Below the pieces are notes generated by a model. The model did no database searches. It saw nothing but the letters and a program-made list of their open reading frames with translations, and had not been told where the DNA came from. A program made the translations under genes and the position numbers. A stretch of 64,000 nt of DNA, from assembly GCF_038397775.1 (NCBI RefSeq), contig NZ_CP151650.1, positions 3,100,001 to 3,164,000 on the forward strand, written 5' to 3'. Positions within the stretch are counted from its first letter, which is position 1. Each line of letters opens with the position of its first letter. Origin of the DNA: Pseudomonas sp. RC10. Lineage in GTDB: Bacteria > Pseudomonadota > Gammaproteobacteria > Pseudomonadales > Pseudomonadaceae. Positions 1-64,000 of the stretch are shown one piece after another.

Positions 1-1
1 C

Positions 2-712
2 CGCCTGACGCAATCCCGGGTCGAGGTGGTGCTGGTGTCGCGTAACAGTGCCGACACCGGCTTGCGCGTCTTCAACTCCATTCAGCATTACGGGCTGGAC
101 ATCTCGCGGGCCGCGTTTGTCGGCGGTCGCAGCCCGTTTCCCTATCTGGCGGCCTTTGGCAGCCACCTGTTTCTTTCGACCCACGCCGAGGACGTGCGCA
201 GCGCACTCGACGCGGGATTTGCCGCTGCAACCATTCTGTCCGGCGGTGCCCGACGCGCTGCCAGTGCCGAACTGCGGATCGCGTTCGACGGCGATGCCGT
301 GCTGTTTTCCGACGAGTCCGAGCGCATTTATCAGTCGGGTGGGCTGCAAGCGTTTCAGGCCAGCGAGCGCGAGGCGGCGCGTTTGCCGCTGCCTGGCGGT
401 CCCTTCAAGCCCTTTCTGGCCGCCTTGAATCTGTTGCAGCGGGAATTTCCCGAAGAGTCCTGCCCGATTCGCACGGCACTGGTCACGGCCCGGTCGGCCC
501 CCGCCCATGAGCGGGTCATCCGCACCCTTCGCGAGTGGGACATCCGCCTGGACGAATCACTGTTTCTGGGCGGGCTGGAAAAAGCGGCCTTTCTGGAAGC
601 CTTCGCCGCCGATGTGTTCTTCGACGACCAGCCGGGCCATTGCGAGAAGGCGAGGGAGGTGGTCGCCACTGGCCACGTGCCTCACGGCATCAGCAATGAG
701 CTAAAACCGTGA
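2..712 (+). CDS. 5'-nucleotidase (cytosolic NT5C1-like), 5' end missing
   Basis: The reading frame is open to the left edge of the window, so the true start lies outside; 236 residues are visible. The protein resembles the bacterial and eukaryotic cytosolic 5'-nucleotidase family (Pfam 5_nucleotid), which removes phosphate from nucleoside monophosphates. Visible HAD-like features are the VLVSRNS segment near the start, a LVTARSAP stretch in the middle and FFDDQPGHCEKA near the C-terminus, the last being the usual acidic metal-binding loop. Family members are roughly 300 residues, so about a quarter is missing. It ends with TGA; a short gap separates it from the stress protein downstream. Family assignment is fairly sure; substrate preference cannot be read. 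Confidence 0.75.
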   Translation, partial: RLTQSRVEVVLVSRNSADTGLRVFNSIQHYGLDISRAAFVGGRSPFPYLAAFGSHLFLSTHAEDVRSALDAGFAAATILSGGARRAASAELRIAFDGDAVLFSDESERIYQSGGLQAFQASEREAARLPLPGGPFKPFLAALNLLQREFPEESCPIRTALVTARSAPAHERVIRTLREWDIRLDESLFLGGLEKAAFLEAFAADVFFDDQPGHCEKAREVVATGHVPHGISNELKP

Positions 713-808
713 ACCTTTAGACCGGAAAGCTGTATAGAACCGGTCGAATTTCTCATGCGCTGCTACGCTGAATCATGTCTCCACCTGTCATGGTCGCCTG
801 GAGGTCAC

Positions 809-1303
809 ATGATTCGCTCGATGCTGTATGCCACGGATCTCGGTCTTTACGCGCCCTACGTCCTGCAACACGCCTTGTCCCTGGCGCGAACGTTTGAGGC
901 TGAGTTGCACGTGATTCACGTCGTTGAGCCCATGGGGCTGTTCGCCGAGTCCGTTCTGCAAAGCTACCTCGCTGAGGACGTGCTCCGGGAATTGCACAGC
1001 GAAGGCGTCAACTCTGTGATCGAGGGCATCGAGCTACGGGTGCTGGCCGGGTTTCGTGACGAACTGGGGGAAGATAATCAGGACCTGGCGTTGATTCACA
1101 GTGTGCGGGTGGTGCAAGGCGATCCGTCCAACGTCATCCTCGAACAGGCACAGCGCCTGGAAGTCGATCTGCTGGTGGTGGGCAGCCATAGCCACGGGGC
1201 TGAGGGGGACACACCGATCGGGCGCACGGCGGCGCGGGTGCTGCAACTGTCCGAAGTGCCGGTGTACATGGTGCCCATGCTGCAAAACCGCTCGGGGAGA
1301 TGA
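809..1303 (+). CDS. Universal stress protein, UspA family, single domain
   Basis: A 164-residue single Usp domain. The start MIRSMLYATDLG is chosen because GGAGGTCAC lies directly upstream; a longer in-frame extension to 755 lacks this. Family hallmarks are the N-terminal beta strand with Asp (YATDLG), the segment LLVVGSHSHG and the C-terminal GRTAARVL...VPVYMVP, which correspond to the nucleotide-binding G-x2-G-x9-G(S/T) region of ATP-binding Usp proteins. Such proteins accumulate under starvation, oxidative or oxygen-limitation stress; the exact role here is unknown. It stands alone between the nucleotidase and cysB. Confidence 0.88.
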   Translation: MIRSMLYATDLGLYAPYVLQHALSLARTFEAELHVIHVVEPMGLFAESVLQSYLAEDVLRELHSEGVNSVIEGIELRVLAGFRDELGEDNQDLALIHSVRVVQGDPSNVILEQAQRLEVDLLVVGSHSHGAEGDTPIGRTAARVLQLSEVPVYMVPMLQNRSGR

Positions 1304-1445
1304 GTGCGGCGTGAAATTCGTCGCGCCAATGCAAAAGCAGCGTGCCATTACTGAATAAAAGTGATAAAAAGTTCTAGCTTTGCCTTTGGGACCATTAATC
1401 CAGTTATATACCGTCGCTGATGCCCGTGGCGTCTTCCGGCTTTGA

Positions 1446-2429
<984 letters not shown>

Positions 2430-2437
2430 GGGCAGCG

Positions 2438-2580
2438 TCAAGCTGCGAGCTTCAAGCTACAAGAGAAAGCAGTCCGAGTGAGGGCTGCTTTTTTCTTGGG
2501 GCTTTAGAAACAGCGTTAACCTCAGATTGCAAAGAAAAGTGGCTTCAGTGAGGTCTGGCTTTTGCTTGCAGCTTGCAGCT
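2438..2580. repeat. Short inverted CAAGCTGCAAGCT-type repeat pair between cysB and cysH
   Basis: AAGCTGCGAGCTTCAAGCTACAAG near 2439-2462 is matched in inverted form by GCTTGCAGCTTGCAGCTC near 2563-2580. Such AAGCTTGCAGC runs are a common Pseudomonas intergenic repeat. They bracket the cysB terminator region and the convergent cysH end. Confidence 0.4.
2466..2495 (+). terminator. Rho-independent terminator after cysB
   Basis: AAAGCAGTCC, a short loop and GGGCTGCTTTTTT form a stem followed by a T run, about 37 bases past the cysB stop. Confidence 0.75.
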
Positions 2581-3323
2581 CAACCCTCGCGGCTGCTCTT
2601 GATAAGGTTGCCGGAATGCAACCCGCATTCTTTCTGCGTTGCTTCTTCCCACCACCAACGCCCTTCGCGTTCGTGCTGATTCGGCAGGACAGGGCGGGTG
2701 CACGGTTCGCAGCCGATGCTGATGAAGCCGCGCTCGTGCAGGCTGTTGTACGGCAGTTCGAGCATGCGGATGTAGTTCCAGATGTCCGCGCTGCTCATCT
2801 GTGCCAGCGGGTTGAATTTGTAGAGCGGGCGCTCAGGGGTGGAGAAGGCGCTGTCGATTTCCACCACCGCCACGCTGTTGCGCGTGCTCGGGCTTTGGTC
2901 GCGACGCTGGCCGGTGGCCCAGGCCTTGACGTCGGTCAGTTTGCGGCGCAGCGGCTCGATCTTGCGCACGCCGCAGCATTCGCCATGGCCGTCTTTATAG
3001 AAGCTGAACAGGCCCTTTTCCTTGACGAACGGCTCCAGTTTTTCCCGGTCCGGCGACACGATGTCGATGGCGATGTTGTACTGCTCGCGTACCTGATCGA
3101 TGAAACGGTAGGTCTCTGGGTGCAGGCGACCGGTGTCGAGGCTGAATACTTTGACGTTCTTATTGATCTTCCACGCCATGTCCACCAGCACCACGTCTTC
3201 CGCGCCGCTGAAGGAAATCCACAGCTCGTCACCGAAATGCTGGAAGGCGAATTTGAGAATGTCCTGGGCGGACTTGTTGGCGTAGGTCGCGGCGATATCG
3301 GCGACGTCGAACGGATGGCTCAT
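2580..3323 (-). CDS. cysH: CysH, adenylylsulfate (APS) reductase with [4Fe-4S] cluster
   Basis: This enzyme reduces activated sulfate to sulfite using thioredoxin. The 247-residue protein has the SGAEDVVL adenylyl-binding loop near residue 39, and the cysteine pattern Cys116-Cys117 (ECCGVRK) with Cys205 and Cys208 (GCEPCTR), which binds the [4Fe-4S] cluster found in APS reductases but absent from enterobacterial PAPS reductases. The catalytic cysteine is Cys233 in the KECGLH motif. So APS rather than PAPS is the expected substrate, as established for Pseudomonas. AGGAAA precedes the ATG by about ten bases. It lies convergent with its regulator gene cysB, and pabB is upstream on the same strand. 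Confidence 0.95.
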
Positions 3324-3483
3324 CGGGCGGTTTCCTGATCAGGGAGTGGCGCTAGGGCGCTCTTGATGGCGCGAATGTTACCAAAAAGCACCGCGCAATG
3401 GCCTGAAACCTGTGTTTGCGCCGCCCTCTGCACATTGGGTCGTACGCTGTGATAGACGTCGGCGTGGCTTCGGCGGCGCTGAG

Positions 3484-4827
3484 TCACAGTGTTTCCAGGG
3501 TCTGGAGCAGGACCCGCACCTTGGTCATGGATTCCTGATATTCGGCCTCCCAATCCGAGTCGGCCACGATGCCGCCGCCGCCCCAGCAGGCGACCTGGCC
3601 ATCTTGCGCCAGCAGGCTGCGGATGGCGATGGAGCTGTCCATCTCGCCGCGAACGTCGAGGTACAGCAGTGATCCGCAATACAGCGCCCGACGGGTCGGC
3701 TCCAGCTCATCAATGATCTGCATCGAGCGAATCTTCGGTGCACCGGTAATCGAACCTCCAGGGAAACTGCCGCCAATCAGGTCCAGCGCGTCCCGGTCGT
3801 CCGCCAGCTCGCCAGTGACCGCGCTCACCAAGTGGTGCACGTTCGGGTAGCTTTCGAGGCTGAACAACTCCGGCACCCGCACTGAACCAATGCGGCAGGT
3901 GCGCCCCAGATCGTTACGCAGCAGGTCAACGATCATCAGGTTTTCAGCACGGTCCTTCGGGCTGGCCAGCAATTCGTCGGCGTAGGCCTTGTCTTGGGCC
4001 GCGTCCTTGCCCCGAGGCCTCGTGCCTTTGATGGGCCGGGTTTCAACCTGGCGCTGACTGACCTTGACGAAGCGCTCAGGGGACAGGCTCAGCACCGCGC
4101 TTCCTTCGGGCAGGCTCAGGTAACCGGCGAATGGGGTAGGGCAGGCGACGCGCAGTGCTTGATAGGCGGCCCAGGGATCGCCGCGGTACGGGGCGCGGAA
4201 ACGCTGGGCAAAGTTCACCTGGTAGCAATCCCCGGCCTCGATGTACGCGTGAATGTTGGCGATGGCCTGCTGATATTGGTCGGCGCTGGTGTCGGCGTTG
4301 AACGGGCGGGTCAGTCGAAAGGTGGCATGGTCGTTGGCCGATGGCTGTTCGAACAGGTCGATCAGACGCTGGCGTTCTTCCGCGTTCAATGAAGGGTGAA
4401 ACACCAGTTGGCTGGTGCTTTGCTGGTGATCGCTGATCAATGCCCAGCCGTAGAGACCCAAGCGCGCCGACGGTAAATAAAGGTCATCGACCGCCAGGCT
4501 CGGCAAAGGCTCCAGCAAACGACCAAAATCGTAGGCCAGATAACCGATCAGTCCGCCCGCGAATGGCAATGGACTGTTTTCCGGCAACTGTGCCTCGCCA
4601 AGCGCGGCGAGTCTGTCGCGCAAGCGTTGAAGAAACGCCGTTCCACTTTCGTCCATTTCTGGCGAAAGGGTTTCGACGGGCCAGGCACTCAGGATGTCGA
4701 ACCGGCCGCGATCCGCTTCGGGACGCCCGCTGTCGAGCAGTACGGCACCGGGGGCGTGGCGAACGAGAGAAAAGTACCCGGCCGGGTTAACGTGATAGGC
4801 AAGCGGGTGTACGGAACAGATTGGCAT
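3484..4827 (-). CDS. pabB: PabB, aminodeoxychorismate synthase component I
   Basis: Component I joins with the PabA amidotransferase to convert chorismate into 4-amino-4-deoxychorismate for folate. The C-terminal chorismate-binding domain carries the family signatures IKGTRPRG, RAENLMIVDLLRNDLGR and SFPGGSITGAPKIRSM. I start at the ATG giving MPICSVHPLAYH (447 residues), because CSVHPLxY is how related proteins begin; a GTG eight codons earlier is possible. The SITGAPK motif and short N-terminal domain separate it from TrpE, which is longer. It precedes cysH on the same strand with 160 bases between, so cotranscription is uncertain. Confidence 0.94.
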   Translation of the reverse strand: MPICSVHPLAYHVNPAGYFSLVRHAPGAVLLDSGRPEADRGRFDILSAWPVETLSPEMDESGTAFLQRLRDRLAALGEAQLPENSPLPFAGGLIGYLAYDFGRLLEPLPSLAVDDLYLPSARLGLYGWALISDHQQSTSQLVFHPSLNAEERQRLIDLFEQPSANDHATFRLTRPFNADTSADQYQQAIANIHAYIEAGDCYQVNFAQRFRAPYRGDPWAAYQALRVACPTPFAGYLSLPEGSAVLSLSPERFVKVSQRQVETRPIKGTRPRGKDAAQDKAYADELLASPKDRAENLMIVDLLRNDLGRTCRIGSVRVPELFSLESYPNVHHLVSAVTGELADDRDALDLIGGSFPGGSITGAPKIRSMQIIDELEPTRRALYCGSLLYLDVRGEMDSSIAIRSLLAQDGQVACWGGGGIVADSDWEAEYQESMTKVRVLLQTLETL

Positions 4828-4946
4828 GAGAACAGAAAACAGTCGTGGCACGCGGACGGCGATTGTAGTCCTCCGGTGATCTGGCTCCTAGGGGGGTGTC
4901 GGAATTGGATGAGTGCGCGCCGTTGTCATGGCGGCGATCAACCTTT

Positions 4947-5030
4947 AGGGGCGAATTTATCCGCGAAAGTCGATCAGGCGATGCAGTGTGTCGGCTGGAA
5001 CACCATCGCGAATGAATTCGCTCCCACAGG
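4947..5030. repeat. REP pair of the GGGAGCGAATTCATTCGCG class (degenerate left arm)
   Basis: GGGGCGAATTTATCCGCGAA (4948-4967) and CGCGAATGAATTCGCTCCCACAGG (5008-5030) form an imperfect inverted pair. Better copies of the same element occur at about 35.3 kb and 57.0 kb. It fills the gap between pabB and the ATP-grasp gene end. Confidence 0.75.
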
Positions 5031-5062
5031 AAATCACTTCCGCAGAATGTCATCGGTTGCCG

Positions 5063-6034
5063 TCAAACGTGCCCGAACAATTCCTGCACGAACTTCACGC
5101 GTTCTTGAGGGCTGTCATGCCGCCCCTCAGCCACCAACGCTTCCAGTCGTTGTTCCACGGCCAGGGTGCGATGGGTCAAGCCGCAGTCGTTGGCGATCTG
5201 GATGTTCAGGCCGGGGCGGGCGTTGAGTTCGAGAATCAACGGGCCGCGATCCTGGTCCAGCACCATGTCCACGCCGATGTAACCCAGTCCGCACAGTTCA
5301 TAGCATTCGGCGGCCAAATGCATGAAACCGTCCCAGTTCGGCAGTTGCACCCCGTCCACGGCGTTGGCGGTGTCAGGGTGTTTGCTGATGATGTTGTTCA
5401 GCCAGGTGCCGTGCAGGGTCATGCCGGTGGCGAGGTCGACACCGACGCCAATGGCGCCCTGGTGCAGGTTGGCCTTGCCGCCGGACTGCCGTGTCGGCAG
5501 GCGCAGCATGGCCATCACCGGATAGCCCATCAGCACAATGACGCGGATGTCCGGCACGCCTTCATAGCTGATGCTTTTGAAAATCGGGTCCGGCGTGACT
5601 CGGTATTCGATCAGCGCCCGGTCGCGATGACCACCCAGGGAATACAGGCCGGTGAGGATGCTGGAAATCTGGTGCTCGATTTCATCGCGACTGATGATGC
5701 GCCCCGAAATGGTCCGGAAACGCCCCTCGAAACGGTCGGCAATCACCAGAATGCCGTCACCCCCGGCCCCCTGTGCAGGTTTGATCACGAAGTCGTCGCG
5801 ACCGCCAATGATGTCGTCGAGGCGGCTGATTTCCTTTTCGGTGGAAATGATCCCGTACATTTCCGGCACATGAATGCCGGCCGCGATAGCCCGTTCCTTG
5901 GTGATGATCTTGTCATCGACGATGGGGTACAGGCTGCGCTTGTTGTACTTGAGCACGTAATCGGCGTTACGCCGGTTGATGCCCATGATCCCTTTGGCTT
6001 CGAGGGCCTTCCAGGTTTTCCACCAGCCGATCAT
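5063..6034 (-). CDS. ATP-grasp alpha-L-glutamate ligase-like (RimK-related) protein
   Basis: A 323-residue ATP-grasp ligase; such enzymes join a carboxylate to an amine using ATP via an acyl phosphate. Visible are the ATP-binding segment DDFVIKPAQGAGGDGI near residues 100-115, a central IEYRVTPDP stretch, and the C-terminal metal-binding motif LILELNARPGLNIQ. The gene starts with a 4-base ATGA overlap on the transglutaminase-membrane gene, and a retropepsin-like protease precedes that, so the three form one operon. Comparative work on amidoligases (Iyer, Aravind and colleagues) predicted that this trio makes or trims a peptide tag at the envelope. Substrate unknown. Confidence 0.85.
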   Translation of the reverse strand: MIGWWKTWKALEAKGIMGINRRNADYVLKYNKRSLYPIVDDKIITKERAIAAGIHVPEMYGIISTEKEISRLDDIIGGRDDFVIKPAQGAGGDGILVIADRFEGRFRTISGRIISRDEIEHQISSILTGLYSLGGHRDRALIEYRVTPDPIFKSISYEGVPDIRVIVLMGYPVMAMLRLPTRQSGGKANLHQGAIGVGVDLATGMTLHGTWLNNIISKHPDTANAVDGVQLPNWDGFMHLAAECYELCGLGYIGVDMVLDQDRGPLILELNARPGLNIQIANDCGLTHRTLAVEQRLEALVAEGRHDSPQERVKFVQELFGHV

Positions 6035-7581
6035 TTGGCGTTTTCCCGTTCGGCGTCTTCCTTGATGAAGGCCTTGAAGCGGATCAGTTCCGTCAGGCGA
6101 TAGCCGCGATAACGACCCATCGCCAGCATGAAGCCCACCAGAATCAGCAAGATCGCCGGGAAGGTGAATACGAAGTAGATGAACTCCGGCACGCTCATGA
6201 TGATGTGCGCCAGCGACGCAGCGAAGAGCGTGCCGATAGCGACTTTCATGGCGTGGCCCCCGCCGCGCTCTTCCCAGGTGATCGACAGCCGTTCGATGGT
6301 CATGGTCAGAATCACCATCGGGAACAGTGCAACCGACAGGCCGCGTTCCAGGCCAAGCTTGTGGCTCAGCAGGCTGATCGCGGCGATCAGCACCACAACG
6401 AACGTCAGCACCACGGACAACCGGGGCAGCATTTGCAGTTTCAGGTGTTCAAGGTAGGAGCGCAGCGAAAGGCCCAGAGCCGTGATGATCGTGAACAGCA
6501 CGATGCCGAACCCCAGCTGCGTCTCGCGAAACGCCAGTGCGATCAGCACCGGCGTAAACGTGCCGAGTGTCTGCAGGCCGATCAGGTTGCGCAGGATCAG
6601 GATCACCAGCACGCCAATCGGGATCATCACCATGATCATGAATGTCTGCTGGGTTTGCAGCGGCAGGCCGTAGAGCGAGTATTCGAGGAAGTCGGCGTCG
6701 GTGTTCTCGTCGGTCAGCTTGGCCAGGCGGATGGCGTTCATCTCGCTGTTGTTCAGGCTGAAATTCACGGTGGCCTTTTTGCCGCCCTCGACAGTAATCA
6801 GGTTGTCATCCCCCACCCACCACAACAGGCGGTCCTGTGGCAGCCCGGCTTCACCGGTTTCCGGGTTGAAATACAGCCAGTCCTTGCCGTTGAAGCTGCG
6901 CAGCCAGAGTTCCGGCATCTGCGGCTGATCGGCCACCAGGCGAATGGTGTGGACCTTTTCCACCGGGACGTGGGCGACCGACAGCAGGATTTCGGTGATG
7001 CGGGCCTTGTTCTGGACTGACGTGTCACCGGCCAGCAGCAGCTTGACGTTGTCGTCGCTCAGATTGTTGACACGCCGAATGGCCTCGCTGACGAAGGTTT
7101 CGACGTCGGCCGAGTGTTGGCGAATGGGGGCGAGCAGGGCGTCGGCGGCGATCTTTTCCGGGCCTTCCACGGCAATGCTGTCACGGAAGATCGGGCCTTT
7201 GACCTTGGCTTTCTCACCGCTGTAGCGCTTGGTCAGCACCAGCCGGTAATACAGCGTCTGATTGCCGGTGGCGCGGCGGGCGGACCAGGTGACCTTGCGG
7301 TTGCCGTCGGCGCGGTTGACGTTCACGCCGTAATTGTTGGAGATAAAACTTTCGTTGAGGCTGATGTAATCCCGCGACAGCGGCGGAACGTACATCTGCA
7401 CCTTGACCGAGTCTTTCGGGTTGGCGACGAATTCGACCTTCGCGTCGATGTTCCACAGGTCGTCGGTTTCGTCTTCGGTCACCGGGATGCCGAGCACCAA
7501 TATCTGATAAGCCGTGATGGCGATGCCCAGGGTGACCAGGGTCGCGATCAGGATTTTCAGATGGAGGGTAAGAGAGCGCAT
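6031..7581 (-). CDS. Inactive transglutaminase-like domain fused to seven membrane helices
   Basis: A 516-residue membrane protein. I start at MRSLTLHLKIL, where a first membrane helix (about residues 7-27) begins; the longer reading frame would run into the upstream protease gene. After the helix comes an extracytoplasmic region of about 260 residues related to the inactive transglutaminase fold, then a block of closely spaced hydrophobic helices from about residue 315 to 500. The stop overlaps the ATP-grasp start by four bases and the start lies four bases after the protease stop, so all three are translationally linked. No transglutaminase Cys-His-Asp triad is apparent. Probably a scaffold or receptor in the envelope; the function is inferred. 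Confidence 0.85.
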   Translation of the reverse strand: MRSLTLHLKILIATLVTLGIAITAYQILVLGIPVTEDETDDLWNIDAKVEFVANPKDSVKVQMYVPPLSRDYISLNESFISNNYGVNVNRADGNRKVTWSARRATGNQTLYYRLVLTKRYSGEKAKVKGPIFRDSIAVEGPEKIAADALLAPIRQHSADVETFVSEAIRRVNNLSDDNVKLLLAGDTSVQNKARITEILLSVAHVPVEKVHTIRLVADQPQMPELWLRSFNGKDWLYFNPETGEAGLPQDRLLWWVGDDNLITVEGGKKATVNFSLNNSEMNAIRLAKLTDENTDADFLEYSLYGLPLQTQQTFMIMVMIPIGVLVILILRNLIGLQTLGTFTPVLIALAFRETQLGFGIVLFTIITALGLSLRSYLEHLKLQMLPRLSVVLTFVVVLIAAISLLSHKLGLERGLSVALFPMVILTMTIERLSITWEERGGGHAMKVAIGTLFAASLAHIIMSVPEFIYFVFTFPAILLILVGFMLAMGRYRGYRLTELIRFKAFIKEDAERENAK

Positions 7582-7585
7582 GTCA

Positions 7586-8134
7586 TTACTCTGCGGTTTG
7601 AGCATCGGTGATGCAGGCGGGTTTGCCCGCTGCATATTTAAGGCTTGGATCGACCAGCGCATCGAAGTGCTTGAGGGCTTCGGAGCCAATCAGAAGCGGG
7701 TATTGGAATGCACTTCGGTCGGTCAAGTTCACTTCTATGGTTCGCGATGCATTACCCATGCACACGTCGAGGCTGATGACGGGGCGTGAGGTGTATTTCT
7801 TTTCGTCGTCAGGGTCGACGTCACCCGCCCGGCGCTTGATCTTGCTGAGCCGTGCGAGCGGCCGTTCGATGGGGTGTTCGTGGGCGTCGTCGATGGCCAG
7901 GTAAAAGCGCACCCAGGATTCGCCGTCGCGCTTGAAACGCTTGATGTCGCGGGCACTGAGGGAGGCGGTTTTCGCGCCGGTGTCCAGTTTCGCCGCCACT
8001 TGCAGGTCGATCCCCGCCAGTTCGGCATACTCGTTCAGGCCATAAACGGTCTTGCCGGCCGCCATGCACAGATCGCTCAGGAACAGCCCCGGCAGGTACA
8101 GGCATAAAAGAAAGAGGAGAGGGTGGCGGCTCAT
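7586..8134 (-). CDS. Retropepsin-like (ATP-dependent zinc protease family) exported protease
   Basis: A 182-residue protein with an N-terminal signal-like hydrophobic stretch (MSRHPLLFLLCLYLPGLFL...). The body contains AKLDTGAKTASLSA near residues 48-61, the D-T-G-A active-site pattern of retropepsin-fold aspartic proteases; databases often call this family putative ATP-dependent zinc protease. Export to the periplasm is likely. It is the first gene of the three-gene operon with the membrane transglutaminase-like protein and the ATP-grasp ligase. The pairing of a peptide ligase with a peptidase suggests that a peptide bond is made and cut by this system; that is inference. Confidence 0.85.
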   Translation of the reverse strand: MSRHPLLFLLCLYLPGLFLSDLCMAAGKTVYGLNEYAELAGIDLQVAAKLDTGAKTASLSARDIKRFKRDGESWVRFYLAIDDAHEHPIERPLARLSKIKRRAGDVDPDDEKKYTSRPVISLDVCMGNASRTIEVNLTDRSAFQYPLLIGSEALKHFDALVDPSLKYAAGKPACITDAQTAE

Positions 8135-8345
8135 AGGTCCTGGCGCGGTGAGGGGAAACAGGAGCGATTTGACGTCAGCTCGGGGTGTGAGTGTGTTGCG
8201 GGCCGCGGCTAGCAGGTGCGTCCGTGTGGCCCGAGACGACGGGCAGATGCGGTCGGCATTCTAGCATGAAGGTTTTATGGCGCCAGCGAAGGGCGCGCCG
8301 ACAGTGATCGTAGGAGCAATCTTCATACCTGTGAGTTATGAGCGG

Positions 8346-8430
8346 ATTGTCGACAGTCCTGAAATTGTCTTTGACGAATAGGGGTTGTTTCGATAGCTTT
8401 GGCGGCATTGAGATGAAAGGTGTCGACAAT
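8346..8430. promoter_or_regulatory. Paired TGTCGACA palindromes, candidate operators of the GntR regulator
   Basis: ATTGTCGACA at 8346-8355 and its inverted copy TGTCGACAAT at 8421-8430 flank the leader of the regulator gene, the second one touching its ATG. GntR/FCD regulators usually bind short palindromes with a GT-AC core, so autoregulation is plausible. Assignment is by position and symmetry only. Confidence 0.45.
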
Positions 8431-9151
8431 GCTGGATGCCGCTGAAGTAAACATTGCCAGTCCCGTGGATTCGGAAACGCTGTCCGAAAACGTGTTCCGC
8501 CGGATTCAGGCCGCCATCGTCAAGGGCGACATCGCCCCCGGCAGCAAGATTTCAGAGCCGGAACTCGCCCGGACGTACGGCATCAGCCGTGGCCCGTTGC
8601 GCGAAGCGATCCATCGCCTGGAAGGTCAGCGTCTGTTGGTGCGGGTGCCTCACGTCGGCGCGCGCGTCGTGTCCTTGAGCCATGCCGAGCTGGTGGAACT
8701 CTATGAAATCCGAGAATCGCTGGAAGGCATGGCCTGCCGTCTGGCGGCTGAGCGCATGACCGCCGAGGAAGTCGATGAGTTGCGCCGGGTGCTGGAGACC
8801 CACGAGCGCGATCCGGCGTATCAGGCGGGTGTCGGCTATTACCAGCAAGAAGGCGACTTCGACTTCCATTACCGGATCATTCAGGGCGCGCGTAACAGCA
8901 CGCTGACCCAGATGCTCTGCGGCGAGCTCTATCAACTGGTGCGCATGTACCGCATTCAGTTCTCGACCACGCCCAATCGCCCCCGCCATGCCTTCACCGA
9001 ACACCACCGCATTCTGGACGCCATCGCCGACCGTGATGGCGAACTGGCCGAACTGTTGATGCGTCGCCATATCGGCGCGTCGAAACGGAACATCGAACAG
9101 CGTTATCAAGAACACGCTCATCAAGCGACTACTGCCCGAGGTGAACAATGA
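8429..9151 (+). CDS. prpR: GntR/FCD-family regulator of the methylcitrate cluster
   Basis: A 240-residue regulator with an N-terminal winged helix (about 16-85, including [20 protein letters not shown]) and a C-terminal FCD ligand domain with its metal-binding histidines ([17 protein letters not shown]). The ATG at 8429 is preceded by AAAGG; a GTG three codons earlier is possible. Its TGA overlaps the ATG of prpB by four bases, so it is cotranscribed with the pathway it should control. In Pseudomonas the 2-methylcitrate genes are usually led by this GntR protein rather than by the sigma-54 PrpR of enterobacteria. Methylcitrate as inducer is an assumption from related systems. Confidence 0.88.
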
Positions 9152-10038
9152 CTTCAAGAACGACTCCCGGCCAACGTTTCCGCGCTGCCGTGGCGAACGA
9201 GCATCCATTGCAGGTGGTAGGCGCGATCAACGCCAACCACGCGCTGCTCGCGCAACGTGCCGGGTTCAAGGCGATTTACTTGTCCGGTGGCGGCGTGGCC
9301 GCTGGCTCGCTGGGCGTGCCGGACCTGGGCATCACCGGGCTGGATGATGTGTTGACGGACGTGCGCCGCATCACCGACGTCTGCGACCTGCCGCTGCTGG
9401 TTGACGTGGACACCGGTTTCGGCGCCTCGGCGTTCAACGTGGCGCGTACCGTGAAGTCGATGATCAAGTTCGGTGCGGCGGCTATGCACATCGAGGATCA
9501 GGTGGGCGCCAAGCGCTGCGGCCATCGTCCGGGCAAGGAAATCGTTTCGCAGCAGGAAATGGTCGATCGCATCAAGGCCGCCGTCGATGCGCGGACCGAC
9601 GACAGCTTCGTGATCATGGCGCGCACCGATGCGCTGGCCGTCGAAGGCCTGGAATCGGCGCTGGATCGCGCCGCCGCGTGCATCGAGGCGGGCGCTGACA
9701 TGGTGTTCCCGGAAGCCATCACCGAACTGGAGATGTACAAGCTCTTCGCCTCCCGCGTGAAAGCGCCGATCCTGGCGAACATTACCGAATTCGGCGCTAC
9801 GCCGCTGTTCACTACAGACGAGCTGGCCTCCGCCGAAGTGGCGCTGGTGCTGTATCCGCTGTCGGCGTTCCGGGCCATGAACAAGGCGGCGGAAAACGTC
9901 TACACCGCGATCCGCCGCGACGGTACGCAGAAAAATGTGGTCGACACCATGCAGACCCGCATGGAGCTGTATGAACGCATCGATTACCACGCTTTCGAAC
10001 AGAAACTGGACGCACTGTTTGCGCAGAAGAAGGGCTGA
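9148..10038 (+). CDS. prpB: PrpB, 2-methylisocitrate lyase
   Basis: PrpB cleaves 2-methylisocitrate to pyruvate and succinate, the last step of the 2-methylcitrate cycle. The 296 residues match the family. The catalytic loop KRCGHRPGK carries Cys124, and VDVDTGFG supplies the Mg-binding aspartates Asp86 and Asp88. The family version of the loop (K-R/K-C-G-H) distinguishes it from isocitrate lyase, which is much longer. It starts inside the stop of the GntR regulator (ATGA) and is followed by a REP pair and prpC. Confidence 0.97.
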
Positions 10039-10055
10039 ATGCATGTCCGCATTCC

Positions 10056-10146
10056 TGTAGGAGTGAGCTTGCTCGCGATGGCGGTTGTGCAGTTGGCATC
10101 CATGTAACCTGCCGGGACCCCATCGCGAGCAAGCTCACTCCTACAA
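10056..10146. repeat. REP pair (TGTAGGAGTGAGCTTGCTCGCGATGGC class), copy 1
   Basis: TGTAGGAGTGAGCTTGCTCG and its inverted copy ending CTCACTCCTACA enclose a variable centre of about 40 bases. It occupies the prpB-prpC gap. Two further near-identical copies follow at 11380 and 15396. Such REPIN-like elements can stabilise mRNA ends or lower downstream expression. Confidence 0.9.
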
Positions 10147-10209
10147 GGGAACGTGGTCATCAAAACGGAATTGCCGATTCCCTTAAAACGACAAGATTTG
10201 GAGAGAGCA

Positions 10210-11337
10210 ATGGCTGAAGGAAAAGTATTGAGCGGCGCTGGCCTGCGTGGCCAGGTGGCCGGACAGACTGCCCTGTCCACCGTGGGCCAGGCCGGTGCCG
10301 GTCTGACCTACCGTGGTTATGACGTACGGGAATTGGCGGCCGACGCCCGTTTCGAAGAAGTCGCCTACCTGCTGCTGTACGGCGAGCTGCCGACCCAGAG
10401 CCAGCTCGACGGCTACCTGAGCAAACTCAAAGGGCTGCGCGATCTGCCCCAGGCGCTGAAAGAAGTGCTGGAGCGCATCCCTGCCGACGCCCACCCGATG
10501 GACGTGATGCGCACTGGTTGCTCGATGCTCGGCAACCTGGAACCGGAAACCAGCTTTGAACACCAGGTCGATTCAACTGACCGCTTACTCGCCGCATTTC
10601 CGGCGATCATGTGCTACTGGTACCGCTTCAGCCACGAAGGCAAACGCATCGACTGCGTAACCGACGAGCCTTCCATTGGCGGCCATTTCCTCAAGCTGCT
10701 GCTGGACAAGACCCCAAGCGAATTGCATCGCAAGGTCATGGACGTGTCGCTGATCCTCTACGCAGAGCACGAATTCAACGCCTCGACGTTCACCGCCCGG
10801 GTCTGTGCGTCGACCCTGTCGGACCTGTTCTCCTGCATCACCGCCGCCATCGGCACCCTGCGCGGCCCGTTGCACGGCGGCGCCAACGAAGCGGCGATGG
10901 ACATGATCGAGAAGTTTTCGTCTGCCGAAGACGCGGTTCAGGGCACGTTGGGCATGCTGGCGCGCAAGGACAAGATCATGGGCTTCGGCCACGCGATCTA
11001 TAAGGACAACGACCCGCGCAACGAGGTGATCAAGGGCTGGTCGAAAAAGCTCGCCGATGAAGTGGGAGACACCGTGCTGTTTCCGGTTTCCGAAGCTATC
11101 GACAAGACCATGTGGGAACAGAAGAAGCTCTTCCCGAATGCCGACTTCTACCACGCATCGGCGTACCACTTCATGGGCATTCCGACCAAGCTGTTCACGC
11201 CGATTTTCGTCTGTTCGCGCCTGACGGGCTGGGCCTCTCACGTGTTCGAACAGCGTGGCAACAACCGCATCATCCGTCCGAGCGCCGAATACATCGGCGT
11301 CGAACAGCGCAAGTTCGTGCCAATCGAACAACGCTGA
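10210..11337 (+). CDS. prpC: PrpC, 2-methylcitrate synthase
   Basis: A citrate-synthase-fold enzyme of 375 residues that condenses propionyl-CoA with oxaloacetate. The start MAEGKVLSGAGLRGQ is supported by GGAGAG just upstream; the frame extends further but without support. Active-site regions are LHGGANEAAMDM and MGFGHAIYKDNDPRNEVIK. The short length (under 400) and the context with prpB and acnD separate it from the housekeeping citrate synthase of about 430 residues. A REP pair precedes it and another follows it. Confidence 0.97.
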   Translation: MAEGKVLSGAGLRGQVAGQTALSTVGQAGAGLTYRGYDVRELAADARFEEVAYLLLYGELPTQSQLDGYLSKLKGLRDLPQALKEVLERIPADAHPMDVMRTGCSMLGNLEPETSFEHQVDSTDRLLAAFPAIMCYWYRFSHEGKRIDCVTDEPSIGGHFLKLLLDKTPSELHRKVMDVSLILYAEHEFNASTFTARVCASTLSDLFSCITAAIGTLRGPLHGGANEAAMDMIEKFSSAEDAVQGTLGMLARKDKIMGFGHAIYKDNDPRNEVIKGWSKKLADEVGDTVLFPVSEAIDKTMWEQKKLFPNADFYHASAYHFMGIPTKLFTPIFVCSRLTGWASHVFEQRGNNRIIRPSAEYIGVEQRKFVPIEQR

Positions 11338-11379
11338 GTGGTGGGAGGGCTGTACCGGATCTGGATACACCGCGGGCTC

Positions 11380-11469
11380 TGTAGGAGTGAGCTTGCTCGC
11401 GATGGCGTTCATCAGGTGACATCTCCGTCGCCTGGGAAAATGCCATCGCGAGCAAGCTCACTCCTACAA
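11380..11469. repeat. REP pair (GTAGGAGTGAGCTTGCTCGCGATGGC class), copy 2
   Basis: Same arms as the element at 10056, in the prpC-acnD gap: TGTAGGAGTGAGCTTGCTCG at the left and CGAGCAAGCTCACTCCTACA at the right. Confidence 0.9.
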
Positions 11470-11533
11470 GGGCGGTGGGTGTCCGGATTCGGCGGGCCTG
11501 CCTCTTGAAACAAACCGTGACCGAGTCCCGACG

Positions 11534-14128
11534 ATGAACACTGAATTCCGCAAACCGCTGCCCGGCACTTCGCTGGATTACTTCGACGCCCGCGCGGCTG
11601 TCGATGGGATCAAGCCGGGGGCCTACGCCACACTGCCGTACACCTCTCGTGTTTTGGCGGAAAACCTGGTGCGCCGCTGCGACCCGGCGACCCTCAAGGC
11701 CTCGCTGACGCAACTGATCGAACGCAAGCGCGACCTCGACTTCCCCTGGTTTCCGGCCCGCGTAGTCTGCCACGACATCCTCGGCCAGACCGCGCTGGTC
11801 GACCTCGCTGGTCTGCGCGACGCCATCGCCGACATGGGCGGCGACCCGGCGCAAGTCAACCCGGTGGTGCCGGTGCAGTTGATCGTGGACCACTCGCTGG
11901 CCGTCGAATGCGGCGGGTATGACCCGGATGCGTTCAACAAGAACCGCGCCATCGAAGACCGTCGTAACGAAGACCGTTTTCACTTCATCAACTGGACCAA
12001 GCAGGCGTTCAAGAACGTCGAAGTGATCCCGCCGGGCAACGGCATCATGCATCAGATCAACCTGGAGCGGATGTCGCCGGTGATCCAGACGCTGAATGGC
12101 GTGGCGTTCCCGGACACCCTCGTGGGCACCGACAGCCACACCCCTCACGTCGACGCGCTGGGCGTGATCGCCATCGGTGTCGGCGGATTGGAAGCTGAGA
12201 ACGTGATGCTGGGCCGCGCCTCGTGGATGCGCCTGCCGGACATCATCGGCGTCGAGCTGACAGGTCGCCCGCAACCAGGCATCACCGCCACCGACGTGGT
12301 GCTGGCGCTGACCGAATACCTGCGCAAACAGAAGGTCGTCGGCGCGTACCTGGAGTTCTACGGCGAAGGCGCTCGTGCCCTGACCCTGGGGGACCGGGCG
12401 ACCATTTCCAACATGGCCCCGGAATACGGTGCCACCGCTGCGATGTTCGCCATTGATCAGCAGACCATCGATTACCTGACCCTGACCGGGCGCGACGACC
12501 AGCAGGTCAAGCTGGTCGAAATCTTTGCCAGACACACCGGCCTGTGGGGCGACAGCCTGGCCTCTGCGGAGTACGAGCGCGTGCTGAGCTTCGACCTGTC
12601 CAGCGTCGTGCGTAACATGGCCGGCCCCTCGAATCCTCATGCGCGGGTCGCGACCTCCGATCTGGCGGCCAAAGGCATCGCCAGCGCCTGGGAGGAAACC
12701 CCGGGCCTGATGCCGGATGGCGCGGTGATCATTGCGGCCATCACCAGTTGCACCAACACCAGCAACCCGCGCAACGTCATCGCGGCGGGGCTACTGGCGC
12801 GCAACGCCAACAAGCTCGGCCTGGCCCGCAAGCCGTGGGTCAAATCCTCGCTGGCACCCGGCTCGAAAACCGTCGCGCTGTATCTCGACGAAGCGGGTCT
12901 GACCTCCGAACTCGAACAACTGGGTTTCGGCGTTGTGGCCTTCGCTTGCACCACCTGCAACGGCATGTCCGGCGCGCTGGACCCGGTGATCCAGCAGGAG
13001 ATCATCGACCGCGACCTGTACGCCACCGCCGTGCTGTCGGGCAACCGCAACTTCGACGGGCGCATCCATCCCTACGCCAAACAGGCCTTTCTCGCCTCGC
13101 CGCCACTGGTGGTGGCCTACGCCATTGCGGGCACCATCCGCTTCGACATCGAGAAGGATGTGCTGGGCGTGGGCGCCAACGGTGAAGACATCCGCCTGAA
13201 AGACATCTGGCCGAGCGACGAGGAAATCGACGCGGTGGTCAAGGCGTCGGTCAAGCCGGAGCAGTTCCGTCAGGTCTACATCCCGATGTTCGCCATCCAT
13301 GAGGACACCGGCCCCAAAGTCGATCCGCTGTACAACTGGCGCCCGGCGAGCACCTACATTCGTCGTCCACCGTACTGGGAAGGGGCGCTGGCCGGGGAGC
13401 GCACGCTCAAGGGCATGCGTCCGCTGGCCGTGTTGCCGGACAACATCACCACCGATCACCTGTCGCCGTCCAACGCGATCATGCTCGACAGCGCGGCGGG
13501 CGAATACCTGGCGCGCATGGGCCTGCCGGAAGAAGACTTCAACTCCTACGCCACGCACCGGGGTGACCACTTGACGGCCCAGCGGGCGACGTTCGCCAAC
13601 CCGAAACTGTTCAACGAAATGGTCCAGGAAAACGGCAAGGTCAAGCAGGGTTCGCTGGCGCGGATCGAGCCGGAAGGCCAGGTGACCCGCATGTGGGAGG
13701 CGATCGAGACCTACATGGACCGCAAGCAGCCGCTGATCATTATCGCGGGGGCCGACTACGGTCAGGGTTCGTCCCGCGATTGGGCAGCGAAAGGCGTGCG
13801 TCTGGCGGGCGTCGAGGCCATCGTCGCCGAAGGCTTCGAGCGCATTCACCGCACCAATCTGGTGGGCATGGGCGTGCTGCCGCTGGAGTTCAAACCCGGT
13901 ACCAACCGCACCACCCTGGGCATCGACGGCACCGAAACCTTCGACGTGATCGGCGAGCGTACGCCACGGGCCACGCTGATGCTGGTGATCCAGCGCAAGA
14001 ATGGCGAGCGCGTGGAAGTGCCGGTCACCTGCCGACTCGATACCGGCGAAGAAGCGTCGATCTACGAGGCAGGCGGCGTATTGCAGCGCTTTGCCCAGGA
14101 CTTCCTCGAATCGTCCGCAGTGGCGTGA
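11534..14128 (+). CDS. acnD: AcnD, Fe/S-dependent 2-methylisocitrate dehydratase
   Basis: An 864-residue aconitase-family enzyme that dehydrates 2-methylcitrate to 2-methyl-aconitate. The [4Fe-4S] ligands are Cys406 (ITSCTNTSNP) and Cys472/Cys475 (CTTCNGMSG). Other conserved segments are DSHTPHVDALGV and the swivel-domain motif DYGQGSSRDWAAKG. The AcnD type, together with PrpF, replaces the PrpD route of enterobacteria; prpF follows directly downstream as expected. The ATG at 11534 is preceded only by a weak purine run. Length and sequence are intact. Confidence 0.96.
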   Translation: MNTEFRKPLPGTSLDYFDARAAVDGIKPGAYATLPYTSRVLAENLVRRCDPATLKASLTQLIERKRDLDFPWFPARVVCHDILGQTALVDLAGLRDAIADMGGDPAQVNPVVPVQLIVDHSLAVECGGYDPDAFNKNRAIEDRRNEDRFHFINWTKQAFKNVEVIPPGNGIMHQINLERMSPVIQTLNGVAFPDTLVGTDSHTPHVDALGVIAIGVGGLEAENVMLGRASWMRLPDIIGVELTGRPQPGITATDVVLALTEYLRKQKVVGAYLEFYGEGARALTLGDRATISNMAPEYGATAAMFAIDQQTIDYLTLTGRDDQQVKLVEIFARHTGLWGDSLASAEYERVLSFDLSSVVRNMAGPSNPHARVATSDLAAKGIASAWEETPGLMPDGAVIIAAITSCTNTSNPRNVIAAGLLARNANKLGLARKPWVKSSLAPGSKTVALYLDEAGLTSELEQLGFGVVAFACTTCNGMSGALDPVIQQEIIDRDLYATAVLSGNRNFDGRIHPYAKQAFLASPPLVVAYAIAGTIRFDIEKDVLGVGANGEDIRLKDIWPSDEEIDAVVKASVKPEQFRQVYIPMFAIHEDTGPKVDPLYNWRPASTYIRRPPYWEGALAGERTLKGMRPLAVLPDNITTDHLSPSNAIMLDSAAGEYLARMGLPEEDFNSYATHRGDHLTAQRATFANPKLFNEMVQENGKVKQGSLARIEPEGQVTRMWEAIETYMDRKQPLIIIAGADYGQGSSRDWAAKGVRLAGVEAIVAEGFERIHRTNLVGMGVLPLEFKPGTNRTTLGIDGTETFDVIGERTPRATLMLVIQRKNGERVEVPVTCRLDTGEEASIYEAGGVLQRFAQDFLESSAVA

Positions 14129-14186
14129 CGACCTCTGGGCGCGACCTGTGGGTCGCGCCCAGGCTTCTATAAAGGAAAGCGATTTC

Positions 14187-15377
14187 ATGGCTCATACCGC
14201 ACAAATCAAAATCCCCGCGACCTACATGCGCGGCGGCACCAGCAAAGGCGTGTTCTTCCGCTTGCAAGACCTGCCCGAAGCGGCGCAGGTGCCAGGCCCG
14301 GCCCGCGACGCGCTGCTGCTGCGCGTCATCGGCAGCCCCGATCCTTACGCCAAACAGATCGACGGCATGGGCGGCGCGACGTCGAGCACCAGCAAGACCG
14401 TAATCCTTTCGAAAAGCATCAAGGCTGATCACGACGTCGATTACCTGTTCGGTCAAGTGTCCATCGACACGCCGTTCGTGGACTGGAGCGGCAACTGCGG
14501 CAACCTGTCAGCGGCGGTCGGTCCGTTCGCGATCAGCAATGGTTTGATTGATGCCAGTCGGGTGCCGCAAAATGGCGTGGCGGTGGTGCGCATCTGGCAG
14601 GCGAACATCGGCAAGACCATCATCGCCCACGTGCCGATCACCGATGGTGCGGTGCAGGAAACCGGCGACTTCGAACTGGATGGCGTGACCTTTCCCGCCG
14701 CAGAAGTGCAGTTGGAGTTCATGGACCCGGCGGCAGAGGAAGAGGGCGCGGGGGGGGCGATGTTCCCCACTGGCAATCTGGTGGACGATCTGGAAGTGCC
14801 GGGTGTTGGCACGTTCAAGGCGACCCTGATCAACGCGGGCATCCCGACGATTTTCGTCAATGCCAGCGACATCGGCTACACCGGCACCGAGCTGCAGGAC
14901 GCCATCAACAGCGATCCGCAGGCGCTCGCCCGCTTTGAAACGATCCGGGCCTACGGGGCCGTGCGCATGGGCTTGATCGCCAACGTCGAAGACGCCGCCA
15001 AACGTCAGCACACCCCCAAGGTCGCTTTTGTCGCAAAACCGAGCGAGTACGTATCGTCCAGCGGCAAGCGCGTATCGGTGGACGACACGGATTTGCTGGT
15101 CCGGGCCATGTCCATGGGCAAGCTGCACCACGCCATGATGGGGACGGCGGCGGTGGCCATTGGCACGGCGGCGGCGATTCCTGGGACGCTGGTGAACCTC
15201 GCGGCGGGCGGTGGCGAACGCAGCGCTGTCCGGTTCGGGCACCCGTCCGGCACGTTGCGAGTGGGGGCTGAGGCTGAAGTCGTCAGTGGGGAATGGTCGG
15301 TCAAAAAAGCCATCATGAGCCGCAGCGCGCGGGTGCTGATGGAGGGCTGGGTGCGCGTGCCGGGCGATTGTTTCTAG
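14187..15377 (+). CDS. prpF: PrpF, 2-methyl-aconitate isomerase
   Basis: PrpF isomerises the 2-methyl-trans-aconitate-type product of AcnD so the cycle can continue. The 396-residue protein starts MAHTAQIKIPATYMRGG behind AAAGGAAAG; the in-frame extension into acnD is ignored. Family motifs are YMRGGTSKGVFF at the N-terminus, MGGATSSTSK, and DWSGNCGNLSAAVGPFA with the active-site cysteine region. It sits 58 bases after acnD, so it belongs to the same transcript, and closes the cluster before a REP pair. Confidence 0.96.
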   Translation: MAHTAQIKIPATYMRGGTSKGVFFRLQDLPEAAQVPGPARDALLLRVIGSPDPYAKQIDGMGGATSSTSKTVILSKSIKADHDVDYLFGQVSIDTPFVDWSGNCGNLSAAVGPFAISNGLIDASRVPQNGVAVVRIWQANIGKTIIAHVPITDGAVQETGDFELDGVTFPAAEVQLEFMDPAAEEEGAGGAMFPTGNLVDDLEVPGVGTFKATLINAGIPTIFVNASDIGYTGTELQDAINSDPQALARFETIRAYGAVRMGLIANVEDAAKRQHTPKVAFVAKPSEYVSSSGKRVSVDDTDLLVRAMSMGKLHHAMMGTAAVAIGTAAAIPGTLVNLAAGGGERSAVRFGHPSGTLRVGAEAEVVSGEWSVKKAIMSRSARVLMEGWVRVPGDCF

Positions 15378-15395
15378 CCTCGCACGCCCTTCTTC

Positions 15396-15484
15396 TGTAG
15401 GAGTGAGCTTGCTCGCGATTGCGAAGTGTCAGTCAGTGTTGACGTCCATGGCCCACCGCGATCGCGAGCAAGCTCACTCCTACA
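15396..15484. repeat. REP pair (TGTAGGAGTGAGCTTGCTCGCGAT class), copy 3
   Basis: Third copy of the element found at 10056 and 11380, here between the convergent prpF and ppsR ends. The arms are again TGTAGGAGTGAGCTTGCTCG and AGCAAGCTCACTCCTACA. Confidence 0.9.
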
Positions 15485-15515
15485 GCCGTCTGAACGTCAT
15501 GATGGTGGTCGCGAT

Positions 15516-16334
15516 CTACTTGAAACGCCGCTCCACTCCTTTCTCCACCAAGACTTTCGCGGAGATTTCTTCCACCGAAAAGTGCGTGGAGTTGATGTTG
15601 GGAATGTTCTCCTTGCGGAACAGATTCTCGACTTCCCGCACCTCGAACTCGCATTGGGCAAAGCTCGAATAGCGGCTGTTGGGCTTGCGCTCGTGGCGAA
15701 TGGCGGTGAGGCGGTCCGGGTCGATGGTCAGGCCGAACAGTTTGGCCCGGTGCTGTTTCAGTGCGGCAGGGAGGGTCAGCCGCTCCATGTCGTCTTCGGT
15801 CAGCGGATAGTTGGCCGCGCGGATGCCGAATTGCATGGCCATGTATAGACAGGTAGGCGTCTTCCCGCAGCGCGAAACCCCCACCAGAATGATGTCGGCC
15901 TTGTCGTAGTAATGGGTGCGGGCGCCGTCGTCGTTGTCCAGCGCGAAGTTCACCGCCTCGATCCGCTCCATGTAGTTGGAGTTGTGGCCGATGGAGTGCG
16001 ATTTGCCCACCGAGTAGGAAGAGTGTGAACTAAGCTCCTGCTCCAGCGGGGCCAGGAAGGTCGAGAAGATGTCGATCATGAACCCGTCGGACGTCGCCAG
16101 GATCTCGCGAATGTCCTGGTTGACGATGGTGTCGAAGATGATCGGACGGACCTCGTCCTTCTCGGCCGCCTTGTTGATTTGCGCGACCATGGCCCGGGCT
16201 TTCTCGACGCTGTCGATGTAGGGGCGCGTGAACTTGTTGAACGTAATGTTTTCAAATTGCGCTAGCAGGCTCTGGCCAAGGGTTTCGGCAGTGATGCCGG
16301 TGCCGTCGGAGATAAAGAAAGCGGATCGTTTCAT
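15516..16334 (-). CDS. ppsR: PpsR, PEP synthase regulatory protein (kinase/pyrophosphorylase)
   Basis: This bifunctional enzyme inactivates PEP synthase by ADP-dependent phosphorylation and reactivates it by phosphate-dependent removal. The 272-residue length is typical. The N-terminus [14 protein letters not shown] is the family signature, and the P-loop [10 protein letters not shown] lies at residues 151-160. It is divergent from ppsA with a 181-base shared intergenic region, the standard arrangement. Nothing is missing. Confidence 0.96.
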
Positions 16335-16515
16335 TTGCGCCTTGGGCCTTAAGCTGGTGACGATTCTTGGATATGATAGGCGGGCTTGCGTGCCTTCACT
16401 GGCCGCATTCTAACTATTTTCAGGGTCCAGACCACAAGCGCGCAGGATCCGTTTTACCTGTGGTTCCAGCGCCAACGCTTTTCCCAACAACAAATCGGTT
16501 AGTGGAGAGATCACC

Positions 16516-18891
16516 TTGGTAGAGTACGTAGTTTCCCTCGATAAGCTCGGCAAGCATGATGTTGAGCATGTGGGGGGCAAGAACGCATCCCTCGGCGAGA
16601 TGATCAGCAACCTGGCGGGCGCAGGCGTTTCCGTCCCCGGTGGCTTCGCCACTACAGCTCAGGCCTATCGTGATTTTCTTGAGCAGAGTGGTCTGAACGA
16701 TCAGATTCACGCGGCACTCGATGCCCTCGACGTCGACGACGTCAACGCACTGGCGAAAACCGGTGCGCAGATTCGTCAGTGGATCATGGAGGCTGAATTC
16801 CCCGAGAAACTCAACGCTGAAATCCGCACTGCCTTCGCTGCCCTGTCGGCAGGCAATCCGGACATCGCCGTTGCCGTGCGTTCTTCCGCCACCGCAGAAG
16901 ACCTGCCTGACGCGTCCTTCGCCGGTCAGCAGGAAACCTTCCTCAACATTCGCGGCGTCGACAACGTGATCCGCGCCGCGAAAGAAGTCTTCGCGTCGCT
17001 GTTCAACGATCGCGCCATTTCCTACCGTGTCCACCAGGGTTTCGACCACAAACTGGTGGCCCTGTCCGCTGGCGTTCAGCGAATGGTGCGCTCCGAAACC
17101 GGCACTGCAGGCGTGATGTTCACCCTGGACACCGAATCCGGTTTCCGTGACGTCGTGTTCATTACCGGCGCCTACGGCCTGGGCGAAACCGTGGTACAAG
17201 GCGCGGTCAACCCGGACGAGTTCTACGTTCACAAAGGCACTCTCGAAGCCGGTCGTCCTGCGATCCTGCGCCGCAACCTGGGCAGCAAGGCCATCAAGAT
17301 GATCTACGGCGAAGAAGCCAAGGCCGGGAAATCGGTCAAGGTCATCGACGTCGACGCGGCAGATCGCGCGCGCTTCTGCCTCAGCGATGAAGAAGTGAGC
17401 AACCTGGCGCGCCAGGCGATGATCATCGAGAAGCACTACCAGTGCCCGATGGACATCGAGTGGGCCAAGGACGGTGACGACGGCAAGCTCTACATCGTTC
17501 AGGCCCGTCCTGAAACCGTGAAGAGCCGCACCTCGGCCAACGTCATGGAACGCTACCTCCTGAAAGAGAAGGGCACTGTTCTGGCGGAAGGTCGCGCCAT
17601 CGGCCAGCGCATCGGCGCGGGCAAGGTGCGGATCATCAAGGACGTGTCCGAGATGGACAAGGTCCAGGCCGGCGACGTGCTGGTCTCTGACATGACCGAC
17701 CCGGACTGGGAACCGGTCATGAAACGCGCCAGTGCTATCGTCACCAACCGTGGCGGCCGTACCTGTCACGCGGCGATCATCGCCCGTGAACTGGGCATCC
17801 CGGCGGTCGTCGGTTGTGGCAACGCCACCGAACTGCTGAAAGATGGCCAGGGCGTGACCGTTTCCTGCGCCGAGGGCGACACCGGTTATATCTTCGAAGG
17901 CGAGCTGGGCTTCGATATCAAGCAAAGCTCCGTCGACGCCATGCCGGAACTGCCGTTCAAGATCATGATGAACGTCGGTAACCCTGATCGTGCCTTCGAT
18001 TTTGCCCAGCTGCCAAATGCCGGTATTGGTCTGGCGCGTCTGGAATTCATCATCAACCGCATGATCGGCGTGCACCCCAAAGCGCTGCTGAACTACCCGA
18101 ACCTGCCGCTGGACGTCAAGGAAAGCGTCGACAAGCGCATCGCCGGTTACAGCGATCCGGTCGGTTTCTATGTCGAGAAGTTGGTCGAGGGCATCAGCAC
18201 GCTGGCGGCGGCTTTCTATCCGAAAAAGGTCATCGTGCGTCTGTCGGACTTCAAGTCCAACGAATACGCCAATCTCATCGGCGGCAAGTTGTACGAGCCG
18301 GAAGAAGAAAACCCGATGCTGGGCTTCCGTGGTGCTTCGCGTTACATCAGCGAAAACTTCCGAGACTGCTTCGAACTGGAATGCCGTGCCCTCAAGCGCG
18401 TGCGCAATGAGATGGGTCTAACCAACGTTGAGATCATGGTGCCATTCGTGCGCACCTTGGGCGAGGCGAGCCAGGTGGTCGATCTACTGGCCGAGAACGG
18501 TCTGGCCCGTGGCGACAATGGCGTCCGTGTGATCATGATGTGCGAGCTTCCATCGAACGCCTTGATGGCGGAGGAATTCCTCGAGTTCTTCGACGGTTTC
18601 TCCATCGGTTCCAACGACATGACTCAACTGACGCTGGGTCTGGACCGTGATTCCGGGACTATCGCGCACCTGTTCGACGAGCGTAATCCGGCGGTCAAGA
18701 AATTGCTGTCCAACGCCATTCAAGCCTGTAACAAGGCCGGCAAGTACATCGGCATCTGCGGTCAGGGCCCGTCCGATCACCCGGATCTGGCACGCTGGCT
18801 GATGGAGCAGGGCATCGAAAGCGTTTCGCTGAACCCGGATTCGGTGCTGGAGACCTGGTTCTTCCTGTCCGAAGAAGAAGCACCAAAATGA
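16516..18891 (+). CDS. ppsA: PpsA, phosphoenolpyruvate synthase
   Basis: PpsA makes PEP from pyruvate and ATP for gluconeogenesis. The 791-residue protein has the N-terminal nucleotide-binding domain ([31 protein letters not shown]), the swivelling phosphohistidine domain with His418 in [13 protein letters not shown], and the C-terminal PEP-binding barrel ([23 protein letters not shown]). It starts at TTG behind GGAGA; the following [11 protein letters not shown] is the usual Pseudomonas N-terminus. It pairs with divergent ppsR. Products of the methylcitrate cycle upstream (pyruvate) could feed this enzyme. Confidence 0.97.
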
Positions 18892-18933
18892 GGTAAGATG
18901 CGGGCCCGTTTCGGCGGGCCGGTCCACATGAAG

Positions 18934-18964
18934 AAGGGCGGTCTCGATGATTCCGCCCTTTTTT
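18934..18964 (+). terminator. Rho-independent terminator after ppsA
   Basis: AAGGGCGG and CCGCCCTT form a perfect 8-base stem with an 11-base loop and a T6 run. Confidence 0.85.
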
Positions 18965-19069
18965 CATGACATTTTTTTCATTCGGGATTCGTCCCGGAAC
19001 TTCAGCGCTGCGACAGCCTCAGCATGCTATCCCTGATGCGGCGCCATTTTCGAGTCAAGCAAACGCAAT

Positions 19070-20062
19070 ATGCAAAGCAGCAGTCTTCTCTTTCCTGTGG
19101 CCTTGATCAGTGCCGAGCGACGTGGCGATCTGATTGAGGACGTGTACCGCCTCAAACCCGGCAACAGCCTGGATTTCACGGTCGAATTGGCCGTGACGCG
19201 CCTTGGTCGGGTGGTAACGCCCGATGTGCGCGGCGTGCCGGTCATCCTGCTGCATGGCAGCTTTTCCAACCGCCGCTTCTGGTATTCGCCGAAAGGCATC
19301 GGCTTGGGCGCTCATCTGGCTCGCGCCGGGTTCGACGTATGGATTCCGGAAATGCGCGGCCATGGCTTGTCGGCCCGCAACGAGGCGTATCGCCACAACC
19401 GCGTGGCCGACTACGCTCGCTACGATCTGCCTGCCATCGCTGCCTTCGTCGCCGAACAAAGCGGTCAAGTGCCACACTGGATCGGGCACTCGCTCGGGGG
19501 CACCACGCTGGCGGCAGCCCTCGGCGGCCATTACATGGACAGCAGCCATGCCGCGTCGGTCGCATTGTTCGGCAGCCAGATCACCCGCAATTACTGGCCG
19601 CTCAAGGTCCCACCGTTGACCTGGAGCGCGCGCTTGCTGCTCAAGCGCTTCGAGCATGTGTCCGGTCCCCGCTTCAAGCGCGGTCCTGAAGACGAGCCCA
19701 TGGGCGTCATTCTTGAAAGCCTGCGCTGGCACGGTCTTTTCGGCCGCTTTGGCGACAAAAAGGACGACTGGTGGTCCGGCCTTCGTCATGTCGATGTGCC
19801 GACCTTGTGCGTGGCTGCTGTCGGTGATCATCAAGACCCCGAGTGGGCCTGCCGCGAGTTGTTCGAGCAGTTCGGTTCAGAAGACAAGGCGTTTCTCCTT
19901 CTAGGACGCGAGCAGGGGTTCACCGAAGACTTCGGCCATGTGCAAATGTTAGTGAGCAAGGCTGCCCAGGCGCAGGTCTGGCCTCGGGTCGTGGAGTGGC
20001 TGAATCGTCGAATCGATGCCGTACAGCCTGAATCAACGCTGAACATGTCGGCAACTTCTTGA
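19070..20062 (+). CDS. Alpha/beta-fold hydrolase
   Basis: A 330-residue alpha/beta hydrolase. The oxyanion-hole region ILLHGSFSNRRFW lies near residue 60, followed by WIPEMRGHGLS, and the nucleophile elbow GHSLGG places the catalytic serine at Ser141. A late GHVQML histidine and an aspartate in GDHQDPEW complete a likely triad. Its place between ppsA and rraA is conserved in Pseudomonas (I recall the P. aeruginosa counterpart as PA1771). The substrate is unknown; an esterase or lipid-related role is possible. Confidence 0.85.
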   Translation: MQSSSLLFPVALISAERRGDLIEDVYRLKPGNSLDFTVELAVTRLGRVVTPDVRGVPVILLHGSFSNRRFWYSPKGIGLGAHLARAGFDVWIPEMRGHGLSARNEAYRHNRVADYARYDLPAIAAFVAEQSGQVPHWIGHSLGGTTLAAALGGHYMDSSHAASVALFGSQITRNYWPLKVPPLTWSARLLLKRFEHVSGPRFKRGPEDEPMGVILESLRWHGLFGRFGDKKDDWWSGLRHVDVPTLCVAAVGDHQDPEWACRELFEQFGSEDKAFLLLGREQGFTEDFGHVQMLVSKAAQAQVWPRVVEWLNRRIDAVQPESTLNMSATS

Positions 20063-20282
20063 TGAAGGAGGCGTCAGGCATTTCTATGTCGGGCGTCTGG
20101 GGCTAAGCTACACGCGGTTGAGTGGATGACCGAGGCGATGCGGTACACAGCACTCGTCGGTCAGGTTTTTGTTCTATATAAGGAAGCATTGCGATGGCGG
20201 GCGCGGTCAGACGTGCGAGCCATCCGGATCTGCCTCGGCGGGTCACCCTTGGAAACGATGCCTTCACTGACAGGAGCTTCTC

Positions 20283-20771
20283 ATGCACTACATCACACCG
20301 GATTTGTGCGACGCCTACCCTGAGCTGGTTCAGGTGGTCGAGCCGATGTTCAGCAACTTTGGCGGTCGCGACTCTTTCGGGGGCCAGATCGTGACCCTCA
20401 AGTGTTTCGAGGATAATTCGCTGGTGCGTGAGCAGGCCGAACAGGATGGCAAAGGCAAGGTGCTGGTGGTTGATGGCGGTGGTTCGCTGCGACGCGCCTT
20501 GCTGGGTGATCTGCTCGCAGAAAAGGCCGCGAAAAACGGCTGGGAAGGCATGGTCATCTACGGCTGCGTACGTGATGTCGATGTCCTGGCACAGACCGAT
20601 CTCGGTGTGCAGGCATTGGCCAGCCACCCGCTAAAGACCGACAAGCGCGGCCTCGGTGATCTGAATGTCGTCGTGAGCTTCGGCGGTGTGACGTTCCGCC
20701 CGGGTGAATACGTGTATGCCGACAACAACGGCATCATCGTCTCGCCAAGCCCGCTGACAATGCCGGACTGA
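20283..20771 (+). CDS. rraA: RraA-family protein (RNase E inhibitor / HMG-oxaloacetate aldolase-like)
   Basis: A 162-residue RraA protein: it either binds RNase E and slows mRNA decay, as in E. coli, or acts as a 4-hydroxy-4-methyl-2-oxoglutarate/oxaloacetate lyase. The core DNA-free Rossmann-like motif [15 protein letters not shown] and [15 protein letters not shown] are the conserved segments carrying the metal and substrate residues (R and D of CVRDVD). The start is fixed by AGGAGC eight bases upstream. It is followed closely by the CorA-like transporter. Confidence 0.93.
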
Positions 20772-20808
20772 TCGAATTTTGATGCGGTCCACCCACGCAA
20801 GGATTGGA

Positions 20809-21804
20809 ATGTTCGACGAAGACAACGCGCAATGGGGGCTGGTACATGCCCTGGTGCTGGACGGGAAAGGCGGTGCGCGTTCAATCGCCCGGACCGATCT
20901 GGATGGCCTGCAGTTGGAGCCTCACGAAAGCGTGTGGCTCCATTGGGATCGCAGCCATCCGCAGACTCAGACGTGGTTGCGCACGGCCAGCGGCCTCACG
21001 CCGTTCGTCTGCGACCTCATGCTTGAAGAGAACACACGGCCGCGACTCCTGCCACTGCCGGACAACGAATTGCTGCTGTTTTTAAGGGGCGTCAACCTGA
21101 ACCCCGGGGCTGAGCCCGAAGACATGGTGTCGGTGCGCATCTTTGCCGAAGCGCAACGGGTCATTTCCCTGCGCCTTCGGTCGTTGCGCGCCACCGACGA
21201 AATGATCGACTTGCTCAGAGAAGGGAAGGGGCCGAAGACCGCGTCCGAACTGCTGGTGTATTTGGCTCAGTTGCTCACTGACAAGGTTCAGGCGGTGGTC
21301 AGCGAGTTGACCGAATTGGTCGACGACATGGAAGAACGCATAGACGCCGACGAACGGTACATGCCCGAACACGGCAACATGGTGCACATCCGCCGACGGG
21401 CTGCGGGCATGCGTCGTTTTCTCGCGCCGCAGCGTGAAATCTACGCACAGTTGACCCGCAGCAAGATGCCCTGGTTTGTCGAGGACGATGCTGATTACTG
21501 GAACGAGTTGAACAACAGCCTGACCCGGTATCTGGAAGAACTCGAATTGACCCGCGAGCGCGTGGGGCTGGTGCTGGAGGCCGAAGATAGACGCCTTAAC
21601 GAGCGCATGAACCGGACCATGTACCGCTTCGGGATCGTCACCGGGATCTTTTTGCCGATGAGCTTTCTCACCGGTTTGTTGGGGATCAACGTGGGGGGTA
21701 TTCCCGGGTCGGAGAACCCCCACGGCTTTATGCTGGCATGCGGTCTGATGGTCGTGGTCGCGGTGGGGCAAATGTGGTTGTTCAAGCGTCTGCGCTGGGT
21801 ATGA
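20809..21804 (+). CDS. cmaX: CmaX / ZntB-like CorA-family divalent cation transporter
   Basis: A 331-residue CorA-superfamily transporter with a large cytoplasmic N-terminal domain and two C-terminal membrane helices. The pore motif is GINVGGIPG, the form found in ZntB-type zinc transporters rather than the GMN of CorA. A long helical region (residues about 150-270) leads into the first helix FGIVTGIFLPMSFLTGLLG. AAGGA precedes the ATG at 20809. In Pseudomonas this position upstream of crfX-cmpX-sigX is held by cmaX. Confidence 0.88.
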   Translation: MFDEDNAQWGLVHALVLDGKGGARSIARTDLDGLQLEPHESVWLHWDRSHPQTQTWLRTASGLTPFVCDLMLEENTRPRLLPLPDNELLLFLRGVNLNPGAEPEDMVSVRIFAEAQRVISLRLRSLRATDEMIDLLREGKGPKTASELLVYLAQLLTDKVQAVVSELTELVDDMEERIDADERYMPEHGNMVHIRRRAAGMRRFLAPQREIYAQLTRSKMPWFVEDDADYWNELNNSLTRYLEELELTRERVGLVLEAEDRRLNERMNRTMYRFGIVTGIFLPMSFLTGLLGINVGGIPGSENPHGFMLACGLMVVVAVGQMWLFKRLRWV

Positions 21805-21891
21805 GAGGGCAAAAAAAGGCGTTGATCCGGTTTCGTCGTGTGACTCGTGCAAAACTGCCTGCGTCTTCCAGTGACATCACGTGAGGTGCCC

Positions 21892-22155
21892 ATGCACGAC
21901 CCGTTTGAAGAATCACTGAGAGACATGCTCAATTCTTCGTCCTCCAGCCGGGACGATGACGCGGTGCTGGGGCGAGTTTTGAAGACAGCGAACCGCCAGG
22001 TCGGTGCCGGTGACCTGTTCGGCCTGCTCGGCCGTTGCACGCAAGCCCTGATGATTGCCGTGAACAACGGTTCGGCTCACGTTTCACCTGTTTCCCGTCG
22101 CAAGGCGACGATTGCCGGCACCCCGTTTGACGGTGCTCAAGACAAGGCTGATTGA
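21892..22155 (+). CDS. crfX: CrfX, small conserved protein of the sigX-oprF locus
   Basis: An 87-residue protein starting MHDPFEESLRDMLN with a GAGGTG ribosome site just upstream. It has a Ser-rich stretch (SSSSSRDDD) and a helical middle, and no known catalytic motif. Its stop overlaps the start region of cmpX. By order and size it matches crfX, a gene found before cmpX in Pseudomonas. The function is not known. Confidence 0.8.
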   Translation: MHDPFEESLRDMLNSSSSSRDDDAVLGRVLKTANRQVGAGDLFGLLGRCTQALMIAVNNGSAHVSPVSRRKATIAGTPFDGAQDKAD

Positions 22156-22157
22156 AT

Positions 22158-22982
22158 ATGGAATTGGATCTCTGGACACAGAGCCTGGTCACCGCAATGA
22201 CTGCGTTGTGGACCAAAGTCGCGAACTTCATCCCGAACCTTTTCGGGGCTCTGGTGGTTGTTCTGCTGGGTTTCGTGGTCGCCAAGCTGCTCGACACCCT
22301 GCTGTCCAAGTTGTTGGCAAAACTGGGGCTGGACCGCCTAATGGGCGGCACCGGCCTGACCAAACTGATCAGCCGCGCAGGGATTCAAGTCCCGATTTCG
22401 ACGCTGATCGGAAAGATTGTGTATTGGTTCGTGCTGTTGATTTTTCTGGTGTCGGCGGCAGAATCCCTCGGCCTTGAGCGGGTCTCGGCGACACTGGACA
22501 TGCTGGCGCTGTATCTGCCGAAAGTGTTCGGCGCGGCGCTGGTGTTGCTGGTGGGGGTTCTGCTGGCGCAGTTGGTCAACGGTATCGTCCGGGGCGCAGC
22601 GGAAGGCGTCGGTCTGGATTACGCGGCAGGGCTGGGGCGTATCGCCCAATGGCTGGTGATCATCATCAGCATTTCGGTGGCGATCAGCCAGCTGGAGGTG
22701 AAAACCGACCTGCTGAACCACGTCATCGTGATCGGATTGATTACCGTTGGTCTGGCCGTGGCGCTGGCCATGGGGCTGGGAAGCCGCGAAATCGCGAGCC
22801 AGATCCTGGCAGGAATTTACGTGAGAGAGTTGTATCAGGTAGGGCAACAAGTGCGTGTTGGAGAGGTCGAAGGGCAGATCGAAGAGATTGGCACGGTGAA
22901 AACCACGCTGCTGACCGAGGAAGGTGAACTGGTGTCGTTGTCGAACCGAATCCTTCTCGAACAGCGGGTGAGCAGCCGCTGA
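22158..22982 (+). CDS. cmpX: CmpX, MscS-related membrane protein
   Basis: A 274-residue inner-membrane protein with four to five hydrophobic helices (IPNLFGALVVVLLGFVVAKL, IVYWFVLLIFLVSAAESLG, VFGAALVLLVGVLLAQLV, VIVIGLITVGLAVALAMGLG) followed by a short beta region (VGEVEGQIEEIGTVKTTL) like the MscS beta domain, but without the full MscS C-terminal cage. In P. aeruginosa loss of cmpX changes membrane tension and SigX activity. Start is ATG 22158; a TTG two codons upstream overlaps the crfX stop. sigX follows 88 bases later. Confidence 0.9.
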   Translation: MELDLWTQSLVTAMTALWTKVANFIPNLFGALVVVLLGFVVAKLLDTLLSKLLAKLGLDRLMGGTGLTKLISRAGIQVPISTLIGKIVYWFVLLIFLVSAAESLGLERVSATLDMLALYLPKVFGAALVLLVGVLLAQLVNGIVRGAAEGVGLDYAAGLGRIAQWLVIIISISVAISQLEVKTDLLNHVIVIGLITVGLAVALAMGLGSREIASQILAGIYVRELYQVGQQVRVGEVEGQIEEIGTVKTTLLTEEGELVSLSNRILLEQRVSSR

Positions 22983-23070
22983 ACCGGCAAATCTGCTAAT
23001 GTATGCCGCCGCAAATTCCCGGAGAACCGAGACGCGGTGGACATTTACCTGACTGTCGGCACGGCCTGTT

Positions 23071-23661
23071 TTGAATAAACCCCAACCGCTCTCACAGCGA
23101 TACGACCCCCGCGAGCTCTCCGATGAGGAGCTGGTGGCGCGCTCGCACGCCGAGTTGTTTCACGTGACTCGGGCCTACGAGGAGCTGATGCGGCGCTACC
23201 AACGGACACTTTTTAACGTCTGTGCGCGATATTTGGGGAACGATCGCGATGCTGACGATGTCTGTCAGGAGGTGATGCTTAAGGTGTTGTATGGATTGAA
23301 AAATTTCGAGGGAAAATCGAAATTCAAAACCTGGCTCTACAGCATCACGTATAACGAATGCATTACGCAGTACAGAAAGGAGCGTCGGAAGCGTCGGTTG
23401 ATGGACGCTTTGAGTCTCGACCCACTCGAGGAAGCGTCTGAAGACAAGACGCCAAAACCAGAAGAAAAGGGCGGGCTCGGTCGATGGCTGGTGCACGTGA
23501 ACCCGATTGACCGGGAAATCCTGGTGCTGCGATTCGTCGCAGAACTGGAATTTCAGGAGATCGCAGACATAATGCACATGGGCCTGAGTGCGACGAAAAT
23601 GCGCTACAAACGAGCACTTGATAAATTACGCGAGAAATTTGCAGGCGTGACCGAAACTTAA
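23071..23661 (+). CDS. sigX: SigX, ECF sigma factor
   Basis: A 196-residue ECF sigma factor controlling oprF and membrane-lipid genes in Pseudomonas. Region 2 (LMRRYQRTLFNVCARYLGN, DADDVCQEVMLKVLYGL, FKTWLYSITYNE) and region 4 (REILVLRFVAELEFQEIADIMHM, TKMRYKRALDKL) are complete. The start is a TTG giving MNKPQPLSQRYD, the usual N-terminus, with almost no Shine-Dalgarno sequence in front, so translation may be weak or regulated. No anti-sigma gene is adjacent; the membrane protein CmpX upstream is the nearest candidate input. Confidence 0.96.
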   Translation: MNKPQPLSQRYDPRELSDEELVARSHAELFHVTRAYEELMRRYQRTLFNVCARYLGNDRDADDVCQEVMLKVLYGLKNFEGKSKFKTWLYSITYNECITQYRKERRKRRLMDALSLDPLEEASEDKTPKPEEKGGLGRWLVHVNPIDREILVLRFVAELEFQEIADIMHMGLSATKMRYKRALDKLREKFAGVTET

Positions 23662-23687
23662 CTCGGAGCAAATATCTCTAACGAGCA

Positions 23688-23736
23688 GGCAAGTTCTGAT
23701 AGACTTGCCGATGAGTTGTCTCCTGATAAGGGAGAC
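23688..23736 (+). promoter_or_regulatory. Two consecutive hairpins in the sigX-oprF gap
   Basis: GGCAAGT/ACTTGCC (23688-23709) and GTCTCC/GGAGAC (23718-23736) form two perfect stems of 7 and 6 base pairs, with loops that both contain TGATA. They lie 33 bases before the oprF start and have no T run, so they look more like a leader structure than a terminator. Confidence 0.5.
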
Positions 23737-23768
23737 CGCTTTACAATCACCAGATGGGGATTTAACGG

Positions 23769-24803
23769 ATGAAACTGAAAAACACCTTGGGCTTGGCCAT
23801 TGGTACTATTGTTGCCGCAACTTCGTTCGGCGCGCTGGCACAAGGCCAAGGCGCAGTCGAAATCGAAGGCTTCGCCAAGAAAGAACAGTTCGACAGCGCT
23901 CGTAATTTCAAAAATAACGGCAACCTGTTCGGCGGTTCTGTAGGCTACTTCCTGACTGACGACGTTGAATTGCGTCTGGGCTACGACGAAGTGCACAACG
24001 TGCGCAGCGACGATGGCAAGAACATCAAGGGCGCGAACACCGCTCTGGACGCTCTGTACCACTTCAACAACCCGGGCGACATGCTGCGTCCATACGTCTC
24101 GGCTGGTTTCTCCGATCAGAGCATCGGTCAGAACGGCAGCGGCGGTCGTAACCGTTCCACCTTCGCCAACATCGGCGGCGGTGCCAAGCTGTACTTCACT
24201 GACAACTTCTACGCCCGTGCTGGCGTTGAAGCTCAGTACAACATCGACCAGGGTGACACCGAGTGGGCGCCAAGCGTCGGTATCGGTGTGAACTTCGGCG
24301 GCGGCTCGAAGAAAGTTGAAGCAGCACCGGCTCCAGTAGCTGAAGTGTGCTCCGACAGCGACAACGACGGCGTGTGCGACAACGTCGACAAGTGCCCAGA
24401 CACCCCGGCCAACGTTACCGTTGACGCCAACGGTTGCCCGGCAGTTGCCGAAGTCGTACGTGTTGAGCTGGACGTGAAATTCGACTTCGACAAGTCGGTC
24501 GTCAAGCCAAACAGCTACGGTGACATCAAAAACCTGGCTGACTTCATGAAGCAGTACCCACAAACCACCACCACTGTTGAAGGTCACACTGACTCCGTCG
24601 GTCCTGACGCTTACAACCAGAAACTGTCCGAGCGTCGTGCAAACGCCGTTAAGCAAGTTCTGGTTAACCAGTACGGTGTTGGCGCTAACCGCGTGAACTC
24701 GGTTGGCTACGGCGAATCCCGTCCAGTTGCTGACAACGCAACCGAGGCTGGCCGCGCTGTTAACCGTCGCGTAGAAGCACAAGTCGAAGCTCAAGCTAAG
24801 TAA
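23769..24803 (+). CDS. oprF: OprF, major outer-membrane porin (OmpA family)
   Basis: The 344-residue protein has a signal peptide cut after GALA (about residue 22), an N-terminal eight-strand beta barrel to about residue 180, a linker with four cysteines (CSDSDNDGVCDN...KCPDTP...NGCP) and calcium-like TSP3 repeats, and a C-terminal OmpA peptidoglycan-binding domain (EGHTDSVGPDAYNQKLSERRA, GYGESRP). It is a slow porin and structural anchor between outer membrane and wall. GGGGA lies eight bases before the ATG. SigX upstream is its known activator. Confidence 0.98.
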   Translation: MKLKNTLGLAIGTIVAATSFGALAQGQGAVEIEGFAKKEQFDSARNFKNNGNLFGGSVGYFLTDDVELRLGYDEVHNVRSDDGKNIKGANTALDALYHFNNPGDMLRPYVSAGFSDQSIGQNGSGGRNRSTFANIGGGAKLYFTDNFYARAGVEAQYNIDQGDTEWAPSVGIGVNFGGGSKKVEAAPAPVAEVCSDSDNDGVCDNVDKCPDTPANVTVDANGCPAVAEVVRVELDVKFDFDKSVVKPNSYGDIKNLADFMKQYPQTTTTVEGHTDSVGPDAYNQKLSERRANAVKQVLVNQYGVGANRVNSVGYGESRPVADNATEAGRAVNRRVEAQVEAQAK

Positions 24804-24823
24804 TTAGCCCCGCTTTGCAGAAG

Positions 24824-24850
24824 AACCCGGCCTCGGCCGGGTTTTTCTTT
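24824..24850 (+). terminator. Rho-independent terminator after oprF
   Basis: AACCCGGCC TC GGCCGGGTT followed by TTTCTTTT, 20 bases after the stop. Confidence 0.9.
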
Positions 24851-24937
24851 TCTGGAGTCTGAACGGTTTGGTATGTGGCGAATTGTCGCACCCATGTATC
24901 GGTATTGAAGCCAATGAACTGCCTGGTTAGTGGCAAT

Positions 24938-25390
24938 TTAATAGCGGGTATTGTTGGCAAACTTCGCAAGACACCACAGTGGAAACCGCAGTGTCACCAG
25001 CAATAACAACCACACCCATGCATACACCGCGTCAACGCCATCATTCTGCAAATTGACAAAGAGCTTCACCGGGATACCCTGCGGGAAATAGGCGAACACC
25101 ATCACAATGCCAAACTCGCCAATCACCCGGCCCCAAGTGATAGCAAGCCCCGTTGCCAAGGCTCGACGCGCCATCGGTAAGGTCGGCGGCAGAACGTTTC
25201 CCACCCTGTGCAGCCCTGACTGCGCGCCGCTTCATCCAGTGTTCGAGGCACGCTTGCAAAGGCTAAGTGGCCGATAACACGAAATACGCTAAACCCCATA
25301 CACCTGAGCCAGCACATCGGCGAGCATCAGGCTGAAGATGATGTTCTGGCCCTGGGGATCGACGCCACCACGGCGTCTTGGCACTGGGTT
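24938..25390 (-). pseudogene. Remnant of a molybdate/sulfate-type ABC transporter permease, frameshifted
   Basis: Read on the minus strand, three different frames give successive pieces of one permease: DPQGQNIIFSLMLADVLAQVYG (about 25355-25285), then ASVPRTLDEAARSQG (about 25260-25215), then LPMARRALATGLAITWGRVIGEFGIVMV to the end at 24938. The second and third pieces together are the conserved EAA loop and last helices of ModB/CysT-like permeases (VPR-LEEAAR-LG ... LP-A...A-GEFG). A stop codon follows the first piece and frameshifts separate the rest; the N-terminal half is absent. So the gene is dead. No partner ATPase or binding protein is nearby. Confidence 0.8.
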
Positions 25391-25423
25391 GATTGCTGTC
25401 CGTTGAGCGACATAAGATCGCCC

Positions 25424-27118
25424 TCAGTGCTTGATCACCCAGACCCACAGCAGCATGTTCAGGAGCAGCGAGACGAGCGCGACCCCGCGCCAGACTTTCA
25501 ATGGCTCGCGTTCCAGCAGGGGTTTGGGGCGAGCGTCCAGCAGGCTCAGTTCTCCCCGTTCAAGTTCCAGCAGCCACTGTTCGGCGGTTTCGAAACGTTT
25601 GGCTGGATCGGCTTGCAAGGCTTTGTCCAGGTGACGTTCGAGCCACTCGGGGGTGTCAGGACGATAACGGCTTGCCGGGACGGGCTGTCCGAAACGATGG
25701 CGCTGGAAGGCTTCGATTTCGCCGTGGGGGTAATGTCCGGTCAGCAGGAAATACAGCGCGACGCTGGCGGCGTACAGGTCCAGAGACGGGCCCGGGGGCG
25801 AACCGTTGAAGGCTTCCGGCGCAATGAAACTCGGCGTGCCGGGCACATCGCCCGCGGCATCGATGGACAGGCCGGGACAGAACGCTAGGCCGAAATCCAG
25901 CACCCGCAGCTCGCCGTTCTCATCGATCAGCAGGTTTTCCGGTTTGATGTCGCGATGGAAGATATTGCGCCGATGCAGCAGGCCCAGGGCGCTTATCAAG
26001 TCCCGGGCGAGCGTGTGCCACTGCGCCCAGTCCATTGGGCCGTGTTGGGCAAAGGCGTGAGCGAGCGTCTGGCCTGAGTATTCGCGCATCACGTAATACA
26101 GGTGCTGGCGTTCGGGCAACGGATGCACGTCGGGAAAGAAGCGCCCGGCGACGCGCCGCAGAAACCACTCCTCAAGCAACAGCGCCTGTGCAGCACCGTG
26201 TTCATCGTGGCGGGAGGTGGGTAACGTTTTCAACAGCCAAGGGCGATCGTGTGCGTCCCTGAGCCGATACAAGAGCGACTGACGCGAGTCGCCCAATGCC
26301 GTTTCGACGCGCCAGCCCTCGAAGGATTGCCCGGCACGCAGACTGGGTGGCAAAGGCCATTGTTGCAGCTGAATCAGCGCATCGCCCAGGGAGTCAGCTC
26401 CCACCTGGTCCACCTGAATCAACAGCGCGGTGGCGTTGTCCTGACTGCCCGCCAAATGCGCCGCTGTGACCAGCGCGTTGACTGCGGCATCCAGGTCATC
26501 CTGCTCGCTGAGAATCGAGCGGACAGTGCTGTCGCTCAACGCCCCCCACACGCCGTCGCTGATCAGCAGCAGCCGCTCTCCCTGCCGCAGTTCGCCGTCG
26601 AGATAATCCATGACCACGTACTGGTCCAGCCCCAACGCCCGTTTCAGCACATGCCGCATGTCCGGTTGTTCCCAGACGTGGTCCTCGCTGATCCGTTCCA
26701 GCGTGCCGTCGAGCCATCGATACACCCGGCAATCGCCGACGTGGGCGAGGGTGAAACGACGTCCGCGCAGGACCAGTGCACTGAGAGTGGTCAGCAGCCC
26801 GTTGGCTTGCAACCAGCGGTTCTGCGCCGACAGTAAGCGATCCAGGGCTTGCGCCACGCCCCAGGTTTCCGGCGTGGCGTAGTAATCCAGCGCCAGAGCC
26901 TGAAGCGTGGAGCGCGAGGCCAGCCCCCCATCGGTGCACTGACTGACGCCATCGGCCACTGCAAAGAGATAGCCCTTGCTGGCGGCCAGTGACGGAACCG
27001 GGGTCACCATTCGCGTGGCGTCCTGATTCTCCGCACGAGGGCCGCAAGCGCTGAACTCGGCAAAGCGCAGTTGCAGGCCGGTGGGCGCGGCGGGTGGCGG
27101 CATCGCGGGCTGATTCAT
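25424..27118 (-). CDS. Fused PP2C phosphatase and Ser/Thr protein kinase with C-terminal membrane anchor
   Basis: A 564-residue two-enzyme protein. Residues about 15-240 are a PP2C phosphatase (RAENQDA, FAVADGV, HVGDCRVYR, LLISDGVWG, SQDNATALL supply the metal aspartates). Residues about 265-520 are a Hanks-type kinase with a KTLP lysine, HRDIKPENL at 388-396, a DFG segment and GTPSFIAPE. A single hydrophobic helix (VALVSLLLNMLLWVWVI) ends the protein, so it is held in the inner membrane facing the cytoplasm. It starts 20 bases after nasA and is likely cotranscribed. In other Pseudomonas the same gene lies between nasA and nirB; its target is unknown. Confidence 0.93.
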   Translation of the reverse strand: MNQPAMPPPAAPTGLQLRFAEFSACGPRAENQDATRMVTPVPSLAASKGYLFAVADGVSQCTDGGLASRSTLQALALDYYATPETWGVAQALDRLLSAQNRWLQANGLLTTLSALVLRGRRFTLAHVGDCRVYRWLDGTLERISEDHVWEQPDMRHVLKRALGLDQYVVMDYLDGELRQGERLLLISDGVWGALSDSTVRSILSEQDDLDAAVNALVTAAHLAGSQDNATALLIQVDQVGADSLGDALIQLQQWPLPPSLRAGQSFEGWRVETALGDSRQSLLYRLRDAHDRPWLLKTLPTSRHDEHGAAQALLLEEWFLRRVAGRFFPDVHPLPERQHLYYVMREYSGQTLAHAFAQHGPMDWAQWHTLARDLISALGLLHRRNIFHRDIKPENLLIDENGELRVLDFGLAFCPGLSIDAAGDVPGTPSFIAPEAFNGSPPGPSLDLYAASVALYFLLTGHYPHGEIEAFQRHRFGQPVPASRYRPDTPEWLERHLDKALQADPAKRFETAEQWLLELERGELSLLDARPKPLLEREPLKVWRGVALVSLLLNMLLWVWVIKH

Positions 27119-27138
27119 CGTCCGTTCCTTTTAGCCCG

Positions 27139-28350
27139 TCAAACGCGCGCAGCCGTGACAGCCGCCGACCCCCAGGTGGTTCTCCAGCGGCGTTTGACAT
27201 TCATCAGGCCGAACCAGGCGAGGACGCTCAACAGTGCGAACAGCCACAGGCCCAATTGGTAATCCCCCGTGTTCTGTTTGATCGCACCCAGGCCCGCTGC
27301 CAACAGAAAACCACCGATGCCACCCGCCATGCCGATCAGCCCGGTCATCACGCCGATCTCTTTGCGGAACCGCTGCGGCACCAGTTGGAAGACTGCGCCG
27401 TTGCCTGCGCCCAAGCCCAGCATCGCGGCAACGAACAGCCCGAGCGCTGCCCATGAACTTGGCAGGTTGAAGCCCACTGCAGCGATGCAAATGGCTGCCA
27501 CGGCGTACATGCCGGACAACGTGCGGATGCCGCCGAAACGATCTGCCAGCGCGCCACCCAGCGGACGCATCAGGCTGCCACCGAACACGCAGGCGGCGGT
27601 GTAGTAACCGGCCGTGACCGGGCTCAGGCCGTACTGGTCGTTGAAGTAGCCGGGCAGGGCGCTGGCCAGGCCAATGAACCCGCCGAAAGTGACGCTGTAA
27701 AAGAACATGAACCACCAGCTGTCGCGGTCGCCCAGCGCCTTGAAGTAGTCCGCCATGGCTTTGCGCGGTGGACGCTCTGGCGCATTGCGGGCCATGAGGG
27801 AGAAGGCCACCAGCGTCAGCACCAGCGGGATGGCCGCAAAGCCGAACACGTTGCTCCAGCCGAAGCTCGCAGCCAATACCGGGGCGATCAGCGCCGCGAA
27901 AACAGTCCCGGAGTTGCCAGCGCCGGCGATGCCCATCGCCTTGCCTTGGTGTTGTGGCGGATACCACTGCGATGCCAGCGGCAAGGCGACGGCGAACGAC
28001 GCGCCCGCCATGCCCAGCGCAATGCCGAGGAGCAGCGCCTGTTCATAGCTGTGGATGCCCAGTTGCCAGGCACAAAGCAGGGCAACGATGACGATGACCT
28101 GGCCGATGATGCCTGCGGTCTTGGGCGACAGTTGATCCGCCAGCATCCCCATCAGGAAGCGCAGAATCGCCCCGGCGAGAATCGGCGTGGCGACCATGAG
28201 TCCGCGCTGTTGGGTGGTCAGGTGCAGGTCAGCGGCGATCTGCACCGCCAACGGCCCCAGCAGATACCAGACCATGAAGCTCAGGTCGAAATAAAGAAAC
28301 GCTGCAAACAACGTGGGTTTGTGTCCGGCTTTCCAGAAGCTTGTCGTCAT
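27139..28350 (-). CDS. nasA: NasA, nitrate/nitrite transporter (MFS, NNP family)
   Basis: A 403-residue major-facilitator protein with about twelve hydrophobic helices. The two nitrate-signature regions are visible: GMAGASFAVALPLASQWYPP and LGLGAGNGAVFQLVPQRF. I start at MTTSFWKAGHKPTLF, preceded by GAGGTGTGAG; the long in-frame extension upstream has no protein-like composition. It is followed at once by the kinase/phosphatase gene, but the reductase genes that normally follow are absent, so the use of the imported nitrate must depend on genes elsewhere, if any. Confidence 0.93.
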   Translation of the reverse strand: MTTSFWKAGHKPTLFAAFLYFDLSFMVWYLLGPLAVQIAADLHLTTQQRGLMVATPILAGAILRFLMGMLADQLSPKTAGIIGQVIVIVALLCAWQLGIHSYEQALLLGIALGMAGASFAVALPLASQWYPPQHQGKAMGIAGAGNSGTVFAALIAPVLAASFGWSNVFGFAAIPLVLTLVAFSLMARNAPERPPRKAMADYFKALGDRDSWWFMFFYSVTFGGFIGLASALPGYFNDQYGLSPVTAGYYTAACVFGGSLMRPLGGALADRFGGIRTLSGMYAVAAICIAAVGFNLPSSWAALGLFVAAMLGLGAGNGAVFQLVPQRFRKEIGVMTGLIGMAGGIGGFLLAAGLGAIKQNTGDYQLGLWLFALLSVLAWFGLMNVKRRWRTTWGSAAVTAARV

Positions 28351-28794
28351 CTCACACCTCATCTGCGGAAATCGTCGCCGGTGCGCCTGTCGTTCGCACC
28401 GCTGCGGGGTTGGTTGCGGGAAAAGCGTGTCTGGCGCTTCACGGTTTTTTTTCGGGCCCAAACGAAAAAACGCCGCCACCCTGTCCGCGTTGTGCGAAGG
28501 GGTGAGCGACGTCTTTGTCGAGTGTGTGGGCAACCGCCGTTGGCTACCTGTGAGATTGAGATAGCAAAACGCGGGCCATCGCCGCTGCGGTTGATGTCTC
28601 GCAAGAATCACGGCGGGTGGCGAACACTTTTGTCCCGCTTTTGGTGCAGAGATGAGGATGCCGTGCTCCAGGTGTGATCATTGCGCAGGCTTTTGCGCCG
28701 CCCCGCGCAAAGTTCGCGACATGCCTCGCGCTGGCCCCCCGTGGACGTTTATAATCCGCGGCTGACTTCAGCCTCAAACGAGCCGCGCCCGCCC
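28351..28794. other. Intergenic region between divergent nasA and pyrD, no gene seen
   Basis: About 444 bases. On the nasA strand there is GGTGGCGGCGTTTTTTCG around 28455-28478, a T run that might belong to an attenuator in the nasA leader, as known for NasT-controlled nitrate genes, but I could not draw a convincing stem in front of it. No open frame with protein-like character was seen. Confidence 0.4.
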
Positions 28795-29817
28795 ATGTAT
28801 AACCTGGCCCGCCAGTTACTGTTCAAACTCTCCCCGGAAGCTTCCCACGACCTGTCCATTGACCTGATCGGTGCGGGAGGGCGTCTGGGGCTCAATGGCC
28901 TGTTCAACAAGGCGCCCGCGCGGTTGCCGGTGACGGTCATGGGCTTGCAGTTCCCGAACCCGGTGGGCCTGGCGGCCGGTCTGGACAAGAACGGTGCGGC
29001 CATCGACGGCTTCGCCCAGTTGGGTTTCGGTTTCGTTGAAATCGGTACCGTGACCCCGCGTCCGCAGCCCGGCAACCCGAAGCCACGGATTTTCCGTCTG
29101 CCCCACGCTGAAGCCATCATCAACCGCATGGGCTTCAACAACCTGGGCGTCGACAACCTCGTCAGCCGCGTGCAGGCCGCCAAATACACCGGCGTACTGG
29201 GCATCAACATCGGCAAGAACTTCGATACGCCGGTCGAGCGCGCCGTGGACGATTACCTGATCTGTCTGGACAAGGTTTACGCCCACGCCAGTTACATCAC
29301 CGTCAATGTAAGCTCGCCGAACACGCCGGGCCTGCGCAGCCTGCAATTCGGCGATTCCCTCAAGCAACTCCTCGAAGCGTTGCGCGTTCGCCAGGATGCG
29401 CTGACCCAGATTCACGGCAAACGTGTGCCGTTGGCGATCAAGATCGCGCCGGACATGAGTGATGAAGAAACCGTGCTGGTGGCCCGTGCGCTGCTGGAGT
29501 CGGGCATGGACGCGGTGATCGCGACCAACACCACGCTGAGCCGTCAGGGTGTCGAAGGGCTGCCACATGGCGACGAGGCGGGCGGTCTGTCCGGCGCCCC
29601 GGTGCGCGAGAAGAGCACTCACATCGTCAAGGTGCTGGCGGGCGAGCTCGGTGGGAAACTGCCGATCATCGCAGCAGGCGGCATCACGGAAGGCAAGCAC
29701 GCTGCCGAGAAAATCGCAGCGGGGGCGAGTCTGGTGCAGGTCTATTCAGGTTTCATTTATAAAGGCCCGACGCTGATTCGCGAATCGGTGGATGCCATCG
29801 CGGCAATGCCTCGCTAA
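28795..29817 (+). CDS. pyrD: PyrD, dihydroorotate dehydrogenase (quinone, class 2)
   Basis: PyrD oxidises dihydroorotate to orotate in pyrimidine synthesis, passing electrons to quinone. The 340-residue protein starts [15 protein letters not shown], the membrane-contact helix that marks class 2 enzymes. FMN and active-site segments are [34 protein letters not shown] with the catalytic serine, and [10 protein letters not shown]. The frame extends upstream but the ATG after CCGCCC with this N-terminus is the family start. Confidence 0.96.
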
Positions 29818-29845
29818 ACGTCCGATACAAACCCTTTACCCAATA

Positions 29846-29874
29846 AAGAGGGGCTCCGTAATGGAGCCCCTCTT
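29846..29874. terminator. Bidirectional terminator between pyrD and rmf
   Basis: AAGAGGGGCTCC GTAAT GGAGCCCCTCTT is a perfect 12-base stem. It serves pyrD on the plus strand and, with a better T run, rmf on the minus strand. Confidence 0.8.
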
Positions 29875-29989
29875 GGGCCTGAGCCCGCCGCCCGGATGGG
29901 GCGTGCATGGTTAGGTGTTTACGACGCAGATTGTCGATTCTTTCGAAGAAATTCTGATAAGTCGAAGTGTACCTTTGGTAATTTGAGTG

Positions 29990-30205
29990 TCAGCCGACCG
30001 CGTGAAGTTCGTTGAGTCTGTGTATACCCGCAGTGCCGGTCATACCGTCCCAGTTGTCGCCGCGTCCTTCCCGCCAGCCATTGATCCAGGCTTGGCGCAC
30101 CGACGGTAGAGTAAATGGGCAAAGCTCACGGGATTTACCAGTTACGCCGTATTGATATCCGCGCGAAAAAGCTCTTTCCAACGGATCACGCTTAAGTCTT
30201 CTCAT
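29990..30205 (-). CDS. rmf: Rmf, ribosome modulation factor
   Basis: A 71-residue basic protein that dimerises 70S ribosomes into inactive 100S particles in stationary phase. The sequence MRRLKRDPLERAFSRGYQ with GITGKSRE-like VTGKSRELCPF and RQAWINGWREGR is the family consensus from end to end; E. coli Rmf is 55 residues, and the Pseudomonas form has a longer tail. It is convergent with pyrD and shares its terminator. Confidence 0.95.
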   Translation of the reverse strand: MRRLKRDPLERAFSRGYQYGVTGKSRELCPFTLPSVRQAWINGWREGRGDNWDGMTGTAGIHRLNELHAVG

Positions 30206-30776
30206 AGGGTGTTGCCCTCGTTTGTTGACTGTTATGTCCCTGGAGACCTCATGTCGAGGTCGGGCAGAATCTTCTGCCTTTGCATGCCCGCTGCCGGCGT
30301 CGCGGGCGATGGTGCCCTCGTCGTTGCGACGAAGGCCTGAGGTGAGTTCTAACCAATGGTTCGGATGCTGTGAATGACCGTTTTGTCATAAGAACGTAAC
30401 CGTTGAGGCATTAAGACCATAAGCATTGAATCGTTTCGAGCGTGTTTTTTTCGCGAAGCCCCCTGAACCGAGGGTCTTGATGAAATTTGCGAGTCATTCT
30501 CATGGACAGCTGATGGCTGTTTGACGTCAGATTTAAAACGACGAAGGGTCAAGGATGTGACTTTTTATTACTGCCGTCGTCGGGCTGAATAGCGGTTTTT
30601 TAAGAACAAACATGCCTGTTGGACGTTCTGGCGGGCATAACTGCCGTACTCGAAATCATTCGACGCGGCGGAGCGGCACAACCGTGTGCCACCCGGACGT
30701 CTCCACGAAAGACGTCTGTTGAATCGGGCCGGACGATGCGTTGTCCCGCCACATAGCCGAAGGCTCTGGAAATCTC
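30206..30776. other. Intergenic region upstream of rmf and rlmKL, no gene seen
   Basis: About 570 bases with lower GC than the neighbours. It must hold the divergent promoters of rmf (minus) and rlmKL (plus). Short T runs occur near 30450 and 30595, but no clear terminator stem, RNA gene or coding frame could be supported. Confidence 0.4.
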
Positions 30777-33047
30777 ATGTCGGACCAATACGAACTCTTC
30801 CTCACCTGTCCCAAAGGCCTTGAGGGCCTGCTCGCCGAGGAAGCCACCGCACTTGGCCTCCAGGAAACCCGCGAACACACCTCGACAATTCGGGGCAGCG
30901 CCGACATGGAAACCGCCTACCGGCTGTGCCTGTGGTCGCGTCTGGCCAACCGCGTGCTGCTGGTCCTCAAACGCTTCCCGATGAAAGATGCCGAAGACCT
31001 GTACCACGGCGTGCATGACATCGAATGGGCCGACCATCTGGAACCGGACGGCACCCTGGCCGTGGAATTCAGTGGGCATGGTTCGGGCATCGACAATACC
31101 CACTTCGGCGCCTTGAAGGTCAAGGACGCCATTGTCGACCGGCTGCGCACCCCGGATGGGCTGCGTCCGTCGATCGACAAACTCAACCCTGACCTGCGCG
31201 TCCACCTGCGGCTTGACCGAGGCGAAGCGATTCTTTCGCTGGACCTGTCCGGCCACAGCCTGCACCAGCGCGGCTATCGCTTGCAGCAGGGCGCGGCGCC
31301 GCTGAAGGAAAACCTCGCGGCGGCCATTTTGATTCGTTCCGGCTGGCCGCGTATCGCGGCGGACGGCGGCGCGCTGGCCGACCCCATGTGCGGTGTGGGC
31401 ACCTTCCTGGTCGAAGCGGCAATGATCGCTGCCGATATTGCACCGAACCTCAAGCGTGAGCGTTGGGGTTTTTCCGCGTGGCTGGGCCATGTCCCGGCGT
31501 TGTGGCGCAAGCTGCATGACGAAGCCCAGGCCCGCGCCGAGGCCGGTCTGGCCAAGCCGCCGCTGTGGATTCGCGGCTACGAAGCCGATCCTCGACTGAT
31601 CCAGCCGGGTCGCAACAACGTCGAGCGCGCCGGGCTGTCCGAGTGGATCAAGATCTACCAGGGCGAAGTCGCGACCTTCGAGCCGCGTCCGGACCAGAAC
31701 CAGAAAGGCCTGGTGATCTGCAACCCGCCGTATGGCGAACGTCTGGGCGACGAAGCGAGCCTGCTGTACCTCTACCAGAATCTGGGCGAGCGTCTGCGTC
31801 AGGCCTGTCTGAACTGGGAAGCGGCTGTGTTCACCGGCGCGCCGGACCTGGGCAAGCGCATGGGCATCCGCAGCCACAAGCAATACGCGTTCTGGAACGG
31901 CGCTTTGCCCTGCAAGCTGCTGCTGATCAAGGTGTTGCCGGATCAGTTCGTCACCGGCGAGCGTCGCACCCCCGAGCAGCGTCAGGCCGAGCGCGAACAG
32001 GCGGCCTACGACCAGACCCCGGATGAGCCGCAGGAGCGCAAGTTCAACAAGAACGGCAACCCGATCAAACCCACGCCCGCCCCGGCGCCGGTGATCGAGC
32101 AGCCACGCCTCAGCGAAGGCGGGCAGATGTTCGCCAATCGCCTGCAAAAGAACCTCAAGGCCATGGGCAAATGGGTCAAGCGCGAAGGCATCGACTGCTA
32201 CCGCGTGTACGACGCCGACATGCCGGAATACGCGATGGCCATCGACCTGTACCACGACTGGGTGCACGTCCAGGAATACGCCGCGCCGAAGTCCATCGAC
32301 CCGGAAAAGGCGTCGATCCGCATGTTCGATGCCTTGGCGGCCATTCCCCAGGCGTTGAACATCGACAAGGGCCGCGTCATCGTCAAACGCCGCGAGCGCC
32401 AGAGCGGCACCAAGCAGTACGAACGTCAGAGCGCCCAAGGCAAGTTCAACGAGGTCAACGAAGGCGGCGTCAAGCTGCTGGTCAACCTGACCGACTACCT
32501 GGACACCGGTCTGTTCCTCGATCACCGCCCGATGCGGATGCGCATCCAGCGCGAAGCGGCGGGCAAGCGTTTCCTGAACCTGTTCTGCTACACAGCGACC
32601 GCCAGCGTGCATGCGGCCAAGGGCGGCGCTCGCAGCACCACCAGTGTCGACCTGTCGAAAACCTACCTGGACTGGGCACGTCGCAACCTGTCGCTCAACG
32701 GGTTCTCCGACAAGAACCGTCTGGAGCAGGGCGACGTGATGGCCTGGCTGGAAGCGAGCCGCGACGAATACGACCTGATCTTCATCGACCCGCCGACGTT
32801 CTCCAATTCCAAGCGCATGGAAGGGGTGTTTGACGTGCAGCGCGATCAGGTACAGCTGATCGACCTGGCGATGGCGCGTCTGGCCAGCGGCGGCGTGCTG
32901 TATTTCTCCAACAACTTCCGCAAGTTCCAGCTGGAAGAAAACCTCGCCGAACGGTACGCGGTCGAGGAAATCACTCAGCAGACCATCGATCCGGACTTCA
33001 CGCGAAACGGCAAGATCCACCGCGCCTGGAAGATAACCGCGCGCTGA
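30777..33047 (+). CDS. rlmL: RlmKL, bifunctional 23S rRNA G2445/G2069 methyltransferase
   Basis: A 756-residue fusion of two SAM-dependent methyltransferases. The N-terminal THUMP RNA-binding region is followed by the RlmL part (m2G2445) with DPMCGVGTFLVEAAM and the catalytic NPPYGERLG. The C-terminal RlmK part (m7G2069) has FLNLFCYTATASVHAA and DPPTFSNSKRM. A low-complexity linker (PTPAPAPVIEQP) joins the two around residue 440. The start MSDQYELFLTCPKG is the family N-terminus. Complete. Confidence 0.96.
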   Translation: MSDQYELFLTCPKGLEGLLAEEATALGLQETREHTSTIRGSADMETAYRLCLWSRLANRVLLVLKRFPMKDAEDLYHGVHDIEWADHLEPDGTLAVEFSGHGSGIDNTHFGALKVKDAIVDRLRTPDGLRPSIDKLNPDLRVHLRLDRGEAILSLDLSGHSLHQRGYRLQQGAAPLKENLAAAILIRSGWPRIAADGGALADPMCGVGTFLVEAAMIAADIAPNLKRERWGFSAWLGHVPALWRKLHDEAQARAEAGLAKPPLWIRGYEADPRLIQPGRNNVERAGLSEWIKIYQGEVATFEPRPDQNQKGLVICNPPYGERLGDEASLLYLYQNLGERLRQACLNWEAAVFTGAPDLGKRMGIRSHKQYAFWNGALPCKLLLIKVLPDQFVTGERRTPEQRQAEREQAAYDQTPDEPQERKFNKNGNPIKPTPAPAPVIEQPRLSEGGQMFANRLQKNLKAMGKWVKREGIDCYRVYDADMPEYAMAIDLYHDWVHVQEYAAPKSIDPEKASIRMFDALAAIPQALNIDKGRVIVKRRERQSGTKQYERQSAQGKFNEVNEGGVKLLVNLTDYLDTGLFLDHRPMRMRIQREAAGKRFLNLFCYTATASVHAAKGGARSTTSVDLSKTYLDWARRNLSLNGFSDKNRLEQGDVMAWLEASRDEYDLIFIDPPTFSNSKRMEGVFDVQRDQVQLIDLAMARLASGGVLYFSNNFRKFQLEENLAERYAVEEITQQTIDPDFTRNGKIHRAWKITAR

Positions 33048-33149
33048 ATCGATACCGCGCCGGCTCCGGCACCCGCTGCAACGGCGGGCATCCGGGGTCG
33101 CGAGATGCTGATGGACGCGCAGCACTAGGCAAACTAATGGCGAATAGCT

Positions 33150-33188
33150 ATAAGTTAACTCTGGCCACGTGCCACGGCAGCACGTGGC
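33150..33188 (+). promoter_or_regulatory. Candidate promoter element and hairpin in front of the CHASE-PAS-GGDEF gene
   Basis: TATAAG near 33150 resembles a -10 box. GCCACGTG (33164-33171) and CACGTGGC (33181-33188) form a perfect 8-base stem ending 16 bases before the ATG. The gene has almost no Shine-Dalgarno sequence, so the hairpin may affect translation. Confidence 0.4.
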
Positions 33189-33204
33189 GCCATGAGTTCA
33201 GCCT

Positions 33205-35214
33205 ATGTCGTCTAACCGGTCCAGCACGAAGATCCTTGGCTTCATCAATGAAGACACGTCGTCGTGGGCGGTTGCCGCGCTTGTTTTCTCTGCCGGTACC
33301 GTACTGACCGCGCTGCTGGCGTTGGCCAACGTCGAGGGGTATCAGCGTCAGTTGCGTCAACGCTTCGACTTGCTCGCCGCCGAGCGAGTCAGCCGCATTC
33401 AGGACCGTTTAGAGGGGCAACTGCGACGACTGGACAGCCTGCGCCGGTTCTTCGTGTACTCCGATGACGTTTCCGAACAGGAGTACAACGGCTTCGCCCG
33501 CCCTCTGTTGACCTTCACCCAGGCGTACTCATGGGCGCCAAAAGTTCTGGACAATGATCGCGAAGCGTTCGAGAAGAGCGCTCGGGATGCTGGGGTGCGC
33601 AACTATTCCATTCGAGAGTTGGATGGGGTCAGCAGCCTGGCGGTCGCGAACAGGCGCCCGGTTTATTACCCGGTGCGTTTCTCTCAAAGCCGAAGCACCC
33701 TCGAATTGCCGTTGGGTTTTGACGTGAATTCCGAGCGTGTGCGGCAGGAGACCCTTGAGCGGGCGATCTGGACCGGCGAAATGGCCGCTTCACCGCACAT
33801 GAACCTGGTAGGTCTCGAAACGGAAAACAGCAAGGGTATTTTGCTGGTGGCCCCCGTTCAGTCCCGCCCGCACCCCGAAACCTCTTCGCTGGGGGCATTG
33901 CAGGGATTTTTGGTGGCGGTCATCAGCCTCCATAAAATGATGACCGAAGGCTTGCCGTTGAGTGCCGAGGACAACCTGAACCTCACGCTCGAAGACATCA
34001 CGGGAGCGCCGGAATCCGACGTGCTGTATCAGTCAGCCGCCAACGCAGCGGCCAGCGACCTCTCCATCACCAAAACCCTGAATTTTGCGGGCCGCATCTA
34101 TCAGTTGAAAGTGCGACCGACCTCCGTCTTCATCGGTGCCAACCCTTCGTCCAACGACAGCCTGGTGATCCTCGGCGCGCTGCTCAGTTTCATGCTGAGT
34201 GCGTTGCTGTACGTGTTGATCAGCCAGCGTCAGCGCGCCTTGCGGATGGTGGAGCAAAGCACGATGCAGCTGCGCCAGCGCGAACAGCAACTGCGCACCG
34301 CCCACAGTCAGTTGCGCAATGTGCTGGACGCGGCCACCCAGGTGGCAATCATTGCCACGGACATGAACGGCCTGATCACCACCTTCAACATCGGCGCCGA
34401 AAAAATGCTCGGTTACGACAGCTCGGACATCTGCGGCGTCCGGACCTTGTGTGAGCTGCACCTGCCTTCCGAGCTGGCGGCCCATGTCAATGAATTGAGC
34501 CAGCGCTATGACCGGGTGGTCGACACCGTGGAAGTCATGCTGATCGAAGCGGTGCAAGAGCACGGCCATCAGGCCAATGACTGGACGCTGGTGCGCCATG
34601 ACGGCAGCCATTTGCAGGTCAACATGCAGGTCAGCCCGGTCCTCGACGAGCACGATCAATGGATCGGCTACCTGGCCGTGTGCCTGGATATCACCGAGCG
34701 CAAACGAGTAGAGGAAGAACTGCGCACCATGTCCGTGACGGATGCGCTGACGGGCGTCTACAACCGGCGTTATTTTCAGGAGCGGCTACAGGCCGAGGTG
34801 TTCCGTGTCGAACAGTACGGTGGCATGTTCTCCGTGGTCATGCTGGACATCGACCATTTCAAGGCCATCAACGATCAACTGGGCCATGCCGTTGGCGACC
34901 ATGTGTTGCAGGCCATCTGCGAGCGGCTGTGTCATCGGTTGCGGCGCAGTGACGTCTTTTGCCGGCTCGGTGGGGAAGAGTTCATGGTCCTGTGCCCCGA
35001 CACTGATAGCGATCAGGCCTACGGGTTGGCGGTGGAGCTGTGGTCCGCCCTGCGCACGCAGCCAGTCGACGGCGTGGGACGGGTCACCGCGAGTTTCGGC
35101 ATTGCCAGCTGGCGCGAAGGCGAGGGCGCCGACGCGCTGCTGTTGAGGGCGGATTCCGGGGTGTATGCCGCCAAAATGGCGGGTCGCGACCGGATCCAGC
35201 CGGAGTCGAGCTGA
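33205..35214 (+). CDS. Diguanylate cyclase with CHASE sensor, PAS and GGDEF domains
   Basis: A 669-residue membrane protein that should make cyclic di-GMP. Order: membrane helix (about 20-40), periplasmic CHASE ligand domain (about 75-270), second helix (LVILGALLSFMLSALLYVLI, about 313-332), coiled coil, PAS domain (about 370-500) and GGDEF domain (about 505-665). The active-site motif is GGEEF at 589-593 and the product-binding inhibitory site RRSD lies five residues before it, so both catalysis and feedback control look intact. It stands alone after rlmKL. Confidence 0.94.
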   Translation: MSSNRSSTKILGFINEDTSSWAVAALVFSAGTVLTALLALANVEGYQRQLRQRFDLLAAERVSRIQDRLEGQLRRLDSLRRFFVYSDDVSEQEYNGFARPLLTFTQAYSWAPKVLDNDREAFEKSARDAGVRNYSIRELDGVSSLAVANRRPVYYPVRFSQSRSTLELPLGFDVNSERVRQETLERAIWTGEMAASPHMNLVGLETENSKGILLVAPVQSRPHPETSSLGALQGFLVAVISLHKMMTEGLPLSAEDNLNLTLEDITGAPESDVLYQSAANAAASDLSITKTLNFAGRIYQLKVRPTSVFIGANPSSNDSLVILGALLSFMLSALLYVLISQRQRALRMVEQSTMQLRQREQQLRTAHSQLRNVLDAATQVAIIATDMNGLITTFNIGAEKMLGYDSSDICGVRTLCELHLPSELAAHVNELSQRYDRVVDTVEVMLIEAVQEHGHQANDWTLVRHDGSHLQVNMQVSPVLDEHDQWIGYLAVCLDITERKRVEEELRTMSVTDALTGVYNRRYFQERLQAEVFRVEQYGGMFSVVMLDIDHFKAINDQLGHAVGDHVLQAICERLCHRLRRSDVFCRLGGEEFMVLCPDTDSDQAYGLAVELWSALRTQPVDGVGRVTASFGIASWREGEGADALLLRADSGVYAAKMAGRDRIQPESS

Positions 35215-35277
35215 TCCGCTGCTTTTGATCCTGTTCGCAGGTTCCCGTGGGAGCTGAATCACACCGCTGAACCTGAA

Positions 35278-35364
35278 GGAGAGAATTCATTCGCGAGGCA
35301 TTCATACATCAGACGCATGTGTGCCGAATGTACGATTGTTCGCGAATGAATTCGCTCCCACAGG
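35278..35364. repeat. REP pair of the GGGAGCGAATTCATTCGCG class
   Basis: GAGAATTCATTCGCGAGG (35281-35298) and TTCGCGAATGAATTCGCTCC (35340-35358) form an inverted pair. It fills the gap between two convergent genes. Confidence 0.8.
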
Positions 35365-35406
35365 AACAGTGGCATCCCGGATTAGTGCGGATGGCACAAC
35401 CTTGCT

Positions 35407-37641
35407 TTACGCACTCATCGTCGGTGGCAACTCCATCAGCTTGTCCAGTGTGATCGGCAAATCACGAATCCGCTTGCCGGTGGCATGGGCCACGGCATTC
35501 GCCACCGCAGCGGCCAACCCCGTGATGCCGATCTCGCCAATCCCCCGCGCCCCGAACTCGTTCAGTTCATAGTCCGGGTAGTCGAGCAGAATCACGTCGA
35601 TCTCCGGCTGGTCCGCATGCACCGGCACCACGTACTCGGCGTAGTTGTTGTTCACCGGCATGCCGTTGCGCTCATCGAAGTCCGTGCCTTCGAAGAGCGC
35701 CATGCCGACGCCCATCACAATCGCCCCTTCCACCTGATTCAGTGCAGTCTTGTGGTTAATCACCTTGCCGACGTCGATCGCACTGACGACCCGCGCCACA
35801 CGCAGGCGGGATATGCCCGGGTCCCAACGCACCTCGACGAAGTGCACCCCGAACGATCGAAACGAATGCTTGCTGGTGTCATTCATGCCGGTCTTCGCTT
35901 CACCAAAGGCGCTGGACTGCTTCTGTGCCTTGAGCACGTCGGCAATCGCGAAGGTCTTGTCGCCGCTCTTCAATTGACCCTGCTCGAAGCTGACCTGCTC
36001 GGCCTTGGCCCCGGCAAACACGCCTTTGGGTGCCGTGGAGAGCGCCTTCAATTGCTCGACCGCCTGACGCGTCGCTTCGGCAATCGCGGGGAGCACGCTG
36101 GCCGTTGCCCAGGAACCACCGGACACCGGGGCAGGCGGGAACGACGAGTTGCCCAATTCGACCTCGATCTTGTCCAGCGGGATGCCCGTGATGCTGCTCA
36201 CCACCTGCGCGACGATGGTGTAGGTGCCGGTGCCGATGTCCTGCACGCCGCAGATCGCATAGGCCGTGCCGTCGGCGCGCAACGACACTTGCGCCTCCGC
36301 AGGCGTGCGGTAGGCGTCCCAGTTACAAGCCGCCATGCCGTAGCCGATGATCTCGTGACCGTCTTTCATTGAGCCCGGCTTCGGATCGCGCTTGCTCCAG
36401 CCAAAGCGCTCGCCGGCCTGATCGATGCACGCCTGCAAATGGTTGCTCGACCACGGCAAGTTCTGGCTTTCGTCCCTTTCGGAGACGTTCAGCTTGCGGA
36501 AGGCCAGCGGGTCCATGCCGATCTTGTCGGCCATCTCGTCCATCGCCGACTCCAGCGCGAACAGACCCGGCGCGGCCCCCGGCGCACGCATCGACGTCGG
36601 CGTGCCGCGATTGACCTCAATGATCTTGTGGCTGGTCAGCACGTTGGCGCAGCTGTAGAGGCTTTTGGTCGAGGTCCCGCAGTTTTCCTTGTACGGGTCG
36701 GTAAACGACGTGGTGTTGATCGATTCGTGACGCACCGACGCCAGCTTGCCCTTGTCATCCGTGGCGAGGCGCAAGCGTTGACGGGTTTCCGGCCGGTGCC
36801 CCGTGGTGGTGAACATCTGTTCGCGAGGCACGACCAATTGCACCGGGCGATTGAGCACTTTCGCCGCGCCACTGGCGGCGACGGAGTGGGGCCAGATCCA
36901 TAGCTTGCTGCCGAAGCCCGAGCCAATGAACGGCGCCCGGACTTCGACCTTTTCCGGGATCAGTCCGAAAATCTTCGCCAGCGAATTGCGATGCGCAACC
37001 ACGCCCTGACTGGCCTCGTAGACGATCAACCGGCCGTCTTCCCAACTGGCGACGGTCGCGTGCATTTCCATCGGGTTGTGGGTTTCGACGGGGGTGGTGT
37101 AGGTCGCATCAATGCTGTGGGCGGCGCTGTCGAATGCCGCACCCGCGTCGCCACGACTGTGGCCGGGGCTGCCGTCCTGCAGCTTGCCCGCCTTCATGCC
37201 TTGGTCGAGGTTGGCCACCGCATCGGTCTTGCTGTAGCTGACCTTGACTTTATAGGCCGCCGCTCGTGCGTGTTCGAAGGTGTCGGCCACCACCAGCGCG
37301 ACGAACTGCCCGGCGTAGTAAACCGTGTCGTCTTCGAACGGCAGACGGCTTTCGTCAGACTTGGCGGCCTTGAGGATCTGCGCGAACGACATCGGCAATG
37401 TCGAGTTGTGGTACAGCTCAGGGAAATGGCCGTGGTGAAAGATGTCCAGCACGCCGGGGGATTGGCGCGCGGCGTCCAGGTCCAGCCCGGTCACCTTGCC
37501 ACTGGCAATGGTGCTGAACACGCCGTAGCCGTACGCCATGTTTTTCAGGTGATGGTCAGAGGCATACATCGCGGTGCCGGTGACCTTGCGTCGGCCGTCG
37601 ATGCGCCGGGGCGCCGCGCCGATCATGTTTGAATCCGTCAT
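35407..37641 (-). CDS. Molybdopterin-binding subunit of an aldehyde oxidoreductase (PaoC/XDH family)
   Basis: A 744-residue large subunit of the xanthine oxidase family, holding the molybdenum cofactor. Conserved segments are ETHNPMEMHATVA, GSGFGSKLW, RAPGAAPGLFALESAMDE, GVQDIGTGTYT and the C-terminal GARGIGEIGI with the catalytic base Glu703. It is the last gene of a three-gene operon, 2Fe-2S subunit then FAD subunit then this one, the order of E. coli paoABC. Together they oxidise aldehydes in the periplasm; the exact substrate is unknown. No cofactor-insertion chaperone gene is adjacent. Confidence 0.92.
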   Translation of the reverse strand: MTDSNMIGAAPRRIDGRRKVTGTAMYASDHHLKNMAYGYGVFSTIASGKVTGLDLDAARQSPGVLDIFHHGHFPELYHNSTLPMSFAQILKAAKSDESRLPFEDDTVYYAGQFVALVVADTFEHARAAAYKVKVSYSKTDAVANLDQGMKAGKLQDGSPGHSRGDAGAAFDSAAHSIDATYTTPVETHNPMEMHATVASWEDGRLIVYEASQGVVAHRNSLAKIFGLIPEKVEVRAPFIGSGFGSKLWIWPHSVAASGAAKVLNRPVQLVVPREQMFTTTGHRPETRQRLRLATDDKGKLASVRHESINTTSFTDPYKENCGTSTKSLYSCANVLTSHKIIEVNRGTPTSMRAPGAAPGLFALESAMDEMADKIGMDPLAFRKLNVSERDESQNLPWSSNHLQACIDQAGERFGWSKRDPKPGSMKDGHEIIGYGMAACNWDAYRTPAEAQVSLRADGTAYAICGVQDIGTGTYTIVAQVVSSITGIPLDKIEVELGNSSFPPAPVSGGSWATASVLPAIAEATRQAVEQLKALSTAPKGVFAGAKAEQVSFEQGQLKSGDKTFAIADVLKAQKQSSAFGEAKTGMNDTSKHSFRSFGVHFVEVRWDPGISRLRVARVVSAIDVGKVINHKTALNQVEGAIVMGVGMALFEGTDFDERNGMPVNNNYAEYVVPVHADQPEIDVILLDYPDYELNEFGARGIGEIGITGLAAAVANAVAHATGKRIRDLPITLDKLMELPPTMSA

Positions 37642-37657
37642 GTCTCGATCCTCCCGA

Positions 37658-38641
37658 TCAGGCCGTCAGCGTGCTGAGGTTGCGCACGATCGCCTGCTGC
37701 CCGAGGGCAATCTTGTAGGCGTTGTGGCGGTACGGTTTGGCGCCCTGCAACGCAAGGGCGGCGGCTTTTTCCATGTTTTGCGGGGTCAACGTCGCGCCTT
37801 TCAAGGCGCGCTCCGCTTCCAGGGCACGCCACGGCTTGGTGCCGACGCCGCCCATCGCGATGCGCGCTTCACGCACGGTGTTGCCGTCCATCACCAGAAT
37901 CACCGCGCTCGAAGCGAGGGCGAACTGGTACGAGGCGCGGTCACGCAATTTCAGGTAACCGGACTTGCTGTTGGCCAGCGGCGCGTCCAGCACCACGTGG
38001 GTGATCAACTCGTCATCCTGCAAGGCGTGTTCTTTCCACGGCGTGGAGCCGGGCAGCAGATGGAAGTCGAGAAAGTCGACGCTGCGTGAACCCTTCGGCC
38101 CTTGCACCTCGACCTTCGCGCCAATCGCGGCCATCGCCACGCACATGTCCGACGGGTGGGTCGCGATGCATTGATCGCTGGTGCCCAACACCGCATGCAC
38201 GCTGCGGTTATGACCGTCGATGGCGGCACAGCCCGAGCCCGGCTCGCGTTTATTGCAGGCCGAATGGCCGTCGCGGAAATAATTGCAGCGCACCCGCTGC
38301 ATGACGTTGCCCGCCGTGGTGGCCTTGTTGCGCAACTGCGTGGTGGCGCCGGACAGCAACGCCTGGGACAGCACCGGGTAGTGCTCGACGATGTAAGGGT
38401 GGTGGGCCAGGGCGGTGTTGGTCACCAACGCGCCGACGCGCACGCTGCCGTCTTTCTGCACCTCGACCTGCTTGAGGGACAGGTGATTGACGTCGATGAC
38501 TTGGTCGGCGGGCATCACGTCCAGCTTCACCAGGTCCAGCAGAGTGGTGCCGCCCGCGAGAAAGAAGGCGGTCTGGCTTTTCGAGTGGGCCGCCACGGCC
38601 TGCTCAACGCTGCTGGCGCGCACATAATCGAGGGCTCTCAT
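37658..38641 (-). CDS. FAD-binding subunit of the aldehyde oxidoreductase (PaoB-like)
   Basis: A 327-residue medium subunit starting MRALDYVRASSVEQA; its ATG overlaps the stop of the iron-sulfur gene by one base. FAD-binding segments are FLAGGTTLLDLVKLDV and LLSGATTQLRNKATTAGN. An inserted cysteine cluster (Cys119, Cys129, Cys138 in RCNYFRDGHSACNKREPGSGC) matches the extra [4Fe-4S] cluster of PaoB-type FAD subunits, which ordinary xanthine dehydrogenases lack. Electrons pass from the molybdenum site through iron-sulfur clusters to this FAD. Confidence 0.92.
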   Translation of the reverse strand: MRALDYVRASSVEQAVAAHSKSQTAFFLAGGTTLLDLVKLDVMPADQVIDVNHLSLKQVEVQKDGSVRVGALVTNTALAHHPYIVEHYPVLSQALLSGATTQLRNKATTAGNVMQRVRCNYFRDGHSACNKREPGSGCAAIDGHNRSVHAVLGTSDQCIATHPSDMCVAMAAIGAKVEVQGPKGSRSVDFLDFHLLPGSTPWKEHALQDDELITHVVLDAPLANSKSGYLKLRDRASYQFALASSAVILVMDGNTVREARIAMGGVGTKPWRALEAERALKGATLTPQNMEKAAALALQGAKPYRHNAYKIALGQQAIVRNLSTLTA

Positions 38642-39303
38642 CAGGTCACCTCCTGCAATTTGATCCGCGCACTTTGAATGGCCGCCAGGATGTTCTTGTA
38701 GGCGCCACATCGGCAGATATTGCCGCTCATGGCTTCGCGCACGCTGTGGTCGTCGCTGCCAATGTTTTTGTCTTGCAACACCGCCACGGCGCTCATGATC
38801 TGGCCGCTGGTGCAGTAACCGCACTGGTAGGCGTCGTGTTCCCAGAACGCTTCCTGCACCGGGTGCAGTTTGCCGTCCTTCGCCAGACCTTCGACGGTGG
38901 TGATCTCGTCGCCTTCGTGCATGGCCGCCAGCGACAAGCACGAATTGATGGCCGTGCCGTTGACGTGAACGGTGCACGCACCGCACTGGCCGTGGTCGCA
39001 GCCTTTCTTGGTGCCGGTCAGCTGCAGGCGATCACGCAGTACGTCCAGCAATGCGGCATTGGCCGGGAGGTTGAGCGTGTGGGCCTGGCCGTTGACCTTG
39101 AGAGTCATGCGCCGTTCGTCTTTGGCGGGCGGATCGACGTCGTCGGCCACGGCGGCCTGGGCTTCGAGGGCTTGGGTCCACATCGGAGCCGTGGCTGCCG
39201 CGAGGCCGGACACGCCAATGGATTTCAGGAAATTTCGTCGCGACGGCACGGTGAAGGCCGTGAGGTCGGACACAGGTTCTTTGTGATCAGGCTGATCGGT
39301 CAT
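38641..39303 (-). CDS. 2Fe-2S subunit of the aldehyde oxidoreductase with Tat signal (PaoA-like)
   Basis: A 220-residue small subunit. The N-terminus has a twin-arginine signal SRRNFLKSIGVSG at residues 21-33, so the folded complex is sent to the periplasm, the other subunits riding along. Two [2Fe-2S] clusters are complete: Cys102, Cys107, Cys110 and Cys122 (plant-ferredoxin type), and Cys161, Cys164, Cys197 and Cys199. The start at 39303 is chosen by homology; the longer frame has no support. It is the first gene of the operon. Confidence 0.93.
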   Translation of the reverse strand: MTDQPDHKEPVSDLTAFTVPSRRNFLKSIGVSGLAAATAPMWTQALEAQAAVADDVDPPAKDERRMTLKVNGQAHTLNLPANAALLDVLRDRLQLTGTKKGCDHGQCGACTVHVNGTAINSCLSLAAMHEGDEITTVEGLAKDGKLHPVQEAFWEHDAYQCGYCTSGQIMSAVAVLQDKNIGSDDHSVREAMSGNICRCGAYKNILAAIQSARIKLQEVT

Positions 39304-39855
39304 GGACAGGTTCCTCGTCAGCATTGAGTCAGGCCCGGCGCTGACGGTTGAGCAGCGAACGGGCATCTGCGGCATTGAAAGCGTCAAGTCACCCACGATA
39401 AACAATGAGCGAACCGAGCATTCATTCGAATAACTGCATGCACTGTTGAAGATTTCTCGCCAATCCCCCGATGTACTCGTTGCGTTTGGCATCGACGTCT
39501 TGCGAAGAAAGCGTTATCACTGGTGGGAGCAGCATCACCCCAGAGTTAATGACCTGAGGCAATGGGGTTGGTTGCGGATAATTGGCAAGGATTTTAGACA
39601 GGCGAGAACCTCGAAAGGTCAGCAGTCGAAAGACGATCATTTGATGTGGGTCGATCTGACCAGCGTGCGCGGAAAATCTTTCATTTCAACGGTTGACTGC
39701 CGATATAGAACTGAGACTCAGGCAACTGTCACGTGAAATGTCGTGAAATCGCGTTTTTTTCGTCGTTTATAGGCAGCTGGAACGAATATGGCGCTTGCAT
39801 CCCTCAGTCAGACCCCATGAAGATAGCTCAGTCCCACGCTGGCAATGGAGCGCCT
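39304..39855. other. Intergenic region between the oxidoreductase operon and the GGDEF-EAL gene
   Basis: About 550 bases with lower GC than the flanks around 39400-39780. A 72-codon minus-strand frame (39422-39640) and a 96-codon plus-strand frame (39446-39736) exist, but neither has a ribosome site or a sequence I recognise. The divergent promoters of both flanking genes must lie here. It could hold a decayed gene; I cannot name it. Confidence 0.35.
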
Positions 39856-42738
39856 ATGAATTCCCACGTCACGAATCCCGTTCAGCGCTCGCCGGCGACC
39901 GAGGAAACAGCGTGTCTGGCAGATGATGGTTCGGAAAATGCGACATCGATGATCGACGAAAACTCTCTCGAAGCAGTGCTGAAAGCTGCGACCAGCGCGA
40001 CCCCCGGATTGAGCTGGGCCGCCTACCGTGCCAACCGGCACATGCATTTGTTGGGGCAGGGCGATGCCGCGACCGAGTGGCCGTCACTCATTCCCCGTGA
40101 AGGCTTCGACGCTTTCTGTCGTGATCATGGATTACACCGCTGGGTGACCGGGCATGGCGAAAGCCCGCTGGGCTGGTTACTGACCCCCGAACGCGAGTCG
40201 AGCAATCCGTTTTTACTGGCCCTGGCAAGCAAACTGGGACTGCGGTTGCAGACCGATGCTCTGACCCGGGCCCAAGCCACTCAACGGGTGCTGTACGAAA
40301 TCACCTATCTGGCCAGTTCGACCCGTGACCGCCCGGCGTTTCTGCAAGGCGTGCACCGGCAATTGTCGACCCTGATCGACGCCGAGAACTTCTATCTGGC
40401 GCTGTACGAAGGCCACAGCGGCAAGATCACCTATCCCTATTACATCGACATCACCGATGTCGACGCGCTGGAAGCCGAGACCCAAGAGTTTCTCGATCCG
40501 GAACGGCTGTCCATGACCGGTTATGTGCTGACCACCGAGCAGCCGTTGTTTGTCGACGCGGCTGGAATCGAACGCGCCCAGTCTCAGGAGCGGTTTTATT
40601 GCGTGGGGCATCGGCCCGAATTCTGGATGGGGGCGCCGCTGAAGAACGCTTCCGACGACGTGTTCGGCATGCTGGCGATGCAAGTCTACGACCTGTCACG
40701 GGTCTACAGCGTCGAGGATCAAGAGCTGTTTCTGGTGGTCGCGCGTCACGTGGCGATGGCGCTGGACCGCATCCTGCATCGGGCGCACCTGGAAGAAACC
40801 GTGGTGCGCCGCACGCTGGAGCTGTCGCGGCTCAACGACGCCCTGCGTAACGAAGTGGCCGACCGCGAGCGGGCCGAGCATTTGCAGAGCGCGCTGTTCC
40901 AGATCACTGAACTGTCCAGCCAGCCGGGGGACATGACCGACCTGTTCAAGAGCCTGCACGGGATTGTCGGCGAACTGCTGTTTGCCCTGAACTTCTACAT
41001 TGCGCTGTACGACGACGCCACGGACGAGGTGACCTTTCCGTATTACGTCGACGAACGTTTGGTGCGCCGCCCCGATCCACGTCGCGGTGAGCGCGGTTTT
41101 ACCGAGTACGTGATTCGTCAGCGCCGCCCATGCCTGATCGACAGTGCCGAAGCGCGGCGTCTGGAAGGCACCGGCGAAATCACCATCCAAAACGAAATCA
41201 ACCGTTCCTGTTCCTGGCTGGGGATTCCGCTGTTCGACGGCGACACCGTGCGCGGCGTGCTGGCGGTGCAGAGTTATTCGCCCCATGTCAGTTATTCGCT
41301 GCGTGATCAGGATTTGCTGACGTTCGTCTCGCGGCACATCGACACGGCGCTGTCCCGTCGTAGCGCGGCGGAAGCCATTCACACGGCCAACGTACGGCTG
41401 GAAGCCCGGGTGCAGGACCGCACCCGAGAGCTGGACTACGCCAACGCCAAGTTGCAGCACGAAAACGCTCACGACTCCCTGACCGGGTTGCCTAATCGCA
41501 GCCACTTGCAGCACCGTCTGCAAGGCGCGTGGCAGGATTTTTGCGCTCACGGTCAGGACCTCGCGGTTATGTTCATCGACCTGGATCGCTTCAAAATGGT
41601 CAACGACAGCCTTGGACATCATTCGGGGGATCTGTTGCTGATTCAAGCGGCTGACCGACTGCGCAGTTGCATGCGCGAGAGTGACCTGCTGGCGCGCTTG
41701 GGTGGCGATGAGTTTGCGGTACTGGCCTACTCCGCGCCGCCTGACGTCACGGTGGCGATTGCCGAGCGCATCCTGCTGGCATTCGATGTGCCGTTCTACA
41801 TCGACGGACATGCGGTGTTTTCGTCGTGCAGCATAGGGGTGGTCGGCGCTGATCTGCAATTCCACAAAGAGCCGGCCGACCTGTTGCGAGATGCCGACAC
41901 GGCGATGTACCGGGTCAAGAACGCCGGGCGCGACAGTTACGCCGTGTTCAACCAGGAAGTGCGGCGCGAGGTGTCCGACCAGATGGAGCAAGAGGGTGCG
42001 TTGCGTAACGCCCTCAAGCGCACTGACGAATTGCTGCCTTATTTTCAGCCGATCATCGACGTTGCCACGGGCAAAATTCTGGCGTTGGAAGCGCTCATCC
42101 GCTGGCGTCAGGCCGATGGCCGAGTGATCGCGCCGGGGCTGTTCCTGCCCGCGCTGGAAGGCCTGCGCCTGATTGGACGGCTGGACTATTACATGCTGCA
42201 ACAGGTGGTGGCGATGTTGGCGCAGCCCAGTCATGCCCATTGGCCGACCGTGCACGTCAACTGTTCGAGCTACAGCATCAGCCGACCGGAATTCGCTGGC
42301 GAAGTGCTGGGACTGCTCGCGCAACATGGCGTGGCGCCGTCGCGCATCTGTCTGGAATTGACCGAAGGGGCGCTGGTGGCCGAACCGGAACTGGCGCGTC
42401 AGGCCATGAAGCACTTGGCGGACAACGGCGTCTCCACCGTGCTCGACGACTTCGGCGCCGGGTTCTCGTCGCTCAGTTACGTGCACCAGTACCATTTCAG
42501 CGGCCTGAAGATCGACAAATCCTTCACCCTCGAACTGACCACCAGCTCCCGCAGCCGCGCCATCGTCCGCGCCATCGTGCGCATGGCCGAATCGCTGGGG
42601 CTGACGGTGGTCGCCGAGGGCGTAGAAGACGCCGATACGTTGCAATTGCTGCGTGAAATGGGGGCAGGGCAGGCGCAGGGGTATTACTTCTCGATGCCAG
42701 TGCCACAGGAGAAACTGGATTTGAGTGAGTTGCTCTGA
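39856..42738 (+). CDS. GAF-GAF-GGDEF-EAL cyclic di-GMP signalling protein
   Basis: A 960-residue cytoplasmic protein; TGGAGCGCCT directly before the ATG at 39856 decides the start, though upstream in-frame ATGs exist. Two GAF domains lie at about 140-310 and 345-510, joined by a coiled helix; then GGDEF (about 535-700) with an intact GGDEF at 616-620 and RESD inhibitory site, and EAL (about 720-960) with Glu745 in EALIRW, ELTEGAL, DDFGAGFSSL, LKIDKSF and EGVED. Both synthesis and breakdown motifs look usable, so net activity cannot be told. No membrane segment is seen. Confidence 0.94.
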   Translation: MNSHVTNPVQRSPATEETACLADDGSENATSMIDENSLEAVLKAATSATPGLSWAAYRANRHMHLLGQGDAATEWPSLIPREGFDAFCRDHGLHRWVTGHGESPLGWLLTPERESSNPFLLALASKLGLRLQTDALTRAQATQRVLYEITYLASSTRDRPAFLQGVHRQLSTLIDAENFYLALYEGHSGKITYPYYIDITDVDALEAETQEFLDPERLSMTGYVLTTEQPLFVDAAGIERAQSQERFYCVGHRPEFWMGAPLKNASDDVFGMLAMQVYDLSRVYSVEDQELFLVVARHVAMALDRILHRAHLEETVVRRTLELSRLNDALRNEVADRERAEHLQSALFQITELSSQPGDMTDLFKSLHGIVGELLFALNFYIALYDDATDEVTFPYYVDERLVRRPDPRRGERGFTEYVIRQRRPCLIDSAEARRLEGTGEITIQNEINRSCSWLGIPLFDGDTVRGVLAVQSYSPHVSYSLRDQDLLTFVSRHIDTALSRRSAAEAIHTANVRLEARVQDRTRELDYANAKLQHENAHDSLTGLPNRSHLQHRLQGAWQDFCAHGQDLAVMFIDLDRFKMVNDSLGHHSGDLLLIQAADRLRSCMRESDLLARLGGDEFAVLAYSAPPDVTVAIAERILLAFDVPFYIDGHAVFSSCSIGVVGADLQFHKEPADLLRDADTAMYRVKNAGRDSYAVFNQEVRREVSDQMEQEGALRNALKRTDELLPYFQPIIDVATGKILALEALIRWRQADGRVIAPGLFLPALEGLRLIGRLDYYMLQQVVAMLAQPSHAHWPTVHVNCSSYSISRPEFAGEVLGLLAQHGVAPSRICLELTEGALVAEPELARQAMKHLADNGVSTVLDDFGAGFSSLSYVHQYHFSGLKIDKSFTLELTTSSRSRAIVRAIVRMAESLGLTVVAEGVEDADTLQLLREMGAGQAQGYYFSMPVPQEKLDLSELL

Positions 42739-42775
42739 CCCATCGGTTCATGACCCCTGCGGCCGCTCAGTGGGC

Positions 42776-43512
42776 GGCCATGACTCGCGGCCATCGGCAA
42801 CACGCACAGAGGATTGTGTTTGGACGAATAACGTGAACTCGGCGTGCAACCGTGTGGGAGCAGCCGGAGGGACGACGGCCGCGAAGTGGTGGGTCAGGCA
42901 ATTGATCGGCAACTGACCCACCGCTGTCGCTGCCGTCGTGCCTCCGGCGTCTCCCACGAGACTTGCGGTGTCCAGGGATTGTGCTGACGACACAAATCAC
43001 CTGTGGCAGTCCGGCGTGGCGGCCATGACTCGCAGCCGTCGCACCCGGACACGATCGTGTTTGGACGAATAACGCGAACACGGCGCGCAACCGTGTGGGA
43101 GCAGCCGGAGGGACGACGGCCGCGAAGCGGTGGGTCAGGCAATTGATCGGCAACTGACCCACCGCTGTCGCTGCCGTCGTGCCTCCGGCGTCTCCCACGA
43201 GATTTGCGGTGTCCAGGGATTGTGCTGACGACACAAATCCCCTGTGGCGTGTCGGCCGTGGCGTCCATGACTCGCAGCCGTGGGCAACCCGGACGCGATT
43301 GTGTTTGAACGAAGAGCGCGAGCGCGGCGTGAAACCTTGTGGGAGCAGCCGGAGGGACGACGGCCGCGAAGCGGTGGGTCAGGCAATTGATTTGGTAACT
43401 GAACCACCGGCGTCGCTGCCGTCGTCCCTCCGGCGTCTCCTACCAGAATTGCGGTGTCGAAGGATTGTGCTGACGACACACAGACCCTGCAGCAGTCCGG
43501 CTTGCCGGCGGT
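42776..43512. repeat. Three tandem copies of a ~245-bp repeat with ~104-bp palindromic cores
   Basis: Units begin at about 42776, 43021 and 43263 and are close to identical over most of their length. Each has a core running from GTGGGAGCAGCCGGAGG to CCTCCGGCGTCTCCCAC (42854-42957, 43095-43198, 43339-43443) whose halves are inverted copies, followed by a shared GATTGTGCTGACGACACA tail. The third copy is the most diverged. The core resembles a pair of REP elements; the array resembles a BIME amplified with its spacer. Minus-strand frames through it are by-products of the repeat. Confidence 0.9.
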
Positions 43513-43614
43513 GGCGCTGTAATATCGCCACCTTGGCAAGCCATGCAGATACGACGATGGCACACAGTCAACCCAGGCTTTCCAGCCCGATACGCCCTTG
43601 CTAGACTCGCGCCC

Positions 43615-43974
43615 ATGTCCGAATCCGATCCCGATAACCGTCCAGCCTTTCCCGACTACGCCTTCTGCCCGGTGATCACCGCGCTGGAGGTGATCGGCGA
43701 GCGCTGGGTGATCCTCATTCTGCGCGACCTGCTGCGTAACCCCTCGCGACGTTTTCAGGATTTGCAGGACTCGCTCAAGGGGTGCGCCCCGAGCACGCTG
43801 TCCGCCCGGCTCAAGGCCCTGGAAGCCAACGGTCTGATCGAGCGTCGTCTGTACGAGCAGCATCCGCCGCGGCTCGAATACCTGCTGACCGCCAAGGGAC
43901 GTGAAGTCGGGCCCGTGGTGGCCTCCCTGCGTGACTGGGGCCTGCGTTTGCAGGACCAACAGCCACCGCGCTGA
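43615..43974 (+). CDS. HxlR-family winged-helix regulator
   Basis: A 119-residue MarR-like regulator of the HxlR family. The N-terminal cysteine in FCPVITALEVIGERW is the family hallmark, sometimes used to sense electrophiles or oxidants. The helix-turn-helix and wing run through FQDLQDSLKGCAPSTLSARLKALEANGLIERR. The start MSESDPDNRP is favoured over an upstream ATG because HxlR proteins begin shortly before the cysteine. No obvious target gene is divergent; the unknown sigma-54 gene follows. Confidence 0.92.
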   Translation: MSESDPDNRPAFPDYAFCPVITALEVIGERWVILILRDLLRNPSRRFQDLQDSLKGCAPSTLSARLKALEANGLIERRLYEQHPPRLEYLLTAKGREVGPVVASLRDWGLRLQDQQPPR

Positions 43975-44097
43975 GCGGCCAGAGCGGCGAAGGTCTGCCG
44001 TTCCCGGCAAGGCCGCGCCGACATTGCCGCTTCCTTCGAAACCTTCTATCCCTTGCACCCCGCATAGGGCGGGCCTCTCAGCATATGTATCAGCATG

Positions 44098-44113
44098 TGG
44101 CACTGCTTTTGCT
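44098..44113 (+). promoter_or_regulatory. Sigma-54 (RpoN) promoter in front of the 201-residue unknown gene
   Basis: TGGCAC-N5-TTGCT matches the -24/-12 consensus exactly, with GG and GC twelve bases apart (44099 and 44111). The expected start point near 44123 leaves a leader of about 30 bases before the ATG at 44155. Confidence 0.75.
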
Positions 44114-44154
44114 GCTGTCGAGGGTGCATCGATAACCTGATAAGGAGGTGAAAG

Positions 44155-44760
44155 ATGATCATTGATAACAGTACGATCCAACACTTCGTGTCGAAGGCCG
44201 TGGCTCACACGCACTACGACACGACAGACAAGGATGCGTACACCGCTGCGACGGCCAGCGCTTCCGCGCCGATTGCCGCACTCGCGGGCAGTACCGACAG
44301 CTCCACCCAAAGCAGCGCGGATCAGGGCTACAACGAGTCTTTCGCCAAAATGATGGTGAACCTCAAAGCCTCCCTGGCCAACGCCACGTCCAAGGTGTCG
44401 GATGAAGACAAAGCGGCTGCGGCAGCTGCGTTCGCGGCCGCCGGTGACAAACAGATCGCGTCGACGGACAGCGTGAGCAAAACCGTCGATACCGAAATGG
44501 CGGCGGTCGATAACAGCAGCACCAGTAGCAGTTCTTCGGCCAAGGCCGATTTTCTGGCGTACATGAACCAGACCGATGCCGAGAAGGTGCGTCAGCAGTT
44601 GACCGGCGTAAGCAAGGAACAGTACGACGCCATGACGCCGGAGCAGCAAGCGGCCGTGGACAAGAAAGTGGCTGACCTGCAGAAACAGAAAACCGAGCTG
44701 CAAACCGCTGAGCAAGAGGTCAAGGCCAAGATCGCCATGGCGAAGGCGGAAATGGCCTGA
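44155..44760 (+). CDS. Unrecognised Ala/Ser-rich 201-residue protein, sigma-54 promoter
   Basis: I do not recognise this protein. The start is certain: TAAGGAGGTG, a full match to the 16S anti-Shine-Dalgarno, ends four bases before the ATG. The N-terminal half is rich in Ala, Ser, Thr and Asp with almost no Arg; the middle has a Ser run (STSSSSSAK, about 120-129); the C-terminal 60 residues (TPEQQAAVDKKVADLQKQKTELQ) look like a coiled coil. There is no signal peptide, membrane helix or cysteine. A perfect sigma-54 promoter precedes it and a strong terminator follows, so it is a single-gene transcript. Type III-secreted or surface-related protein is a guess. Confidence 0.85.
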   Translation: MIIDNSTIQHFVSKAVAHTHYDTTDKDAYTAATASASAPIAALAGSTDSSTQSSADQGYNESFAKMMVNLKASLANATSKVSDEDKAAAAAAFAAAGDKQIASTDSVSKTVDTEMAAVDNSSTSSSSSAKADFLAYMNQTDAEKVRQQLTGVSKEQYDAMTPEQQAAVDKKVADLQKQKTELQTAEQEVKAKIAMAKAEMA

Positions 44761-44796
44761 GTCCTGGGTGTTGGCGGTGTGGGGGATGGATGAGGA

Positions 44797-44832
44797 AGGG
44801 GCAGCGGTGATCACCGGCTGCCCCTTTTTTTG
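44797..44832 (+). terminator. Rho-independent terminator after the 201-residue gene
   Basis: AGGGGCAGC and GCTGCCCCT form a nine-base stem, with GGTGATCACC folding inside, followed by T7. Confidence 0.85.
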
Positions 44833-44857
44833 GATGGAATATGTGTCCCGTCAGGGC

Positions 44858-45262
44858 TTAAAGCCGCGTCAGCTTTTCCAGTGCAGCGTCTGCGAGAAAT
44901 GACGAGCGGCTCTTGATGTTGTGGTCACGCACATATCGGTCAATGCGTTGGATCACGAAGCCGGGCAGCGTGACATTGACCTTTTCCGTTTTGCCTAGAT
45001 AAGGCGTGATATCGATCTCCAGCATCCCCCAGCCCATTCCCGCATAGTCGGGATGATCATGATGCCGTTTTGCGGAGGTCGGCATGGGTACGGTATGTCC
45101 GCCGGTCACCTGCTCTTCAAGCATGATGTGAGCGATTTCGACAGCGGCGTTATAGGCCTCTTCGAACGTGTCACCTGCGGTCACCGCCCCGCAAATATCC
45201 GGGATGTGGATGCCGATGGCGGTGGTTTCGTCGCCCCATTCGATGGCGATGGGATATTGCAT
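44858..45262 (-). CDS. hicB: HicB antitoxin
   Basis: A 134-residue antitoxin starting MQYPIAIEWGDETTA, the usual HicB beginning; the longer frame overlaps hicA and is ignored. The N-terminal half is the degenerate RNase H fold that caps HicA (GIHIPDICGAVTAGDTFEEAYNNA-like), and the C-terminal half is a ribbon-helix-helix DNA-binding domain (KVNVTLPGFVIQRIDRYV). It follows hicA by 20 bases. The pair should repress its own promoter. Confidence 0.93.
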   Translation of the reverse strand: MQYPIAIEWGDETTAIGIHIPDICGAVTAGDTFEEAYNAAVEIAHIMLEEQVTGGHTVPMPTSAKRHHDHPDYAGMGWGMLEIDITPYLGKTEKVNVTLPGFVIQRIDRYVRDHNIKSRSSFLADAALEKLTRL

Positions 45263-45282
45263 GATGTGCTCCTGCGAAAGAA

Positions 45283-45483
45283 TCAGGCCTGTTCTGATGG
45301 GCTGAGCCATGCGCGCCTCCTGATGCTTTTTACGGTTCCCAAGGGTAAGTCTTTTTTCGGGTGGGGCACCGCGATGGAATAAGGGCTGCGCGGGTGGGTA
45401 ACGACGTGATGACTTCCGCGACTCCGCTGGAACATCCATCCCGCCGCTTCAAGCTCTGCTATCAGTTCTCTGCTTTTCACCAC
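45283..45483 (-). CDS. hicA: HicA toxin, mRNA interferase
   Basis: A 66-residue double-stranded-RNA-binding-fold toxin that cleaves mRNA on the ribosome. The catalytic histidine lies in RSRGSHHVVTHP, and AVPHPKKDLPLGTVKSIRR is the conserved C-terminal part. The GTG at 45483 (or the next GTG at 45480) is chosen because AAAGGG lies six to nine bases upstream; the ATG at 45489 has no room for it. Toxin before antitoxin is the HicAB order. The module lies between the unknown sigma-54 gene and the mannitol operon. Confidence 0.92.
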   Translation of the reverse strand: MVKSRELIAELEAAGWMFQRSRGSHHVVTHPRSPYSIAVPHPKKDLPLGTVKSIRRRAWLSPSEQA

Positions 45484-45652
45484 CCACATCCCTTTGAGGT
45501 TCAAGGTCGTCGATGGTCGTCATAGAGCGATGGTAGATCAAGGAGGAAGATGTATCTAGAGGTATAAACAGTGCAGGTCGTCTCGGGCGCTTTTCCAGGC
45601 ATGTGATGCCAGACGTTAGGTGAATGCGAGAAAGAATATTCGAAAAAATATT

Positions 45653-45679
45653 AAAAAACCGGCGCCAGGCCGGTTTTTT
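45653..45679. terminator. Terminator at the end of the mannitol operon
   Basis: AAAAAACCGG CGCCAGG CCGGTTTTTT, a symmetrical stem 19 bases past the mtlZ stop; works on both strands. Confidence 0.9.
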
Positions 45680-45697
45680 GATCGTGTAGCGATTTCG

Positions 45698-46633
45698 TCA
45701 AACCACCTGATCCCGATACGGCAAATCCGGCCCGACCCGCGTGCACGTCACGGCAGCGGCAGCCACGGCAAAATTCAGCATGTCGGTCAGTGTCTCGCGG
45801 CTCAATCCTGGCAGGCTCGCCGGGGTGTCGAGGTGGCGTTCGGTCAGAAAGGTAATGAGCGCGGCCTGGAAGGTGTCACCGGCGCCGACGGTATCCGCCG
45901 TCTCGACGTCGCGGGCCGGGACAGACCAATGGCCGAGCTCGCGGGTGAAGACGGTGGCGCCTTGACGGCCACGGGTCATGATCACCAGTTGGCAGTTGTG
46001 TTGCAGCCAGCCCCTGGCCACGGTTTTCGCGTCGGTGTCGGGGTAGAGCAGATGCAGGTCTTCGTCGCTGACTTTGATGAGGTGCGCGTGTTCGGCGAAT
46101 TGGGCCACTTGGTTGCGCCACAGCTCGATGCTCGGTGCAGGGTTCAAGCGCACGTTGGGGTCGAAGGTGATCAGGCGCTGGCCGCTTTCGCGTCGCACCA
46201 ATGCCAGCAGCGCATCGGCTACGGGCTGGACGACCAACGAGAACGATCCCACGTGCAGGCCGCGAACGCTTGTGTCCAGCACCGGGAGTTGATCGGTCGT
46301 CAGCAAGCGGTCGGCGCAGCCTTCACCCCGGAAGCTGTATTGCGGCGAGCCATCGGCGCCCACTGCGACCATCGACAGGGTGGTCGGGGCATCGAAATGA
46401 ATCAGAAAATCATCCCGCACGCCTTCTTCTTTCAGTACCGCCGCCAGGCGTTTGCCCAGATAGTCCGTGGAAATACCGGCGAAGAAACCGGCGTCCACGC
46501 CCAATCGACGCAGGCCGACTGCAACGTTGAACGGCGAGCCGCCGGCGATGGCCTGGTAGCCGATTTTGTTGAGTTGGGCGCTGTCCGGCTGACTGAAAAA
46601 GTCGAACAGTGCTTCGCCACAGACCAGATACAT
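45698..46633 (-). CDS. mtlZ: MtlZ, fructokinase (PfkB family)
   Basis: A 311-residue PfkB-type sugar kinase that phosphorylates the fructose produced from mannitol. The N-terminal GGSPFNVAVGLRRLG and C-terminal DTVGAGDTFQAALI (with the catalytic Asp of GAGD) are the two family signatures. It is the last gene of the polyol operon, 23 bases after the xylulokinase. In P. fluorescens the operon is described as mtlEFGKDYZ, with mtlZ as fructokinase, and this gene fits that place. Confidence 0.93.
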   Translation of the reverse strand: MYLVCGEALFDFFSQPDSAQLNKIGYQAIAGGSPFNVAVGLRRLGVDAGFFAGISTDYLGKRLAAVLKEEGVRDDFLIHFDAPTTLSMVAVGADGSPQYSFRGEGCADRLLTTDQLPVLDTSVRGLHVGSFSLVVQPVADALLALVRRESGQRLITFDPNVRLNPAPSIELWRNQVAQFAEHAHLIKVSDEDLHLLYPDTDAKTVARGWLQHNCQLVIMTRGRQGATVFTRELGHWSVPARDVETADTVGAGDTFQAALITFLTERHLDTPASLPGLSRETLTDMLNFAVAAAAVTCTRVGPDLPYRDQVV

Positions 46634-46656
46634 AGGTGCTCCATTAAGGGCAGTCG

Positions 46657-48144
46657 TCAGATGCCCTGCAATTGATTGCGATAGTGCTGATAAACCGTAT
46701 GGTACGCGGCCACGTGTTCAGGCAGCGGTTTCGTTTCGCTGCTGGCGTCGAGGCTGACGCAACGTTCGCACAGCGCCTGCAACGACTCGTTGCCGCCGCC
46801 GGTGTGTGAGTGGCACCAGGCCGCCTGAATTGCCGCGCCAAGGGCGGCCGCTTCAGTGCCGGTGGTACAGACGACCGGGGTGTCCATGATATCGGCGACG
46901 ATCTGCCGCCAGACCGCGCTTTTCGCGCCGCCGCCGATCAGCCGGATGTTGGCGCTTTTGATCCCGCTCTCACGCAACAGGTCCAGCCCGTAACGCAGGC
47001 CGAAGGTGGTGCCCTCGACCACGGCGCGGCACAGGTTGGCCTGGGTCAGGTTGGTGCTGTCCAGACCGAGGATGCTGCCGGTGGCGTGGGGCAGGGCGGG
47101 AACGCGTTCGCCGTTGAGGAACGGCAGCATCAGCACGCCTTGGGCACCGATGGGCGACGAGGCGATGGCGGCGTTGAACGCCCCGATGTCCAGCGCGAAC
47201 AGCTCGCGGATGACGCTGGTGGCGTTGGTCAGGTTCATGGTGCAGATCAGCGGTAGCCAGCCACCGGACGACGAGCAGAACGTCGCGACCGAAGGCTGTG
47301 CGCTGACGTTGCCCGCCTCGGCGAAGGCGTACACGGTGCCCGACGAGCCGAGGCTCATCGTGATCGAACCCGGCGTGATGTTGCCGGTGCCGATGGCGCC
47401 CATCATGTTGTCACCGCCACCGCTGGAAACGATGGCCTCAGGGTTGAGGCCCAGACGTTCAGCGATGGCGGGCAAGATCTTGCCCACGGGTTCATGGGCG
47501 TCGAGCAGGGTCGGCAGCGCCTTGACCAACCGGCCCGTCGGGTCGATGTGGTCGAGGATGTCGACGTCCCATTCCCGGGTGCGCACGTTGAAATAGCCGG
47601 TGCCGGACGCATCGCCGAACTCGCTGCAGCAGCGCCCGGTCAGCCAGTAATTGAGGAAGTCGTGGGGCAGCAGGATCTTGTCGATCCGAGCGAACAGCTC
47701 CGGGAACTGCTCTTTGGTCCAGAGCAGCTTGGAAACGGTGTAGCCCGGCGCGATGGCGATACCCAGGCGTTCCAGTGAGCCGGATTCGCCCCCCAGATAC
47801 GCCAGCAGACGATCGTTCTCGGGCGCCGATTCGGTATCGCACCAGAGCTTGGCCGGGCGCAGCACGTGGCCCAGTTCGTCGATCATCACCAGGCCGTGCT
47901 GCTGGCCGGACACGCCGATGCCCTGAATCTCGGCACCGCTGATCCCCGCTTGCGCCAACGCCGCAGCCGTTGCCTCTTCGAAGGCGGTCAGCCATTCCTG
48001 CACGTCCTGTTCCCGACGCCCGTTAGCGCCGCTGATCATGTGGTGCGCGCCTGAGCCTTCGCCCAGAACCTTGCCGCTGGCCGCATCAAGCACGATGGCC
48101 TTGGTGCCTTGGGTGCCGCAATCGATGCCAAGAAACATGTTCAC
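46657..48144 (-). CDS. mtlY: MtlY, xylulokinase (FGGY family)
   Basis: A 495-residue FGGY kinase expected to phosphorylate D-xylulose formed from D-arabitol by the same dehydrogenase that acts on mannitol. The N-terminal FLGIDCGTQGTKAIVLD, the QQHGLVMID loop, and the C-terminal IRLIGGGAKSAVWRQIVADI with the second signature are complete. It lies 17 bases after mtlD in the operon. The symbol xylB is also used for it. Confidence 0.93.
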   Translation of the reverse strand: MNMFLGIDCGTQGTKAIVLDAASGKVLGEGSGAHHMISGANGRREQDVQEWLTAFEEATAAALAQAGISGAEIQGIGVSGQQHGLVMIDELGHVLRPAKLWCDTESAPENDRLLAYLGGESGSLERLGIAIAPGYTVSKLLWTKEQFPELFARIDKILLPHDFLNYWLTGRCCSEFGDASGTGYFNVRTREWDVDILDHIDPTGRLVKALPTLLDAHEPVGKILPAIAERLGLNPEAIVSSGGGDNMMGAIGTGNITPGSITMSLGSSGTVYAFAEAGNVSAQPSVATFCSSSGGWLPLICTMNLTNATSVIRELFALDIGAFNAAIASSPIGAQGVLMLPFLNGERVPALPHATGSILGLDSTNLTQANLCRAVVEGTTFGLRYGLDLLRESGIKSANIRLIGGGAKSAVWRQIVADIMDTPVVCTTGTEAAALGAAIQAAWCHSHTGGGNESLQALCERCVSLDASSETKPLPEHVAAYHTVYQHYRNQLQGI

Positions 48145-48161
48145 CTCTTTACCTCTGACGA

Positions 48162-49661
48162 TCAGAGGGTTTTCGCCAACAGGTTTTCCAGGGTTTTGCT
48201 GACGCCGAGCTGCTTGAGGCTGTTCAGGTTTTTCTCGAACGAGGCCACGAATTCAGCGGATTTCGGAATCGCTGCGCCGAAGATTTCCTCGACTTCCAGC
48301 AGGCGTTGCGTCACCAGCACGTCATCGGCCACCAGCGCTTTGCAGAAGTCGGCGCGAGGATCGACGACCTTGTACTCGACGCCGTTTTCACCCTTGAAAT
48401 CGCCGGTTCTGTTGCCTTGCAGGTACAAGGCCCAGGCAGCGACCACGAGAGAGGCGCGGTCCATGTCGCCGTTGTCGACGATCAGGCGGTTGATGGTTGG
48501 CACCGTGAATTTCGGGAATTTCGACGAGCCATCCGAGCACACACGCTCCAGTTGGTCGGCAATCGCCTGATTGGAGAAGCGGTCGATCAGCGTCTGTTTG
48601 TAGTCGGTCAGGTCGATGCCGGGCACGGGCGCCAGTTGTGGCGTGACGTCCAGGTCCATGTAGGTGCGGATGTAATCGACGAACAGCGGATCGTTCATGG
48701 TTTCGTGAACGAAGCGGTAGCCTTTCAGCGCACCGAGGTAAGTCAGGGCCAAATGGCTACCGTTAAGCAGCTTGATCTTCATTTCTTCGTACGGCGTAAC
48801 GTCGTCGGTGAACTGCACGCCGACTTTTTCCCACGCCGGACGGCCGTTGACGAACTTGTCTTCCAGCACCCACTGCACAAACGGCTCGCAGACCACCGGC
48901 CAGGCGTCATCAATCCCTTTTGCATCGTGCAATTGCAGGCGGTGGGCGGTGCTGGTCATTGGCGTGATGCGGTCGACCATGGCGTTGGGGAAGCTGACGT
49001 TGGCGGCGATCCAGTCGTGCAGTTCGGCGTCGCGCAGTTTGGCGAACGCCAGCAGCGCTTTGCGGGTCACGGCGCCGTTGTGCGGCAGGTTATCGCACGA
49101 CATCAGGGTGAACGCAGGCGTGCCCTCGGCGCGGCGTTTGGCCAGCGCGGCGCACAGGTAACCAAACACGGTCTTCGGCGTGGCGGGGTGCGCGAGGTCG
49201 TGCTGGATCTGCGGCAGGTGGCTCATGAACTCGCCGGTGCTGTCGTCGATGCAATAGCCGCCTTCGGTGATGGTCAGCGAGACGATGCGAATCTCGGGGC
49301 TGGCGAGCTTGTCGATCAGCGCGAGGTCGTTGTCGGTGGACATCAGCATCTGGCTCATGGCGCCGATGATGCGGGTCTCGGTGTCGGGCGTGTCGCCCAG
49401 TTCGAACAGGGTGTAGAGGAAGTCCTGGTCTTTGAGCGCTTCGAAGTTGTTGCGGTCTTCTTCACGCAGGCTAACGCCGCAGATGGCCCAGTCCAGGCCT
49501 TCGCCTTTGTTCATTAGCGCGTCGGTGTAGAACGCCTGATGCGCGCGGTGAAAGCCACCGACGCCAATGTGGGCGATGCCCTGACGGCGGTCTTCGAGGG
49601 CGTAGGCGGGCAGATTTATGCCATCACCCAGGTTCGACAGGTTCTGTTTGTTCAGTTTCAT
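48162..49661 (-). CDS. mtlD: MtlD, mannitol 2-dehydrogenase (polyol-specific long-chain dehydrogenase)
   Basis: The 499-residue enzyme oxidises mannitol to fructose with NAD; arabitol and sorbitol are also usual substrates. HIGVGGFHRAHQAFY near residue 32 is the nucleotide-binding start, and KIKLLNGSHLALTYLG carries the catalytic lysine, asparagine and histidine of the family. Since no mannitol phosphotransferase is present and the uptake is by an ABC system, free mannitol is the substrate, not its phosphate. It lies 33 bases after mtlK. Confidence 0.95.
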   Translation of the reverse strand: MKLNKQNLSNLGDGINLPAYALEDRRQGIAHIGVGGFHRAHQAFYTDALMNKGEGLDWAICGVSLREEDRNNFEALKDQDFLYTLFELGDTPDTETRIIGAMSQMLMSTDNDLALIDKLASPEIRIVSLTITEGGYCIDDSTGEFMSHLPQIQHDLAHPATPKTVFGYLCAALAKRRAEGTPAFTLMSCDNLPHNGAVTRKALLAFAKLRDAELHDWIAANVSFPNAMVDRITPMTSTAHRLQLHDAKGIDDAWPVVCEPFVQWVLEDKFVNGRPAWEKVGVQFTDDVTPYEEMKIKLLNGSHLALTYLGALKGYRFVHETMNDPLFVDYIRTYMDLDVTPQLAPVPGIDLTDYKQTLIDRFSNQAIADQLERVCSDGSSKFPKFTVPTINRLIVDNGDMDRASLVVAAWALYLQGNRTGDFKGENGVEYKVVDPRADFCKALVADDVLVTQRLLEVEEIFGAAIPKSAEFVASFEKNLNSLKQLGVSKTLENLLAKTL

Positions 49662-49694
49662 GACTGCATTCCCGATTCTGTGAGGGCCGCCGGC

Positions 49695-50798
49695 TCAGGC
49701 AGCGGCCTGCAAGGCTTTACGGATGACCTGGCCCTGTGCGTCGAACAGGTGGCAGTGGGCGCTGTCCAGGTGCAGGTTCAGGGTTTCGCCGTACTGGCTG
49801 GCGAGGTCCCCGCGAATACGCATGGTCAGCGCTTCGCCGGATTGCGTGCGGACGTGGCAATAGGTGTCGCTGCCCAGGCGTTCGCTGACGTCGGCGACCA
49901 CTTGCAACTGGCAGTCACCCGCATTGGCCAGCTCCAGATGCTCCGGACGAATGCCTAGGGTCACGGCGTCGCCCACACTTTGTTGGGCGTTGGTGAACGG
50001 CAGATTGATCTTCGTCCCGGCATCGAGGGTGACTTCACAGCCGTTGGTGTCCACGCGGCTGACCTTGCCCTTGAGGAAGCCCATTTTCGGCGTGCCGAGA
50101 AAGCCTGCCACGAACAGGTTGGCGGGGTGGTGATACAGCTCAAGAGGGGAACCGACCTGTTCCACGCGACCGCCATTCAACACGACCACCTTGTCGGCCA
50201 GGGTCATGGCTTCGACCTGATCGTGGGTCACGTAGATCATGGTCGCTTCCAGCTCTTTGTGCAGGCGCGAGAGCTCCAGACGTGTCTGCACCCGCAGGGC
50301 GGCGTCGAGGTTGGACAGCGGTTCGTCGAACAGGAAGATTTTCGGGTTGCGCACGATGGCGCGACCGATGGCCACACGCTGGCGCTGACCGCCGGACAGT
50401 TGCTTGGGTTTGCGTTCCAGCAGCGGGCCGAGTTCCAGAATGCGTGCAGCTTCGGCGACCTTCTTCTCGACTTCGGCTTTTGGCGTACCGGCCAGATCCA
50501 GCGCGAATGAGAGGTTCTTGCCCACGGTCATGTGCGGGTACAGGGCGTAGGTCTGGAACACCATCGCCAGGTCGCGCTTGGCCGGGGTGACTTGGGTGAT
50601 CTCGCGGCCATCGAGTTCGATGCTGCCGCTGGTGACGTCCTCGAGACCGGCGATCAGGCGCAGCAGGGTGGATTTGCCGCAGCCCGACGGGCCGACGAAC
50701 ACCACGAATTCGCGGTCTTTGACGTCCAGGTCGATGCCTTTGATGATCTGGTGGCCGTCGAAGCCTTTTTGTAGATTTCTGATTGTCAGGTTAGCCAT
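49695..50798 (-). CDS. mtlK: MtlK, polyol ABC transporter ATPase
   Basis: A 367-residue ATPase of the MalK/UgpC type. Walker [10 protein letters not shown] is at 36-44, the signature [14 protein letters not shown] and Walker [12 protein letters not shown] follow, then the H-loop [10 protein letters not shown], and a C-terminal TOBE/OB regulatory domain. It powers the MtlF-MtlG channel. A 237-base gap holding REP-like sequence separates it from mtlG, unusual inside this operon. Confidence 0.95.
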
Positions 50799-50854
50799 AG
50801 TGGGCTCCAGTCTTATTCTTCAAAGTACAGACACTAAAATTCTGCTTCTGCCCG

Positions 50855-51003
50855 GAGGGCTGCCGGGGTGGCGCTCCACCTTGCCTGCGATCTGCTGGGA
50901 ACCAGCAGTAAAACCTTGCGACCGTGCCGTGTCAGGAGAATCACAATGTTCGGATTTGCTGCCGGTGCCCGGCAGATCGCGAGCAAGCTTGCTCCTACGG
51001 CCT
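50855..51003. repeat. REP-like inverted sequences in the mtlG-mtlK gap
   Basis: GCAGATCGCGAGCAAGCTTGCTCCTACGGC (about 50970-51003) is a right REP arm of the class seen in the prp cluster; CTTGCCTGCGATCTGCTGG (about 50880-50898) is a weaker partner. The pair lies inside the operon and may lower expression of mtlK and later genes. Confidence 0.6.
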
Positions 51004-51035
51004 GCGGCCAGAATCAAGAGCAGACAGTGGCGTCT

Positions 51036-51869
51036 TCATTTCACCGCACCAAACGACAAACCGCGAACCAGTTGTTTCTGGCTGATCCAGCCGAAGATCA
51101 GGATCGGCGCGCAGGCCAGGGTCGAGACCGCAGACAACTTGGCCCAGAACAGCCCCTCGGGACTTGAATACGAGGCGATCAGCGCGGTCAGCGGAGCGGC
51201 GTTCGATGAGGTCAGGTTCAGCGACCAGAATGCCTCGTTCCAGCACAGGATCAGCGACAGCAGCGCCGTCGAGGCCAGGCCCCCTTTGCAGATCGGGATC
51301 AGCACCTTGAAGATTTCCTGGCGTGTGGTGGCGCCGTCCAGCCGCGAGGCTTCGAGGATTTCCCCCGGGATGTCCTTGAAGTAGGTGTAAATCATCCAGA
51401 CCACGATCGGCAGGTTGATCAGCGTGTAGATCGCGATCAGCGCCAGACGCGAATCCAGCAGGCCGAACGTCTTGGCCAGCAGGTAAATCGGCATCAGCAC
51501 GCCCACCGGCGGCAGCATCTTGGTGGAGAGCATCCACAGCAGCGTGCTCTTGGTGCGCTTGGTTTCGAAGAACGCCATGGAGTAGGCGGCCGGGACCGAA
51601 ATCAGCAGGCACAGGATCGTCGCGCTGAAGGAAATCAGGATCGAGTTCCAGGCGAAGTGGAAGTAGTCGCTGCGCTCCTGAATGTGCAAGTAGTTTTCCA
51701 GCGTTGGCGTGAAAATGAACTGCGGCGGGGTGGCGAACGCGTCGATCTCGGTCTTGAAGCTGGTCAGCACCATCCAGAAGATCGGGAAGAAAATCAGCGC
51801 CGCGATCACCCATGACAAGGTGCCAAGGAGCACGCTTTGCAGGCGACGGGATTGTTTGAGCGTCATCAT
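51036..51869 (-). CDS. mtlG: MtlG, polyol ABC transporter permease
   Basis: A 277-residue inner-membrane permease with about six helices. The EAA loop that docks the ATPase reads LEASRLDGATTRQEIFKVLIP. It starts ten bases after mtlF and pairs with it to form the channel for mannitol, sorbitol or arabitol. The end is followed by a REP-containing gap before mtlK. Confidence 0.93.
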   Translation of the reverse strand: MMTLKQSRRLQSVLLGTLSWVIAALIFFPIFWMVLTSFKTEIDAFATPPQFIFTPTLENYLHIQERSDYFHFAWNSILISFSATILCLLISVPAAYSMAFFETKRTKSTLLWMLSTKMLPPVGVLMPIYLLAKTFGLLDSRLALIAIYTLINLPIVVWMIYTYFKDIPGEILEASRLDGATTRQEIFKVLIPICKGGLASTALLSLILCWNEAFWSLNLTSSNAAPLTALIASYSSPEGLFWAKLSAVSTLACAPILIFGWISQKQLVRGLSFGAVK

Positions 51870-51879
51870 GACCTTGCCC

Positions 51880-52812
51880 TCAAGACTTGTCGGTGAGGTT
51901 TTTGCCGATCATCCGGATCAGGATGATGGCGGCAATGTTGGCAATGACCACGGCAATCAAGCCGCCCGCCGATGCCATGCCCACGTCGAATTGCAACAGC
52001 GCCTGGTTGTAGATCAGGTACGCGAGGTTGGTCGAAGCGAAGCCCGGACCGCCGTTGGTGGTGGTGAAGATTTCCGCGAACACCGACAGCAGGAAGATGG
52101 TTTCGATCATCACGACGACAGCGATGGGGCGCGCGAGGTGGGGCAGGGTCAGGTGCCAGAAGATCGCGATGGGGCCCGCGCCGTCGAGACGTGCGGCTTC
52201 TTTCTGTTCCTGGTCCAGCGACTGCATGGCGGTCATCAGGATCAGGATGGCGAACGGCAGCCACTGCCACGACACGATGATGATGATCGACAGCATCGGG
52301 TAATTGGCCAGCCAGTCCACAGGCTGCGCGCCGAACAGCTTCCAGACGGCGGCGAGGATCCCCGAGACCGGGTGGAAAATCAGGTTCTTCCAGATCAGCG
52401 CACTGACGGTGGGCATGATGAAGAACGGCGAGATCAGCAGCACACGCACGATGCCGCGACCGAGGAATTCAGTGGCTTCCAGCAGCGCGGAAATCAGCAC
52501 GCCGAGGATCACGCTGATGGCCAGCACACTGCCGACCAGCAACAGGGTGTTCATCGCACCGGGGAAAAAGCCCGAGTCGGTGACGAAGTACTGAAAGTTC
52601 TCAAGACCGACGAATTCGTTCTCGCCGGGGTTGAGCAGGTTGTAGCGGATCAGCGAGAAATAGATGGTCATGCCCAGCGGGACGATCATCCAGACCAGTA
52701 GCAACAGCACCGATGGGCTGACCAGAAACCAGCCGGGCTTGGTAACGCTGCCTTTCTGTTGGTCTTTATCGCCAGCCGTGGCCGTGCGAGGGGGAAGGGT
52801 TGAGGTGTTCAT
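51880..52812 (-). CDS. mtlF: MtlF, polyol ABC transporter permease
   Basis: A 310-residue permease with a cytoplasmic N-terminal tail (to about residue 28) and six helices; the EAA loop is KEAARLDGAGPIAIFWHLTLP. It follows mtlE by 77 bases. Partner of MtlG and MtlK. Confidence 0.93.
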   Translation of the reverse strand: MNTSTLPPRTATAGDKDQQKGSVTKPGWFLVSPSVLLLLVWMIVPLGMTIYFSLIRYNLLNPGENEFVGLENFQYFVTDSGFFPGAMNTLLLVGSVLAISVILGVLISALLEATEFLGRGIVRVLLISPFFIMPTVSALIWKNLIFHPVSGILAAVWKLFGAQPVDWLANYPMLSIIIIVSWQWLPFAILILMTAMQSLDQEQKEAARLDGAGPIAIFWHLTLPHLARPIAVVVMIETIFLLSVFAEIFTTTNGGPGFASTNLAYLIYNQALLQFDVGMASAGGLIAVVIANIAAIILIRMIGKNLTDKS

Positions 52813-52889
52813 GATGACTCCGAACCGGGGCAGTAGCTAAGCGGGGCAGCAGGGAGAAAATCCCCGCTGCTGCCTTGAAACAGACGGGA

Positions 52890-54215
52890 TCAACCCTTTT
52901 TCGGGTAGCCCGCGCGTTTCATGTCACGCTCGGTCGCGCTTTGTGCCTGGGTCAGCGCAGCGTCCACGGTGGTCGAACCCACCAGTGCCGCCGAGAATTG
53001 CTGACCGACGTTGGTGCCGATCTGCTGGAACTCGGGGATGGTCACCAGTTGAATGCCGACGTACGGAACCGGCTTCAGGGTCGGCGTTTTTGGCGTCACG
53101 GCCTTGAGGGATTCCAGGGTGATGTTGGCGAACGGCGCCGCTTTCTTGTAATCGTCGGTGTAGGTCGAGGCGCGAGTGCCTGGCGGTACGTTGGACACGC
53201 CGTCGGTTTTCGCGACGAGGGCCGCGTACTCTTTCGACGTTGCCCACTCGGTGAACGCGCGGGCGTCCTTGTCGTTCTTGGCGCTGGTCGGAATCGCCAG
53301 GGCCCACGAGTACAGCCATGCCGAGCCTTTGTCGGTGACTTCGTGCGGCGCGTAAGTGAAGCCGACGCTGTCCGCGACCTTGCTCTGGGACTTGTCGGTC
53401 ACGAAGGAACCGGCGACGCTGGCGTCGACCCAGATGGCGCACTTGCCGCTGTTGAACAGCGCCAGGTTTTCGTTGAAACCGTTGCTGGAGGCGCCGGGAG
53501 GGCCGTCTTTCTTCATCACGTTGGTGTAGAAAGTCAGCGCGTTTTTCCACTCAGGCTGATCGAACTGTGGTTTCCACTGCTCGTCGAACCAGCGCGCGCC
53601 AAAGGAGTTGGCGACGGTGCTGATCAGCGCCATGTTCTCACCCCAGCCCGCCTTGCCACGCAGGCAGATGCCGTACTGTTCTTTCGATTTGTCGGTGAGT
53701 TTGTCGGCAAATTCGGAAATCTGGGTCCAGGTCGGACGTTCCGGCATGGTCAGGCCAGCGGCCTGAAAAAGGTCTTTGCGGTAGTAGGTGATCGAGCTTT
53801 CGGCGTAGAACGGCAGGGCGAACAGCTTGCCGTCGACGGACAGGCCGTCACGCACCGATGGGAATACGTCATCCAGCGCGTAGGACGCTGGCAGATCATT
53901 CATCTCTTTGAGCCAGCCCTTGGCGCCCCAGAGTGAGGCTTCGTACATGCCGATGGTCAACACGTCGAACTGGCCGCCCTTGGTGGCGATGTCCGTGGTC
54001 AGGCGTTGACGCAGCACGTTCTCTTCGAGGACGACCCATTTCAGTTTGATGTCGGGATGCTGTTCTTCGAAGGTCTTGGACAGCCGCTGCATGCGGATCA
54101 TGTCGCTGTTGTTGACGGTGGCGATGGTGACGTCGCCCGCCGTTGCGCTGTTGCAGAGGGTCAATCCGAGAGTGAGACAGGTGCCAGCGAGCAGAACGTT
54201 TGCAGAGGTCTTCAT
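52890..54215 (-). CDS. mtlE: MtlE, polyol-binding periplasmic protein
   Basis: A 441-residue solute-binding protein with a signal peptide (MKTSANVLLAGTCLTLGLTL, cut near SATA). The fold is that of extracellular solute-binding family 1; YAESSITYYRKDLFQAAGL and FNSGKCAIWVDASVAGSF are typical core segments. It captures the polyol and hands it to MtlFG. The ATG is preceded by GAGGAGAG. First gene of the operon, downstream of mtlR; the leader of about 240 bases should hold the MtlR site. Confidence 0.94.
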   Translation of the reverse strand: MKTSANVLLAGTCLTLGLTLCNSATAGDVTIATVNNSDMIRMQRLSKTFEEQHPDIKLKWVVLEENVLRQRLTTDIATKGGQFDVLTIGMYEASLWGAKGWLKEMNDLPASYALDDVFPSVRDGLSVDGKLFALPFYAESSITYYRKDLFQAAGLTMPERPTWTQISEFADKLTDKSKEQYGICLRGKAGWGENMALISTVANSFGARWFDEQWKPQFDQPEWKNALTFYTNVMKKDGPPGASSNGFNENLALFNSGKCAIWVDASVAGSFVTDKSQSKVADSVGFTYAPHEVTDKGSAWLYSWALAIPTSAKNDKDARAFTEWATSKEYAALVAKTDGVSNVPPGTRASTYTDDYKKAAPFANITLESLKAVTPKTPTLKPVPYVGIQLVTIPEFQQIGTNVGQQFSAALVGSTTVDAALTQAQSATERDMKRAGYPKKG

Positions 54216-54454
54216 GTTTCTCTCCTCTTCTGCGCCCAATGAACGACAGAAGCCTGGTTATTGTTGTTGTTCCTTCCGGAGTCTGGAGGAAGTCAGTTGA
54301 TTACAACGGTCCGCACGGCCAATGACAAATCCTGCGGCGCACTTGAACTGATACTTTCTTGCACTGAGAGTTCAGGCAGCAATACACCAAAACTGCGTTC
54401 CGGCAGGGTGCGGCGCAGTTCCAGCGTAGTCGACGGGGGCGTAGAGGGGGCGAA

Positions 54455-55360
54455 TCAGTACAGGTTTTGTTCGGTCAGGCGCTGCACCGCCAGGCGGCGA
54501 TAGTGCGAGGGCGTCATGCCTTTAAGCTGCTGGAAGCGTCGGTTGAAGTTGGAAATGTTGTTGAAACCGGATTCGAAACACACGTCGGTGACCGGCTTGT
54601 CGCCGTCCGCCAGCAGCTCGCAGGACTTGCTGATCCGCAGCCGATTGACGAACTCGACGAACGTCCGGCCAGTGGCTTGCTTGAACACACGGGAGAAATA
54701 GGTGGGCTTCATGCCCAGGTAGTCCGCTACTTCTTCCAGGGTCAGTTCCCGGGCGTAGTGGGTAAAAATGTAGTCCACGGCCTTGTTGGTGCGCTCGACG
54801 GCATGGTCGTCTGACAGTTGTGATGCCGTCGTTCCAGACAGCAGCTGGAAATCGTCACTGGCCGCCAGCAGCTCGAACAGAATGAAGAAGTGGCCTAGCC
54901 GGGTCATGCCGCTGGAATCGGCAATCTTCTGCATCAGCTTCATCGCCTGACGGATTGTGCGCTTGTCGCGAAACTCGATTCCGTACTGCGCGCGCTCCAG
55001 CAGCGGCGTCAGGGTTTTCAGCTCGGCAAACACCTGATTGCCGGTCTCCAGCAACTCTTCCGTGAAGTTCACCAGCATGTCGCGCTTGGGCACGACTTCG
55101 TCTTCTTCGACCTGGCTGATCCAGTTGTGCGGAAGATTGGGGCCGGTGAGAAACAGCGTGCCGGGGTAAAAATTGCCGATGTAATCACCGACGAACACCT
55201 TGCCGGAACTCGCCACAATCAGGTGCAGCTCGTATTCCTTGTGAAAATGCCAGCGCACCAACGGGCACGGAAAACCATGCTCGCGGTAGATGATCGACAG
55301 GCCATTGTGATCGTCCATCAACTCATAGGACGGATCGGTGATTCTTGTTGTTTTGGTCAT
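54455..55360 (-). CDS. mtlR: MtlR, AraC-family activator of the mannitol operon
   Basis: A 301-residue regulator, the length described for P. fluorescens MtlR. The N-terminal cupin-like region (VRWHFHKEYELHLI) should bind polyol, and the C-terminal pair of helix-turn-helix motifs (LEEVADYLGMKPTYFSRVFKQ and VTDVCFESGFNNISNFNRRFQ) binds DNA. It is encoded upstream of mtlE on the same strand. Confidence 0.94.
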   Translation of the reverse strand: MTKTTRITDPSYELMDDHNGLSIIYREHGFPCPLVRWHFHKEYELHLIVASSGKVFVGDYIGNFYPGTLFLTGPNLPHNWISQVEEDEVVPKRDMLVNFTEELLETGNQVFAELKTLTPLLERAQYGIEFRDKRTIRQAMKLMQKIADSSGMTRLGHFFILFELLAASDDFQLLSGTTASQLSDDHAVERTNKAVDYIFTHYARELTLEEVADYLGMKPTYFSRVFKQATGRTFVEFVNRLRISKSCELLADGDKPVTDVCFESGFNNISNFNRRFQQLKGMTPSHYRRLAVQRLTEQNLY

Positions 55361-55433
55361 GCGGTTGCCGGAGTTCGGGGACGTGCGTGAGGGTAATGTG
55401 CACTATTTGTTGCGCGGAATACAGCAGCCCCCC

Positions 55434-55754
55434 TCAAACGAACACGACCTCCACCCGGCCTTCCTTGCGTGAACGAGGGGCCGCCTTCACTACGATCTGC
55501 ACGTCTCGGCCGAGGCGTGCCAGGCAGTCGATCATTTTGGTTTCGCTGATGCCGCGAAATCTTCCTCTCAGCATTTCCGACACCTTCGGTTGTGGCATGC
55601 CCAGGATTTCTGCGGCCTGAGCCTGGGTCAGGTGTCGCGCTTTGAGAATGCTGCCGATTTTTGCTGCCAACTGGGCCTTGACCAGCATTTCCCCCGCATC
55701 CGGGAGGCCAAGGTCGGCATAGACGTTGCCGCTGCCGTGTTCGATTTCAGTCAT
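55434..55754 (-). CDS. HigA-type XRE antitoxin
   Basis: A 106-residue antitoxin with a helix-turn-helix (LTQAQAAEILGMPQPKVSEMLRGRF at about 43-67) of the XRE family, in the HigA2/phage-associated subgroup. It overlaps the toxin stop by eight bases, which ties its translation to the toxin gene. Toxin-first order is the hig arrangement. Confidence 0.88.
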   Translation of the reverse strand: MTEIEHGSGNVYADLGLPDAGEMLVKAQLAAKIGSILKARHLTQAQAAEILGMPQPKVSEMLRGRFRGISETKMIDCLARLGRDVQIVVKAAPRSRKEGRVEVVFV

Positions 55755-56115
55755 GTTTCATTCCTTTCCAGTGGGTTTCGGCGGCCATGAGCCGAGCCTT
55801 GATCATGTCGATGTCAGGCTGGGGTGTCTGGATGCCCCGATTCGATTTTTTCTGAAAGCAGTGCAGCACATACACCGCCTCGCCGAACCGTAAGGTGTAG
55901 ATCGCTCTGTACGTGTTTCCTTGGCAGTCCTCAACCACCTCCAATACGCCGGCGTGGCCGAAACCTTTCAACGGCTTGGCATCAGAATGCTTACCACCGG
56001 TTTGCGCCAGATACAGCGCATAACCAAACGTATCCTGGACCTCGGCGGGCATGCTGGTGAGATCCTTTCTGCTGCTGGCCATCCAAAAAAGCGCTTTCTC
56101 AAATCCGTAAGACAT
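55747..56115 (-). CDS. HigB/RelE-type toxin (phage-derived Gp49-like)
   Basis: A 122-residue toxin of the RelE superfamily in the group annotated as phage-derived Gp49-like. The core is EVVEDCQGNTYRAIYTLRFGEAVYVLHCFQKKS, with the basic residues and Phe-Gln-Lys-Lys end typical of ribosome-dependent mRNA interferases. There is no ribosome site, and the predicted transcript begins almost at the ATG, so it may be made from a leaderless mRNA. The module lies between mtlR and cobF. Confidence 0.88.
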   Translation of the reverse strand: MSYGFEKALFWMASSRKDLTSMPAEVQDTFGYALYLAQTGGKHSDAKPLKGFGHAGVLEVVEDCQGNTYRAIYTLRFGEAVYVLHCFQKKSNRGIQTPQPDIDMIKARLMAAETHWKGMKHD

Positions 56116-56122
56116 GGCTGAA

Positions 56123-56149
56123 ATTATACCTATATGGGTATCAAGTCAA
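56123..56149 (-). promoter_or_regulatory. Promoter and palindromic operator of the HigBA-like module
   Basis: On the minus strand TTGACT (56149-56144) and TATAAT (56128-56123) are separated by 15 bases. The inverted repeat ATACC-CATATA-GGTAT (56141-56126) covers the spacer and -10 box, a fitting antitoxin-binding site. Confidence 0.65.
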
Positions 56150-56230
56150 TCTGTCGTCTTTGCAACGACAGCCCAGGCCGGTCACTATCATGACCCACGA
56201 CCTCATGTGCCATTTGAGAACTGTTACCCC

Positions 56231-56992
56231 ATGAAAAAAATCCTCGTCATCGGCATCGGCGCGGGCAATCCTGAGCACATCACGGTTCAGGCGATCAAGG
56301 CGTTGAACCGCGCGGCGGTGTTTTTCATTCTCGACAAGGGCTATGCCGATGACGAGTTGCTGCGCTTGCGGCGGGAGATTTGTGAGCGGTACATCGAAGG
56401 CGATGGGTATCGACTGGTGCAGGTGCAGGACCCTCGGCGTGAGGACGATCCTGTTTCGTATCAGAACGGCATCGAGCATTGGCATGAGCAGCGCGCGGCG
56501 TTGTTCGAGCGCTTGATCGCTGATGAGGTGAAGGCGGGCGAGACCGGTGGGTTTCTGGTGTGGGGCGACCCTGGGCTGTACGACAGCACGCTGCGGATTC
56601 TCGACCGGGTGCTGGCGCGGGGGAACGAGGTGTTCGGTGTCGAGGTGATTCCGGGGATCACCAGCGTGCAGGCGCTGGTGGCGCAGCATGGGATTCCCTT
56701 GAACCGGATCGGCGAACCCATTCAGATCACCACAGGGCGGCGGCTGGCTCAGGCATCAGGTGATGACATTGATAACGTGGTGGTGATGCTCGATGCGCAC
56801 TGCACGTTCGAGCGCTTCGTCGCGCAGGACCTTTACATCTACTGGGGCGCGTACCTTGGGACCGAGGACGAGGTCCTGATTTCGGGGCCATTGAGAGACG
56901 TGAGCGAGCGGATCAAGCAGACGCGGGAAGCGGCGAGGGGGAGGAAGGGGTGGATCATGGACACCTATCTGCTGCGGCGTCACATGCGCTGA
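56231..56992 (+). CDS. cobF: CobF, precorrin-6A synthase (deacetylating)
   Basis: A 253-residue SAM-dependent methyltransferase of the cobalamin pathway that methylates C1 of precorrin-5 with loss of acetate. The N-terminal KKILVIGIGAGNPEHITVQA is the tetrapyrrole methyltransferase SAM loop and GDPGLYDSTLRI the second family motif. The start MKKILVIG is preferred to longer in-frame options. It stands alone, with no other cob gene in the window. Confidence 0.92.
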   Translation: MKKILVIGIGAGNPEHITVQAIKALNRAAVFFILDKGYADDELLRLRREICERYIEGDGYRLVQVQDPRREDDPVSYQNGIEHWHEQRAALFERLIADEVKAGETGGFLVWGDPGLYDSTLRILDRVLARGNEVFGVEVIPGITSVQALVAQHGIPLNRIGEPIQITTGRRLAQASGDDIDNVVVMLDAHCTFERFVAQDLYIYWGAYLGTEDEVLISGPLRDVSERIKQTREAARGRKGWIMDTYLLRRHMR

Positions 56993-57016
56993 CTTTGCCA
57001 CGGGCACCGTTCTGAG

Positions 57017-57106
57017 TGTGGGAGCGAATTCATTCGCGAACAGATCGTGCAGGCGACGGGGATGTATCGTCTGTTCTATCGATTCGCGAATGAATTCGCT
57101 CCCACA
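57017..57106. repeat. REP pair of the GTGGGAGCGAATTCATTCGCGAA class, best copy
   Basis: GTGGGAGCGAATTCATTCGC (from 57018) and GCGAATGAATTCGCTCCCAC (to 57105) are perfect inverted arms around a 45-base centre, in the gap between cobF and the convergent glycosyltransferase. Confidence 0.92.
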
Positions 57107-57202
57107 GTCAATCTCTGGCGTGCATCCAGATCCGGCACGCCGCAGGGAGAGCCCAAGCGAGATCTACCCTGATCGAAGGCTTGCGCGTAACAAGGACGTG
57201 TC

Positions 57203-58528
57203 TCACTCCCTGCGATTCTTCGCTTCGATCCACTGCGACATGTACTGCGTGCTTTTGTGCTGATGGTGCCGGAGCATCGCGCCAGTGAAGTTGGCGGCAC
57301 GGTGGGCCGGCAGATCGCCTAGCAACTGTTGGATGCGCTCAATCAGCGTTTTGCCGTGCACCTCGAACCTAAAGCGCGACTGCAGCACCTGCCAGCCCGC
57401 TGACTGCGCCTGATTCCAGGCGGCCCGATCGGTATACAGTCGAACGGCTTCAGCGGCCAACCCTTGAGCATCCCACGCCACGGCACCGGGAAATGGCAGC
57501 TCGCCATGCATCCCCTCGGCCCCGATGGGGGTGGTCACCGTCGGCGTGCCGCAGGCCATCGCATCCATCACCTTGCCCTTGATGCCAGCTCCAAACCGCA
57601 GCGGAGCGAGGGACACCCGCGCCGCTGACATCACCTCAAGCGCATCCTCGGCCCAATCCTTGATGTGAAACCCTTGCGCCGCATTGTGCAGTGCCGTGGC
57701 CTTGGGCGGCGTGTACGCGCCATACACATGCAGCTGCGCGCTTGGCAGGCGTTGGCGAATCAGCGGCCAGATCGCGTTCTTCAGCCACAAAACGGCATCC
57801 CAGTTGGGCGCATGGCGGAAGTTGCCGATGGTCAGGAAGTGTTCGCGCTCGTCATAACCCCGGCCATGGGAGGGCACGTCGCGGAGCATTAACGGGCAGA
57901 GGTGCAGTAATTCGGCGGGCACCCGGAAATGCCGGGTCAGCAGATCGATTTCGACCTCGGACACCACCAGATTCAGGTCGCAGCGATAAAACGAGGCGAT
58001 TTCCCGCTGGGCCAGATCGGACACCGCCATGCGCTTGAACAGCTCGGCGTCGGGCTCGGCCAACAGGGCATCGGAACAGTCCTCGCCCGCCTTGATCACG
58101 TCCTTGAGCATCTGGTGCCGGGCATGGCGCAAACTCTGCACATCGCAGGTTTCCATCACGCGCAGCGCGTTGGGCGCGTGTTTCTCGACCCGCCAGCCGA
58201 ACTGCTCCTCCATCAGGAACTGATCGAAGAGCACCACCTCAGGTTGAAGGTCAGCGACGAAGCTGTCGAAGCGGCTGTCGTTCACGGCGATGGCCACTTC
58301 ATCGATGCCCAGGCTCGCCAGGTCAGCGCGGCGCTCACCTTCGGTCGCCGCGCTGGCAAACGTGATGCGCCAGCCCTGTTCGAGAAAGCAGTCGATCAGT
58401 TGCATGACATGGCCGCTGGCGGCCGAAGAGCGTGGCTCCGGCCATACGTAACCGATGATCAGGACATGAAGGGCGCGCGTGGCCGGGGAGGGAAGGTCAC
58501 TTGCCAAGGATGCCGTTGACCTTGTCAC
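57203..58528 (-). CDS. Glycosyltransferase (GT4-like, cytoplasmic)
   Basis: A 441-residue GT-B-fold glycosyltransferase. N-terminal ALHVLIIGYVWPEPRSSAASGH is the acceptor-domain start, EVVLFDQFLMEEQFGWRV a central strand, and the C-terminal donor-binding region includes ISLAPLRFGAGIKGKVMDAMACGTPTV-like segments (SLAPLRFGAGIKGKVMDAM) and TPIGAEGMHGE. No transmembrane segment. The product could be a surface polysaccharide or protein sugar. The GTG start overlaps the response-regulator gene by 32 bases; a TTG at 58507 is an alternative. No other polysaccharide gene is near. Confidence 0.85.
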   Translation of the reverse strand: MTRSTASLASDLPSPATRALHVLIIGYVWPEPRSSAASGHVMQLIDCFLEQGWRITFASAATEGERRADLASLGIDEVAIAVNDSRFDSFVADLQPEVVLFDQFLMEEQFGWRVEKHAPNALRVMETCDVQSLRHARHQMLKDVIKAGEDCSDALLAEPDAELFKRMAVSDLAQREIASFYRCDLNLVVSEVEIDLLTRHFRVPAELLHLCPLMLRDVPSHGRGYDEREHFLTIGNFRHAPNWDAVLWLKNAIWPLIRQRLPSAQLHVYGAYTPPKATALHNAAQGFHIKDWAEDALEVMSAARVSLAPLRFGAGIKGKVMDAMACGTPTVTTPIGAEGMHGELPFPGAVAWDAQGLAAEAVRLYTDRAAWNQAQSAGWQVLQSRFRFEVHGKTLIERIQQLLGDLPAHRAANFTGAMLRHHQHKSTQYMSQWIEAKNRRE

Positions 58529-58859
58529 GCAGTTGATCGATGGAGAACGGCTTGCCGATCAGGTGCATCCCGGGCGGCACGTCGATGTTTTCCGCATAGC
58601 CACTGGCGAACAGCACCGGCAGCGTCGGGCGCAGCACGGCCGCCTGCTTTGCCAGTTCAGTGCCGTCCATGTCCGGCAGGCCCTTGTCCGTCATCATCAA
58701 ATCAATGACGTTGCCGCTGTCCTTCAGGAAGGCCAACGCTTCGCTGCCATCGGCCGCTTCGAGCACGGTGTACTCAAGCTCTTCGAGAACGTCGACGATC
58801 AACATCCGGACGATGTCATCATCTTCAACCACCAGAATCGTGCTGGTTGGGTCGGACAT
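58497..58859 (-). CDS. Single-domain response regulator (CheY-like)
   Basis: A 120-residue receiver domain with no output domain. Acidic pocket VVEDDD (11-15), phosphoacceptor Asp58 (LMMTDKGLPDMDG) and the conserved lysine in IGKPFS are present. It is divergent from the hybrid kinase gene that follows, and probably accepts phosphate from it or from a related kinase. The start MSDPTSTILV is chosen; AAGGAAATT lies just upstream. Confidence 0.92.
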   Translation of the reverse strand: MSDPTSTILVVEDDDIVRMLIVDVLEELEYTVLEAADGSEALAFLKDSGNVIDLMMTDKGLPDMDGTELAKQAAVLRPTLPVLFASGYAENIDVPPGMHLIGKPFSIDQLRDKVNGILGK

Positions 58860-59023
58860 GAAAATTTCCTTCAAATGGCGAGAGACGGACCGGGCGACTT
58901 TCGCCCGGTCTGCTAAAAAATAAAGCCAGTGATTGTGACAAGTTCCAGGCGCCAAAAACACAATTCAATTGAGTGCGATGGCGCGAGGGAATCACTCGAA
59001 CGTATAGTACGCCGACTTTTGCG

Positions 59024-59041
59024 TTCTGACTAAAGTCAGAA
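59024..59041. promoter_or_regulatory. Palindrome TTCTGACTAAAGTCAGAA upstream of the hybrid kinase
   Basis: A perfect eight-base inverted repeat with a two-base centre between the divergent response-regulator and kinase genes; further half sites TGTCAGAAA (59056) and TTTTTCTGAAC follow. A TATAGT box lies 16 bases to its left. It looks like a regulator-binding site, but the protein is unknown. Confidence 0.45.
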
Positions 59042-59131
59042 AATTCAGCCGTGTATGTCAGAAACTGGAGTCTTTTTCTGAACATTGCGGCAAACTCCGT
59101 GGTTTAGCCGAATCCGCCTTGGGCCCTTGCG

Positions 59132-62100
59132 ATGATCCAAACCTCTGCCGTCGATGAGCAACGTTTCCGCAAACTTTTAAGCCGCAACGTCAGTTTGCCC
59201 CTGGCTGTCGGGGTGCTCAGTGCCGCTTTCTTCGTCATTTTGATCACTTATCTGCTTTCGGTCATCCAGTGGGTCGAACACACGGATCGGGTGATCAACA
59301 ACATCAACCGCTCGTTGAAGCTCTCGGTGGACATGGAAACCGGCATGCGCGGCTTCCTCCTGACCGGCGACGAGCGTTTCCTGGACCCCTACGAGGTCGC
59401 CAAGCCCAGCATCATCTCCGAGCTGAATGGCCTGGAAGAACTGGTCGCCGACAACCCGGATCAGGTCGACCGGTTCAAGCGGCTGGCGGCCATGCAGGAA
59501 TCCTGGAACCAGTTCGCTCAAGAGATGATCACCCTGCGGCGCAGCGGTGGCGATTACGCGACGCCGATCCAGAACCGCCGCGGCAAGCGGCTGACTGATG
59601 AGATTCGCGATCAATACGATCAAGCGGCAAACATCGAGCACCAACTTCGCCTGACTCGCAACACCGACGTGACCCACACGACCATCCTGTCGGTCTCGCT
59701 GTACATCGCGTTCATTCTGATCGTCAGCGGTGTTCTGGCGTGGGTCGGTCGTCGCGACATGACGGCGCTGTCGGCCACCTATGCCGCCAACCTCAAGGCC
59801 CAACAGGAGGACGCCGAGCGCCTGGCCCACGTGGCCTGGCTGCGCAACGGTCAGAGCGAGCTGGCCGAGCAGGTGATTGGCCAACTGACCCTGAACCTGC
59901 TGGGCCGCAACGTGTTGCAATTCTTCGCCCAGTACCTGGGCGCGGTGGTGGCGGCGGTTTACGTGCGTCAGGAGCACGGTGGACTGGTCCGCGTGGCTTC
60001 CCATGGTTTTTCTCGCCAGCAAGAATTGCAGGAACAATCGATTTACAGCGGCGAAGGCGTTGTCGGCAAGTCCGCCGAACAGGATGAGATCATCACCCTC
60101 AACGACGTGCCGATGGACTATTTCAAGGTCTCGTCGGGTCTGGGCGAAGGCTCGCCACGCAGCGTGATTGTAGTGCCGACCAGCAACGATGATCAGGTCA
60201 ACGGCGTGATCGAACTGGGCTTCTTGCGTGAGCTGACCGAGCGCGACGTCGAATTCCTCGAACTGGTGGCCGACAACGTCGGCACGTCCATCGAGGCCGC
60301 GCGTTATCGCCAGCGTCTGCAGGAAGTGCTGGCCGAGACCCAACAGCTCAACGAAGAACTGCAAGTGCAGCAAGAAGAGCTGCGCACCGCCAACGAAGAG
60401 CTGGAAGAGCAGTCGCGGATTCTGAAGGAGTCCCAGGCGCACCTTGAAACCCAGCAAGCCGAGCTGGAGCAGACCAACGAGCAACTGGCTGAACAGAGCA
60501 AAGCGCTGGCCGATCAACGCGATGCGCTGGACCGCAACAACGAGGAGCTGAATATCGCGCAGGTCGAGCTGGAAGCCCGCGCCGATGAATTGCAGCGTTC
60601 GAGCAAGTACAAATCCGAATTCCTCGCCAACATGTCCCACGAGCTGCGCACGCCGCTGAACAGTTCGTTGATTCTGGCGAAGCTGCTGGCCGAGAACCCC
60701 CAGGACAACCTGACCGACGAGCAAGTGACCTTCGCCGAATCGATCTACTCGGCGGGCAACGATCTGCTGAACCTGATCAACGACATCCTCGACATCTCCA
60801 AGGTCGAAGCCGGCAAGCTCGACATGCGCCCGGAAAACAGCAGCGTCAGCCGCCTGGTGGACAGCCTGCGCATGACCTTTCAGCCGATTGCCGCCGACAA
60901 GCAGTTGCAGTTCAGCGTCGAGGTTCAGCCGGGGGCGCCGGTGTCGCTGTACACCGACCGCCAGCGCCTGGAGCAGATCCTCAAGAACCTGCTGTCCAAC
61001 GCCATCAAGTTCACTGAAACCGGTTCGGTCAGCCTGACCGTGTCCCGTCAGCCAGGCGAAGGCATTGCCTTCACGGTGCGCGATTCCGGGATCGGCATCG
61101 CCCCGGATCAGCAGGAAAGCATCTTCGAGGCCTTCCGTCAGGCGGACGGCACCACCAACCGGCGCTACGGCGGCACCGGCCTGGGGCTGTCGATTTCCCG
61201 GGATCTGGCGCGCCTATTGGGCGGTTCGATTTCGGTCACCAGTGAGCCGGGGCAAGGCAGTATTTTCACCCTGGTGCTGCCGGAGGAATACGTCGAGCAC
61301 GGGCAATTCGTCGAAGAGCCGCCAGCCGCTGCCCACGCCGCACCGGCTTTCGTGCCCGCGCCCACGATTGCCGCCAAGTCCGCACCGCCTGCCGAGGCCG
61401 TGCCACGCTTCGCCGACGACCGCGACAAAGCGCCGTTCAGCAAACGCTGCATTCTGGTCATCGAGGACGAAGTGCGCTTCGCCCATATCCTCTACGACCT
61501 GGCCCACGAACTGGGCTACCACTGCCTGGTGGCCCACGCCGCCGACGAAGGTTATGACCTGGCGTCGAGTTATCTGCCGGACGCGATCCTGCTGGACATG
61601 CGCCTGCCAGACCATTCGGGCCTGACCGTGCTGCAGCGCCTGAAAGAGATGCCGACGACCCGTCACATCCCGGTCCACGTGATTTCCGTCGAAGACCGAC
61701 AGGAGGCGGCGTTGCAAATGGGCGCCATCGGTTACGCCGTCAAGCCGACCACCCGCGAAGAGTTGAAAGATGTGTTCGCCCGCCTGGAAGCCAAGCTCAC
61801 CCAGAAAGTGAAGCGTGTGCTGCTGGTCGAGGACGACGCCTTGCAGCGCGACAGCATTGCTCGTCTGATCGGTGACGACGACATCGAAATCACCGCCGTC
61901 GGCTTTGCGCAGGACGCGCTGGAACTGCTGCGCGACAACGCCTACGACTGCATGATCATCGACCTGAAACTGCCGGACATGCTGGGCAACGACCTGCTCA
62001 AGCGTATGTCCACCGATGAAATTTGTGCGTTCCCGCCGGTCATCGTGTACACCGGTCGCAACCTGACCCGCGACGAAGAAGCCGAGCTGCTCAAGTATTC

Positions 62101-62626
62101 GCGCACCATCATCATCAAGGGCGCGCGTTCCCCCGAGCGCCTGCTGGACGAGGTCACCCTGTTCCTGCACAAGGTCGAATCGCAGCTGTCGAACGAGCGG
62201 CAGAAAATGCTCAAGACCGCCCGCAGCCGCGACCGCGTGTTCGAGGGCCGCAAGATCCTGGTGGTGGACGATGACGTGCGCAACATCTTCGCCCTGACCA
62301 GCGCACTGGAGCACAAGGGCGCCATCGTCGAAGTGGGCCGCAACGGCTTCGAAGCGATCGAAAAGCTCAACACGGTGGATGACATCGACTTGGTGCTGAT
62401 GGACGTGATGATGCCCGAGATGGATGGCTTCGAGGCCACCACGCAGATTCGTAAGGACCCCCGCTGGCGCAAGCTGCCCATCATCGCCGTGACAGCCAAA
62501 GCCATGAAGGACGATCAGGAGCGCTGTCTGCAAGCGGGCTCCAACGACTACCTGGCCAAGCCGATCGACCTTGATCGCCTGTTCTCATTGATTCGCGTGT
62601 GGCTGCCGAAAATGGAACGTATCTGA
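59132..62626 (+). CDS. Hybrid sensor histidine kinase: CHASE3-GAF-HisKA-HATPase-three receivers
   Basis: A 1164-residue inner-membrane sensor. Order: helix (about 20-45), periplasmic CHASE3 domain (about 45-180, MRGFLLTGDERFLDPY), second helix (about 190-207), GAF domain (about 235-390), long coiled coil rich in Gln, Glu and Leu (about 395-490), HisKA with His503 (FLANMSHELRTPLNSS), HATPase (NLLSNAIKFTE, GGTGLGLSIS), then receivers with acceptor Asp822, Asp944 and Asp1091. The third keeps all pocket residues; the second has a Lys replaced context (IIIKGARSP). With CheR and CheB downstream it forms a signalling operon of unknown output. Confidence 0.94.
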   Translation: MIQTSAVDEQRFRKLLSRNVSLPLAVGVLSAAFFVILITYLLSVIQWVEHTDRVINNINRSLKLSVDMETGMRGFLLTGDERFLDPYEVAKPSIISELNGLEELVADNPDQVDRFKRLAAMQESWNQFAQEMITLRRSGGDYATPIQNRRGKRLTDEIRDQYDQAANIEHQLRLTRNTDVTHTTILSVSLYIAFILIVSGVLAWVGRRDMTALSATYAANLKAQQEDAERLAHVAWLRNGQSELAEQVIGQLTLNLLGRNVLQFFAQYLGAVVAAVYVRQEHGGLVRVASHGFSRQQELQEQSIYSGEGVVGKSAEQDEIITLNDVPMDYFKVSSGLGEGSPRSVIVVPTSNDDQVNGVIELGFLRELTERDVEFLELVADNVGTSIEAARYRQRLQEVLAETQQLNEELQVQQEELRTANEELEEQSRILKESQAHLETQQAELEQTNEQLAEQSKALADQRDALDRNNEELNIAQVELEARADELQRSSKYKSEFLANMSHELRTPLNSSLILAKLLAENPQDNLTDEQVTFAESIYSAGNDLLNLINDILDISKVEAGKLDMRPENSSVSRLVDSLRMTFQPIAADKQLQFSVEVQPGAPVSLYTDRQRLEQILKNLLSNAIKFTETGSVSLTVSRQPGEGIAFTVRDSGIGIAPDQQESIFEAFRQADGTTNRRYGGTGLGLSISRDLARLLGGSISVTSEPGQGSIFTLVLPEEYVEHGQFVEEPPAAAHAAPAFVPAPTIAAKSAPPAEAVPRFADDRDKAPFSKRCILVIEDEVRFAHILYDLAHELGYHCLVAHAADEGYDLASSYLPDAILLDMRLPDHSGLTVLQRLKEMPTTRHIPVHVISVEDRQEAALQMGAIGYAVKPTTREELKDVFARLEAKLTQKVKRVLLVEDDALQRDSIARLIGDDDIEITAVGFAQDALELLRDNAYDCMIIDLKLPDMLGNDLLKRMSTDEICAFPPVIVYTGRNLTRDEEAELLKYSRTIIIKGARSPERLLDEVTLFLHKVESQLSNERQKMLKTARSRDRVFEGRKILVVDDDVRNIFALTSALEHKGAIVEVGRNGFEAIEKLNTVDDIDLVLMDVMMPEMDGFEATTQIRKDPRWRKLPIIAVTAKAMKDDQERCLQAGSNDYLAKPIDLDRLFSLIRVWLPKMERI

Positions 62627-62674
62627 ATGGATCGGATCAATTGACCACGCCCGTAGAAAGACCAGGTTTGACCG

Positions 62675-63496
62675 ATGGCCCATGAGCGAAACACCGAGAT
62701 CGAGCTGCGTTTGCTCATCGAGGCGATTTACCTGAAGTACAGCTATGATTTTCGCGATTACTCGGGCGCGTCGGTCAAACGACGCGTCGCTCATGCGTTG
62801 CGTCATTTTGAGTTGAACACCATTTCCGCGCTGCAGGAGCGCGTGCTGCATGACCCGTCGGCGTTCATGCAGCTCCTGCAATTCCTGACGATCCCGGTCA
62901 GCGAGATGTTTCGCGACCCGTCACACTTTCTGGCAATCCGTCAGGAAGTCGTGCCGCTGCTCAAGACCTATCCCTCGCTGAAAATCTGGATTGCAGGGTG
63001 CAGCACGGGGGAAGAGGTGTATTCGATGGCGATCCTGCTGCGTGAAGAAGGGCTGCTGGACCGCACGATCATCTACGCCACCGACATCAACCCCAGCTCG
63101 CTGGAAAAGGCCAAGCAGGGGATTTTCTCCATGGAGAACGTTCGCGGCTACAACGAGAATTACCTGAAAGCGGGCGGCAAGCGGGTGTTTTCCGAGTACT
63201 ACACGGCCGCCTACGATTACGCGATTTTCGACAAGACCCTGCGGGAGAACGTGACCTTTGCCGACCACAGCCTGGCCACTGACAGCGTGTTTTCCGAGAC
63301 ACACCTGATCTCCTGTCGCAATGTGCTGATCTACTTCAACAAGAAGCTGCAGGACCGGGCGTTCGGGCTGTTTCACGAATCCCTGTGTCATCGCGGCTTT
63401 CTGGTGCTGGGCAGCAAGGAAACCCTGGAGTTTTCCGGTTTCAAGGATCAATTCGAACCCTTGGTCAAACAAGAGCGGATTTATCGAAAATCATGA
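62675..63496 (+). CDS. CheR-type protein-glutamate methyltransferase
   Basis: A 273-residue SAM-dependent methyltransferase. The N-terminal helical domain precedes the catalytic motifs FRDPSHFLAIR, WIAGCSTGEEVYSMAIL and ISCRNVLIYF of the CheR family. In chemotaxis it methylates receptor glutamates; here no receptor with methylation helices is near, so it may act on the hybrid kinase coiled coil or another partner. It overlaps the next gene (ATGA). Confidence 0.93.
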   Translation: MAHERNTEIELRLLIEAIYLKYSYDFRDYSGASVKRRVAHALRHFELNTISALQERVLHDPSAFMQLLQFLTIPVSEMFRDPSHFLAIRQEVVPLLKTYPSLKIWIAGCSTGEEVYSMAILLREEGLLDRTIIYATDINPSSLEKAKQGIFSMENVRGYNENYLKAGGKRVFSEYYTAAYDYAIFDKTLRENVTFADHSLATDSVFSETHLISCRNVLIYFNKKLQDRAFGLFHESLCHRGFLVLGSKETLEFSGFKDQFEPLVKQERIYRKS

Positions 63497-64000
63497 GAAC
63501 GACGTTTTCGGGCGCCCAGTCGGACTCGCCAGCGTTACCCAGGGTCGATGCCATCGTCATCGGCGCTTCCGCGGGTGGGGTTGAGGCGCTGTTGAAGATA
63601 TTCAGGCCGCTGCGCAAAGGCTTCAAGCTGCCCATCGTTGCGGTGCTGCATTTGCCCGATGAGCGCCGTAGCCTGTTGGCCGAAGTGTTCGCTGCGCAAC
63701 TGGGGATTCCGGTCAAGGAAGCCGATGACAAGGAAAGCATCGCGCCCGGCACGCTGTACTTCGCCGGGCCCGGTTATCACCTGTCCGTGGAAGCGGACAA
63801 AACGTTTTCGTTCAGCCAGGAAGAACGGGTGTATCACTCACGCCCCAGCATCGACATTCTCTTCGAATCCGCTGCGGACGCTTATGATGCGCGGCTTGCC
63901 GGGGTGTTGCTGACCGGTGCCAACAACGATGGTGCCAAGGGAATGGCACGAATCAAGGAATACGGTGGTCTTACCGTGGTCCAGGACCCTGCCGACGCGG
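63493..64000 (+). CDS. CheB-type methylesterase domain protein, 3' end missing
   Basis: The frame starts in a four-base ATGA overlap with cheR and runs off the right edge; about 169 residues are visible. The catalytic Ser lies in VIGASAGG (about residues 23-30), His in VAVLHLPDE and Asp in TGANNDGAKGM. There is no receiver domain ahead of it, unlike classical CheB, so it cannot be phosphorylated by CheA directly. It balances the CheR methylase. Downstream genes of the same operon lie outside the window. Confidence 0.93.
   Translation, partial: MRTTFSGAQSDSPALPRVDAIVIGASAGGVEALLKIFRPLRKGFKLPIVAVLHLPDERRSLLAEVFAAQLGIPVKEADDKESIAPGTLYFAGPGYHLSVEADKTFSFSQEERVYHSRPSIDILFESAADAYDARLAGVLLTGANNDGAKGMARIKEYGGLTVVQDPADA

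Follow-up and report, generated by a model that had tools for sequence, protein, structure and literature searches.

A lone gene family of Pseudomonas as a probable member of the class III flagellar regulon

The gene at 44155-44760 of the window (the whole 64,000-nucleotide stretch of Pseudomonas sp. RC10 DNA that was analysed) encodes a 201-amino-acid protein and, taken as a whole, is best explained as a member of the class III (FleR/sigma-54) flagellar regulon with an accessory role, a reading to which we give a probability of about three in four. Features expected of a class III gene were found: a sigma-54 box lies close upstream, and the enhancer is common with that of flgB, both in its own genome and in P. 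aeruginosa PA7. The class III regulon was already known, as was PA1967 as a FleR-dependent gene. The genus-wide family as a member of the regulon, the shared enhancer and the gene setting appear to be new; no description of these was found in the papers that the literature searches listed. A first-pass annotation of this DNA listed flagellar, nitrogen, hrp and biofilm genes as the programmes driven by RpoN. The list was right, and the flagellar programme is picked out by an enhancer that the annotation did not mention.

The gene and its sigma-54 promoter

The features of the gene and its setting, all on the + strand, are as follows.

39733-42738, +: GAF-GAF-GGDEF-EAL gene, ahead of the family gene in the same orientation, setting rather than part of the gene
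43995-44010, +: inverted repeat CTGCCG-N4-CGGCAA, a candidate FleR enhancer that departs from TTGCCG-N4-CGGCAA at one position
44024-44029, +: TTGCCG, an additional half-site of the enhancer, 74 bp before the box
44098-44112, +: sigma-54 promoter TGGCAC-N5-TTGC, conserved in related loci
44142-44151, +: Shine-Dalgarno AAGGAGGTGA, from sequence
44155-44760, +: gene of the 201-aa family protein, from the ORF and the family profile
44335-44364, +: conserved block 1, residues 61-70, from alignments; predicted helix in models
44539-44754, +: conserved C-terminal helical region, residues 129-200, from alignments and models
44798-44831, +: intrinsic terminator, hairpin and seven T, from fold z -4.76

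The ORF starts with ATG and includes the stop codon. The -24/-12 box, TGGCACTGCTTTTGC, is an exact match and lies 43 nt from the start codon; Shine-Dalgarno sites comparable to that of the window gene precede many of the relatives' genes. Downstream, a GC-rich hairpin (44798-44824) is followed by seven T, and the 47-nt stretch 44790-44836 folds with -26.4 kcal/mol, a value equalled by none of 200 shuffles. The sigma-54 promoter, the full anti-SD match and the gene's own terminator, all claimed from first sight of the sequence, were thus each borne out. The gene looks real because its closest fetched orthologue is 94% identical with a dN/dS of ~0.16, and judged from this ratio it looks to be under purifying selection. 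A profile search showed one family copy in its own genome.

The box alone is modest evidence and it is conservation that makes the case. The window holds one box against 0.18 expected, with at least one present in 15 of 100 shuffles, and genome-wide the pattern occurs 13 times and its reversed form 7 times. Of the first 30 related loci, 28 carry a box that scores 8 of 10 or higher, and in 26 of these 28 the start codon follows at a distance of 33-46 nt. Forty further loci were then chosen from protein matches, their promoters unseen beforehand; 36 reach a box score of 8 or higher (Markov null 11%) and 27 a score of 9 or higher (Markov null 1.8%), though the relatives share descent and neither these counts nor those of the half-sites below are independent events. 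The first-pass annotation had proposed looking for the -24/-12 element upstream of orthologues, and in most loci of these two sets it is kept.

A box scoring at least 8 is missing in four of the 40 further loci and in two of the first 30 (L022 and L027, in genomes G063 and G078). The latter two are closely alike. Both keep TTGCCG/CGGCAA-like DNA upstream, but in neither does the box have the usual GC at -12, and the promoter there may be altered or weaker. L022 also adjoins a CheW-receiver gene, the one seen in L207.

The enhancer and its likely activator

Upstream of the box, TTGCCG/CGGCAA half-sites fall on a ~10-bp grid, mostly from -60 to -115. An exact CGGCAA or TTGCCG is present upstream in 27 of 28 related loci, and within 2 of 28 coding controls. 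Among the further 40 loci, all 36 that are boxed carry an exact half-site (Markov null for at least one, 9%), and 31 of the 40 carry two or more (Markov null 0.4%). In the own genome, the flgB upstream region has three exact half-sites and that of flgE has one; no clear enhancer was seen at flgF or at the FliK-like gene. The own fliE, fliL and fleS promoters, which belong to the FleQ-dependent class II, have no exact half-site from -150 to -36, with one farther out at fliL, at -159.

The combined pattern (TTGCCG-N4-CGGCAA, 70-100 bp, TGGCAY-N5-TTGC) was scanned across the genome_contigs collection of 84,980 species genomes and marked at least 119 stretches. Among the 119 matches listed, the downstream gene is flgF in 45, a family member in 27, flgB in 17 and flagellin in two, the other 28 being without assignment by motif or profile. 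The pattern was derived from the family itself, so the family matches are expected; the finding is the flagellar ones, 64 of the 119 listed, which include Shewanella and sphingomonads. The 66 listed matches with a Pseudomonas title comprise 38 flgF, 25 family and three other genes. Together these data show that the enhancer and box are conserved and are common to the rod genes. The Shewanella and sphingomonad loci (L074, L107 and L132, for example) have TTGCCG-N4-CGGCAA and the sigma-54 layout before flgF or flgB; the occurrence of the layout so far outside Pseudomonas suggests a long-conserved recognition by activators of the FleR/FlrC/FlbD type.

The combined pattern occurs at one extra place in the own genome (L282, C1:3768315-3768403, - strand), where no gene is evident; the reversed control in this genome also gives one match. 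L146 is likewise without an evident flagellar or family gene downstream, and in both the pattern may be chance. In L120, from P. reidholzensis, a promoter of class III type precedes what by eye appears to be the beginning of a truncated family gene, followed by a HipA-like frame; this genome has no match to the family profile.

P. aeruginosa PA7, which is not in the profile, has a single profile match, with E 2.1e-20. CGGCAA-N60-90-TGGCAY-N5-TTGC is found at two places only in the whole PA7 genome, upstream of flgB and of the family member, and the reversed control gives none; PA7 flgF has the same layout with a 95-bp gap. The genes that follow AzoR2 in PA7 are an 88-aa ORF, an ABC-F gene, ORFs of 111 aa and 123 aa, and then the family gene. 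AzoR2 is PA1962 (excerpt of PMC4051601). Counted from AzoR2, the PA7 family gene would be PA1967, an inference from gene order. Orthology of the window gene with PA1967 in turn rests on single copy, profile and promoter. Gene order is not conserved, the PA7 neighbours differing from those in the window.

Published work, consulted in excerpt, connects PA1967 to the same activator. PA1967 and PA4326 have been named as FleR-dependent genes of unknown function, and PA1967 fell about threefold in a pilR mutant, which was attributed to the fleSR route (PMC6058289). Its expression falls along with that of flagellar genes under a lipoprotein-transport inhibitor (PMC7685553). In P. aeruginosa PA14, FleS/FleR with sigma-54 drives flgB (PMC7064773). 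The work on PA1967 is independent support, since FleR had been named from sequence beforehand. PA7 has one profile match only, and PA4326 is probably a different protein, distinct from the family.

The excerpts of the literature contained no statement of FleR's DNA site. The TTGCCG/CGGCAA enhancer is most likely that site, a putative assignment, and FleR is very probably the protein that binds it, because the same elements precede flgB and flgF and because PA1967 is reported to be FleR-dependent.

The protein and its family

No Pfam or NCBIfam model reaches its cut-off on the window protein, and no FlgD, FliK or axial-protein domain was found in 33 members (NCBIfam, and the best 25 of 32 Pfam families listed). 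The first-pass annotation had called the product a protein without known domain and of no recognised family. That call stands, no domain match having been found, with one correction: the P. aeruginosa member is by gene order PA1967, already reported as FleR-dependent and of unknown function. The predicted absence of a membrane helix also holds, the top 19-residue Kyte-Doolittle mean being 0.92.

Two blocks are conserved. The first is E-(A/S)-F-A-(K/R)-x-x-V-x-L at residues 61-70, within a predicted helix, as seen in two alignments and in models. The second is the C-terminal helical region, residues 129-200, in which F133, Y136, M137, R146, G151 and P162 are invariant or nearly so. Outside these blocks the sequence varies fast, and the N-terminal part has low model confidence, from which it is probably disordered. 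Cysteine is absent from all 30 family members compared (none in 5548 residues), whereas among 86 predicted neighbour ORFs, 150-600 aa long, only 4 lack it. The difference is suggestive only, given the common ancestry of the members and the chance that some neighbour ORFs are not real genes. The flagellar export gate motif, FxxxPhi, fits 20 of 33 alignment rows including the window protein, and 13 do not fit. Every one of 30 members has two to four residues of the set A, V, I, L, M, F and G at positions 2-6, a feature that is not specific.

A family profile was built from the 33-row alignment (A1). The profile search across Pseudomonas that the first-pass annotation had suggested matched 191 of 298 sampled genomes, so the gene is not an orphan; 107 of the 298 have no match. 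Outside the genus, none of 184 other genomes of the class matched, the class-wide sample of 185 giving the own genome only. Run on 57 relatives, the profile gave 24 matches, all 24 within Pseudomonas. With a single sequence as the query, 85 of 149 Pseudomonas genomes gave a match. A search with the C-terminal region of the relative L026 returned 114 proteins, for which the organism names displayed were Pseudomonas or Ectopseudomonas, bar one metagenome label. Two of the family matches listed in the genome scan are titled otherwise, Pantoea sp. Ap-967 (L133) and a Paucimonas MAG (L102). The Pantoea title is probably wrong because the contig coordinates of L133 equal those of G134, a genome placed in the window's genus.

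Of 12 named genomes, seven lack the family. Six of the seven have flgF behind the enhancer and box layout: P. luteola, P. insulae, P. guryensis, P. cuatrocienegasensis, P. marincola and P. thermotolerans. The family protein does not belong to the flagellar core, and many species can do without it, because it is absent from 107 of 298 sampled genomes and from seven of the 12 named ones.

Possible role and relation to known systems

In the proposed mechanism, FleQ and sigma-54 would first make the MS ring, the C ring, the export gate and FleS/FleR. We infer that FleR activation follows completion of the export gate. Activated FleR would then bind the TTGCCG/CGGCAA enhancer ~60-120 bp upstream and drive sigma-54 polymerase at the -24/-12 box, and the family protein, which would have a transcript to itself, would be made alongside the rod and hook proteins. 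The product is probably an accessory, non-essential flagellar factor of the rod-hook stage. In the likeliest form of this role, it might engage the apparatus for flagellar export and could be a substrate of the early type, a tentative suggestion made because it has a Cys-free, probably disordered N-terminal part rich in Ala, Ser and Thr, a conserved F-centred helix and a helical C-terminal region. The export idea is weak, with the gate motif in only 20 of 33 rows, and membership among the early substrates is not claimed.

The family gene is located outside the flagellar cluster, and its neighbours offer a different possibility. In six of 19 compared loci (L193 and L197-L201) the family gene is preceded, on its own strand, by a GGDEF-EAL gene, identified by motif and, for L193 and the window, by Pfam. 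It is ~1.4 kb from the family gene in the window and 622 bp in L193. The window's wider spacing may be a later insertion because the L193 gap is so short. Three tandem 241-bp units (88% matches) occupy 42773-43509, between the GGDEF-EAL gene and an HxlR-type regulator at 43543-43974. In L208, a locus of P. putida type, a different, divergent PAS-GGDEF gene was identified by Pfam, and a divergent look-alike was read from sequence in 11 of 28 named loci. L207 has a gene with CheW and receiver domains upstream. On the other side of the window gene, directly past the terminator, is a HicB-like antitoxin gene (44858-45439, - strand; PF15919, E 1.3e-38).

From these neighbours the product could be a cytoplasmic adaptor that couples a flagellar assembly checkpoint to c-di-GMP or chemotaxis through the adjoining GGDEF/EAL protein. 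This is unlikely: the GGDEF-EAL, PAS-GGDEF and CheW-receiver genes cover only part of the compared loci, and the clade neighbours share descent and perhaps reflect two or three events. The neighbourhood is a lead for a c-di-GMP link, not proof. The same low-confidence, Cys-free N-terminal part and the variability outside the two blocks would suit a regulator or effector that is produced at the rod-hook step, leaves the cell by the flagellar export channel and has no role in assembly, yet the fit to the gate motif is partial and no known effector domain was found in Pfam or NCBIfam, which leaves this reading improbable. A combination of these ideas, which we consider speculative and improbable too, is that the family protein is made only after completion of the export gate, is itself exported or is sensed by the export apparatus, and reports rod-hook progress to the c-di-GMP enzymes that neighbour its gene in separate clades. 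If true, flagellar assembly would be linked to the choice between swimming and sticking in a way specific to Pseudomonas. Control by another enhancer-binding protein (PilR, NtrC, CbrB or a Sfa protein), with the flagellar likeness incidental, would accommodate the background of the combined pattern in the own genome and the pilR effect on PA1967, but it is very unlikely given that the effect was attributed to fleSR (PMC6058289), that the PA7 pattern marks flgB and the family gene only, and that more than half of the listed scan matches precede flagellar genes, also in Shewanella and sphingomonads.

A class III accessory gene, the preferred reading, would mean that about two thirds of sampled Pseudomonas genomes (191 of 298) carry a co-regulated gene that fits none of the family models searched, although few bacterial machines have been studied as well as the flagellum. 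The readable enhancer, TTGCCG-N4-CGGCAA with its half-sites, would make it possible to propose FleR targets from sequence. The protein would be tied to one assembly step, hence its role is directly testable.

The nearest known system is PA1967 itself. The PA7 gene is like the window gene in its match to the family profile, its box and its enhancer layout, but it encodes ~160 aa with low identity to the window protein. FlgD follows early export rules that call for a gate motif and for small hydrophobic residues at the N-terminus (excerpt of PMC8983047). The family loosely resembles FlgD and FliK in its small hydrophobic N-terminal residues, Ala/Ser-rich spacer and F-centred motif, and differs in having neither a FlgD nor a FliK domain and in the partial occurrence of FxxxPhi. 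FlbD/ftr of Caulobacter and FlrC of Vibrio are counterpart activators of rod-hook genes (excerpts of PMC3930126 and PMC7064773). The DNA layout also precedes flgB in sphingomonads and flgF in Shewanella, whereas the search of 184 other genomes of the class found no family member. Finally, flgB and flgF encode rod proteins inside the flagellar cluster, whereas the family gene stands alone and its product has no recognisable relation to theirs; their class III promoters and that of the family gene are nonetheless alike in the -24/-12 box, in the half-sites and in the similar distances between them.
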